A stretch of DNA of 43,730 bases from an uncultured Nitrosopumilaceae archaeon (lineage in GTDB: Archaea > Thermoproteota > Nitrososphaeria > Nitrososphaerales > Nitrosopumilaceae): positions 1 to 43,730 of the forward strand of contig CALCPD010000059.1 of NCBI GenBank assembly GCA_937897875.1. Reading direction: 5' to 3'. The notes under the pieces are model-generated. The model was given only the letters and a program-made list of their open reading frames with translations. It had not been told where the DNA came from and ran no database searches. Position numbers and translations under genes: made by a program. Position 1 is the stretch's first letter; each line of letters opens with the position of its first letter. This document shows positions 1-43,730 of the stretch, piece after piece.

Positions 1-525
1 TCTATCATATACAGGAAAACCAGAATTAATATTATTAGAAGAGTTTGAATCAGGAAAAACATAGATAACGAATTCAATCCATGGATAATCAGGATCAATA
101 ATTCTATAAGTTCCAAGATCACTTAATAGAAAAGATGTAGAATCACCAGGAGGAATTACATCAGTAATTATTCTATCATCTTTGTTAAAATCACACAAAT
201 TATCATCAGAACCATAATTATTACTAGATGGCTTAACCTTTTCATTTAATTCGCAAATCAAATAGTCATCATAAGATGATACCAGACCAGCATTGTTTGA
301 ATTAGAAACCCCACTAACAAAAGTATGAGAAACAGAATCATTATTCATAATTGTAATTGTCATTCCAGGTGAAGAAGAAAATAAGGAATTATCAACAAAA
401 TGGCCACTATTTTGAACATAAGCATTTTCAATTATTTGAACAGAGGTAATATCTGATGAAGTTTCAGCATAAACTAAAACTGTAGAAAGCATTGTAAACA
501 GAATCAAACCCAAAGAAATTTTCAT
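1..525 (-). CDS. Secreted cupredoxin-like protein, 3' part missing
   Basis: The frame is open from an ATG at 525 down to the window edge, giving 175 codons without a stop, so the C-terminus lies outside the window. An in-frame GTG at 537 is an alternative start. The protein begins with a typical signal peptide (MKISLGLILFTMLSTVLVYA) and is then rich in Ser, Asn and Asp. A segment near residue 65 (NDSVSHTFVSG) looks like the first copper-ligand strand of plastocyanin-type proteins. The later segment GTYRIIDPDYPWIEF sits where blue-copper proteins have Cys-x-His, but it has no Cys or His. It is therefore a cupredoxin-like exported protein whose type 1 copper site looks incomplete in the visible part. 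Ammonia-oxidising archaea encode many exported cupredoxins, which fits the context. A TATA-like AATTTAAAG lies near 563-571. No function is assigned. Confidence 0.6.
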   Translation of the reverse strand, partial: MKISLGLILFTMLSTVLVYAETSSDITSVQIIENAYVQNSGHFVDNSLFSSSPGMTITIMNNDSVSHTFVSGVSNSNNAGLVSSYDDYLICELNEKVKPSSNNYGSDDNLCDFNKDDRIITDVIPPGDSTSFLLSDLGTYRIIDPDYPWIEFVIYVFPDSNSSNNINSGFPVYDR

Positions 526-704
526 TAATGAATTCACATTAGGAAAATGTAAAGTTTCAGACTTTAAATTATGAAAACTTTTTTCTTGTAACACAAATTT
601 TTACCTCAAAAAGGGTGTTAAAATCAAAGAGATGATTATTAATCACGTAAAAGTCAATTTTTTTGAATATTTGAAATACTTAGGCACGAATCAGAATTAA
701 AAAA

Positions 705-1637
705 CTAAATTACACCACGAAGAATCTGAATAATTTTCTCGCCAATCACATTTGCAGCTAAAGATTGGGCTTCTTTTGTTTGAGCACCAATATGAGGAGT
801 CAAAATTACATTATCAAGTTCTGCCAATTTGTTTCCAATAGCAGGTTCTTTTTCAAATACATCTAAAGCTGCACCACCTAAAGTGCCATTTTTGATTGCA
901 TCATACAATGCTTCCTCATCAACAACACCGCCTCTAGAAGTATTGATAATTTTTGCAGTATTTTTCATAGTTGACATTTTTTCTGCATTCAGTAAATGAT
1001 GAGTAGAATCTAACAATGGAACATGAATAGATACATAATCACAACTTTGCAATAATGTATTCAAGTCAGATTTCATCAAACCAACTTCTTTTGCAAATTC
1101 TTCATCAATTGGCATTACATCATATCCAATAATATTCATGTTAAGTGCACGTGCAAGTCTAGCCAATCTTTTTCCAATATTACCTAAACCAATAATTCCC
1201 AAATATTTTCCACGAAGTTCAGTTCCCTTTAGTTCTTTTTTAAGCCATTTTCCATCACGTATTGCTCTATCACCTCTAGCAGTTTGTCTTGCCAAAGATA
1301 ACATTAGACCTAAAACTAATTCAGCAACTGCATTCATTGCACCTTCTACAGCATTAATTACACGGATATTTTTTGTCTTAGCAGCTTCTTGATCAACATT
1401 ATCAAGTCCAACACCAACACGTGCAATAATTTTACAATTATCAGCTTTGTCAATCATTTCTTTTGTTATTGTAGTTCTACTTCTTACAATTATAATATTG
1501 AAAGTGGAAATTTTTTCTAAAATTTGTTCTGGAGTAATTTCAGGTTCATAAGAAATTTTTAAACCATTGTCTGTTAAAATTTTTGTTAAAACTGGATCTA
1601 CTTCATCACAAATAAGTACAGAATCTTCAAAACTCAT
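705..1637 (-). CDS. serA: D-3-phosphoglycerate dehydrogenase
   Basis: It oxidises 3-phosphoglycerate to 3-phosphohydroxypyruvate, the first step of serine synthesis, in the cytoplasm. At 310 aa it is the short form: substrate and NAD domains only, without the C-terminal ACT domain of feedback-inhibited enzymes. The NAD-binding GLGNIGKR motif is at residues 150-157. The D-2-hydroxyacid dehydrogenase catalytic triad is visible as Arg235 (NTSRGGVVDE), Glu264 (FEKEP) and His282 (TPHIGA). The ATG at 1637 has a GGAG about 8 nt upstream and a TATA-like element near 1661-1668, so the start is well placed. It lies downstream of nirK on the same strand but probably has its own promoter. A related 2-hydroxyacid dehydrogenase is possible, but the sequence reads as SerA. 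Confidence 0.88.
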   Translation of the reverse strand: MSFEDSVLICDEVDPVLTKILTDNGLKISYEPEITPEQILEKISTFNIIIVRSRTTITKEMIDKADNCKIIARVGVGLDNVDQEAAKTKNIRVINAVEGAMNAVAELVLGLMLSLARQTARGDRAIRDGKWLKKELKGTELRGKYLGIIGLGNIGKRLARLARALNMNIIGYDVMPIDEEFAKEVGLMKSDLNTLLQSCDYVSIHVPLLDSTHHLLNAEKMSTMKNTAKIINTSRGGVVDEEALYDAIKNGTLGGAALDVFEKEPAIGNKLAELDNVILTPHIGAQTKEAQSLAANVIGEKIIQILRGVI

Positions 1638-1669
1638 TAAACTCCAAAATGAAATGCGGCATATAATTC

Positions 1670-1698
1670 ATTAAAAAATTAAAAAAATGAAAAAATAT
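1670..1698 (-). terminator. T-rich terminator region after nirK
   Basis: Reading the minus strand, the sequence after the nirK stop contains several runs of five to seven T residues separated by single other bases. Archaeal terminators are typically such oligo-T tracts without an obligatory hairpin. Placement is approximate. Confidence 0.45.
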
Positions 1699-1704
1699 TA
1701 TAGT

Positions 1705-3117
1705 TTATTGACCAGTGAGGATTCCAGCTACTACAGGAATTACTTCCCAGAGTGGAATTACACCATTGTCTTTCAATTCAGAAGCTACTTCATCAGTGTA
1801 TAAACCGTGAATGTTTACTGCAGGGTGGGCAATACTGTTAGCTCCAGTTGGAGGAACGGCATCACTTGGATTGCCTAAAACATATGCATAAGATGCAACT
1901 GGTGCTGGGATAATCTCAGCATCGACTAGAACTGGGTTCAAGCCGAATGGATCACCTGCAACAAAGATTGTTGCTGCGCCAGTGTAAATTGCTGCATAAT
2001 CATGGTTTACTGCTGCGTATACACCTGGTTCATCAAAGACTAAATCAACAATCATGTTTTGTGAGCCACCGAGTAACCATGTTTCAGTTGCTGCGGATTG
2101 TACTCTATTGCCTTGGACAACTCTATCCAAGATTTCTCCAACAATGTGGAAGAAAACTGGTTCGTTACCATGGTTTTCAATAAAGAGTCTCACGTGTTGA
2201 TCATTTTCAACAAACAAGAGTTGTGATTGGTATTGCTCGTGTTCAAGTCCATTCCATGGTTGTGCAACAAAGATGTTTTTGTTGGTATCACCATTTACAA
2301 GTAAGTTGTGTGCCATGTTTGGTACATAACCGAATTGCATTCCATTAACTACAGTTGCGGTGTTTTGATGTGCAAACATTGCGCCTGCATCATAGTTACC
2401 GTCTGCGGTAAGGTACAATTGATTGTATTGGAGTGTGAACTCTAGTGCATCTGCATCATAGAACATTCTGTCTAATTCACCGCTGCCGCTAGTTTTCTCG
2501 ACCATTAATTTCTTGTATCCGTTAGCTGGGTCAACGATTGCAATTCCGTACATGCCGGAAAGAACGTGTTGATCCATACCTGCTAAGTGAACACCAGAAC
2601 AGTGGTATTTGAAAACACCAGCTGATTCAGCAATGTAGCAATATTGACTTGTCTCTCCTGGGTTAACAGAATCAAAGTATGTTGCTGACATTTGTGATGC
2701 GTGCATATCGTTACCGTGACCGGTTACTTCATCTGCTGGAATAACTAATGTCATTTGTACAACGTCACCTTGTGTAACTCTTAATGTTGGTCCTGGGACC
2801 TGGCCATTAAAGGTCATGGCGTTGTAGGTTTTTCCTCCCATAATTGGAAGTTCGACACTTTCACCAGTTAGATTAAACTCGACGACAGTTCGTCCAGTAT
2901 CTGCAAGTGCACCACAATCAGTTTCTGCGAATGCTTGAGGCATTACGAGTTGTAAACCGCCCATTTGATGGATTTGTTCAAGTACGTCAACATCCATTTT
3001 GTTGATGTCGAGTCCTTGTCCACTAATTTGGGTATTTGTGTATGTGCTTCCGAATAAGGTTGCTCCCATTACAGCTACTGCTGCAATTGTGAAGAGCATA
3101 CTAACTTTCTTATTCAT
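1705..3117 (-). CDS. nirK: NirK-type copper nitrite reductase (multicopper oxidase)
   Basis: This exported two-domain copper enzyme matches the NirK of ammonia-oxidising archaea, thought to act on nitrite/NO in ammonia-oxidation energy metabolism outside the membrane. The 470 aa protein starts with a signal peptide (about residues 1-25). Ligands can be placed by spacing to NirK: His134, Cys173, His184 and Met189 for the type 1 site, and His139, His172 and His324 (FHIVGE) for the type 2 site. Asp137 is in the catalytic-Asp position. The segment HCSGVHLAGMDQHVLSGMYG has a two-residue longer Cys-to-His loop than bacterial NirK. The C-terminus extends about 80 residues past the cupredoxin core and ends in a hydrophobic stretch. 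Its third codon positions look more GC-rich than its neighbours', as expected for high expression. A TATA box 25 nt before the ATG implies a leaderless mRNA. The physiological reaction in archaea is still debated. Confidence 0.92.
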   Translation of the reverse strand: MNKKVSMLFTIAAVAVMGATLFGSTYTNTQISGQGLDINKMDVDVLEQIHQMGGLQLVMPQAFAETDCGALADTGRTVVEFNLTGESVELPIMGGKTYNAMTFNGQVPGPTLRVTQGDVVQMTLVIPADEVTGHGNDMHASQMSATYFDSVNPGETSQYCYIAESAGVFKYHCSGVHLAGMDQHVLSGMYGIAIVDPANGYKKLMVEKTSGSGELDRMFYDADALEFTLQYNQLYLTADGNYDAGAMFAHQNTATVVNGMQFGYVPNMAHNLLVNGDTNKNIFVAQPWNGLEHEQYQSQLLFVENDQHVRLFIENHGNEPVFFHIVGEILDRVVQGNRVQSAATETWLLGGSQNMIVDLVFDEPGVYAAVNHDYAAIYTGAATIFVAGDPFGLNPVLVDAEIIPAPVASYAYVLGNPSDAVPPTGANSIAHPAVNIHGLYTDEVASELKDNGVIPLWEVIPVVAGILTGQ

Positions 3118-3138
3118 GGTACAAATCCCGAAAAGGAG

Positions 3139-3145
3139 ATATAAA
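3139..3145 (-). promoter_or_regulatory. TATA box of nirK
   Basis: On the minus strand the sequence reads TTTATAT, centred 25 nt before the nirK ATG at 3117. Archaeal transcription starts about 25 nt after the TATA box, so the mRNA should begin at or next to the start codon (leaderless). No Shine-Dalgarno sequence sits directly before the ATG, which fits. Confidence 0.7.
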
Positions 3146-3270
3146 TATCAAACCAGAGTTTTCATGGTGCTAACGATCTTACTAGTACTAAATTAGATGA
3201 AAACATAATTCTACAAATATAGAATGATTAGAAAAGGAATGAATAATAGAAGTAAAAATGTAAAGTCAAC

Positions 3271-4632
3271 ATGAAATTTCGCATAGATCAAGATTCTCTG
3301 GGAAAAGTCAAAATTCCTGAAGATGCATATTATGGTGCATTTACAGGTCGAGCAATTAAACAATATCACGTTACAGGAAACAAAGCCCACAAAAATTTGA
3401 TTGAGGCATTTGTTATGATAAAAAGATCTGCAGCAGTTGCAAATATGAAAACAAAAGCAATTGATGTAAAACGTGGAAAAGCAATAGTTTCAGCATGTGA
3501 TAAAATATTGTCAGGAAAATTTACTGATCAATTTGTAGTCGATATGATAAACTCTGGTGCAGGTACTGCATTTAACATGAACTCTAATGAAGTGATATCT
3601 AATGTCGCATTAGAAATTATGCATAAAAAGAAAGGACAGCATCAATTCCTACATCCAAATGATCATGTTAACATGTCACAATCAAGTAATGATACATACC
3701 CAACTGCAATGCATGTGGCAATTTTGATGAACCTTAAAGAAACAATTCCTGCAATTGAAATTTTAATTAAATCATTATCTAAAAAGGCTAAAGAGTTTTC
3801 ATCATTTAAAAAAATTGGAAGAACTCATTTGATGGATGCATTACCAATTACATTAGGTAGTGAATTTGCAGCTTATGCAACATCAATTACAAAGGCTAAA
3901 AACAACATCATTGCAGCACAAAAAGAATTACAAAATATTGCACTAGGAGGTACAGCAGTAGGTAATGGAGCAAACACGCCAAAAGGATATAGAAAAATTG
4001 CAATCACAGAACTTGGAAAAATTTCTAACCTTAAACTAAAACCTGAACCAGATATGCAATTTAGTTTACAAAGTAAATTACCAGTTGCAAATGTATCAGC
4101 TGCGTTACGAAACTTAGCATTAGAAATTGGAAAAATTGCAAATGATATTAGATTAATGGCATCAGGTCCAATTGCGGGCTTGGCAGAATTAGGAATTCCT
4201 GCAGTTCATGCAGGTTCATCAATTATGCCAGGAAAAGTAAACCCATCATTAGCTGAATGTATGAACATGATTTGTTTTAACATCATTGGAAATGATACAG
4301 CAGTATCATATGCAGCACAAGGTGGACAATTTGAGCTAAATGTAATGTTACCAGGAATGTTAAAGCCAGTATTGGAATCAACAGATATGCTAAAAAACTT
4401 CTTACCAATATTTTCTGCAAATCTAATTGATGGACTTACTGCAAATAAGCAAAAACTACAAGAGAATATTGAAAACAGTCCAGTAATCGTTACGTTACTA
4501 ACACCAAAAATAGGATATTTGAAATCAGCAGAACTGTTTAAAGAATCACTGAAAACTGGAAAAACAATTAGAGAGCTAGTAGTTTCAAAGAAACTAATGA
4601 GTAACAAAGAAATCGATTCGTTGTTTAAATAA
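3271..4632 (+). CDS. fumC: Class II fumarate hydratase
   Basis: This is a fumarase/aspartase superfamily enzyme of 453 aa, the usual length. It most likely interconverts fumarate and malate in the TCA cycle. The family signature GSSIMPGKVN is at residues 315-324 and carries the catalytic Ser loop. NMNSNEVISN (about 102-111) and HPNDHVNMSQSSND (128-141) are the other two conserved regions. GRTHLMDALP (183-192) has His at the position where fumarases have the histidine base; aspartases usually have Gln there, which favours FumC. Some segments (NTPKGY) resemble aspartate ammonia-lyase, so that activity is not excluded. The stop is 3 nt before the next gene, the tRNA methylthiotransferase, suggesting cotranscription. 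Confidence 0.82.
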   Translation: MKFRIDQDSLGKVKIPEDAYYGAFTGRAIKQYHVTGNKAHKNLIEAFVMIKRSAAVANMKTKAIDVKRGKAIVSACDKILSGKFTDQFVVDMINSGAGTAFNMNSNEVISNVALEIMHKKKGQHQFLHPNDHVNMSQSSNDTYPTAMHVAILMNLKETIPAIEILIKSLSKKAKEFSSFKKIGRTHLMDALPITLGSEFAAYATSITKAKNNIIAAQKELQNIALGGTAVGNGANTPKGYRKIAITELGKISNLKLKPEPDMQFSLQSKLPVANVSAALRNLALEIGKIANDIRLMASGPIAGLAELGIPAVHAGSSIMPGKVNPSLAECMNMICFNIIGNDTAVSYAAQGGQFELNVMLPGMLKPVLESTDMLKNFLPIFSANLIDGLTANKQKLQENIENSPVIVTLLTPKIGYLKSAELFKESLKTGKTIRELVVSKKLMSNKEIDSLFK

Positions 4633-4635
4633 ATT

Positions 4636-5904
4636 ATGGCAAAAATTTTTGTTGAGGCATATGGATGCTCTGCTAGCTTTGCAGATTCTGAAATGATTTC
4701 AGGGTTAATTGTTAATGGCGGACATACATTAGCAACAGATTCATCAGAATCAGATCTTAATCTGATTGTAACATGTTCAGTTAAAGATACTACTGCAAAT
4801 AAAATGATGCATAGAATCAAATCATTAAAAGCAAAACCACTAATCGTAGCAGGATGTTTACCAAAGGCAGAACAAAGTAATGTTGAAAAATTTACAGAAA
4901 ATGCAAGTTTACTTGGGCCAAATTCACTTGGTAAAACACTAGATGTGATTAATTCAACATTAAGTGGTAAAAAACAAATTGCTTTGGAAGATTCAGATTT
5001 ATCAAAAGTAGGGCTGCCAAAAGTTAGACTAAACTCAGCAGTAGGAATTGTAGAAATTGCAAGTGGATGTATGAGTGAATGTACATTTTGTCAGACTAAA
5101 TTGGCCAAAGGAGATCTTTCTAGTTATAGATTAGGAGATATTGTTAGGCAAGTTCAAACAGAGATTAAAGAAGGATGTAAAGAAGTATGGCTAACATCAA
5201 CAGATAATGGATGTTACGGTTTTGATATTGGAACTGACTTACCGACATTAGTAAATGCAGTTTCAGAAATTCCAGAAGATTTCATGGTAAGAGTTGGAAT
5301 GATGAATCCAATGTATATGTCAAGAATTAAACAAGAACTGATAGAATCTTACGATAATGAAAAAGTTTTCAAATTCCTACATATTCCAGTTCAGAGTGGA
5401 AGTAACAAAGTACTAAATGATATGAAAAGAGGTCACACATCTGAAACATTTAGAGAAATTGTGAAAAAGACAAAAGGTAGATTTGAGAACTTTACAATTT
5501 CAACAGACATCATAGTAGGATTTCCATCAGAAACAGAAGAAGATTTTCAAAAAACATTGTCATTGTTGGATGAAACAAAACCAGATGTAGTAAATTTATC
5601 AAAATACAGTGCAAGACCAGGAACTGATGCTGCAGAATTAAAACAAATTGATGCAGCAGAAATTAAACGAAGAAGTAAAATAATTTTTGAACAGATCAAC
5701 AAAATCTCCCTTGAAAGCAACAAAAAATGGATCGGTTGGAAAGGAAAAGTATTGTTTGATGAAAATACAGAAGAAGGGATCAAAGGAAGAAATTATGCTT
5801 ACAAACCTATCTCAGTACAAGAGAAGGTCAACATAGGTGATTCACATATCGTTGAAATTACAGATGCCACAAGAAAAAGGCTAATTGGCAAGATCGCAAG
5901 CTAA
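4636..5904 (+). CDS. tRNA methylthiotransferase (archaeal e-MtaB/CDKAL1 type)
   Basis: This is a radical-SAM methylthiotransferase that likely converts t6A37 of tRNA to ms2t6A, with two 4Fe-4S clusters. The N-terminal UPF0004 domain carries cluster cysteines Cys11 (AYGCSASFADSE), Cys47 and Cys74. The radical-SAM CxxxCxxC motif is Cys145, Cys149 and Cys152 (SGCMSECTFCQ). A TRAM-like RNA-binding domain occupies roughly residues 360-422. The 422 aa length is typical of the archaeal/eukaryal branch. The start follows the fumarase stop by 3 nt. Choosing t6A rather than i6A as the substrate rests on archaeal family knowledge and has not been tested here. Confidence 0.87.
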   Translation: MAKIFVEAYGCSASFADSEMISGLIVNGGHTLATDSSESDLNLIVTCSVKDTTANKMMHRIKSLKAKPLIVAGCLPKAEQSNVEKFTENASLLGPNSLGKTLDVINSTLSGKKQIALEDSDLSKVGLPKVRLNSAVGIVEIASGCMSECTFCQTKLAKGDLSSYRLGDIVRQVQTEIKEGCKEVWLTSTDNGCYGFDIGTDLPTLVNAVSEIPEDFMVRVGMMNPMYMSRIKQELIESYDNEKVFKFLHIPVQSGSNKVLNDMKRGHTSETFREIVKKTKGRFENFTISTDIIVGFPSETEEDFQKTLSLLDETKPDVVNLSKYSARPGTDAAELKQIDAAEIKRRSKIIFEQINKISLESNKKWIGWKGKVLFDENTEEGIKGRNYAYKPISVQEKVNIGDSHIVEITDATRKRLIGKIAS

Positions 5905-5944
5905 ATTTTTTCGATCTAAAATTTGATAAAAAAAACGTAAGAAG

Positions 5945-5957
5945 GTTTTTTATGTAA
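5945..5957 (+). promoter_or_regulatory. TATA box of the FtsZ-like gene
   Basis: The T-rich sequence TTTTTTATGTAAA is centred about 26 nt before the ATG at 5977, the spacing expected for a leaderless archaeal transcript. It follows a T-run (5906-5911) that may end the upstream transcript. Confidence 0.55.
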
Positions 5958-5976
5958 ATCAGAGAATAAGATTAGA

Positions 5977-6924
5977 ATGAGTTTTCAAGTCAAAGAACCA
6001 GTATTAGTGATAGGCTTAGGTGGAGTAGGCTCAAAATTGGCAAATGAAGCAAAAAACACGCTAAATTCAGATTGCTTAATGATCAGTAACGATTCAAAAG
6101 ATTTCTCATCAGAAAATGAATCAATTCATGTATCTACAAATTCAATAATTAATCCATCAGTTCAGTTAATCAGGGGTTCAACTTACAAAGTATCTAAAGA
6201 AATCAAGTCCAAAATTTCACAATATTCCACAATTATACTAATGAGTAATCTAGCTGGAAAAGCAGGTTCAGCTATTGCCCCAGTTATTTCTGAAATGTGT
6301 AAGGAAGCAGACAAAGGATTAATCTCATTTGCAGTAATGCCATTCAAATATGAAAAGGAAAGAATATTCAATTCAGGAATAGCACTCAAAAGAATTAGAG
6401 AAAATTCTCAATGTACAATTGTTTTAGATAATGATTCATTATTAGAAAGTAATCCAGATTTAAGTCCAAAAACATGTTACAGTATTGCAAATTCTGCAAT
6501 AATGCACGTAGTGAAATCATTTGAAACAACAGAAATATCTTCTGAAACAAATATTCTAACTACAAGTAAAGAAGGACAAAGCATGGAAGATTCACTAAGA
6601 GATTCATTGAAAATGCTTTACCAAAATGCACCACCAAATACAGTTAAAAGTTCAATGATATACGTTGCAGGAGGAGAAAATATTCCAATAGGAGTAATTA
6701 ATTCAATCAAAAATATCTCAAATGGAATTACAAATAAATCAAATTCACAAATTAACATATCATCATCAGATGAATCTAAAGTTGTAATGCTATCATCTGT
6801 TCAAACAATGACAAAATTTGATAATTATGATCCATTAGGAATGATCCCAAAAGATCAAACTCTTGATTGGGATACCCCAGATTGCAGTATAGATTGTAAA
6901 TTGGACTTGTATCAATTAGAATAG
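5977..6924 (+). CDS. Divergent FtsZ/tubulin-superfamily protein
   Basis: The 315 aa protein follows the FtsZ GTPase-domain layout. The N-terminal VLVIGLGGVGSKLANEA (9-25) matches the FtsZ GxGGxG nucleotide loop. Residues 100-130 (APVISEMCKE, then FAVMPFKYEKERI) match the region after the tubulin signature. DNDSLLESNP (151-160) matches the FtsZ ND-LL segment. The tubulin signature itself (GGGTGTG in FtsZ) is replaced by NLAGKAGS at 91-98. I see no NxDxxD-type T7 catalytic loop and no C-terminal FtsA/SepF-binding tail. Thaumarchaea divide with Cdv/ESCRT proteins, so this homologue probably does another job or polymerises without normal GTP hydrolysis. Homology is reasonably sure; function is unknown. 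Confidence 0.68.
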   Translation: MSFQVKEPVLVIGLGGVGSKLANEAKNTLNSDCLMISNDSKDFSSENESIHVSTNSIINPSVQLIRGSTYKVSKEIKSKISQYSTIILMSNLAGKAGSAIAPVISEMCKEADKGLISFAVMPFKYEKERIFNSGIALKRIRENSQCTIVLDNDSLLESNPDLSPKTCYSIANSAIMHVVKSFETTEISSETNILTTSKEGQSMEDSLRDSLKMLYQNAPPNTVKSSMIYVAGGENIPIGVINSIKNISNGITNKSNSQINISSSDESKVVMLSSVQTMTKFDNYDPLGMIPKDQTLDWDTPDCSIDCKLDLYQLE

Positions 6925-6962
6925 ATAGATTTTATCAATTTTAAAAAAAATACTAAATTAAT

Positions 6963-7196
6963 TTAATTCATAACGCCATTATCATCTTTAGAATCAGATG
7001 ATACTATTGCCTTCATTTGTGAAGTGTCAGAACAAGTTTTTCTAAATCCTATATTATGCTCCGTGACTCTTACCATCCCATATCGTCTATACCCTTGAAT
7101 GGAATCATCATATTCTTTGTCATGTACAGTTAAAACTACAGCCTTTGCTTTTTTACCACATGTTTTACAATAAACAAAGATTTCAGGCATAATCAT
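6963..7196 (-). CDS. Small conserved-looking Cys-containing protein
   Basis: This 77 aa protein has an N-terminal CKTCGKK motif (Cys10, Cys13), like half of a zinc ribbon, and a single further Cys in KTCSDTSQ near residue 55. The middle is basic and Tyr-rich, and the tail is acidic (SSDSKDDNG). With only three Cys, a normal four-Cys ribbon is incomplete; one of the two His could serve as a ligand. The start is ATG 7196, with a second ATG two codons later (7190). It is convergent with the FtsZ-like gene. I do not recognise the family. Confidence 0.5.
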   Translation of the reverse strand: MIMPEIFVYCKTCGKKAKAVVLTVHDKEYDDSIQGYRRYGMVRVTEHNIGFRKTCSDTSQMKAIVSSDSKDDNGVMN

Positions 7197-7292
7197 TTTT
7201 ACTAAATAATACCTGAACTTAAAATTTGATTTATTTTAAAACTAGTGATAAAACAACAAGGAAATATGGAAAAGAAAGGAGTCCATTACCCT

Positions 7293-7318
7293 CTATCATC
7301 AAAGTCTACAAATGATAG
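7293..7318 (+). repeat. Short inverted repeat (possible hairpin)
   Basis: CTATCAT at 7293-7299 is the reverse complement of ATGATAG at 7312-7318, with a 12-nt A-rich loop. The stem is only 7 bp, so it may be chance. It sits upstream of the TATA-like element of the candidate small gene. Confidence 0.3.
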
Positions 7319-7428
7319 CATTTTCTTGTTACAGTCAATAAGTATGAAAAATATTTAAGTTTGATCATATGTACAAATTGAAGAAAAATCAGAGAAGAGC
7401 ATAAATCAAAGAAAAACATTATAGAATA

Positions 7429-7563
7429 ATGAAAAACGAACTGGCAAATAAGATAGAAAAGAAAGTATTTTGTTTCATCATGGATTTACCAGAATCTAAT
7501 TCAAACAAAAAAATAGAATCTAAAATGAAAAATTATGCCATAGATGATCATTATTCATTTTAG
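7429..7563 (+). CDS. Candidate small protein of 44 aa
   Basis: An ATG-initiated ORF encodes a Lys/Asn-rich 44 aa peptide beginning MKNELANKIEKKVFCF and ending DDHYSF. A TATA-like ATATTTAA at 7351-7358 would place transcription start near 7380, leaving a leader of about 50 nt. There is no clear Shine-Dalgarno sequence. In such AT-rich DNA an ORF of this size can be chance. No family recognised. Confidence 0.25.
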   Translation: MKNELANKIEKKVFCFIMDLPESNSNKKIESKMKNYAIDDHYSF

Positions 7564-7600
7564 AAAACCAATTTTGTTACAAATAAGAAAAGTTTAATTT

Positions 7601-8008
7601 TTAATCTTTAGCTGGTGCTTCTTTAGCTGGTGCTTCTTTAGCTGGTGCTTCTTTAGCTGGTGCTTCTTTAGCTGGTGCTTCTTTAGCTGTTTCTACTACA
7701 TCTTCAACTTTTTTGGTTTCTTTTTCAGGAGTTACTTTAGGTTCAACATCATCAGTAAATGGTGAAACAAGAACATATCCCTCATCGGTTTTACTCATTC
7801 TAACTTTAATTTTTCTTGGAGGACTACGAACACCTCTAGACCAAATTTGTTGTGCTAATTCTTCATCAATTTTAATAATTTCAACTTTCATGTGATGTCG
7901 AGCAAATTCTTTAATCATATTGATAGCTCGAACTGCTCTATGTTGGGATTGAGAAATCAATACTTTGCCTAAAGGAATTGTATAAACTCGTTCTAATTCT
8001 TGAGACAA
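7601..8008 (-). CDS. rpl31e: 50S ribosomal protein L31e with repeat tail
   Basis: L31e is an archaeal/eukaryal large-subunit protein near the peptide exit tunnel. Residues 1-85 form the L31e fold, with recognisable YTIPLGKV, RAVRAINMIKEF and the basic WSRGVRSPPRKIKVRM segment. Residues 86-135 are a low-complexity acidic/Ala/Lys tail ending in five AKEAP units and AKD, so the protein is longer than a typical L31e. The start is TTG 8008, immediately after the L39e stop. A strong GGAGGT lies about 10 nt before it, inside the end of L39e, which fixes the start and indicates translational coupling. Confidence 0.9.
   Translation of the reverse strand: MSQELERVYTIPLGKVLISQSQHRAVRAINMIKEFARHHMKVEIIKIDEELAQQIWSRGVRSPPRKIKVRMSKTDEGYVLVSPFTDDVEPKVTPEKETKKVEDVVETAKEAPAKEAPAKEAPAKEAPAKEAPAKD
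7613..7687 (-). repeat. Five perfect 15-bp tandem repeats in L31e
   Basis: The unit TGGTGCTTCTTTAGC (plus strand) occurs five times without a mismatch. It encodes AKEAP on the minus strand. Identical synonymous codons in all copies point to recent slippage or expansion, and copy number probably varies between strains. Confidence 0.92.
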
Positions 8009-8167
8009 CTATCCTACCTCCACATCAGTTGATCTCCAAGCCCTTCTTTTAGGATTGGTTCTAACACTTCTATTCGTTTTTAGAATAATCCATGCAGGTA
8101 CCGCTGAAGCCTGTTTTGTTTTTTTTAACAGACGAATTTTTCTTGGAGAGGACTTGCGTGCAGCCAT
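8009..8167 (-). CDS. rpl39e: 50S ribosomal protein L39e
   Basis: This 52 aa, very basic protein begins MAARKSSPRKIRLLKKTKQ and contains the family's conserved VPAWIILKTNRSVRTNPKRR region followed by WR. L39e lines the exit tunnel of archaeal and eukaryal ribosomes. The ORF runs from ATG at 8167 to TAG at 8009-8011, and L31e begins at the next base, so the two genes form an L39e-L31e operon, a common archaeal pairing. Residues 46-50 (STDVE) encode the Shine-Dalgarno sequence used by L31e. Confidence 0.93.
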   Translation of the reverse strand: MAARKSSPRKIRLLKKTKQASAVPAWIILKTNRSVRTNPKRRAWRSTDVEVG

Positions 8168-8204
8168 AGATGTTCAGGCACGAAGAGCTCTTTTTAAATG
8201 AATC

Positions 8205-8753
8205 TCACAAATCCAATTTACTTTCAATCTGTTTTAATATTCTAGCAGAAGCACCCCATACTATCTGCGCCTGATACTCAAAAGTATACATATCATCCAC
8301 AGGATTATGATTCGGATCGGTATCTTTTGTAATAGTTTTCAACAAAGAATCCAAAGGCATATGAAAAATTGTCTCGACTTCAGAATTAGATACAAGTTGT
8401 GGAATTTCATCTAAAATGGAAACAAAAGGTAAAATCAAAAAACCAGAATTCAATGTACGAACCGGAGGTAATTGACCAATTACCTGATTCTTTGAAATTT
8501 TCAGTCCAATTTCCTCACTAGTTTCACGTAAAGCAGTTTCTAAAAGATCAAAATCAACAACATCAAATTTACCGCCAGGAAACGAAATTTCACCAGCGTG
8601 AAGTTTCATACTCTTTGGTTTTTCAGTCATTATAATTTTTGGGGATTTACCATAAATTACTACAAGTACAGATGCTAATCTATAACCCATGTCAGATTGA
8701 ATTTCAGGGTTAATAGGAGTAGAAAGTACAGATTTTAAATCATCTAAAAACAT
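8205..8753 (-). CDS. NUDIX hydrolase, CoA-pyrophosphatase-like
   Basis: This 182 aa hydrolase is predicted to cleave a nucleoside diphosphate derivative, possibly coenzyme A. The NUDIX box runs over about residues 61-84, seen as GGKFDVVD followed by ETALRETSEEIGL (RExxEExG intact). Just upstream, HAGEISFPGG matches the extra motif of the NUDIX CoA pyrophosphatase subfamily (LLTxRS...HxGxxxFPGG). The RS part is altered here (MTEKPKSMKLHAG), so CoA specificity is uncertain. It lies upstream of L39e on the same strand with 37 nt between them and may share a transcript with the ribosomal genes. Confidence 0.78.
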   Translation of the reverse strand: MFLDDLKSVLSTPINPEIQSDMGYRLASVLVVIYGKSPKIIMTEKPKSMKLHAGEISFPGGKFDVVDFDLLETALRETSEEIGLKISKNQVIGQLPPVRTLNSGFLILPFVSILDEIPQLVSNSEVETIFHMPLDSLLKTITKDTDPNHNPVDDMYTFEYQAQIVWGASARILKQIESKLDL

Positions 8754-8826
8754 AGTATTTTTTCCTATAATTATACTGAGGTTTTAGTATTCAAAGGTTT
8801 TAACCAAGTATTGAAAAAATGAAAAT

Positions 8827-9561
8827 ATGACAATTAGGTATGAAGCTAATCCACCTAAAATTTTATCAGATGTAAATACAGATGAATCAATTAGAAAATT
8901 TTTAGATAGAGTTAAAATAATATCAAAAAAATGTGATGCGATTCACCTAACAGAAAATGTATTAGGACATGAAAGAGTATCACCAATTAAAATTGCAGAA
9001 ATCATTAAAAGAGAAATTCCAGAAATTCCAATTACAGTTAGCTTAAGAGTTAGAGACAAAAATGAAAAGGAAATTGAAAAATTTGTAGATAATTGTATTT
9101 CAATAGGAATTACAGGTATTTTGATAATAATGGGAGATCCAGCAAAATCAAATTCTACAAATTCAGGCTTAATTCCAAGTTTAGTAGTATCTAATCTAAA
9201 AAATAAAAAATATGATTCAAAAATTGAATTGTATCTTTCAATATCAAACAAACCAAATTTTTCAAAAATAGGAAAAAAGATTGAAGCTAATCCCAAGGGA
9301 TTCATGACTCAAGTTGTTCAAAACATACAACAAGTTCAAAATCTTTCAGATAATCTAAAACAATTTTCAATTATTCCAATTATATTATTCCCATCAGAAA
9401 AAAATCAGAAATCGGCAGAATTTTTGGGATTAAATCTAACAGAATACAGTAAAGAATTTGATAAATTTGTAAAAGAAACGCATAAAATTACAGGAGATAT
9501 TCTAATTACATCACCAAATGATTTTAATGGATTAAATGAATATTTACAGAATTACTCTTAA
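8827..9561 (+). CDS. Methylenetetrahydrofolate reductase-like protein
   Basis: This 244 aa TIM-barrel protein is related to MetF, which reduces methylene- to methyl-tetrahydrofolate (or a pterin analogue). The first strand, RYEANPPK, retains the catalytic Glu of MetF (FEFFPP in bacteria). IHLTENVLG, VSLRVRDKN and GILIIMGDPA (near residue 100, with the conserved Asp) match other MTHFR motifs. It is shorter than bacterial MetF (about 290 aa). Its stop codon directly abuts the stop of the convergent metH-like gene, and the pairing with methionine synthase supports the assignment. The electron donor cannot be told from the sequence. Confidence 0.72.
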   Translation: MTIRYEANPPKILSDVNTDESIRKFLDRVKIISKKCDAIHLTENVLGHERVSPIKIAEIIKREIPEIPITVSLRVRDKNEKEIEKFVDNCISIGITGILIIMGDPAKSNSTNSGLIPSLVVSNLKNKKYDSKIELYLSISNKPNFSKIGKKIEANPKGFMTQVVQNIQQVQNLSDNLKQFSIIPIILFPSEKNQKSAEFLGLNLTEYSKEFDKFVKETHKITGDILITSPNDFNGLNEYLQNYS

Positions 9562-12060
9562 TCAAATAACAAAATATTGTGCATTTGGATGATGAATTAC
9601 TATTGCAGCAGTAGATTGTTCAGGAATTATTTGACCAGATTCAGTAATATTCATTCCAGATTTTTCAGGCTGTAAAAGTTTCCAAACTAAATGGTGTTGA
9701 GAAACATCAGGGCAACTAGGGAATCCCCAACTATATCTTAATCCACCTTTATTCAATTTTAATTCAGATTTAATTTTTTGATTAACCCATTGTGCCAAAG
9801 CTTCTGCAAGTTCAACAGCCAAACCATGCAAATAGTATGCATCCGAATATTTATCCTCTTCATTCCACTTTTCCAAAATATCAGCAACTTTAGTACCAAC
9901 AGTTACAGATTGAAATGCAACTATATCATCATCTCCAAAATAATCAGTTAAACAAAGATGTTCAGGACGAGTAGAACGTGGAAAATCAAATTCTACATCA
10001 TCACCGATAGGATTTTCAACTAATAATTTCTGGCCATTGTTATGACATTTGAAATAGCCATATACAATTTCAGGTTCAATCAACTTATCTCGAATTAATC
10101 GAATTTTCCATTCAGTTAGTAATTGTTCATGTTCTTCTTCAGACTCAGAACCAGCTTTACCTCTTAATCCCCAAGATAGTTTGAATAAAGATTTCTTATC
10201 AATCATTGTCCAAACTTCATCCATATTGATTTGATCTAATTTTAAACGAATAGGCTCACCAATTATTTTAGGAGTAGGAGAAGTTACAGGTTCAACATTA
10301 CTTCGAGGAAGAGTGGAAGGATCAATATCAACACTGGTTCTTTCTTTCCAATTTTCTAATTTTGTTTTCCATTCTTCCAAAAGTTTTGGTTTATCATCAG
10401 AGATCAAAGTGTCCATAGTTTTTAGACCTTCAAACATGGTATTACAATAAAATACACCAGGTTCATAAATTCCACCTTCTTTTGCGATTCGATTAATGTA
10501 ATTACTGTTAATTGCTGCACCACCACAAAGAATTGGAACAGTCATGTTATTTTTTCTTGCATGTTCAACAAAAAATTTCATTTGTTTTGAAGTGGAAACC
10601 AGTAATGCAGATAAACCTATTGCGTCAGGTTTTACTTCATCAATTTTTTCTAAGAATTTTTGAAGTGGAACTTGTTTTCCTAAATCATATACAGAGTAAC
10701 CGTTATTTTGAAAAATAGTTTTAACAAGATTTTTACCAATATCATGAACATCACCATAAACAGTTCCCAAAACAAGTTTTCCTTTGCTAGTTCCTTCTTC
10801 TTTAACCAAATATTTTTCAAGTTCGCCAACAGAGGCTTTCATACATTCAGCAGATTTTAAAACAAAAGGCAAGATTAATTCTCCAGATCCAAATTTATCA
10901 CCCACTTCCTTCATCGCTGGAAGTAAATCCTCATTGAGAGTCTTAATTGCACCAGGATGTGTCACATCTTTAGGTAGATCTAGGCTCAAAAGTCCATCAT
11001 TATTTTGAATTAAATTAGTTTTATCCAGTTTGTCAGCAATTGCTGAAACAACATCATTTTGAATTCCATCCTTGAGTCTATTTACAATTCTAAAATTAGC
11101 ACGTTTGCCAGGAGGCCAAGTAGGATCAACATCAACTTTTTTTGCATTAGCAGTACTTTGAGGTCCTGCTTTTTCAAAATAAGAAATTAAATCTGCTAAG
11201 GCATCAGGATGAGTATTAAAAATTAAATCTTCAGCAAGTTTCTTTTCTTTAGTATCAATTTCACCATAAGGAATAATTTCTTTTGCATTTACAATTGCTG
11301 AATCAAGTCCAACTTTTACAGCATGATGTAAAAATATAGAATTGAGAATTTTTCTGGCATAAGGCATCAAACCAAAACTAATGTTACTTAAACCCAAAGT
11401 AGTAAAGCAATTAGGAAATTTTTCTTTAACAAGACGAATTCCATCCAAAGTATTTTTACCAGCATCAAGAAATTCATCTTCCCCAGTTGCTAAAGTAAAA
11501 GTAAGTACATCAAAGATGAATTGTTCAATTTTTAATCCATAGTTTTTACCAGTTTCATAAAGTAATTCAGCAGTGTCTACTTTCTGTTTCGGAGTTTTTG
11601 CCATTCCATTGGGACCAATACACAAAGCTATGGCAGGCAATCCATATTTTGCCATTATAGGAGCCAATTTTTCAAATCTACTTCCATCACCTTCTAAATT
11701 AATAGAATTGATAATGGGTCTACCAGGAATTTGTTTAACAGATGATTCTATAACATCAGGATCCGTAGAATCAATCACTAAAGGAGCATCAATTTCTAAA
11801 CTTAATTTTTTCACTAAAGTTAACATAAATTCACGTTCATCAGAACGCTCAGTGGTAGCAACGCAAACATCTAAACAATGTGCACCATCTTCAGCTTGAA
11901 TTCTTGCCAAATCAACTAGACCATCAAAATCATCAGCAAGTACTAGTTTTTTGGCTTTTCGAGAACCTTGAGTGTTTATTCTTTCTCCAATAATTAGAGG
12001 TGCAGGAATTTGTTTAAGATCAACGGCTTTCAATGCAGAACTTACTCTTGGAACAGTCAT
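9562..12060 (-). CDS. metH: Cobalamin-dependent methionine synthase, pterin/B12/activation subunit
   Basis: This 832 aa protein contains the last three MetH modules. The pterin/methyl-folate-binding barrel is at about residues 18-290 (IIGERINTQGSRKAK). The B12 cap and cobalamin domain are at about 325-560; the B12-ligating His439 is in GDVHDIGKN. The AdoMet reactivation domain is at about 610-832, with GLRYSWGFPSCPD followed by NITESG and ending HHPNAQYF. The homocysteine-binding module is absent here and is encoded by the gene just upstream (12092-13054), so the enzyme is split. It transfers a methyl group from methyl-tetrahydrofolate (or analogue) through cobalamin to homocysteine. A linker of about 50 residues joins the B12 and activation modules. 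Confidence 0.9.
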   Translation of the reverse strand: MTVPRVSSALKAVDLKQIPAPLIIGERINTQGSRKAKKLVLADDFDGLVDLARIQAEDGAHCLDVCVATTERSDEREFMLTLVKKLSLEIDAPLVIDSTDPDVIESSVKQIPGRPIINSINLEGDGSRFEKLAPIMAKYGLPAIALCIGPNGMAKTPKQKVDTAELLYETGKNYGLKIEQFIFDVLTFTLATGEDEFLDAGKNTLDGIRLVKEKFPNCFTTLGLSNISFGLMPYARKILNSIFLHHAVKVGLDSAIVNAKEIIPYGEIDTKEKKLAEDLIFNTHPDALADLISYFEKAGPQSTANAKKVDVDPTWPPGKRANFRIVNRLKDGIQNDVVSAIADKLDKTNLIQNNDGLLSLDLPKDVTHPGAIKTLNEDLLPAMKEVGDKFGSGELILPFVLKSAECMKASVGELEKYLVKEEGTSKGKLVLGTVYGDVHDIGKNLVKTIFQNNGYSVYDLGKQVPLQKFLEKIDEVKPDAIGLSALLVSTSKQMKFFVEHARKNNMTVPILCGGAAINSNYINRIAKEGGIYEPGVFYCNTMFEGLKTMDTLISDDKPKLLEEWKTKLENWKERTSVDIDPSTLPRSNVEPVTSPTPKIIGEPIRLKLDQINMDEVWTMIDKKSLFKLSWGLRGKAGSESEEEHEQLLTEWKIRLIRDKLIEPEIVYGYFKCHNNGQKLLVENPIGDDVEFDFPRSTRPEHLCLTDYFGDDDIVAFQSVTVGTKVADILEKWNEEDKYSDAYYLHGLAVELAEALAQWVNQKIKSELKLNKGGLRYSWGFPSCPDVSQHHLVWKLLQPEKSGMNITESGQIIPEQSTAAIVIHHPNAQYFVI

Positions 12061-12091
12061 ACTCTAAAATCACATCAGTTTTTCTAAATAC

Positions 12092-13054
12092 TTAACCCTT
12101 GACAGAACTGGCTTTTTCGTCAATAATTTTTCGTAAAGATTTGATATGTTCAGGATTTGTGCCACAACACCCTCCAATAATTCGAACTTTATTGTATTGG
12201 TTAAGAAAATCGCCTAAAGCATCAGCCATTTTTTCAGGAGTCATTTTGTAAACAGCTTGTCCACCATGATTTTCAGGCATTCCGGCATTAGGAACCACTA
12301 GAAGATTATGTTCATTTTGTTCATCAAGCCATTGAACACTAGGATTCATTTCAATTGGACCAGTAGAACAGTTCAAACCAAATACATCAATTCCCATATC
12401 AGATACTGTAGTGTATGCAGATTGAATATTAGTACCGAGTAACATTTTTCCATATTGATCTAATGTGGTATTAGAAATAATTGCAACTTTTTTTCCAGTT
12501 TTAGACATAGCATTGTGACATGCTTCAATAACCAATTTTACTTCCAAAATATCCTGACTTGTTTCAATAAGTAATGCATCCACACCTCCAAGAATCAAAC
12601 CTTCAGCTTGTAATTCAAAAGCTTCACGAATTTCATCAAGAGGAATCTGTCCCAAATCAGGATCATCTGAACTTGGTAAGTAACCTGTTGGACCCATTGA
12701 ACCAATTACAAATCTAGGAGTATCAGAATATTCAGCGCATACTTCAGATGCTAAAAGTGCAATTTTTTTATTGAAATCAACAGTTTGATCTCCAAAACCA
12801 TACTCATCTAATTTTATTTTATTAGAACCAAAAGAATTTGTTTCAATACAATCAGCACCAGCATCTAGATAATTTCGATGAATTTGTTTAATCCAATCAG
12901 GATGAGTTAATATCAAACCATCATTAAAACCATCTTGATTATTTGGAAAATCTTCAGGAGTTGGATCATATTTTTGAATTTCAGTACCCATAGCCCCATC
13001 AAAAAGTAAGACTCTAGTTTTTAATGCAGTTAAGAAAGATTCTTTTTCAGTCAA
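12092..13054 (-). CDS. Homocysteine methyltransferase subunit of split methionine synthase
   Basis: The 320 aa protein is a homocysteine S-methyltransferase (Pfam S-methyl_trans) barrel equal to the N-terminal module of MetH. The zinc ligands are Cys229 (GLNCSTGP) and Cys296-Cys297 (GGCCGTNPEH). LLFDGAMGTEIQ (16-27) and ETNSFGSN (71-78) are other signatures. It is 31 nt upstream of the metH-like gene on the same strand, so the two proteins almost certainly form one methionine synthase. Initiation appears to use TTG at 13054, because the next ATG would remove the first beta strand. Confidence 0.88.
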   Translation of the reverse strand: MTEKESFLTALKTRVLLFDGAMGTEIQKYDPTPEDFPNNQDGFNDGLILTHPDWIKQIHRNYLDAGADCIETNSFGSNKIKLDEYGFGDQTVDFNKKIALLASEVCAEYSDTPRFVIGSMGPTGYLPSSDDPDLGQIPLDEIREAFELQAEGLILGGVDALLIETSQDILEVKLVIEACHNAMSKTGKKVAIISNTTLDQYGKMLLGTNIQSAYTTVSDMGIDVFGLNCSTGPIEMNPSVQWLDEQNEHNLLVVPNAGMPENHGGQAVYKMTPEKMADALGDFLNQYNKVRIIGGCCGTNPEHIKSLRKIIDEKASSVKG

Positions 13055-13165
13055 TTAATTTTAAAAAATACTTGCACAGTTTAACTCTTTTCAGATAAAA
13101 TTAGAAAAAAGTCTCAAATGTGAACGTATGTTGAAATTAGGTTGAATTGAAATTAATGTATATTT

Positions 13166-14266
13166 ATGTCAAAGTTACAAGTAAACAACTTAGTTCGTAC
13201 TGCAACATTCTTTCAACATGCAGGAATTTCAATTGTATTTGTATTCATGCCAATTATTGGAAAAGGTGTAACAGATTCTATTTTTGAAATTGGATTACTG
13301 ATAGCATCATTTAGTTTTGCACAAATTCTATCGGAAATTTACTTTGGAAGGCATTCAGATAAGAAAGGAACTAGACTCAAATTTATCAGAATTGGGTTCA
13401 TTGGGTGTGCAATAGCATTTGGATTACATTATTTTGCAGATGATCTGACATTATTATTTCTAGTAAGAATTGCTGCAGGAATTGCAAGTGGAATAATGAT
13501 TCCAGCAATGATTGCTTACACATATGAGGCAAATATAGATAAAAAAAGAGCAGCAACAGTAATTTCATTTCATGCTTTAGGGTGGTTAGCAGGAATTGCA
13601 GCAGCAGGAATTGCAAGTGATCTTAGATTAATTTTCATAATTAGTGCGGCATCATTTATCATAGGTTTAATTTTTACAATAAAACTTCCAAATCCAGAAC
13701 AAAAAAAGGAAATCGAGCCAGGAACAACAAAACTAGTTATTTTAAAAAATAAATTTCTATTTTTATCATTATTACTAAGACACATTGGAGCAGCAGCAGT
13801 ATGGACAATTCTTCCAATAATGATTGTAGAAAAATGGGGAGGGGATCTATATCATATTTCTGTAGTGTATGTTGCCAATACACTGACAGCATTTATTTTA
13901 ATGAATATCATGGCAAGTAAGATTCAACTTTCCAATATTACTAAATTTAAAATTGGAATTGGTTGTACTACTTTTGTATTTGTTGGATTATCATTTGTAA
14001 CAGAGTGGTGGATGGCAATGCCATTTATGTCACTAGTCGGAGCAACATGGGCATTTTTATTTATTGGAGGAAATTTCCATTTGATGGAAAATAATCCACG
14101 CTCAACATCAACAGGAATATTTAGTTCAACACTATCCATTGCAACAGTAATTGGACCAATAATTGCAGGAAGTATTGCATTCATGTTTGACTATGTCGCT
14201 GTAATGTATTTTGCAATTGTAATTATTGTATGTGCATTTATTGTTTCATTAAAAATTAAAAAATAA
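13166..14266 (+). CDS. MFS transporter
   Basis: This 366 aa hydrophobic protein has about eleven to twelve predicted membrane helices. A GRHSDKKGTR loop between helices 2 and 3 (about residues 61-70) is the classical major facilitator motif A (G-x-x-x-D-R/K-x-G-R). It resembles multidrug- or sugar-type 12-TM facilitators, and the substrate cannot be deduced. It is divergent from the methionine synthase genes and convergent with the ABC importer (6 nt between stops). Confidence 0.78.
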   Translation: MSKLQVNNLVRTATFFQHAGISIVFVFMPIIGKGVTDSIFEIGLLIASFSFAQILSEIYFGRHSDKKGTRLKFIRIGFIGCAIAFGLHYFADDLTLLFLVRIAAGIASGIMIPAMIAYTYEANIDKKRAATVISFHALGWLAGIAAAGIASDLRLIFIISAASFIIGLIFTIKLPNPEQKKEIEPGTTKLVILKNKFLFLSLLLRHIGAAAVWTILPIMIVEKWGGDLYHISVVYVANTLTAFILMNIMASKIQLSNITKFKIGIGCTTFVFVGLSFVTEWWMAMPFMSLVGATWAFLFIGGNFHLMENNPRSTSTGIFSSTLSIATVIGPIIAGSIAFMFDYVAVMYFAIVIIVCAFIVSLKIKK

Positions 14267-14272
14267 AAGGAA

Positions 14273-15040
14273 TTATCTTAATCCCCAACGAGACATTACT
14301 TTAGTTTCTAATCTTTTGAAAATTACACCATCAATTATCAAACCTATTAACATGATAACAACCATAATTCCAATTACTTGAGAAACATCATTTAAAGAAC
14401 GTCCAGCATTTAGTAAAAATCCTAATCCTAAGAAAGAGAATAATATTTCAGCACCAATTACACCTCTCCATGCAAAAGCCCATCCCTGTTTAAATCCAGA
14501 AATCATGTATGGAAAAGCAGCAGGAATCAAAACAGCTGTGACTAATTGAGTTCCTTTAGCACCCATATTTCTTGCAGCCTCAATGAAATGCGGATCAATA
14601 TTTTTGACTCCAGTATAGGTGTTAATTGTAACAGCAAAAATAGCACCAATTGCAGTAACAAAAATTATTCCACCATCAGTTAAACCAAACCAAAGTATGG
14701 CTAAAGGAACCCAAGCAATTGATGGAATAGATTGTAACCCTAAAACTAAAGAACCAACAGTTTGATTGATTACTTCGACTCTTGCCATGAAAATTCCTAA
14801 TACAACACCACCGCCAATTGCAATTGCTAATCCAATAGACAATCTCCACATACTTGTTGCAATACCATAAAACAAACTACCATCAGCACCACCATAAAAC
14901 AAATCTTCAGCTACCTCATATGGAGAAGGGAAGATGTTATCAGGCCAGATTCCAATCATTGCAATAATTTGCCAAACTACAACAATTGCAATATAAAATC
15001 CAATTCGATGAGGAGTAAAATTTTTTGCCATAATTATCAC
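14273..15040 (-). CDS. ABC importer permease (nitrate/sulfonate/taurine type)
   Basis: This 255 aa inner-membrane permease of the SsuC/TauC/NrtB family has six predicted helices. The EAA coupling loop reads EAARNMGAKGTQLV (about residues 153-166), where the ATPase docks. It is the last gene of a binding protein-ATPase-permease operon. The longest frame starts with GTG 15040, overlapping the ATPase stop (GTGA); an ATG three codons later (15031) is an equally good start. The substrate is not determinable from this subunit. Confidence 0.85.
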   Translation of the reverse strand: MIIMAKNFTPHRIGFYIAIVVVWQIIAMIGIWPDNIFPSPYEVAEDLFYGGADGSLFYGIATSMWRLSIGLAIAIGGGVVLGIFMARVEVINQTVGSLVLGLQSIPSIAWVPLAILWFGLTDGGIIFVTAIGAIFAVTINTYTGVKNIDPHFIEAARNMGAKGTQLVTAVLIPAAFPYMISGFKQGWAFAWRGVIGAEILFSFLGLGFLLNAGRSLNDVSQVIGIMVVIMLIGLIIDGVIFKRLETKVMSRWGLR

Positions 15041-15801
15041 TCTAGATTTTTCTTTACCTCAGGTCTAAGTTCCAATAAGATATCTTGCTGAAATTTTTTC
15101 AAAGATTCATCTTCAGCAGTCCTAGGTCTAGGGAAATTATTACTTAATTCTTTTTTAATTATTGATGGCCTATTACTAAAAATTGCAACTTTAGTTCCAA
15201 GAACAGCTGCTTCTGCAACATTATGAGTAACAAACAAAATAGTTTTTTTAGTTTTTTCCCAAATTAGTTGCATTTCAACTAACAATAAATCTCTAGTTTG
15301 TGGATCAAGAGCTGCAAATGGTTCATCCATTAGTAAAACATCAGGATCCATTACAAGAGCTCTAGCAATAGCTACACGTTGTTTCATTCCAGTTGAAAGT
15401 TGATAAGTAAATGAATCTGCAAATTTAGTTAATTGCATCATGTCCAAATATCTATGAGATATTTTTGCTCGTTCTTCTTTTGAAATCCCAGCCATCTTTA
15501 ATCCAAATTCAACATTATCTTGAACTTTTAACCAAGGGAATAAAGCACCTTCTTGAAAAACCATAATTCTTTCAGGTCCAGTTTCACTGACAGGATGACC
15601 ATCAAATATGATTTGTCCCTCATCAGGTTTTTCCAAGCCTGCAACTATGCGTAAAAATGTAGATTTACCACATCCAGAGGGTCCAACTAGACATACAAAA
15701 TCACCAGATTCTATTTGTAAATTGATACCACCTAATGCTTTGAGTTTATGAGAATCGTGGCTAAAGTACTTTACAATATTTTTTGCCTCAAGTTTAGTCA
15801 T
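15037..15801 (-). CDS. ABC importer ATPase (nitrate/sulfonate/taurine type)
   Basis: The 254 aa nucleotide-binding subunit energises uptake. Walker A is GPSGCGKST (about 38-46), the Q-loop is VFQEGALFPW, and Walker B is VLLMDEPFAALDP with the switch His in FVTHNVAEA. The ABC signature is LSTGMKQRV: the usual LSGG is LSTG, a substitution also tolerated in other NrtD/SsuB relatives. One nucleotide separates the operon's upstream binding-protein stop from this ATG, and the next gene overlaps by 4 nt, so all three are translationally coupled. Confidence 0.87.
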   Translation of the reverse strand: MTKLEAKNIVKYFSHDSHKLKALGGINLQIESGDFVCLVGPSGCGKSTFLRIVAGLEKPDEGQIIFDGHPVSETGPERIMVFQEGALFPWLKVQDNVEFGLKMAGISKEERAKISHRYLDMMQLTKFADSFTYQLSTGMKQRVAIARALVMDPDVLLMDEPFAALDPQTRDLLLVEMQLIWEKTKKTILFVTHNVAEAAVLGTKVAIFSNRPSIIKKELSNNFPRPRTAEDESLKKFQQDILLELRPEVKKNLE

Positions 15802-16827
15802 CTAAGTATCACTCTCAAGGTTAGGATTTGAATCAATAGTGTAAAAAATTTCAGATAAATCATATCCATTTCTTCCCAAATAACCCAACACATTAGCTTT
15901 TTCAGCAAAAGAATAAACGGAATCTTTTACAGGATCAGTAGTTATCTCTAGATTAGATAATGAGATATCAACAACAACATCAGACAAAGGTTGACCCAAA
16001 TGAGATTTTAGAAAATTGTTAAAAATAATTCTAGTTTCAATTGGGTTTTCATTTATCCAATCTACTGTTTTATGATGAGATGCAAGAAACTCAGAAATAA
16101 GTTGGGGATTTTTTTTAACATAATCAGTATTTGCAATTAGTAATACAGATGCAAATTGTTTATTTGGCCATAAATCTTCTTCAAAAAATAATCGATTTCC
16201 ACCAAGCTCAGTTTCTAAGATTGTTGCCCAAGGTTCTGCAACCCATGCACCATCAATATCACCCTTAACAAATAAAGTGTAAATATCAGGATTAGAAATA
16301 TTGTAAATTATCACAGAACCACCCTTTTCAGCAGGTTTTAAATTATTTTCAGATAGATAATGACGCAAAGAAACATCTTGAGTGTTACCAATTTGGGGGG
16401 CAGCAATTTTTTTTCCAACAAAATCAGATGCAAAATTAATTTCAGAATTAGGATGAACAACAAAACTTGCACCACCACTTGCAGCTCCAGATAAAATTTG
16501 AATATTATTATTTTCTGAATTTAAAAATCCATTAATTGCAGGTCCAGGACCAACATAAGCAATATCAACAGAATTTGCAAAAAGAGACTCTATTACTTGA
16601 GGGCCACTATCAAAAATCCTACTTTCAATATTTGTATCAGAGCCAAGTTTTTCTGAAAAGAATCCATTTTCTATTCCAACGATAGGAATAGCATGACCAA
16701 TATTTGGAAAATATGCTATTCTTAGATTACTTTCATCTAGGTCTTCATTAGAATTAAGAATAGTACCAGCAATGGAAGCAAGAATAACAGTAGCAATGCC
16801 TACAGAAAGCAATAATTTGATTTTCAT
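15802..16827 (-). CDS. ABC importer substrate-binding protein (SsuA/NMT1-like)
   Basis: This exported 341 aa solute-binding protein starts with a hydrophobic N-terminus (about residues 4-24) that has no lipobox Cys, so it is probably a membrane-anchored or cleaved signal. The mature part has the NMT1/SsuA-like layout: RIAYFPNIGHA, then AYVGPGPAINGF (about 92-103) and WVAEPWATILE (about 195-205). Family members bind nitrate, aliphatic sulfonates, taurine or thiamine precursors, and I cannot choose among these. A TATA-like sequence 26 nt upstream suggests a leaderless operon transcript. Confidence 0.8.
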   Translation of the reverse strand: MKIKLLLSVGIATVILASIAGTILNSNEDLDESNLRIAYFPNIGHAIPIVGIENGFFSEKLGSDTNIESRIFDSGPQVIESLFANSVDIAYVGPGPAINGFLNSENNNIQILSGAASGGASFVVHPNSEINFASDFVGKKIAAPQIGNTQDVSLRHYLSENNLKPAEKGGSVIIYNISNPDIYTLFVKGDIDGAWVAEPWATILETELGGNRLFFEEDLWPNKQFASVLLIANTDYVKKNPQLISEFLASHHKTVDWINENPIETRIIFNNFLKSHLGQPLSDVVVDISLSNLEITTDPVKDSVYSFAEKANVLGYLGRNGYDLSEIFYTIDSNPNLESDT

Positions 16828-16848
16828 AAAACAGCGTTATATTTGGCG

Positions 16849-16857
16849 GTTAAATAA
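16849..16857 (-). promoter_or_regulatory. TATA box of the ABC importer operon
   Basis: Reading the minus strand, TTATTTAAC is centred about 26 nt before the ATG at 16827, the usual leaderless spacing. A 12-bp palindrome lies directly upstream (16869-16880). Confidence 0.55.
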
Positions 16858-16868
16858 TCATCGAATTT

Positions 16869-16880
16869 TAGCTTAAGCTA
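16869..16880. promoter_or_regulatory. 12-bp perfect palindrome between divergent promoters
   Basis: TAGCTTAAGCTA is self-complementary over all 12 bases. It lies between the ABC importer operon and argG, about 42-53 bases before the importer start, where a dimeric regulator could bind next to the TATA/BRE region. It is a candidate operator by position and symmetry only. Confidence 0.4.
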
Positions 16881-16928
16881 GTCAGGAAAAATACGAGAAA
16901 AATAAGAAAAAATCAGCCTAACACAAAA

Positions 16929-16936
16929 GATAAATT
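16929..16936 (+). promoter_or_regulatory. Probable TATA box of argG
   Basis: GATAAATT is centred about 31 nt before the ATG at 16963 but only about 10 nt before the upstream in-frame ATG at 16942. This supports the downstream start codon for argG. Confidence 0.45.
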
Positions 16937-16962
16937 CGAAAATGCTACGGAAAAGATGTTTT

Positions 16963-18162
16963 ATGACTCAAAAAGGAATTCTTGCATTTTCTGGAGGATT
17001 AGATACTTCAGTAGTAGTAAAGTATCTACAAGAAGAACATGACATGGATGTCATTACAGTTACGGTAGATGTGGGTCAAGGAGATGATGCAAAAAAAATT
17101 GCTGCAAAAGCAAAAAAATTAGGAGTCAAAAAACATTACAATATTGATGCAAGAAAAGAATTTGTTGATGACTACATATTTCCAGCAATTAAAGCAAATG
17201 CACTTTATCAAAAAAAATATTGTTTAGCAACAGCTCTTGCTAGGCCATTAATTGCAGAAAAAGTTTTAGAAATTGCAAAAAAAGAAAAAGTAACATCACT
17301 AGCACATGGATGCTCAGGTAAAGGAAATGATCAAGTACGTTTTGATATTACATTACGTTCAGGTTCAGATCTTCCAATAATAGCACCAATTAGAGATAAA
17401 AATTTAGATAGAGATACAGAATTAAAATTTGCAAATAAACATGGAATAGAAATAGATTCAGTTGCAAAAAAATTTAGCATTGATCAGAATTTATGGGGAC
17501 GTGCAATTGAAGGAGGGGTTTTAGAGGATCCATATAATGAACCACCAGATGATGCATTCATTTGGGTAAAAACAAAAGACTTGCCAGATAAACCAACATA
17601 TTTAGAAATTAAATTTGAAAAAGGAATTCCAGTAGAAGTAGATAAAAAAATAAAAGGTTCACAAAAAATTATTGAGTATATCAATAAAAAAGCAGGTGCA
17701 GCTGGTGTTGGAATAGTAGATCATATTGAAGATCGAGTTGTTGGAATTAAATCACGTGAAGTGTATGAAACTCCTGCAGCAACTTGTCTAATTGAAGCAC
17801 ATGCAGATTTAGAAAAAATGGTCCACACTAAACATGAAAATAAATTTAAATCAATTATTGATGATGAATGGGCACATCTAGTATATTCAGGCCTATGGCA
17901 AGATCCTCTCAAATCAGATCTTGATGGATTTATTGAAATGTCTCAAAAACCAGTTTCAGGCACTGTCAAACTAAAGATGTACAAAGGAAGCTTAAGAGTA
18001 GTTGGTAGAAAATCAAATAATTCATTATACAGTCACGATATTGCGACTTATGGGGTAGAATCCACATTTGATCAAAGATTAGCAAAAGGATTCGTTGAAT
18101 TATGGGGAATGCAGTCAACGGAAGCTAATAAATTACAAAAGAAAAGGAAATCAAAAACATGA
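16963..18162 (+). CDS. argG: Argininosuccinate synthase
   Basis: It joins citrulline and aspartate to argininosuccinate using ATP, in the cytoplasm. From the preferred start it begins MTQKGILAFSGGLDTSV; AFSGGLDTS is the PP-loop ATP site (residues 8-16). HGCSGKGNDQVRF (about 115-127) is the second ArgG signature. The protein is 399 aa, normal for the family. A frame extension to ATG 16942 adds seven residues (MLRKRCF) before the PP-loop strand and would lie within about 10 nt of the TATA element, so 16963 is preferred. The stop overlaps the start of lysW (ATGA), which ties arginine synthesis to that carrier protein. Confidence 0.94.
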   Translation: MTQKGILAFSGGLDTSVVVKYLQEEHDMDVITVTVDVGQGDDAKKIAAKAKKLGVKKHYNIDARKEFVDDYIFPAIKANALYQKKYCLATALARPLIAEKVLEIAKKEKVTSLAHGCSGKGNDQVRFDITLRSGSDLPIIAPIRDKNLDRDTELKFANKHGIEIDSVAKKFSIDQNLWGRAIEGGVLEDPYNEPPDDAFIWVKTKDLPDKPTYLEIKFEKGIPVEVDKKIKGSQKIIEYINKKAGAAGVGIVDHIEDRVVGIKSREVYETPAATCLIEAHADLEKMVHTKHENKFKSIIDDEWAHLVYSGLWQDPLKSDLDGFIEMSQKPVSGTVKLKMYKGSLRVVGRKSNNSLYSHDIATYGVESTFDQRLAKGFVELWGMQSTEANKLQKKRKSKT

Positions 18163-18326
18163 ACTGTCCAGAATGTGACGCAAAACTCAACATCCCAGAA
18201 GATGCCTCAGTTGGAGAAATAGTCTCCTGCCCTGATTGTGGAGCTGACTTTGAAATTTCTAAAAAAGAAGGATCAAATATTGAGCTTAAACAAGCAGAGA
18301 GCGTAGGCGAAGACTGGGGAGAGTAA
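18159..18326 (+). CDS. lysW: LysW amino-group carrier protein, copy 1 (EDWGE)
   Basis: The 55 aa carrier protein has a zinc-ribbon half made of CPEC (residues 3-6) and CPDC (24-27), then an acidic tail ending VGEDWGE. In characterised LysW the terminal Glu side chain is amide-linked to the amino group of alpha-aminoadipate or glutamate, which protects it through the pathway. The terminal Glu is present here. The gene overlaps argG upstream (ATGA) and the ligase gene downstream (TAATG), a tightly coupled argG-lysW-ligase set that points to arginine synthesis from glutamate. It is short enough to be missed by automatic gene calling. Confidence 0.93.
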   Translation: MNCPECDAKLNIPEDASVGEIVSCPDCGADFEISKKEGSNIELKQAESVGEDWGE

Positions 18327-19183
18327 TGTCAAAAATTAGCATTGTTTTTGACCGTTTAAGAACGGAAGAAAAAATGCTCAAAAAGGAAGCCGCCGAATTA
18401 GGACATACTGCAGTAATGCTCGATGCCAAAATTACACAAATCAACACAGAAACTAAAAAAGAAGATTTAGATTTAGGTGATGTAGTATTAGAAAGATGTG
18501 TAAGTTATTTTAGAGGTCTTCATTTTACATCAGCTTTAGAATTTTTAGATATTCCAGTTTTGAATAAGTTTGATGTTGCACATACTTGTGGAAATAAAAT
18601 GTTTATGACATTACTTTTGAAAAAAAATAATATTCCAACACCGAAAACATATTTTTCATTTTCAAGTGAAAGTGCAACAGAAAATTTAGAAAAAGTTGGA
18701 TATCCATTAGTTATCAAACCAGTGATAGGTAGTTGGGGAAGAGGAGTTATGCCAATTAAAGACAAAGATGCTATGGATGCAATTGTTGAAGTTAGAGAAA
18801 TTACAGATAGTCCTCACGATAGAATTTATTATTTACAGGAAGTTGTAAAAAGACCTCCAAGAGATATAAGAATAATTACAATTGGAGATGAGCCAATTGC
18901 TGGAATGTATAGAAAATCAACAGGAGGTTTTAAAACTAATATTGCATTAGGTGCAGATCCAGAAATTTGTGAGATTACAAAAGAAATGGAAGAAATGGCA
19001 ATTAAAGCATCAAAAGCAATGGGAGGAGGAATTTTAGGAGTAGATATGATGGAGGATGAAGAAAAAGGAATAGTTGTACATGAAGTTAACAACACAGTAG
19101 AATTCAAGGGATTAGCAAAAGTTTCAAAAAGAAACATACCAAAAGAAATGATACAATTTGCATTAGATTATACTAGAAAATAA
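18326..19183 (+). CDS. argX: LysW-glutamate ligase (ArgX-type)
   Basis: This 285 aa RimK-related ATP-grasp ligase is predicted to attach glutamate to LysW, opening arginine synthesis. The N-terminal domain begins SKISIVFDRLRTEEK. ATP-grasp motifs include VIKPVIGSWGRGV (about 130-142), YLQEVVKRPPRDIR (about 171-184) and the metal-binding HEVNNTVEF near residue 255. In the substrate loop it has GGFKTNIALGA, whereas the second copy in this window has EHWKTNMALGG. From memory, HW is found in alpha-aminoadipate ligases (LysX of Thermus) and GF in glutamate ligases (ArgX). With argG as partner, ArgX is the better call. The start codon overlaps the lysW stop. Confidence 0.85.
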   Translation: MSKISIVFDRLRTEEKMLKKEAAELGHTAVMLDAKITQINTETKKEDLDLGDVVLERCVSYFRGLHFTSALEFLDIPVLNKFDVAHTCGNKMFMTLLLKKNNIPTPKTYFSFSSESATENLEKVGYPLVIKPVIGSWGRGVMPIKDKDAMDAIVEVREITDSPHDRIYYLQEVVKRPPRDIRIITIGDEPIAGMYRKSTGGFKTNIALGADPEICEITKEMEEMAIKASKAMGGGILGVDMMEDEEKGIVVHEVNNTVEFKGLAKVSKRNIPKEMIQFALDYTRK

Positions 19184-19201
19184 ATAAAATTATTAATCAA
19201 A

Positions 19202-19531
19202 TCATCTAGGAAAATAAAACATCACAGCAATGCCGATTAAAACTATAATAGAACCAAGAATTTCAAATTTATCAGGTTTTTTCTTATCTATCCAATAGCC
19301 CCACAATAATGAAGATACAACAAAAATTCCACCATATGTTGCATATACTTTTCCAAAATTTTCAGGTTGTAAAGTCATTATCACACCATATGAAAATAAG
19401 ATTAATCCTCCAATTACTCCAATAATTTTTCCTTGGTGATTTTTCAACCATCTCCAGATCAGATATCCTCCACTAATTTCCAATACTGCAGCAAAAAAGA
19501 AAATACCTAGAGAGGTTATGGAGTCAATCAA
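19202..19531 (-). CDS. UPF0060 (YnfA-like) small membrane protein B
   Basis: This 109 aa protein has four predicted membrane helices and the UPF0060 hallmarks: AAVLEISGGYLIWRWL (helix 1), VYATYGGIFVVSSLLWGY and DKFEILGSIIVLIGI. The family is related to small multidrug resistance transporters; the substrate is unknown. Start is TTG 19531, overlapping the stop of the upstream paralogue (TTGA) and preceded by GGAG, so the two are translationally coupled and probably made in a fixed ratio. It is convergent with the ArgX gene. Confidence 0.83.
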   Translation of the reverse strand: MIDSITSLGIFFFAAVLEISGGYLIWRWLKNHQGKIIGVIGGLILFSYGVIMTLQPENFGKVYATYGGIFVVSSLLWGYWIDKKKPDKFEILGSIIVLIGIAVMFYFPR

Positions 19532-19887
19532 ATTTGTTCTCCTTTTCTAGGATAGTAAAAAATTATTAAAATTCCAATTACTGCAATAATTGTTCCAATT
19601 ACATCATATTGATCAGGAGGTATTCCATCAATTAACCAACCCCAAAAAACAGACATTACAATAAACACACCACCATATGCGGCATAGATTCTATGAAAAT
19701 GGGTTTTTTGAAATGTTGGGACTACACCATAAAGAAACAATACAAATCCACCTAATGCACCCAACATCCAACTAAAATCATTTCTTAACCACAGCCAAAC
19801 AAGATACCCTCCACCAATTTCTAGAAATCCTGCAGTGACAAATAGAAGTAAAGATGTTAAAATATTTTTTGGAGACAATCTATTCAC
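19528..19887 (-). CDS. UPF0060 (YnfA-like) small membrane protein A
   Basis: The 119 aa protein is a paralogue of the next gene: AGFLEIGGGYLVWLWLR, RIYAAYGGVFIVMSVFWGW and DQYDVIGTIIAVIGI align position by position. It has four predicted helices and a short basic C-terminus. Start is GTG 19887. Two different UPF0060 proteins made as an overlapping pair suggest a heterodimer, as in paired small multidrug resistance transporters. Function is not known. Confidence 0.83.
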   Translation of the reverse strand: MNRLSPKNILTSLLLFVTAGFLEIGGGYLVWLWLRNDFSWMLGALGGFVLFLYGVVPTFQKTHFHRIYAAYGGVFIVMSVFWGWLIDGIPPDQYDVIGTIIAVIGILIIFYYPRKGEQI

Positions 19888-19971
19888 AATTATTCTTAAA
19901 ACTGAGGATAAAAGTTTGCAGCATTAAATCAGATATAATGAAACAACAGAAACAAAAAAAATATTAAAAAA

Positions 19972-20919
19972 TTAAGATGTTTTATTTAATTTTGAAATTA
20001 ATGCAGCGTAAATAAAAGGTAGAATTGTAGTTACCTCTGCATGTAAAGTAGATTGTCGTGCAATTTTTGTCACCTTACCCCAGGAAATTGCTTCTCTAAC
20101 TAATGCCCCACTTAAACTTCCATCAAATTCTTGTGCAGTGGTAATATAGAAAGCATAATCTAATCCTTCCCGATATTGATTCCACCATAAGGTATGATGT
20201 TTGGAAATACCTCCACCAATCATAAATGCTCCTGACTTTTCTGCTTTGAAAATATATTCTGAAAGTAAATCTGCATCTCCAATTAAATTTAATTTAAAAT
20301 CTCTATGGCTCTGTATAAACATCCAGATCTGACTTCCAACTGCACCATCCATAATTCCTGGAACAACTACGCTAACATTATTTTTATTTGCCCAATATAG
20401 AAATGAATCTTCTCCCAAATGTCTTCCAATCATTTTACAAATTTCGGCAGTTGTCATTTCCCTTACTCCATTTTTGTATTCTTCTTCAAGGAACAATTGC
20501 ATTTTTTCTTCAATTAATGGACCATAATTTTCCATTGGAACTAATACATTTCCCAATCTATGAATATTTTGATCTGCTAATTCATTATCATCCATTGTAA
20601 ATGATCCTTCGTTATAATGCGAGTAATGTTTTGCAATATCATGATCCAATGCACCGCAAGTAGTAATTGCTACATCAAACCATTTATTTTTGATCATATC
20701 TTTAATGATTCCTCGTAATCCTGTAGATACAACTGCCCCCACAAATGAGACAAATTTCAAACATTTATCATCAGAAATCATTTTGGTCAAAATATCTAAT
20801 CCGTCTGAAAGATTTACGGATTCAAATCCACCTGACTTGGATAATTCATCAAAAATTTTTTCTATGGATGTGTTTGAATTTATTTCAATATCTTTTACTG
20901 GACGACCTATCTCAACCAT
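19972..20919 (-). CDS. dys: Deoxyhypusine synthase
   Basis: It transfers the aminobutyl group of spermidine to a lysine of translation factor aIF5A, the first step of hypusination. The 315 aa length is typical of archaeal enzymes. The catalytic lysine is Lys282 in AISWGKV, preceded by FDGSLSGALVREA, matching the family active site. NAD-site segments VSFVGAVVSTGLRG (57-70) and ITTCGALDHDIAKHY (85-99) are conserved. VPGIMDGAVGSQIW (187-200) is also diagnostic. It is transcribed divergently from argC across a 169-bp spacer and is unrelated to the amino-acid genes around it. Confidence 0.93.
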   Translation of the reverse strand: MVEIGRPVKDIEINSNTSIEKIFDELSKSGGFESVNLSDGLDILTKMISDDKCLKFVSFVGAVVSTGLRGIIKDMIKNKWFDVAITTCGALDHDIAKHYSHYNEGSFTMDDNELADQNIHRLGNVLVPMENYGPLIEEKMQLFLEEEYKNGVREMTTAEICKMIGRHLGEDSFLYWANKNNVSVVVPGIMDGAVGSQIWMFIQSHRDFKLNLIGDADLLSEYIFKAEKSGAFMIGGGISKHHTLWWNQYREGLDYAFYITTAQEFDGSLSGALVREAISWGKVTKIARQSTLHAEVTTILPFIYAALISKLNKTS

Positions 20920-20971
20920 AGAGAGATTTTTGTCAGACTTCCTATAAATTTATTTTAAAAATAGAAATTTC

Positions 20972-21061
20972 ATGAAAGAACAAGAGATTTTTGAGATTTT
21001 ACTAGATAAATCACTAATTCGAAGAAAAAATAGAGAGTCATGGTTCAATATAACAAAATAA
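20972..21061 (+). CDS. Possible 29-aa peptide upstream of argC
   Basis: An ATG-initiated ORF encodes a charged 29 aa peptide (starts MKEQEIFEILLDKSL). An A/T-rich TATA-like stretch lies 15-30 nt upstream, and the stop falls inside the argC TATA box. No family or ribosome-binding site is visible, and it may be chance. Confidence 0.2.
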   Translation: MKEQEIFEILLDKSLIRRKNRESWFNITK

Positions 21062-21068
21062 ATTATAC
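21060..21068 (+). promoter_or_regulatory. TATA box of argC operon
   Basis: The A/T element AAATTATAC is centred 25 nt before the argC ATG at 21089, predicting a leaderless mRNA for the argC-argB-argD-lrp cluster. Confidence 0.6.
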
Positions 21069-21088
21069 TCCTTTAGAGAAGATTCATC

Positions 21089-22135
21089 ATGAAAGTGGGA
21101 GTAGTAGGCGCATCAGGTTACGTAGGAGGAGAAACACTGCGTCTTCTTGTAAATCATCCAGATGTTGAAATTAGCATGGTAACATCAAGACAACATGTTG
21201 GAGAATATTTACACAGAGTTCAGCCTAGTTTGAAAGGATTTACAGATCTTACTTTTTCAGAATTAGATTATGATAAGTTAACAGATCAATGTGATGTAGT
21301 ATTTACAGCAGTACCACACGGAACTGCTACTGAAATTGTAAAAGCACTCTATGATAGAGGTATCAAAGTAATTGATTTGAGTGCAGATTACAGATTGCAT
21401 AACCAAGAAGCATATGACAAATGGTATGGTTGGACCCATCCACATCCAGATTATTTACCAAAATCAGTTTTTGGAGTTCCAGAATTACACAGAGAAGAAA
21501 TTAAAAAAGCACAACTCGTATCATGTCCAGGTTGCATGGCAGTGACATCAACATTAGCACTTGCACCATTAATTAAAAATGACCTCATAGATACTGATCA
21601 CATAATTGTAGATTCAAAAATCGGATCCTCGGGTGCAGGTTCAGGTTCTGGAACAGCACATGCAATGCGTGCAGGAGTTATCAGACCATACAAACCAGCA
21701 AAACATAGACACACAGGTGAAATTGAACAGGAGTTAAGTGAAATTGCAGGAAGTAAAATCAAAGTATCAATGAGTCCACATGCAGTGGATGTTGTCAGAG
21801 GTATTTTATGTACAAATCATACATTTTTGAAAAAAGACATTAGTGAAAAAGAGTTATGGAAAATATACCGTGAATCTTATGGTGATGAAAAATTTATTAG
21901 ATTAATTAGAGACAAGAAAGGTCTTTACAAATTCCCAGATCCAAAATTCTTAGTTGGTTCAAACTTTTGTGATATTGGATTTGATTTCGATGAAGATAAC
22001 AATAGACTAATTGCCTTATCAGCATCAGATAATTTAATGAAAGGTGCAGCAGGTTCTGCGATTCAAAACATGAATGTAATGTGTGGTTTTGATGAAATGA
22101 GTGGACTAAGATATACACCGCTAACTCCGGTTTAG
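21089..22135 (+). CDS. argC: LysW-aminoacyl-phosphate reductase (LysY/ArgC)
   Basis: It reduces the acyl-phosphate of LysW-bound aminoadipate or glutamate to the semialdehyde with NADPH. The 348 aa protein has the dinucleotide motif VGASGYVGGE (6-15) and catalytic Cys149 in SCPGCMAVTS; most ArgC enzymes have NPGCYPT, so the Met is a feature of this carrier-linked branch. HPHPDYLPKSVFGVPELHRE and KIGSSGAGSG are further family segments. It heads an operon with the kinase, aminotransferase and an Lrp-type regulator. As only one copy is present, it probably serves both lysine and arginine pathways. Confidence 0.91.
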   Translation: MKVGVVGASGYVGGETLRLLVNHPDVEISMVTSRQHVGEYLHRVQPSLKGFTDLTFSELDYDKLTDQCDVVFTAVPHGTATEIVKALYDRGIKVIDLSADYRLHNQEAYDKWYGWTHPHPDYLPKSVFGVPELHREEIKKAQLVSCPGCMAVTSTLALAPLIKNDLIDTDHIIVDSKIGSSGAGSGSGTAHAMRAGVIRPYKPAKHRHTGEIEQELSEIAGSKIKVSMSPHAVDVVRGILCTNHTFLKKDISEKELWKIYRESYGDEKFIRLIRDKKGLYKFPDPKFLVGSNFCDIGFDFDEDNNRLIALSASDNLMKGAAGSAIQNMNVMCGFDEMSGLRYTPLTPV

Positions 22136-22137
22136 AA

Positions 22138-22941
22138 ATGATCACAATTAAAATTGGTGGAAGTGTAGTAGATGATTTACATCAATCAACAATTTCAGAT
22201 ATTAAAAAAATTGCAGAAACAGAGGGAATCATAATTGTTCATGGCGGAGGAAAAGAAGTTACTAAAGTTTGTAAGCAACTTGGTAAAGAACCAAAATTTG
22301 TAACATCACCAAGTGGAATTAAAAGTCGATATACAGACAAAGAAACTGCAGAAATTTTCACAATGGTAATGTCAGGGAGAATAAATAAAACAATTGTTCA
22401 AATGTTACAAAAAAATGGAATTAATGCAATTGGATTATCAGGAGTTGACGCTAGAGTAATAGAAGCAGATAGGAAGAAGAAATTACTGATCGTCAATGAA
22501 AAGGGTAGAAAACAAGCAATTGACGGCGGATATACAGGTAAAATTAAAAATGTGAATTCAGGATTTATCAAATCATTACTCAAACAAGGATTAACACCAG
22601 TAATTTCACCAATTGCAATTAGTGAGGAATCAGAATTTCTCAATGTGGATGGAGATAGAGCTGCTGCATATGTTGCAGGAAGTGTAGGAAGTGATAAAGT
22701 ATTATTCATTACAAATGTAGATGGACTTTTAATGGATGATGAGGTGGTACCAAAATTGACATTAGCACAAGCAAAAGAAATTAGACCAAAAATAGGTCCA
22801 GGTATGGAAAAAAAGATTTTAGCTTCAACAGAAGCACTGGACATGGGAGTAAAACAAGCTTTTATTGCAAATGGTCAAAAAGAGAATCCTATTTCTACAG
22901 CTATTGCACATGATAATTGTACGGTGATTGAACATGAGTGA
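22138..22941 (+). CDS. argB: LysW-amino acid kinase (LysZ/ArgB)
   Basis: It phosphorylates the carboxylate of LysW-bound aminoadipate or glutamate. This 267 aa amino-acid kinase starts MITIKIGGSVVDD; Lys5 and the GGS loop bind phosphate, VHGGGKEV (34-41) is the second glycine loop, and FLNVDGDRAAAYVA (about 162-175) is the nucleotide/substrate region. GPGMEKKILAS near residue 220 is also conserved. It follows argC by 2 nt and overlaps the start of the aminotransferase. The length matches the LysZ branch. Confidence 0.91.
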   Translation: MITIKIGGSVVDDLHQSTISDIKKIAETEGIIIVHGGGKEVTKVCKQLGKEPKFVTSPSGIKSRYTDKETAEIFTMVMSGRINKTIVQMLQKNGINAIGLSGVDARVIEADRKKKLLIVNEKGRKQAIDGGYTGKIKNVNSGFIKSLLKQGLTPVISPIAISEESEFLNVDGDRAAAYVAGSVGSDKVLFITNVDGLLMDDEVVPKLTLAQAKEIRPKIGPGMEKKILASTEALDMGVKQAFIANGQKENPISTAIAHDNCTVIEHE

Positions 22942-24109
22942 AGATCAACATATGGGTAATCTCTATCAGAGATTTCCAGTTACAATTGAAAAAGGTGTAG
23001 GAGCTCATGTTTGGGACATAGAAGGAAAAGAATACATTGATTGTATGGGCGGATACGGTGTCGCATTAGTTGGACATCAAAATCAAAGAGTTAACAATGC
23101 AATCAAAGAACAAGTTGACAAAATAATTACAGTTCATAGTTCATTATACAATAAAACACGAGAAGGATTTTTGAAAAAACTAATTGAAATGGCTCCAGAA
23201 GGACTAACACAAGTACATCTTAACAACAGTGGTGCAGAAGCTGTTGAAGCTGCAATGAAATTTGCAAGAAAGTTTACCGGAAAGAAAGGAATGGTTGCAA
23301 TGAAAGGATCATACCATGGAAAATCATTTGGAGCATTATCATTAACATTTAATCCAAAATATAGAAAAGCATTTGCACCGCTAGTTGAAAAAGTTTCTTT
23401 TGCATCATTTGGAGATATGGATTCACTACGTTCAGTAATTGATGAAGATACAGCATTCATTATTTTAGAACCAATTCAAGGAGAAAGCGGAATAGTTGTT
23501 GCACCAGATGGGTTCTTACAAGAAGTTAGAAAACTATGTGATGAAAAAGGAATTCTATTAGTTTTTGACGAAATTCAAGCAGGATTAGGAAGAACAGGAC
23601 GATTATGGGCAGGGGAACATTGGAATACAGTACCAGATATTTTATGTCTTGCAAAAGGAATTGCAGGAGGAGTACCAATGGGTGCCACATTAGTTAAACC
23701 AGGTATTTTAGCTGCGATAAGTAAGGGAGAACATTCATCAACATTTGGAGGAAATCCAATATCATGTGCAGCAGGAATTGCAGCACTAACATCATTAACA
23801 GAAGATGGGTTGATAGAAAATTCTAAGAATATGGGAGAAATGTTCAGACAGGGATTAGAGAAATTAAAAGAAAAACATACAATGATTAGAGAAATTAGAG
23901 GAAAAGGATTAATGATTGGAATTGAAATGAAATTTGAAGTAAAAGATATTCTAATGGGATTAATTCAAGAAGGTGTTTTAATGTTATATTCAGGAAGAAA
24001 TATTCTAAGAATATTACCACCATTAGTAATTAAAGAAGAAGATGTAACAAAAGTTTTACATGCTTTAGATATAGTAATAACAAAAGAGGAAAAAAAGAGA
24101 GATGTTTAA
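22934..24109 (+). CDS. argD: LysW-semialdehyde aminotransferase (LysJ/ArgD)
   Basis: This PLP class III aminotransferase converts LysW-bound semialdehyde to LysW-lysine or LysW-ornithine using glutamate. From the preferred ATG (22934) it has 391 aa. The PLP lysine is Lys241 in LCLAKGIAGGVP, the PLP Asp is in LVFDEIQAGLGRTG (about 209-222), and NNSGAEAVEAAMKFAR is the phosphate-site segment. The frame can be extended two codons to TTG 22928. ATG 22934 gives an 8-nt overlap with the argB stop, typical of coupled genes. It overlaps the following lrp gene by 8 nt. Confidence 0.91.
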   Translation: MSEDQHMGNLYQRFPVTIEKGVGAHVWDIEGKEYIDCMGGYGVALVGHQNQRVNNAIKEQVDKIITVHSSLYNKTREGFLKKLIEMAPEGLTQVHLNNSGAEAVEAAMKFARKFTGKKGMVAMKGSYHGKSFGALSLTFNPKYRKAFAPLVEKVSFASFGDMDSLRSVIDEDTAFIILEPIQGESGIVVAPDGFLQEVRKLCDEKGILLVFDEIQAGLGRTGRLWAGEHWNTVPDILCLAKGIAGGVPMGATLVKPGILAAISKGEHSSTFGGNPISCAAGIAALTSLTEDGLIENSKNMGEMFRQGLEKLKEKHTMIREIRGKGLMIGIEMKFEVKDILMGLIQEGVLMLYSGRNILRILPPLVIKEEDVTKVLHALDIVITKEEKKRDV

Positions 24110-24521
24110 AGATAAAGTGGATGAGAGGATCATAGGATATCTAAAAGAAGATTCTAGAGAATCATTTGTAGATATTGGAAAGAAATTAAAACTTTCGGAA
24201 TCAGCAGTTAGAAGAAGAGTTAAAAATTTAGTTGATAGTAAAACAATTAACAAATTTACAATAGAATTGGGAGAAGAAAATGTCACTAGTGCAATTGTAC
24301 TAGTTTCAGTAGATTCTGCAACAGACACATCCAAAGTATCATTAAAACTTGCAAAATTAGATGGAGTAAAAACAGTTTATGAAATTACAGGACAATACGA
24401 TATTACAACAATAATGAGTGCATCAAGTATTGCAGAAATCAACAATAGCATAGATGCTTTAAGAAAAATAACAGGGGTAGTAGATACCAATACAGTAATA
24501 ATTTTAAGAAAAATTATCTAA
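24102..24521 (+). CDS. Lrp/AsnC-family regulator (LysM-like)
   Basis: The 139 aa protein has an N-terminal helix-turn-helix (about 1-52, with FVDIGKKLKLSESAVRRRVKNL as the recognition unit, written in two parts: FVDIGKKLKLSE and SAVRRRVKNL) and a C-terminal RAM ligand-binding domain (about 62-139, GQYDITTIMSASS). It lies at the end of the argC-argB-argD operon and just upstream of homocitrate synthase. In Sulfolobus the Lrp-type LysM controls lysW-linked lysine genes and responds to lysine. A similar role is likely here; the ligand is inferred. Confidence 0.83.
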   Translation: MFKDKVDERIIGYLKEDSRESFVDIGKKLKLSESAVRRRVKNLVDSKTINKFTIELGEENVTSAIVLVSVDSATDTSKVSLKLAKLDGVKTVYEITGQYDITTIMSASSIAEINNSIDALRKITGVVDTNTVIILRKII

Positions 24522-24582
24522 AACGAGTTTCGGTTTAAAATTTTAATTCAAAACTAATTTAGGATCAATTAAAATTATTTTC

Positions 24583-24635
24583 AACGAAAATAGTACGAAT
24601 ATGTTTATATCATCAATTTTAGTTAACGAAAACAG
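24583..24635 (+). promoter_or_regulatory. Paired AACGAAAA repeats around the homocitrate synthase promoter
   Basis: AACGAAAATAG (24583-24593) and AACGAAAACAG (24625-24635) are direct repeats 42 bp apart, about four helical turns. They flank the TATA box, and the second overlaps the predicted transcription start. A related sequence in reverse (TTTCGGTTT, 24529-24537) lies further upstream. A likely reader is the Lrp-type protein encoded immediately upstream. Inference from position and spacing. Confidence 0.4.
24604..24610 (+). promoter_or_regulatory. TATA box of homocitrate synthase
   Basis: TTTATAT is centred about 31 nt before the ATG at 24638, so the transcript should have a very short or no leader. 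Confidence 0.6.
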
Positions 24636-24637
24636 CG

Positions 24638-25804
24638 ATGAAGGATCCGAATCACTATGCAGATATCTATAACTCATATGAAAAAAATCCAAAAAAAATT
24701 AGAGTATTAGATAGTACTCTTAGAGAAGGAGAACAACATCCAGGTGTTTCATTTACAAATAAACAAAGAATTCAGATTGCATGGATGCTAGATTATTTTG
24801 GAGTTGATCAAATTGAAATATCACCAGTAGTATCAAAAGATCATCAAGAAGCAACTAAAACAATCATCAAACAAGGTTTAACAGCAGACATAGTTTCTCA
24901 TGGACGTGCACTTAAAGAAGATATAGATATTTCACTAGATTGTGATGCAAAATGGTGTGCAGCATATTTAGGAATTTCAGACATACATCTAAAAGATAAG
25001 CTGAGAATTTCTAGAGAACAAGCTTTGGAAAGAGCTGTAGAAACTGTAGAGTATGCAAAATCCCATGGATTAAAAATTAGATTTACGGTAGAAGATGGTA
25101 GTAGGGCAGAACCGGAATTCCTACTAACTGTCTGTAAAGCTATTGAAGAAGCAGGAGTAGATAGAATTAGTCTACCAGATACAGTAGGAATTTTACGTCC
25201 AATTGGAATGTATAATTTTGTAAAGAAAGTTAGAGAAGTAGTAGACGTTCCATTGGATGCACATGTTCATAATGATATTGGATTTGCAGTAGCAAATGCA
25301 TTTTCAGCATGTGATGCAGGAGTAGATCAAATTCATACAACTATTGATGGGATTGGTGAAAGAACAGGAATACCACCACTTGCAGAAGTTGCAGTAGCAT
25401 TAACTTACCTATACAAATCACCAAATGATTTTAGATTAGATATGCTACTAGACTTATCAAAATTAATTGAAGATTATACAGAAATCAAGCCATATGATTC
25501 AAAACCAATTGTTGGATCATCAGCATATAAGCACAAAGCAGGTACACATCTTGCCGCAATTCTCAAAAATCCAGCAGCCTATGAACCAATCCCACCAAGA
25601 GCAGTAGGAAATAGAAGAAGAATCGTATTTGGAGAATTAGCTGGAAAAACAGGTGCAGCCTACTTAATGTCACTATTAGGATTAGAAAAAGACGATGAAG
25701 GAGCTAAAGCAGTGGCATCAGGACTAAAGAATCTGAGAATGGGAGATCTAATTGAAATTCCACTCGAAGATAGACTTGAAAAAAAGATTATTGAAGATAA
25801 ATAA
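24638..25804 (+). CDS. Homocitrate synthase
   Basis: It condenses 2-oxoglutarate with acetyl-CoA to homocitrate, the entry step of lysine synthesis through alpha-aminoadipate. At 388 aa it matches Thermus/Sulfolobus homocitrate synthases. VLDSTLREGEQHPG (23-36) includes the metal Asp25, and DAHVHNDIGFAVANA (about 206-220) gives the metal histidines. The C-terminal part HKAGTHLAAILKNPAAYEP with the following PPRAVGNRR matches homocitrate synthase better than isopropylmalate or citramalate synthase, because it lacks the long leucine-regulatory domain. It is followed after 22 nt by the second lysW, placing this cluster in the lysine branch. Isopropylmalate synthase is the main alternative. Confidence 0.86.
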   Translation: MKDPNHYADIYNSYEKNPKKIRVLDSTLREGEQHPGVSFTNKQRIQIAWMLDYFGVDQIEISPVVSKDHQEATKTIIKQGLTADIVSHGRALKEDIDISLDCDAKWCAAYLGISDIHLKDKLRISREQALERAVETVEYAKSHGLKIRFTVEDGSRAEPEFLLTVCKAIEEAGVDRISLPDTVGILRPIGMYNFVKKVREVVDVPLDAHVHNDIGFAVANAFSACDAGVDQIHTTIDGIGERTGIPPLAEVAVALTYLYKSPNDFRLDMLLDLSKLIEDYTEIKPYDSKPIVGSSAYKHKAGTHLAAILKNPAAYEPIPPRAVGNRRRIVFGELAGKTGAAYLMSLLGLEKDDEGAKAVASGLKNLRMGDLIEIPLEDRLEKKIIEDK

Positions 25805-25826
25805 AGAGGAGAAATGAATAAGAAAT

Positions 25827-25994
25827 ATGGCAAAATGTGAAGAATGTGATGCAGATATCTCCATACCAAGTGATGCACTTGAAGGAGAAATTGTAACATG
25901 TCCCGAATGTGGAGCAAGTTTTGAATTAGCAAAAGGTTCAGACGGTTTTGATCTAAAGCCTGCCCAAACGGTTGGCGAGGATTGGGGACAGTGA
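25827..25994 (+). CDS. lysW: LysW amino-group carrier protein, copy 2 (ends EDWGQ)
   Basis: The 55 aa paralogue of the carrier at 18159-18326 has CEEC (4-7) and CPEC (25-28) for the zinc site and an acidic tail ending VGEDWGQ. The last codon is CAG where copy 1 has GAG, so the terminal residue is Gln instead of the Glu that carries the substrate in known LysW. Everything else about the gene looks intact: it follows homocitrate synthase, and its stop overlaps the GTG start of the partner ligase (GTGA). Either it needs deamidation, works differently, or a base is wrong. It is short and easily missed by gene callers. Confidence 0.92.
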   Translation: MAKCEECDADISIPSDALEGEIVTCPECGASFELAKGSDGFDLKPAQTVGEDWGQ

Positions 25995-26833
25995 ATCCTG
26001 ATGTTACAATTCTTTACGATTCCATACGTTGGGAAGAAAAAGCTCTACTAGAAGCAGGTAAAAAAAAAGACATCAACATACAGATGGTTGATTGTAAAAA
26101 ACTAGCTTTAGATTTAGAAAAAAAACCTGAAGATTACGGAGTAGTTATTCAACGATGTGTTAGTTACTATAGAAATTTACATTCTACAGCAGCTCTTGAA
26201 GGATTAGGAGTTAAAGTAATCAATTGTCTAAATACAGGTGTCTTTGCAGGAAATAAATTATTTACACATATGTTACTGAAAAAATTAGGAGTTCCAACAC
26301 CAGATGCAACGGTTGCATTTTCAAAGGATGCAGCATTAGAAGCACTAGAAACAGGTGGATATCCAAGAGTGATCAAACCAACAGTTGGTAGTTGGGGAAG
26401 ATTAATTTCAAAATTAAACGACAAAGATTCTGCTGAAGGTATTATTGAAAGTAGGGAAACAATGTATCCAATTTATCAAATCCATTATTTAGAAGAATTT
26501 GTAAAAAGACCTCCAAGAGACATTAGAGCAATCATGGTAGGAGATAAAATAGTTGCTGCAATTTATAGAAAATCAGAACATTGGAAAACAAATATGGCAT
26601 TAGGTGGAACTGCTGAACCATGTAAAGTAACACAAGAAATGGAAGAAATGTGTATCAAAGCAAAAAATGCAGTTCAAGGGGATATCGTAGGAGTAGATTT
26701 AATGGAAAGTGAAGAAAAAGGATTAGTGGTTCATGAAGTTAACAATACAACAGAGTACAAAAATACTGTAAGGGTATGTGATGTCGACATACCTGCTCTA
26801 ATGCTGGATTATGCAATGAAAGTAGAAAGATAA
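25991..26833 (+). CDS. lysX: LysW-aminoadipate ligase (LysX)
   Basis: This ATP-grasp ligase is predicted to join alpha-aminoadipate to the LysW encoded just upstream. The preferred GTG start at 25991 overlaps the lysW stop; a TTG at 25982 would add only three residues. The protein is 280 aa. VIKPTVGSWGRLISKL, YLEEFVKRPPRDIR and HEVNNTTEYKNTVR are ATP-grasp and metal motifs. The substrate loop reads SEHWKTNMALGGTAEPC, close to what I recall of Thermus LysX, which supports aminoadipate rather than glutamate. Compared with copy 1, the second glycine of GSWGRG is not followed by Gly. Confidence 0.87.
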   Translation: MNPDVTILYDSIRWEEKALLEAGKKKDINIQMVDCKKLALDLEKKPEDYGVVIQRCVSYYRNLHSTAALEGLGVKVINCLNTGVFAGNKLFTHMLLKKLGVPTPDATVAFSKDAALEALETGGYPRVIKPTVGSWGRLISKLNDKDSAEGIIESRETMYPIYQIHYLEEFVKRPPRDIRAIMVGDKIVAAIYRKSEHWKTNMALGGTAEPCKVTQEMEEMCIKAKNAVQGDIVGVDLMESEEKGLVVHEVNNTTEYKNTVRVCDVDIPALMLDYAMKVER

Positions 26834-26835
26834 AA

Positions 26836-27963
26836 TTGGACAATCATTTTACAGTTACACCAAGATTTGCAACAAAGATGTTAGAGAAAGCACTTAGACT
26901 TTACACACCATCACTTAGTGAAAAACCAATGGCAGAATTTTTAGCAGATAAATGCGATGATTTAGGATTTGAAGATATACAAATTGATGAGGTAGGAAAT
27001 GTTATTGCAAAAAAAGGATCAGGATCACCAAAAATTATGTTATGTGGTCACATGGATGTAGTTCCAGGAAAAGTGAAAGTTAGAACAGAAGGAGATTCAC
27101 TATATGGTCGTGGAGCATCAGATGCAAAAGCACCATTAATGGCAATGTTATTTGCTGCAGCATCAATTGAGAAAAATCAAGGTACAGTTACTTTTGTAGG
27201 AGCAGTTGATGAAGAAGGAAATGCAATAGGAATTAAAAATATTGTAAAAAAAGAAATGGATATTGATTATGCAGTATTCGGTGAGCCAAGTGGAATCAAA
27301 CAAGTTACAATTGCATACAAAGGCAGATTAGCAATTAATCTAAAAATTAGTGTTCCAGATAGTTCACATGCAAGTGCCCCATGGCTTTCAAAAAATGCAA
27401 TTGAAGAATCAATAATATTTGTAAAAGAATTAAAAGAAAAACTAGAATCAAATCAAGAAGGGAAAACAAAAGGAATGTTGTTAACTGCAACAATGACTGA
27501 AATTAAAGGAGGAACAAGTCACAATATCACACCAAAAGAATGTGAAACTCTTTTTGACATTAGAATTCCAGTTGATATGAATTGTAAAGACATTGAACAA
27601 AAAATTGCAACATTAGTTAAAGAAATTGCCCAAAAAAGAGAGGTAGAAGCATTTTATTCAATTTTAGATGAAACTGAACCATTTGAAGCACCACACAATT
27701 CATCTCTAGTTAGGGCATTCACATTAGGAATCATGCAAGTAGAAAAATCAAGACCAACTTTAATTAGAAAAACAGGTACAGGAGACATGAATGTTTTAGG
27801 CAATCAGTGGGAAATTCCAGTTGTAACATATGGTCCAGGAGATCCACATGAAGCCCATACAATAGATGAAAAAGTATCAATTACGGAGTATCTTAAAGGC
27901 ATAGAAATTCTCAAAGCAACTCTACAGCATTTAAAAAGACTACATGATAAAAAATTGCAATAA
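26836..27963 (+). CDS. lysK: LysW-lysine/ornithine hydrolase (LysK/ArgE-type, M20)
   Basis: It releases lysine or ornithine from LysW in the last carrier-linked step. The 375 aa M20 metallopeptidase has HMD (His72, Asp74, in LCGHMDVVPG), the bridging Asp97 (GRGASDAKAP), catalytic Glu126-Glu127 (DEEGNA) and the dimerisation domain in the middle. The frame begins with TTG 26836, two nt after lysX; ATG 26878 is an alternative that would lose the first 14 residues. A single such gene in the window suggests that one hydrolase serves both pathways. A generic M20 deacylase is the alternative, but context is strong. Confidence 0.88.
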   Translation: MDNHFTVTPRFATKMLEKALRLYTPSLSEKPMAEFLADKCDDLGFEDIQIDEVGNVIAKKGSGSPKIMLCGHMDVVPGKVKVRTEGDSLYGRGASDAKAPLMAMLFAAASIEKNQGTVTFVGAVDEEGNAIGIKNIVKKEMDIDYAVFGEPSGIKQVTIAYKGRLAINLKISVPDSSHASAPWLSKNAIEESIIFVKELKEKLESNQEGKTKGMLLTATMTEIKGGTSHNITPKECETLFDIRIPVDMNCKDIEQKIATLVKEIAQKREVEAFYSILDETEPFEAPHNSSLVRAFTLGIMQVEKSRPTLIRKTGTGDMNVLGNQWEIPVVTYGPGDPHEAHTIDEKVSITEYLKGIEILKATLQHLKRLHDKKLQ

Positions 27964-29000
27964 TGTTATCGTTTGTAGGATTAGGAATTTCAGGCTTCGA
28001 GTCTATTCCAATTGAAGGGTTAGAGGCAATATCAAAAGCAGATATTGTATATCTAGAACAATTTACCAGTCCCATTGGAAAATCAGATGTAGATAAAATT
28101 CAAAATGCAATCAAAGGAGAATTCATACCGGCAAAAAGATGGTTAGTAGAAGACGGTAAGGAAATTTTAGAAAAATCAAAAGAAAAAAATGTGGTCCTAC
28201 TAGCATACGGTGATCCATATATTGCAACAACACATATTGAATTACGAACAAGAGCAATTGAATTAAAAATAGAGACACGTTCCATACATGCATCATCATC
28301 ACTTACATCTATGATAGGAGAATGTGGTTTACATTTTTACAAAGTTGGAAAAATTGCAACTATAATGAGTGAAATGAAATCACTCACATATCCATACTAC
28401 ATAATTTATAAAAATATCATAGAAGGTAATCACACAGTATTATTATTAGAATATAATCAAAACAAAGATTTTTTCTTAGATCCTAAGGATGCACTAAAGG
28501 AATTACTAGAAACAGAAGAAGGTCAAGGAAGAAAAGTGCTCACAGAATCAAGTTATGCCATTGTCGCTTCAAGAATTGGTTTTAAGGATCAGACAATAGT
28601 TTCAGGTAAATTATCCAGTCTAGCACAAACAGATTTTGGAAAACCACCACATACAGTAATCATTCCAGGTAGATTGCATTTTACAGAATCAGATGCATTA
28701 AAATTATTTGGTCAATGTATAGATGAACCATTTGATAATTCGGAAAAAACAGAAAAAATTTCAAAACAAATGATGGAAAAATATGTTCCCATGGTAAGAG
28801 AAGCTCTTGAAGAAATCATACCATATTATAAAAATCAAAAAGAATTTGAAGTAATTTTAGATAATGCAGAACGATATATTGATCAGGCAGAGATATTTCT
28901 ATCTGAAGGTCGAGACGAAAATGCAATTTTGAGTATAGGGTATGCTGATGGACTAGTTGATGCATTAAGATTGGCAAAAGGCCTTGAATTTAAAATGTAA
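27963..29000 (+). CDS. dph5: Diphthine synthase fused to DUF357
   Basis: It methylates the modified histidine of elongation factor aEF2 during diphthamide synthesis, using AdoMet. Residues 1-255 are the Dph5 methylase: MLSFVGLGISG at the start, YGDPYIATTH (about 80-89) and HASSSLTSMIGECGLHFYK. Residues 263-345 form a separate alpha-helical domain like archaeal DUF357 (MMEKYVPMVREALEEI, then ILDNAERYIDQAEIFL and SIGYADGLVDALRLAKG). The domain is a stand-alone protein in many archaea. The start overlaps the lysK stop (TAATG), so it is transcribed with the lysine genes although the functions are unrelated. Confidence 0.9.
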   Translation: MLSFVGLGISGFESIPIEGLEAISKADIVYLEQFTSPIGKSDVDKIQNAIKGEFIPAKRWLVEDGKEILEKSKEKNVVLLAYGDPYIATTHIELRTRAIELKIETRSIHASSSLTSMIGECGLHFYKVGKIATIMSEMKSLTYPYYIIYKNIIEGNHTVLLLEYNQNKDFFLDPKDALKELLETEEGQGRKVLTESSYAIVASRIGFKDQTIVSGKLSSLAQTDFGKPPHTVIIPGRLHFTESDALKLFGQCIDEPFDNSEKTEKISKQMMEKYVPMVREALEEIIPYYKNQKEFEVILDNAERYIDQAEIFLSEGRDENAILSIGYADGLVDALRLAKGLEFKM

Positions 29001-29044
29001 AATTATCAATAAATTAAAGAGTGGGTCAAGGATAAGAAAAAATA

Positions 29045-29662
29045 TTGGAATTAATAGAAAAAACAATACTCTCAACAATGTATGTATCCCAAATTAATGG
29101 AAAATTACCAATAAAGTCAATCAAGGAAAAAACTATGTTTTCTGATGAACAAATTAAAGAGGAAATTAGTAAATTAATAGAAAAAAATTTGGTTAACGAG
29201 GATCAAATAACACTGACCGAAATGGGAAGAGATTCAATTCACATAGTACTAGCAGGTGGTGTTTTTGACATCATTCATCCAGGTCACATTTCCACATTAA
29301 ATGCAGCAAAAGCGTTAGGAGATGTACTAGTAGTGGTAGTAGCAACTGACAATACAGCAGTTAAAATGAAAAAACGAAGACCAATTCACAGTCAAGAACA
29401 AAGACAAGAATTAGTTAATTCATTAGCAGTAGTTGATTTGTGCTTGATAGGCCAAGAAAATGATATTTTTAAAACAGTGAATCTAGTAAAACCACAAATT
29501 ATTGCATTAGGTTATGATCAGATCCATCAAGAACAATACATTACAGAAGGATGTAAAAAAATAAAACTTGATGCAAAAGTTGCTAGATTACAATCACCAA
29601 TTCCTGAAAGCTCTAGTTCTAAAATAGAAAAAGAGTATGGGGAATCAATTCACGGTATTTAA
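29045..29662 (+). CDS. ribL: Archaeal FAD synthase (RibL) with N-terminal winged helix
   Basis: It adenylates FMN to FAD. Residues 66-205 are the nucleotidyltransferase: LAGGVFDIIHPGH (69-81) with the HxGH motif, ALGYDQ near 157 and the C-terminal SSSSK signature (ESSSSKIEKEYG). Residues 1-65 are a winged helix-like domain (IKSIKEKTMFSDEQIKEEI), not present in the Methanocaldococcus enzyme as I know it. The start is TTG 29045, because the first helix of that domain would be lost from the next ATG. It overlaps the 3' end of the convergent riboflavin kinase gene by 4 nt. Confidence 0.85.
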   Translation: MELIEKTILSTMYVSQINGKLPIKSIKEKTMFSDEQIKEEISKLIEKNLVNEDQITLTEMGRDSIHIVLAGGVFDIIHPGHISTLNAAKALGDVLVVVVATDNTAVKMKKRRPIHSQEQRQELVNSLAVVDLCLIGQENDIFKTVNLVKPQIIALGYDQIHQEQYITEGCKKIKLDAKVARLQSPIPESSSSKIEKEYGESIHGI

Positions 29663-30342
29663 GAATCAATTACAATTTTTATTGAAACTTTTGAACCATC
29701 TTTTAATTTAGCATTTTTACGTAAACATGTTTTAGAAATTAATTCAATTACAGAATCATCATGATGAGTACGTTCAAGTATTATTAATTGACAATTAATA
29801 GAATTATTCAGTTTAGCTGGAAAACATTTCACCCAGCCATATGTTCTCTTACCATCAGAAAAACTTTTAATTTTAATGCCATCTAAAGTTTCAAATTGTT
29901 TAATAGATTCTTGATGAATTTTTTTATCCAATCTAACATTCAAAGTACCAGGAAATGGAACATATCCAATTTTAGATATGAATTGTTTTGTGTATCCCTT
30001 TAATCCCATGTAATATGCACCTTCACCCATTCCCGAAACCAAAGTACCTTTAAGATCAACTGAGGATGGAGAAGAATCTAAACTCTTTTGTAAAATAGAT
30101 GACAGTTTCACCATTTCAGAAAATCCCTTACTTGTAATTTTTACAGATAAATTTCTTCCACTAATTATTCTAGTGATGAATTTATTTTGCTCTAATTCAA
30201 GTAAATGTTTAGACGCAGCTTGTTGTGATTTATGAATATTTTTTCCCAAAGAGGACGTAGTAATACTAACAAAATTATATTTTGCTCCTTTAGATAACAG
30301 GTAGGAGAGAGTTAAGAGGTGCTGAATTTTTAGTTCAGTCAT
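29659..30342 (-). CDS. ribK: CTP-dependent riboflavin kinase with winged helix (RbkR type)
   Basis: This 227 aa archaeal riboflavin kinase uses CTP to make FMN. The kinase part (about 95-227) contains GMGEGAYYMGLKGYTKQF (104-121) and PFPGTLNVRLD (129-139). The N-terminal 90 residues are a MarR-like winged helix (NIHKSQQAASKHLLELEQN). Such fusions, called RbkR, act as both enzyme and transcriptional regulator of riboflavin genes in several archaea. It lies 8 nt downstream of dnaG on the minus strand and converges on ribL, so FMN and FAD synthesis are encoded tail to tail. Confidence 0.9.
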   Translation of the reverse strand: MTELKIQHLLTLSYLLSKGAKYNFVSITTSSLGKNIHKSQQAASKHLLELEQNKFITRIISGRNLSVKITSKGFSEMVKLSSILQKSLDSSPSSVDLKGTLVSGMGEGAYYMGLKGYTKQFISKIGYVPFPGTLNVRLDKKIHQESIKQFETLDGIKIKSFSDGKRTYGWVKCFPAKLNNSINCQLIILERTHHDDSVIELISKTCLRKNAKLKDGSKVSIKIVIDS

Positions 30343-30350
30343 CTAAAATC

Positions 30351-31493
30351 CTAAGATACGCCTAAATCAGCAAATGTCTTAAGAGTCATACCATCAGAGT
30401 TAGATAATTTTGCAACTCTGTGTCCAACTACACATTCAATTCCAGCATTTTTTGCTCCTTCCAATAGTCGCTTTGTGATAATTCCATCTAGTAGGAGGTA
30501 TTTGATTCCAGATTGAGATGATAGTTTGCTAACTACTTCGCTAATTGGAACTTTGAAAATTTCATTTTGATCACCATCTAATGCAACAGCTTCTAAAGTT
30601 TCATTAAGATTAGGGAAAATTTTGGAAGCTACGTCTGCAATAGATTTGTCATCTTCACTGTTGAGTTTTGGTGCAGGTTTACCATTTTTAATTTCATCAG
30701 CAATAGGTTGTAAAATTTCGCTTAATCTTTGAGGAGTTAACTCCTCTACTTCAACACCGGTATCTGCTTGTAATTCATAATCAAGTGTAACAACTGATTT
30801 TAATTCTTTAAGAATAAATCCACCTGCTCTATCTCCATCGATGAAAGCAACAACAGTATCTTTTTCAGAGCATAATTCTTTAATTGATTCATCAATTTTT
30901 GCACCTTCAATTGCAAGAACATTATCATATCCAGCTCTTAAAAGATTGATAACATCAGCTCTACCTTCAACTAAAATTATCCATTTTGAATTAAACACTC
31001 CAGAACTGCAAGTTAATTTTGATGGTCCATATGTAGATAGTTTACCAGAATCACCTTGATGAACATCATTTAACATTGTTTCACCTTCACTAACAGTTTT
31101 TGTTGCCCATTTTTGTTTAATTTCTTTTGCACGTCTTACAATATCATCTTTCTTTGCAGCACGTACATCATCAATTGCATCTAAAGTAAATTTACAATCA
31201 AATGGACCAACTTTATCAATACTTTCTATACCTGCTGCAATCAATGCGCAAGTATCAATATCAGTACTCATAGGAATTACAGCATTTCCGCTTGTAGTAT
31301 TAGATGTAGATTTAGCAATAACTTCAATACGTCCTACTTTTGAAACTCGTTGCAGTTCATTCAGGTTCATCTCTGGGCCTAACAGTCCTTCTGTTTGGCC
31401 AAAAATGGCGCCGATTATATCTGCTCGTTCAACGAGTCCATCAACTTCGTAGGAAAGTTTAACGTGATATTTGACAATTCCTGATTGAGGCAT
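30351..31493 (-). CDS. dnaG: Archaeal DnaG primase-like protein
   Basis: This 380 aa archaeal DnaG homologue is associated with the RNA exosome in archaea and can have primase activity. The TOPRIM domain is at about residues 168-245: ILVEGRAD with Glu177, and AFIDGDRAGG with Asp219 and Asp221. The N-terminal domain begins MPQSGIVKYHVKLSYEVDGLV, written here as MPQSGIVKYH and VKLSYEVDG, and contains IFGQTEGLLGPE. The bacterial N-terminal zinc finger is absent, as expected. A GGAG lies about 12 nt before the ATG, with a TATA-like GATATAATG near 31519-31527. The riboflavin kinase gene follows. Confidence 0.92.
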   Translation of the reverse strand: MPQSGIVKYHVKLSYEVDGLVERADIIGAIFGQTEGLLGPEMNLNELQRVSKVGRIEVIAKSTSNTTSGNAVIPMSTDIDTCALIAAGIESIDKVGPFDCKFTLDAIDDVRAAKKDDIVRRAKEIKQKWATKTVSEGETMLNDVHQGDSGKLSTYGPSKLTCSSGVFNSKWIILVEGRADVINLLRAGYDNVLAIEGAKIDESIKELCSEKDTVVAFIDGDRAGGFILKELKSVVTLDYELQADTGVEVEELTPQRLSEILQPIADEIKNGKPAPKLNSEDDKSIADVASKIFPNLNETLEAVALDGDQNEIFKVPISEVVSKLSSQSGIKYLLLDGIITKRLLEGAKNAGIECVVGHRVAKLSNSDGMTLKTFADLGVS

Positions 31494-31615
31494 ATACTCT
31501 TCATCTCCTTTATCATTATATCCTGGAATCCTATTCTGCGATATATGAGGGTATCGAAAAATATGAGATATAGCAAACGCTAATGAAATTAAAAAATGAA
31601 AATAATGATACTAGT

Positions 31616-31966
31616 TTATTCGGTACTAAATGAGTGACCACAAGAACAGGATTTTGTAACATTTGGATTGTTAATTTTAAATCCAGAACCCATTAGGCTT
31701 TCAATATAGTCAACGTTTGCACCTTGTAAATGATCAACACTGTAGCTATCAACTAAGAGTTTAACTCCATTTTCTTCAAGAACTAAATCATCTTCTTCTG
31801 GTGCTTTTTCAAAGCCCATTCCATAAGATAATCCAGAACAACCTCCACCTTGAACATATACTCGTAAGTATTCAGGGGATTCGGCTTCTTCTTTCATGAA
31901 TTCATGAATTTTCTCAGCTGCTTTTGCAGTAACTGTAACCATTTTTTGTGTTTGTTCAGTTGCCAT
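31616..31966 (-). CDS. A-type iron-sulfur cluster carrier (IscA/ErpA/HesB family)
   Basis: The 116 aa protein delivers or assembles Fe-S clusters. The three cluster cysteines are Cys43 (GGGCSGLSYGM), Cys107 and Cys109 (SCSCGHSF), the full family signature. The frame can be extended three codons to a TTG at 31975, but the ATG at 31966 gives the normal length. It stands alone between dnaG and the carbon-fixation genes, with no SUF genes nearby. Confidence 0.92.
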   Translation of the reverse strand: MATEQTQKMVTVTAKAAEKIHEFMKEEAESPEYLRVYVQGGGCSGLSYGMGFEKAPEEDDLVLEENGVKLLVDSYSVDHLQGANVDYIESLMGSGFKINNPNVTKSCSCGHSFSTE

Positions 31967-32072
31967 TATGATCAAAAATCCATTTTAAATTATAATAAGC
32001 TTTTCCCCACCAACATACTAGTAATACAGTAGGCTCGATAAATAATAAAAATAAAAAAGAGACTGAAATAGC

Positions 32073-32870
<798 letters not shown>

Positions 32871-34991
32871 CTATTTACCGCGTACTTTGCCCCATTGGGC
32901 CAATGCGGATGCAGCTGCAACCCAAGTTCGGAGATCCTGGTAAACTGGAACGTTATTTGCTTCAATCAATTTTATCATTTTTTCAGTATATGGTCCACCA
33001 TTACCACCAGCAAGAATTGGTTTCTTCTTTTTCTTTGAAAGAGCAGCTAAATAATCAACAATTGTTTCTTGAAGTGGATCATCTTGGAATACAAACCAAG
33101 GCATAGCAATATCAATATTATTTTCATCCAAAAATTGTTCAATTACAAAATTATAATCATCAGCAGTTGCACCACCACCGACATCTGCAGGATTACCATT
33201 ATGAATTGGAACAGCAGGTGGGAAGTGATCCTTTATGTTTTTACGAATTTTTGGAGATAGGTTTCCAATTGTAAGCCCTAATCTTTCTAATTGATCAATT
33301 CCACCAATCATAGGACCAGCACCATTACTAGTCATGGCAACACGATTTCCTTTTGCTGCAGGTTGCCATGCAAGTGCCTTTAAGACTCCAACTAATTCTT
33401 GATAACTGTCAACTGAAATAATTCCTGCTTGTTTGAATGCACCCATAATCATTGCATTTGAACCACCAAGAGAACCAGTATGAGATGCAGCTTGTTTTGC
33501 ACCAGCACTAGTTCGTCCACTCTTCCAAATAACAATAGGTTTCTTTTGATCTTTCATTACACGTTTAGCTGTATTGATGAATTTTCTTCCATCTCCAAAT
33601 CCTTCAACATACAATCCAATTACTTTAGTTTGAGGATCATTTGCAGCATACCAAATCATATCTGCTTCATCTACATCAGAACGATTTCCAAAACTGATCA
33701 TTTTTGATAATCCAAATAAATCAGCACTTTCCAACATACTAATTCCCATAGTTCCACTTTGTGAAAAGAATGCAACATTGCCTAATTTTGAACGAACCAT
33801 TCTTTCTTGTCCCTGGAATGCACAATCAAGTCTATTTGCAGCATTAAACATGCCAATGCAATTAGGACCAATTACACGAATTTTATGCTTTAAAGATAAT
33901 TCTTTAACTTCGGCTTCCATGGCAGCTCTATCCCCACCAAGTTCCTTACCGCCACCAGAAACAATGACAACATTGTGAATTCCTTTCTTTGCGCAAGTCT
34001 TCATAATTTCTCCACATGCAGAAAGATCAACACAAACAACAACTAAATCAATTTTATCTGTAATATCGTCTAAAGAAGGATAACACTTGATTCCAAGAAT
34101 TTCTTTCTGTTTAGGATTAATTGGATATACCTTACCTTTGTAATCTTGTTTTCCAAGTGCATCTAATACAGAATTACCAATTTTACCAGGTGTTGCAGAT
34201 GCACCAATTAATGCAACAGATTTTGGAGTAAAGAATGACTCCATTGATGTTGTATTTGGTTTTGCTTTTGAAATTGAATTCTTTTTTAATTCATTGTTTA
34301 AAATTATTTTTGCATCTACTACAAAGTAAGATTTTGGATATACAATTACAGGGTTAAAGTCAATACTGTTAACATAATCTGCATTATCAACACCCATTTT
34401 TCCAATTTGAACAAGTGCTTTTGCAATCATGTTTAGATCAATTGGTTTACTTCCACGAAATCCTTTGAGAAGTTTTGAGCCCTTTAATTCATTTAACATT
34501 GATTTTGCATCAGAAGTAGTAATTGGAAGCATTCTAAATGCAACATCTTTGAAAACTTCAGTCATTATTCCACCTAATCCAACCATAATCATTGGACCAA
34601 ATTGAGGATCATTTTGAATACCTACAATTAATTCAACACCGTCTTGTGGAACCATTTTCTCCAAAAGAATTCCTTTTACATCAACACCTTTCTTTTTAGA
34701 TAAACGTCCAAACATGTCATCAAAAGTCTTTTTGACATCAGCTACATTATCAATGCCTACCTTAACCCCACCAACATCAGTTTTGTGTAAGATTTGTGGA
34801 GATACAACTTTCATCACTAAAGGAAAACCAATTTTTTTGGCTTGTTTTACAGCCTCAGATGCAGATGTGGCTAATGCATAAGGTGGAACCTTAATTCCAT
34901 AAGTTTTGAGAATAGATTTAGATAATTCTTCAGTGATGACTTTATGATCGGTTTGAATGGTTTCTTCAAAAAGTTTATTCACAGCAGTCAT
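32871..34991 (-). CDS. 3-hydroxypropionate-CoA ligase (ADP-forming)
   Basis: This NDP-forming acyl-CoA synthetase has 706 aa from the preferred ATG at 34991. Domains, in order, are ATP-grasp/beta (about 1-230: [22 protein letters not shown], shown as [13 protein letters not shown] and DVGGVKVG), CoA-binding (about 245-365: [17 protein letters not shown]) and the ligase/alpha part with the phospho-His loop SHTGSLGGS. The order beta then alpha is reversed from the common alpha-beta fusion. In N. maritimus this enzyme spends only one ATP equivalent to activate 3-hydroxypropionate. The frame can be extended to TTG 35018, but that codon lies about 6 nt from the TATA-like TTTAATATA (35020-35028), so 34991 is the better start. 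Confidence 0.86.
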
Positions 34992-35019
34992 TGTTCGATC
35001 GATGAAATCAAAACTCAAT

Positions 35020-35028
35020 ATATTAAAC
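35020..35028 (-). promoter_or_regulatory. TATA box of the 3-hydroxypropionate-CoA ligase gene
   Basis: On the minus strand TTTAATATA is centred about 33 nt before the ATG at 34991. It argues against the longer TTG-initiated frame. Confidence 0.5.
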
Positions 35029-35033
35029 TTTGG

Positions 35034-35717
35034 TCAAAGAGCAAATTCAGATTTAAAATTATTGTAAAAAATTTCCATGTTGGATTTCACAGTAGAGATA
35101 TGCTCATCAATATCTGAGCGAATTTTTTGTGGATCTATGTATGATATTTGGCGTAATTTTTCTTCAGTTTTATCTAGCCAAAGGTTTACCATTTGTTCAT
35201 TTACTTCAAGATGGAATTGTAGACCAATTGCACTTTTGTATTGAAATACTTGATTTTGATAATTCTCAGATAGTGCCAATCTAGCAGCACCTTCAGGTAA
35301 ATCAAAAGTATCACCATGCCAATGAAATACAGAAAAAGGGTTTGAAAATCCATCAAACAATTTAGAATTATTTGAAAATTTCAGATCATGGTAGAATCCA
35401 ATTTCCTTAATTGGTCCTTTGTAGACTTCAGCACCAAAAGTTTTTGCAATTAATTGCGAACCTAAACAAATACCCAAAACAGGTATTTCATTATCAACAG
35501 AATTTTTAATTAATTTTTGTTCACGTATTAAATATGGTAAATTATCATTAGCACTCTCAGGTGCACCCAGTATTACTACAAGTGAAAATTTCTTTTCAGG
35601 AATTGTTTCATGTTTTGCATGAATTGAAGTGATATCAAATCCATCATCAGATAATAATTCTCCCAAATATCCTGAACCTTCAATTCTAGTATTCTGTATT
35701 AATAGAACATTAGACAT
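35034..35717 (-). CDS. Class I glutamine amidotransferase-like protein
   Basis: The 227 aa protein has the complete GATase triad: Cys84 (GICLGSQ), His169 and Glu171 (GLQFHLEV). FHWHGDTFDLP (131-141) is typical of the stand-alone GMP synthase-like amidotransferases. It has no synthetase domain, so the acceptor is unknown. It could provide ammonia to a partner or hydrolyse a gamma-glutamyl bond. It lies 25 nt after glutamate dehydrogenase on the same strand, suggesting a role in glutamate/glutamine nitrogen metabolism. Confidence 0.8.
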   Translation of the reverse strand: MSNVLLIQNTRIEGSGYLGELLSDDGFDITSIHAKHETIPEKKFSLVVILGAPESANDNLPYLIREQKLIKNSVDNEIPVLGICLGSQLIAKTFGAEVYKGPIKEIGFYHDLKFSNNSKLFDGFSNPFSVFHWHGDTFDLPEGAARLALSENYQNQVFQYKSAIGLQFHLEVNEQMVNLWLDKTEEKLRQISYIDPQKIRSDIDEHISTVKSNMEIFYNNFKSEFAL

Positions 35718-35741
35718 TGTTTGAATTAAAAAATAGAACTA

Positions 35742-37016
35742 TTAAGGCCAGATGCCTTTTTGATTAAATGCTTCCATTACACGTTCAACTGCTAAAACCA
35801 TAGTAGCTTTTCGCATATCGACTTTGTGTTTTTTAGATAATGCATATGCATCTTTGAAACCTTGTGTAATATTTTTCTCCATCTTAGATGCAACTTCATC
35901 AAAGCTCCAATAATATCCCATATTATTTTGAACCCACTCTAAATATGAAATACACACACCACCAGAATTTGCCAAAATATCTGGAACAACAAGGATTTTT
36001 TTCTTTTCAATTACAGGATCCGCTTCAGGTAGAGTTGGTCCATTTGCAGCTTCACCAATAATTTTACAATTTAGTTTTTTTGCAATTGCTGCAGTAATTT
36101 GATTTTCTAAAGCTCCAGGAATTAAAATATCACATTTTGCAGTTAGTAAGTCTTCAGTTGAAACTTTTTTACTACCGGCAAAACCAATAACAGAACCAGT
36201 TTTTGCTTTATGTTCTAAAATTTTACTTACTTTAGCTCCTTTTGGAATTAAAATAGAACCTTTTGAATCACTAACACCAACTACTATTGCACCCATTTTC
36301 TCTAAATATTCACCAGCAAATGTAGAGGCATTACCAAATCCTTGTAAAACTACTTTTGCACCTTTTAATTTAATCTTCAATGTTTTTGCAGCTTCTCTTA
36401 CTGTGTATGCTGTTCCTAAACCAGTTGCAACATTTCTTGCTAAAGAACCACCCATTGAAATTGGCTTACCAGTAATTACACCAGGAGAATATTTGTTTCC
36501 GTTTAGTTTACTAAAAGTATCCATAATTTGGGTCATCTCTCTACCAGTAGTGTATACATCAGGTGCAGGAATATCTTTTTCAGGTCCAATAATTTCAGAA
36601 ATTTTGTAAGCAAAACCTCTGGTCAATCTTTCCATTTCACCATCACTAAGTTTCTCAGTTTTAGGATTAACGTAGATGGCGCCTTTTCCACCACCAAGCG
36701 GAACATCAACAATTGCACATTTCCAAGTCATCCAAGAAGATAAAGCCATAACTTCACGTTCCATGTATTCAACTCCACCTTCAGGATTGAAATAACGAAT
36801 ACCTCCTTTGTATGGACCTCTATCATTATTGTGTTGACTTCTAAAACCAGTAAATATTCTAATTTTTCCATTATCCATTTTAACAGGAATCTTAACTCTC
36901 AACATTTTATTTGGCATTGCAAGGTACTCACGAATTCCTTTATCATTTATGCCAAGAATATCACAAGCATCATTAACTTGTTTAGTTGCATTAGCAAATG
37001 GATCGGACTTTACCAT
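35742..37016 (-). CDS. gdhA: Glutamate dehydrogenase
   Basis: It interconverts 2-oxoglutarate plus ammonia and glutamate. The 424 aa length and hexameric GDH motifs fit: GPYKGGIRY (about 68-76), the catalytic-Lys region VDVPLGGGKGAIYV (about 103-116), PAPDVYTTGREM and the Rossmann loop VLQGFGNASTFAGE (about 220-233). It is an obvious entry point for ammonia nitrogen in an ammonia oxidiser and supplies glutamate for the LysW pathways. The cofactor preference cannot be read confidently. It is divergent from the proteasome gene. Confidence 0.93.
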   Translation of the reverse strand: MVKSDPFANATKQVNDACDILGINDKGIREYLAMPNKMLRVKIPVKMDNGKIRIFTGFRSQHNNDRGPYKGGIRYFNPEGGVEYMEREVMALSSWMTWKCAIVDVPLGGGKGAIYVNPKTEKLSDGEMERLTRGFAYKISEIIGPEKDIPAPDVYTTGREMTQIMDTFSKLNGNKYSPGVITGKPISMGGSLARNVATGLGTAYTVREAAKTLKIKLKGAKVVLQGFGNASTFAGEYLEKMGAIVVGVSDSKGSILIPKGAKVSKILEHKAKTGSVIGFAGSKKVSTEDLLTAKCDILIPGALENQITAAIAKKLNCKIIGEAANGPTLPEADPVIEKKKILVVPDILANSGGVCISYLEWVQNNMGYYWSFDEVASKMEKNITQGFKDAYALSKKHKVDMRKATMVLAVERVMEAFNQKGIWP

Positions 37017-37152
37017 AATAACGGTAATACTACTATTCAGATTATATAAGTTTGGTTCAAAAATGAAGATTATGATTTTTGAATTTTTAAAAAATCTACA
37101 ATTTCTGAGAGATAATTACCCTTAAATTGACTGAGAATAAAGTTGAGATATC

Positions 37153-37878
37153 ATGATGGCATCACGAGGTTACGATATGACACCTACAATGTATTCTCCA
37201 GATGGCAGAATTTACCAAGTAGAATACGCAATTGAGACTGTAAAAAGAGGAACATTAGCAATTGGTATCAGTACCAAACAAGGAGTCATTATGGCAGTTG
37301 AAGAAAAAGCAAGAACATTACAAACTAAAAACATCACACAGAAAATTTTTCAAGTAGATTATCATATCGGAGTTGCAGCAGCAGGATACATTCCAGATGC
37401 ACGAGTTCAAGTTGATAGTGCAAGAGCATTTTCACAAGGAAATAGAATGACTTATGATGAATCAGTAGAAATCGCAACAGTTTCAAAATATTTAGCAGAT
37501 ACAGCTCATCAATTTACTCAATATGGAGGAGTACGACCAAATGGTGTCTCAATGATCATTGCAGGAGTTGATCAAAAAGGAGAAGCAATCTATGTAATAG
37601 ATCCTAGTGGAACATACGTACAATTTACAGCAGTTGCAATAGGTGCAGGTGCAGATGATGTGAATTCATTTTTAGAAAAAAATTATAATCCAGATATGAG
37701 TTTAGAAGATGCAGCAGCATTAGCTATTGCATCAATTAATTTGAAAGTTGAAGCAAAAGATGAAATTAAAAATGTCAAAATGGCCAAAGTTTCATCAGAG
37801 TCAAAAGTTTTTGAGAAAGTTTCAGAATCAGATTTGGAAAACTATTCTAAGAACGTATCTAAATTTACAAATGAATAA
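37153..37878 (+). CDS. psmA: Proteasome alpha subunit
   Basis: This 241 aa subunit forms the outer heptameric ring of the 20S proteasome. The N-terminus RGYDMTPTMYSPDGRIYQVEYA (shown as RGYDMTPTMYSPDGR and IYQVEYA) is the alpha-subunit signature that forms the gate, and there is no beta-type propeptide or catalytic Thr. Lys in the pocket that binds the HbYX tail of PAN/Cdc48 ATPases is present in the VMAVEEKARTLQ region. Start is ATG 37153 or the next codon. No beta subunit gene lies in the window. Confidence 0.95.
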   Translation: MMASRGYDMTPTMYSPDGRIYQVEYAIETVKRGTLAIGISTKQGVIMAVEEKARTLQTKNITQKIFQVDYHIGVAAAGYIPDARVQVDSARAFSQGNRMTYDESVEIATVSKYLADTAHQFTQYGGVRPNGVSMIIAGVDQKGEAIYVIDPSGTYVQFTAVAIGAGADDVNSFLEKNYNPDMSLEDAAALAIASINLKVEAKDEIKNVKMAKVSSESKVFEKVSESDLENYSKNVSKFTNE

Positions 37879-37928
37879 AAGTTTTAGATTTGAAAAATAT
37901 TCAATTAAATTTTAGGAGAAATTAGGAT

Positions 37929-38621
37929 ATGGGTTTAGGAAGTAGTTACTGGAGTGAAGTTATTGAAGTACTTAGAGAAATTATTCCTATTTATGATAAA
38001 GTAAATTCAATAATTTCATTAGGCAAAGATGTTGAACATAGAAATCGAGGAATTTCAGGAAGAGTACTCAAAGGAAATAAAATTTTAGATGCAGGTTCTG
38101 GTTTTGGTAATATGTCCAAAACAGCACTAAAACTTACAGATGGAGATATTTCAATTACACTTTATGATCCGTTAGTACCAATGCTCAAAAATACAGGAAC
38201 ACATTTTGAAAAAATTCCAGATATGGCAAATGGTGTTTTTGAACATATTCCATTTAGAGAAGAAGAGTTTGATGCAGTGTTATGTGGATATTCATTAAGA
38301 GATGCAATTAATTTAAGAATTGCAATTTCTGAAATTCATAGAGTATTAAAAAAAGAAGGACGAATGGTAATTGTAGATTTAGGAAAACCAGATAAAGGAT
38401 TTATCAGAGCAGGAGTTGCATTTTACCTAAGATGTATTTTACCAATTCTTGCATTTAGTGCAGGAGGACGATTAGGATTAAAATTTGGAACACTTTATGG
38501 CACATTCCAAAGATGGCCTCAAAATAAAAAACTAGAAGAATTACTATTAGAAAAATTTTCACGAGTAGAATTTGAAAAAGATCTAATGGGTGGCGCAATA
38601 ATGGTTGCAGCATACAAATGA
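37929..38621 (+). CDS. UbiE/MenG-like SAM-dependent methyltransferase
   Basis: The 230 aa class I methyltransferase has motif I KILDAGSGFGNMSK (about 52-65), CGYSLRDAINLR (about 118-129, the UbiE GLRN-like region) and LVIVDLGKP-like IVDLGKPDKGF after it. The C-terminal GGAIMVAAYK matches the end of demethylmenaquinone methyltransferases. A role in methylating a quinone is likely, as these archaea use menaquinone-type quinones. The MFS gene overlaps its stop (ATGA), suggesting cotranscription. Confidence 0.72.
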   Translation: MGLGSSYWSEVIEVLREIIPIYDKVNSIISLGKDVEHRNRGISGRVLKGNKILDAGSGFGNMSKTALKLTDGDISITLYDPLVPMLKNTGTHFEKIPDMANGVFEHIPFREEEFDAVLCGYSLRDAINLRIAISEIHRVLKKEGRMVIVDLGKPDKGFIRAGVAFYLRCILPILAFSAGGRLGLKFGTLYGTFQRWPQNKKLEELLLEKFSRVEFEKDLMGGAIMVAAYK

Positions 38622-39772
38622 ACAGAGTTCTAATTTTAGTTAACATTACAGGATTAATCATAGGTATTTCGTATGGTCTTCATGGTCCCATACTTCCAAT
38701 TTTTGCAAAAAATGTAATAGGTGCAACATATTCAGAATTAGGTTTTATCGGATTAGCAAATTTTGTGCCATACATGTTCATTCCACTTTTTGTAGGAATT
38801 TTATTAGATAGAATAAACAATGCATACATTCTAGCAATAGGTGCAGCAATTAATTCAGCATCGATTTATCTTCTGTCGATTGCACAATCAGTTCCAGAAA
38901 TCTTAGGATTTAGAATAATTACAGGCGTAGCTCATGCATTTTTCTGGCCACCATGTGAATCAATTATCTCAAATGAAAGTACAGAAAAAAATAGAGTCAG
39001 AAACATCTCTTGGTTTACAATGTTTTTTGTCATGGGTTTTATGATTGGTCCACTACTTGGAACAGCATTTTTGGAAAACGTCGATGTCACATATAGAATA
39101 TTATTCCAAATTGCAGCATTCATTTTAGCTGCAGGAATAATTACAGCACTATTAGCATCAAAAAAACACGTCAAAAAACATCATGAAAGATTTTCTTTTT
39201 CAGCAATCAAAGATATGAAAAAATTTCCCGAAGTCATCACATTACTAATTTTTTGTACATCATCATTTGGAATAATTTTAACAATTTTTCCAGCATTTCT
39301 TAATGATAAAGGAATGAATGCAACGGATATTCTGTATCTTTATTTTGCATTTGGAATTTCACGAGTGGTCTCACTTGCATTAGCAGGGAAATTTGCAAAA
39401 AGGACAAGTCAAACTTTGATTGCAGCTACACTAGCAGTTTCAATAGGATTAGGAATATCAGTAATTGCAGATTCAATCATCATGTTTGGAATTGCAATTG
39501 TGTTAATGGGATTTGGATTTAGCATATTTTTCCCATTAACTTTAGAAATAATTTTGAGTAAAACAAGAAAAGGAGTTTCTGGAAAAATTATTGGGGCATA
39601 TGAAACAATTTTTGGATTAGGATGGGCAATTGGACCAACTATAGGAGGACCAATGACTCAAGCATTTGGAGATGAAACACCTTACATCATATTTTCAATT
39701 ATAGGTGTTGGAATTACAATATTAGCAATAATTTCAAGAAAAAAATTAGAGCCACTAAAAATTAATGAATAA
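38618..39772 (+). CDS. MFS transporter
   Basis: The 384 aa protein has about twelve predicted membrane helices; FVGILLDRINN (about 57-67) is a weak form of MFS motif A, and RIITGVAHAFFWPPCE (helix 4) is characteristic. The cytoplasmic middle loop contains SKKHVKKHHERF. The substrate is unknown. Its coding sequence starts within the stop of the UbiE-like gene. Confidence 0.78.
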   Translation: MNRVLILVNITGLIIGISYGLHGPILPIFAKNVIGATYSELGFIGLANFVPYMFIPLFVGILLDRINNAYILAIGAAINSASIYLLSIAQSVPEILGFRIITGVAHAFFWPPCESIISNESTEKNRVRNISWFTMFFVMGFMIGPLLGTAFLENVDVTYRILFQIAAFILAAGIITALLASKKHVKKHHERFSFSAIKDMKKFPEVITLLIFCTSSFGIILTIFPAFLNDKGMNATDILYLYFAFGISRVVSLALAGKFAKRTSQTLIAATLAVSIGLGISVIADSIIMFGIAIVLMGFGFSIFFPLTLEIILSKTRKGVSGKIIGAYETIFGLGWAIGPTIGGPMTQAFGDETPYIIFSIIGVGITILAIISRKKLEPLKINE

Positions 39773-39849
39773 AAAATGGAAAAAAATACAAGCAGATTAG
39801 GCACAAAATGAAACATTACGTTTAATTTTAATTCAAAGAATAACTGAAC

Positions 39850-40194
39850 ATGATAGAAAATTCATTGAATATAGGTGGAAGTGAATGGATGATCATCATA
39901 TTTGTTGCAGTAGTCTTAGTTTTAGGAACAGGTAAGCTTCCAGGTGCAGCAAAAAAAATGGGAAAAGTGGTTAGTGAATACAATAATGCAAAAAATGAAA
40001 TTCAACAGCAAATGAAAGAGGTAACTGAAGAAGTTCCAAAAATATCAGGACCAGTTGAAACAGAAAGAGAAAAATTAGAAATGATAGCAAAATCAGCAGG
40101 AATTAAAACAGAAGATAAAACAGATGAGGAGATACAAAAAGAAATTTCTTCAAAGATGGGTCAAAAAACAACAGACACTACTGAAACAAAATAA
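39850..40194 (+). CDS. tatA: Sec-independent translocase TatA
   Basis: This 114 aa TatA-type pore subunit exports folded proteins with twin-arginine signals. It has one N-terminal membrane helix (about 12-28, MIIIFVAVVLVLGTG), then the short hinge and amphipathic helix KLPGAAKKMGKVVSEY, and a long charged, disordered tail rich in Glu, Lys and Thr. The usual Phe-Gly hinge reads Gly-Thr-Gly. TatC is not in this window. It converges on the DNA methyltransferase gene with 3 nt between stops. Confidence 0.86.
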   Translation: MIENSLNIGGSEWMIIIFVAVVLVLGTGKLPGAAKKMGKVVSEYNNAKNEIQQQMKEVTEEVPKISGPVETEREKLEMIAKSAGIKTEDKTDEEIQKEISSKMGQKTTDTTETK

Positions 40195-40197
40195 AAA

Positions 40198-40974
40198 TTA
40201 TTTTGATTTTTTAATTCTATATAGATCCTTGTCTAATCTCTTTTTAGCAAATTTGTAATAATCAGGAACTATTTCAAATCCAATATAACGACGATTAAGA
40301 GATTTGCTTACCACAGCAGTTTGTCCTGAACCTAAAAAAGGATCAAAGATAATATCTTTTTTCTCACTAGAGTACTCTAATAATTTTTTAATTATTTCCA
40401 GAGGAAGTTTCGTAGGGGTTTTTTCATCTCCAGACCAATATTCCCTTTTGATATCCCAAACATCTTCTTTATCACGATAATGAAGGCTACGACCATCTTC
40501 AGATTTATCATCTTTTTGAAATCTAGAAAAAGGAAAAAATTTTCTTTTTTTATTGTCTTTACAAACATAAAGACAATGATAATGAGATGTAACAAATTTC
40601 TTTTTTGTTACAACACCAAATTGATATTTCCAAATAATATGATTAATAGTTACAAATCCAACATCATCCAAAGCACGTAAAATATCCTTAAGATTATTCC
40701 AGCCTGAAAAGACGTACATGCTACCAGAGTCCTTTAAAATTCGGAATACTTCACTCATCCAAGAATATGTAAAATCATAGTAATCTTCAGGTTTAATTTC
40801 ATTGTATCCAGATAAAACTCTAGAAGCAGTTCGATTGTAATTAGCTTTTTTTGCTTTAAAATTAATAGCAAATGGAGGATCAGTAATTACAAGATCAATT
40901 TTATTTTTAGGGATTAATTTCATTCCCTCAATACAGTTTTGATTGTAAATTTTGTTAATTTCTATTTTTTTCAT
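40198..40974 (-). CDS. Orphan DNA methyltransferase, beta-class
   Basis: This site-specific DNA methyltransferase has 258 aa from the preferred ATG (40974). The catalytic motif IV TDPPF is near the N-terminus (about 31-35) and the AdoMet motif I FDPFLGSGQTA is near the C-terminus, the order of beta-class adenine or cytosine-N4 enzymes. DPPF favours N6-adenine. A frame extension upstream to 41043 adds 23 residues (LIYFLTNEII) not expected in the family. No restriction endonuclease is adjacent, so it is an orphan enzyme. It is divergent from the helicase gene. Confidence 0.86.
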   Translation of the reverse strand: MKKIEINKIYNQNCIEGMKLIPKNKIDLVITDPPFAINFKAKKANYNRTASRVLSGYNEIKPEDYYDFTYSWMSEVFRILKDSGSMYVFSGWNNLKDILRALDDVGFVTINHIIWKYQFGVVTKKKFVTSHYHCLYVCKDNKKRKFFPFSRFQKDDKSEDGRSLHYRDKEDVWDIKREYWSGDEKTPTKLPLEIIKKLLEYSSEKKDIIFDPFLGSGQTAVVSKSLNRRYIGFEIVPDYYKFAKKRLDKDLYRIKKSK

Positions 40975-41067
40975 TTTTAAATTGAAGATTGCTTCTAGGT
41001 TAATAATCTCATTGGTTAGGAAATAAATTAAACAATAAATCACCAGAGATTTCTTATTAAGTAGATC

Positions 41068-43578
41068 TTGAAATTTTCATGTCCTAAATGCAAATCAAAA
41101 ATTGAAATTCAGAAAACATTCAATAAAAAAATGCATGTATCTTGTAGTAAGTGTGGTATTGAAGATATTTTAGAATTTTCAAAAAACCCAGACGAAGTAT
41201 TTCTAGAATTTCTAACAAGATATGATAAAGGATTAGTAACTGAAAAAGGACTGAGTGAAGGATTAACTGATGAAGGCATTATCAGATCAGAAAAAGAAAT
41301 TAAAGAAATGATCGGTAAAAATAATCCTGAAAAGTTTATTGAAAAAATTTTATTTTCAAAAAAAGATTTTATTTCAGAGTATAAAATTTTGAAGAATTCT
41401 GAGCCTAAAATGGGAAGTAAAGTTGAAGAATTAGGATTAGAAAAAGAAATTTCAGATTTTCTTAATGAATTAAAAATTAAACAATTCTATAAATTTCAAG
41501 AAGATGCAATACAGGAAATAGTTTTTGGAGAAAATGTTGTTATTGAAGCACCAACGGCATCAGGAAAAACAGAAGCATTTTTGATTCCAGTAATTCAGAG
41601 AATTAAAAAAGAATCAAATCAAGGAAAAGTATTTGCAATTTTTGTATATCCAACAAAGGCATTAGCCAGAGATCAGTATCCAAAAATTAAGAAATTTGCA
41701 GATAAAATTAAAATCAATGTTAAAGTATTTGATGGAGACACCAAAATAGAAGAAAGAAGAGAAATAATTGAAAAATCTCCTGAAATATTAATTACAAATT
41801 TTGATGTATTACATTATCACTTATGGCATCAAACAAAATTTTCATCCATATTAAGTTCAACTAAGATTTTGGTAGTGGATGAAGCACATGTTTATTCAGG
41901 AATTTTTGGAACAAATGTTCATTATATAATAAAAAGACTGAAACGTATTTGCAAAAACAAATTACAATTTGTTGCAGCATCAGCAACACTTGATGATGCA
42001 AAAACATTTTGTGAACAATTATTTGGAGAAAAAATGCAACTGATCAAAGGATCAGGCAAAAAAGGAGAAACAGATTTTGTGATGTTATTTCCATCACTTA
42101 GAACACAAAGAAAACTAATGGTGGAATTGACGAAAAAATTAACAGATAAAAATCACAAAACAATGGTTTTTAGTAATTCACACTTGAATGCAGAACTTTT
42201 AGCAATGCAAGCAAAAAAACAAAAAATCAACATCAAAGTACATCGAGCAGGATTAATGGCAAATTATAGGATGTCAGTTGAAAAACAATTCAAAGAAGAC
42301 AAATTACAAGCAATTTCATGTACACCCACGCTTGAATTAGGCATAGATGTTGGAAATGTCGACTGTGTTATATCATCAACAATACCAGTAAACAGATTAA
42401 CTCAAAGAATAGGTAGAGCTGCAAGAAAAGGTCAAAGAGGATATGCATTTTTAACATTGGGAAATGATCCTATTTCTCAATATTACAAAAATCATCCTGA
42501 CGATTATTTTGAGGATATTGAAAAAACATACATTGATCCAAACAATCCATTTGTAGAAGAATTTCAAATCTTAGCAATGGCATGTGATAAACCAATTTCA
42601 AAACATGAATTAAAAGAACATCAAGATGTAATTGAACATCATATAATTGAAGAAAATATTATAGAATCTAACAATAGGATAATTCCAAATTTTGAGAAAA
42701 TTAACTCAGTATTAAATAATTATAGTATACGTGGTATCGGTAAATCAATAGATATTTTTCTAAATGAAAAAAAAGTTGGGGACAGAACATTACCAATTGC
42801 GTTAGAAGAACTACACAAAGATGCAATTTATTTTCTAGCAGGTTCACGTTACAAAGTAAAAGAATTGAACTATCCTGAAAAGAATTTTGCAAAAATTGAA
42901 AGAATTCCAAAGGATTATCCATACTATACAAAATCACTTACAGAGGAATGGCCAACAATTGAAACAGTGTTTGAAAAAAGAAATGCAGGTGGAATTGAAG
43001 TTGCATTTTGTAAATTACATATTGAGAAAAAGGTTTACGGTTATGTGAATATAGAATTAGGACAAGAAGTTACGCAAGGTGAAAAAGTAATGCTAGATAC
43101 ACCTCTAGAATATGATTTCATTACAAAAGGAATTGTATTTCATGCACCAAAACCATTAGAAATTATGGAGAAATCAGAAGATGAAGAGTATACAGAAGCC
43201 AGCGGATATCATGCTACAGAACATGTTGTGATCGAGGGCAGCAATATGATAACGGGAGGAGTTTCCCAAGATTTAGGTGGCATATCATTAGGCACTTCAG
43301 GCTTAATTTTCATTTATGATGGAGCAATTGGAGGTAGTGGTGCAAGTAAGGCACTTTATGATAGATTTGAAAAAGCACTTGAAAGAAGCATGCATATTGT
43401 AAAAGAATGTCCATGCAAAAATGAAGCAGGATGTCCCCGATGTACATTTTCATACAGATGTGGAAATAATAATGAATTTTTACATAAATATTCAGCACTA
43501 GAAATTCTAGAAAGAATCAACAATGGAGAGAAAACAAAATTAATTGATCCTGTTGAAGGAGACAAACCATTAGTATAA
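41068..43578 (+). CDS. DEAD/DEAH helicase with zinc ribbon and DUF1998 (MrfA/Hrq1-like)
   Basis: The 836 aa superfamily 2 helicase has an N-terminal zinc ribbon (Cys5, Cys8, Cys26, Cys29), Walker A APTASGKTE (161-169), DEAH box 271-274 (VVDEAHVYSG), motif III SATLD and motif VI QRIGRAARKG. The C-terminal DUF1998 domain includes GGVSQDLGG and four cysteines in ECPCKNEAGCPRC. Relatives are Bacillus MrfA and yeast Hrq1, which repair DNA crosslinks. The start is TTG 41068, needed to keep the first CPKC. The extra N-terminal ribbon is not in MrfA as I know it. Confidence 0.87.
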   Translation: MKFSCPKCKSKIEIQKTFNKKMHVSCSKCGIEDILEFSKNPDEVFLEFLTRYDKGLVTEKGLSEGLTDEGIIRSEKEIKEMIGKNNPEKFIEKILFSKKDFISEYKILKNSEPKMGSKVEELGLEKEISDFLNELKIKQFYKFQEDAIQEIVFGENVVIEAPTASGKTEAFLIPVIQRIKKESNQGKVFAIFVYPTKALARDQYPKIKKFADKIKINVKVFDGDTKIEERREIIEKSPEILITNFDVLHYHLWHQTKFSSILSSTKILVVDEAHVYSGIFGTNVHYIIKRLKRICKNKLQFVAASATLDDAKTFCEQLFGEKMQLIKGSGKKGETDFVMLFPSLRTQRKLMVELTKKLTDKNHKTMVFSNSHLNAELLAMQAKKQKINIKVHRAGLMANYRMSVEKQFKEDKLQAISCTPTLELGIDVGNVDCVISSTIPVNRLTQRIGRAARKGQRGYAFLTLGNDPISQYYKNHPDDYFEDIEKTYIDPNNPFVEEFQILAMACDKPISKHELKEHQDVIEHHIIEENIIESNNRIIPNFEKINSVLNNYSIRGIGKSIDIFLNEKKVGDRTLPIALEELHKDAIYFLAGSRYKVKELNYPEKNFAKIERIPKDYPYYTKSLTEEWPTIETVFEKRNAGGIEVAFCKLHIEKKVYGYVNIELGQEVTQGEKVMLDTPLEYDFITKGIVFHAPKPLEIMEKSEDEEYTEASGYHATEHVVIEGSNMITGGVSQDLGGISLGTSGLIFIYDGAIGGSGASKALYDRFEKALERSMHIVKECPCKNEAGCPRCTFSYRCGNNNEFLHKYSALEILERINNGEKTKLIDPVEGDKPLV

Positions 43579-43595
43579 AAAAATCAAAATGGGAT

Positions 43596-43602
43596 AAATA
43601 TA
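43596..43602 (+). promoter_or_regulatory. TATA box of the short-chain dehydrogenase gene
   Basis: AAATATA is centred about 23 nt before the ATG at 43622, predicting a leaderless transcript. Confidence 0.6.
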
Positions 43603-43621
43603 AGAAAAAAATAAGATAATT

Positions 43622-43730
43622 ATGGAAAAAGTTGCTCTTGTAACAGGTAGTTCATCAGGTATTGGATTAGAAACAGTTTTGGCACTAGCAAGAGACGGGT
43701 ATCTAACATTTGCAAGTATGAGAGATATAA
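43622..43730 (+). CDS. Short-chain dehydrogenase/reductase, N-terminus only
   Basis: The first 36 codons read MEKVALVTGSSSGIGLETV and onward to ASMRDI before the window ends. TGSSSGIG is the TGxxxGxG NAD(P)-binding loop of classical short-chain dehydrogenases. Substrate and cofactor cannot be assigned from the fragment. Confidence 0.85.
   Translation, partial: MEKVALVTGSSSGIGLETVLALARDGYLTFASMRDI

Follow-up and report, generated by a model that had tools for sequence, protein, structure and literature searches.

In the LysW/ArgW systems the substrate is attached to the carrier protein through the gamma-carboxyl of the terminal Glu, and a Glu54Ala exchange in the ArgW of Natrinema gari results in an arginine auxotroph; recognition of the EDWGE tail of the carrier is reported to be due to the GSWGR loop of the ligase, and in Sulfolobus acidocaldarius a single LysW reportedly works in both pathways (PMC10433800, in those parts of the text available to us). 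Pup, as described in the available part of a second source, is encoded with a C-terminal Gln (PupQ) in some species, the Glu gamma-carboxyl being the group that is ligated, and Dop both deamidates PupQ and cuts the Pup isopeptide (PMC8599861).

A metabolic model of N. maritimus SCM1 places LysW (Nmar_1287) beside argX and has its LysW lysine route added by gap filling; the last residue of LysW is not mentioned in the available part of that paper (PMC6038301). In the literature searched, which left most subscription LysW papers outside, the ending EDWGQ was not found, nor was any connection of LysW with deamidation in the texts as far as they were accessible. Here we describe a lysine-branch carrier with this ending, its distribution and the enzymes which presumably act upon it.

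The carrier pair and its gene neighbourhood

The window, by which we mean the whole 43,730-nucleotide stretch from an uncultured Nitrosopumilaceae archaeon that was analysed, encodes two LysW carriers on the plus strand. The lysine-branch carrier lysW2 (25827..25994), a protein of 55 aa recognised as an ORF and by profile and phmmer searches, ends in GEDWGQ, whereas its arginine-branch paralogue (18159..18326; NF041070, 90.7 bits, cut-off 75) ends in GEDWGE. The original prediction had pointed out this difference, and the ORFs bear it out: Gln55 of lysW2 is specified by CAG (25989-25991) followed by TGA (together 25989..25994, plus strand), and the last Glu of the paralogue by GAG followed by TAA. 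The in-frame GTG of lysX at 25991 overlaps the end of lysW2.

All the pathway genes given here with positions lie on the plus strand. The lysine-branch carrier is situated between a homocitrate synthase-like gene (24638..25804; Pfam HMGL-like and HCS_D2, with LysS_fung_arch at 378.7 bits falling below its cut-off of 413.55) and lysX (25991..26833, the start being taken as GTG 25991), the ATP-grasp LysW ligase (TIGR02144, 333.4 bits, cut-off 275.6). It is followed by lysK (26836..27963), an M20 [LysW]-lysine/ornithine hydrolase (TIGR01902, 281.9 bits, cut-off 163.1) and the candidate deamidase discussed below. The arginine-branch carrier is found between argG and the ligase gene argX (18326..19183; TIGR02144, 291.9 bits), which comes directly after it. 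Common to both branches is the [LysW]-aminoadipate/glutamate kinase gene lysZ (22138..22941; NF010662, 305.7 bits, cut-off 194), and presumably also the reductase gene argC/lysY (21089..22135; TIGR01850, 419 bits) and the aminotransferase gene lysJ (22928..24109; TIGR00707, 431.8 bits, cut-off 410.05). Between argX and argC the minus strand specifies two tandem small membrane-like proteins (19202-19887), apparently paralogues of one another. Two further genes in or beside the arginine/lysine block (19972-20919 and 27963-29000), the second of which follows lysK in several relatives, encode what we take to be likenesses of deoxyhypusine synthase and diphthine synthase.

As regards its family, lysW2 scores 89.4 bits against the carrier model NF041070 (carrier_LysW_Arch, cut-off 75) and 46.8 bits against Pfam Zn_ribbon_LysW (cut-off 27), matches the LysW of 3VPB by phmmer at 6.9e-11, and in translation possesses two CxxC pairs, CEEC and CPEC, giving four predicted zinc-binding Cys. 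The TIGR01206 lysW equivalog (cut-off 53.2) is missed both by lysW2 (31.9 bits) and by the paralogue ending in Glu (36.6 bits). The three matching LysW sequences with solved structures (3VPB, 3WWL and 5K2M) all end in E, and lysW2, which encodes EDWGQ, lacks the C-terminal EDWGE with its substrate-bearing Glu. By sequence homology, then, it is a member of LysW/ArgW, which would be a textbook Glu carrier only if processed. The adjoining LysX has the GSWGR loop (residues 133-137; 26387..26401, plus strand), and its best PDB match is 3VPD (3.9e-64) followed by 1UC8 (7e-59), presumably the Thermus structure.

Distribution and switching of the terminal residue

A sequencing error, which the original prediction wished to see excluded, can be discounted since CAG is shared by many independent genomes and CAA is used in other lineages. 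In a pattern search of 400 genomes of the order, EDWGQ followed by a stop was found in 277 (hand count of the table), distributed over the three families holding ammonia oxidisers as 205 of 232 (f1), 6 of 7 (f2) and 66 of 70 (f8), part of the f8 sites being arginine rather than lysine carriers. A further amoA-bearing family, f3, had none in two genomes and thirteen other families had none in 89. By our own arithmetic approximately 0.006 chance matches are expected per genome; the control with the pattern read backwards gave none throughout the order and, among 398 genomes of the phylum, three matches for each of the Q and E searches. Tabulating the last residue in relatives, as had been proposed, thus shows the Gln form to be common in these three families, where most of the lysine carriers seen carry Gln in place of Glu.

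The 32 genomes of f1, f2 and f8 without a pattern match were searched with the protein, and the full lysine-type carrier was recovered from seven (G191, G311, G025, G032, G021, G257 and G083), ending in E in each. It was not found in the other 25, of which 15 gave no match and ten an arginine-type carrier or a fragment only. One of these ten, the f1 genome G269 (a single contig of 3.2 Mb, 96% complete), has an arginine-type carrier only, the lysine type being apparently absent. Relatives with GAG at the terminal codon had been named in advance as a reason for dropping the matter; they do exist (G191, G311, G025, G032 and G021) but form a minority, and the oddity stays.

Across the phylum Q sites occur in 87 of 398 genomes, a figure which still includes G429 with its non-LysW match, and E sites in 246 of 398. 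Outside f1, f2 and f8 the Q matches belong to f25 (8), f30 (4), f48 (1), f51 (1) and f24 (1, not a LysW). Q carriers are present in the Caldarchaeales as well. Among the matches listed, named records with Q carriers include Nitrosopumilus, Nitrosopelagicus, Nitrosotalea, Nitrosotenuis, Nitrosarchaeum, Cenarchaeum, Nitrososphaera, Nitrosocosmicus, Nitrosopolaris, Nitrosocaldus, Caldarchaeum and Terraquivivens. From their genera, Nitrosopumilus maritimus and Nitrososphaera viennensis would be expected to have the Q form too. The scan of named records, which required V/I-type and then G/A codons before EDWGQ, produced at least 118 stretches, among them 109 with LysW (blastp), six with a truncated LysW (by eye) and three false ones. 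Pattern matches which are not LysW were kept out of the carrier counts, namely G429 (L138), the TGG site in G043 and G536, C352 of G235, L176, L189 and L243.

A screen for amoA (PF12942) was positive in 7 of 28 genomes tested: both of the two tested in each of f2, f3 and f8, one of four in f1, and none in the other families tested. Ammonia oxidation as the cause of the Q state is weakened as a candidate, because f3 combines amoA with E carriers and the Caldarchaeales, which lay outside the amoA screen, have Q. In the genome of the window itself (G000; 1.22 Mb, 93% complete), as in G025 and G032, PF12942 was not found, though relatives have it; this is probably a gap in the assembly, the other explanation being an organism that does not oxidise ammonia.

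The terminal position admits two residues. Of the 74 strong NF041070 matches in 52 chosen genomes (families f2, f3, f8, f25, f30, f48 and f51, not a random draw), 24 have E as their last residue and 50 have Q by hand count, strong meaning at least 70 bits with six weak matches below 25 bits left out, and each of the 74 falls on an EDWG[E/Q]-stop site. A non-random set of 142 unique carriers, taken from loci of the protein and HMM searches and without the second carriers of many genomes from the first relative search, comprises 76 ending in E, 66 ending in Q and no other ending.

In 31 of the 52 chosen genomes every LysW ends in Q. These are eleven f8 genomes with one LysW and eight with two, three of f30, eight of f25, and G519. 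Three of those with one LysW (G043, G077 and G085) consist of a single contig; in G043 (L144) argX comes immediately after argG, without an intervening carrier, and the single LysW adjoins lysX. Since such genomes exist, the Q form must be the working carrier for both lysine and arginine synthesis in all-Q genomes, if these pathways are run on LysW. It had been proposed earlier that the Gln protein might be a non-loaded partner, regulatory or structural, with the E carrier serving both branches; the window genome, which also has an E carrier, would agree with this, but several genomes have no other LysW at all and we regard the idea as practically excluded. One LysW each was observed in the ten tested genomes of the f8 genus concerned (G043, G077, G085, G099, G115, G137, G142, G149, G171 and G180).

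Nor is this a single odd carrier of the lysine branch, as first described, but rather a trait with two states which recurs within the carrier family of these archaea. The reverse of the arrangement in the window, with the arginine carrier Q and the lysine carrier E, is found in G105, G128 and G225, and both carriers are Q in g51, G057 and G205. Both also end in Q in G120 (L140/L141), of the f1 genus g27. The lysine carrier of G057 (L142) has approximately seven extra residues before the EDWGQ tail region (KDSSKKGPDAFEIKPAQ).

Purifying selection acts on the Q carrier (dN/dS of ca. 0.08 over 16 such carriers from the genus) as on the E form (0.07 for 14 arginine-branch carriers of the family), and we rejected a relaxed or dead gene on the strength of the former value. 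Constraint from the lysW-lysX overlap was likewise rejected, as the GTG overlap persists in relatives with GAG, and TAA or TAG is the stop codon of several Q carriers.

The history of the trait was followed on a tree of 196 partner ligases, a quick one with stars on 62 of its 193 inner branches, a few meetings of long branches and rows enriched for Q. At least 13 changes between E and Q are needed (11 among LysX and two among ArgX), at least nine of which are forced by starred branches. The label is strongly clustered, with 13 changes against 57.9 in shuffles; Gln persists within clades. Inside a Q clade of Nitrosopumilus there is a return to E (G191, G311, G025 and G032), the ligases being 95-96% identical to a Q partner. 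Recurrent switching of this kind supplies natural pairs of carriers for comparison.

Partner enzymes and the probable fate of the terminal Gln

Gln has no free gamma-carboxyl. A carrier tipped with it points, on the sequence evidence, to an activation step in lysine synthesis which is not described in the literature searched. The reading that we favour is that lysW2 encodes a working carrier made as a Gln pro-form, which would be deamidated to Glu by one agent or another and then gamma-loaded, and we put its chances at slightly better than even. LysW2 would be made with terminal Gln, the side-chain amide would be removed once to give Glu, LysX would join aminoadipate to the gamma-carboxyl of the Glu form as in the known LysW systems, and after this one deamidation the carrier would cycle as Glu. 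Because the site takes only Gln or Glu and switches repeatedly while the ligase is nearly unchanged, the finished carrier is expected to be the same in either state, that is, to carry Glu. The original prediction had suggested a Pup-like deamidation before loading, and among its proposals this appears to be the best fit to the comparative data, those set beside it being disfavoured or practically excluded.

One of the latter was a different ligase chemistry. The GSWGR loop is kept in 125 of 126 ligases with Q partners and in all 70 with E partners, the exception (L126, in G495) having GSHGR, and 32 positions are invariant (≥97%) in both groups. Columns were screened by mutual information, by an 80% rule and for disjoint residue sets, and in none of them were the residue sets of E and Q partners disjoint, nor did their 80% residues differ. 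A ligase change tracking Q was therefore rejected, as no column separates the states over all 196 partners. Residue 56, which sits beside the conserved R55 and S58 in LysX/ArgX, leans with the state: Cys occurs there in 69 of the 70 ligases with E partners but in 100 of the 126 with Q partners, and it is missing from 17 of 18 Q-linked ArgX, most losses being in the Q-linked ArgX of one clade. When ArgX is taken alone, columns 11, 14, 140, 150 and 211 differ between E and Q. The one E-linked ArgX belonging to the same clade as the Q-linked ones, L289 (G068), has the residues of that clade at the differing columns, so the ArgX signal follows kinship. With no LysX/ArgX column cleanly separating the states, and with ligases 95-96% identical serving E and Q in one genus, a change in ligase chemistry is disfavoured.

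One form which such chemistry might take is loading on the alpha-carboxyl. RimK ligates the alpha-carboxyl of ribosomal protein S6, and LysX of the window also matches TIGR00768, "RimK family alpha-L-glutamate ligase", at 286.9 bits; aminoadipate could thus be peptide-bonded to the alpha-carboxyl of the terminal residue with Gln staying Gln, which would account for a stable Gln and for the lean of residue 56, if it is read in this way. Against this stand the ligase alignment, the return from Q to E with a 95-96% identical ligase, the swapping of states between arginine and lysine carriers, and the fact that the downstream enzymes are shared. LysZ gave one match in each of 18 genomes searched, and LysK one match in 14 of 15 genomes of f1, f2 and f8, including the window genome; G037 has a second, weak M20 match of 55.9 bits, and in G416, G519 and G484 the M20 matches number two or three. 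With one LysZ and mostly one LysK, the same enzymes must act on E- and Q-coded carriers, which favours one linkage and leaves alpha loading improbable.

No more probable in our estimation is an amide exchange by LysX, modelled on the transferase reaction of glutamine synthetase: with ADP and phosphate the Gln amide would be phosphorolysed to gamma-glutamyl phosphate, from which aminoadipate displaces ammonia without a separate deamidase. In favour of this, LysX is an ATP-grasp enzyme which retains the conserved positions, and Dop, though of another fold, acts with a phosphate bound at the catalytic site (PMC8599861, as far as its text was available). The likeness of E and Q partners agrees with such an exchange but with deamidation elsewhere too. 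We know of no such activity in LysX or ArgX, which also counts against the exchange.

Mistranslation is very improbable. In organisms which form Gln-tRNA via amidated Glu-tRNA(Gln) some CAG might be read as Glu, and for a recycled carrier a small active fraction would suffice; GatD was above cut-off in all ten genomes tested. In the control, however, Sulfolobus and Haloferax, which carry E, were also GatD-positive; moreover most carriers would be wasted, and the switching between E and Q is not predicted.

To return to deamidation of a Gln pro-form, LysK would be the likeliest agent. The LysK family cuts the gamma-glutamyl amide at the terminal residue of LysW, the normal substrate being LysW-Glu-gamma-NH-lysine or -ornithine. 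Gln in that position would consequently be the minimal LysK substrate, the smallest such amide (LysW-Glu-gamma-NH2). The window LysK matches Pfam Peptidase_M20 at 97.5 bits and has 5XOY, a [LysW]-lysine hydrolase, as its best PDB match (1.4e-55); it belongs to the TIGR01902 subfamily and falls below the cut-off of the [LysW]-lysine hydrolase equivalog NF003367 (283.1 against 363 bits). H72, D96, E126, E127 and E150, which we take to be the M20 catalytic residues, are each kept in all, or all but one, of the 81 aligned sequences (seven E-linked and 74 Q-linked). No gene marks the Q state, so the case for LysK draws on chemistry and analogy, and we propose it tentatively, at rather less than even chances which are a share of those given above to deamidation by any agent. 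M20 hydrolases could demand an amino-acid leaving group, and plain ammonia is none; in addition, the LysK-like matches of G519, where the carrier is Q, are all distant (33% identity). The pro-form reading as such has against it the lean of residue 56 with the state and the clustering of Gln within clades, its upkeep there being unaccounted for.

The chances given to deamidation by any agent also cover the case in which LysK is uninvolved and the Glu form might be produced by an amidase whose gene is unlinked, or by slow hydrolysis without an enzyme. A carrier needs only one conversion per lifetime, and the data name no particular agent. Of the genes present in the window, however, those which recur next to Q carriers all belong to the pathway, and no member of the Pup_ligase/Dop family (PF03136) was found in any of 20 genomes, with the control positive in Corynebacterium glutamicum. 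We consider such an agent rather unlikely, and a Dop homologue as the deamidase was rejected on the absence of its family from these 20 genomes.

Comparison with known systems

In most lysine carriers seen in three families of ammonia-oxidising archaea Gln stands where the ArgW of Natrinema needs Glu, and therefore lysine synthesis, and with it arginine synthesis in certain genera, involves in these highly abundant organisms either a step undescribed in the literature searched or another linkage. We infer deamidation and gamma linkage, and likewise LysK as the agent. The full proposal, for which our confidence stays below even, is that ammonia-oxidising archaea and Caldarchaeales may make an inactive Gln pro-form of their carrier, to be activated by LysK, the last enzyme of the pathway itself.

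With the LysW/ArgW systems of Thermus, Sulfolobus, Thermococcus and Natrinema the window carrier shares its zinc-ribbon head, its EDWG tail and its place beside LysX/ArgX, and homologues of LysZ, ArgC/LysY, LysJ and LysK are found near it. What sets it apart from them is the Gln codon of lysW2 in the place of the terminal Glu that bears the substrate. The RimK/S6 alpha-L-glutamate ligases belong to the ligase family of LysX but ligate an alpha-carboxyl, and there is no clear sign of altered LysX chemistry here.

The Pup/Dop/PafA system of actinobacteria differs in its parts: no sequence likeness of Pup to lysW2 was seen, the candidate deamidase here is an M20 hydrolase and the ligase an ATP-grasp enzyme, and the cargo is an amino acid and not a protein. 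It has in common with the window a small protein encoded with a C-terminal Gln and, by analogy with what is proposed for LysK, one hydrolase for both deamidation and isopeptide cleavage. If the proposal is true, the Pup/Dop logic would have been invented a second time in an unrelated system, with a single isopeptide hydrolase to license the carrier and also to set its product free.
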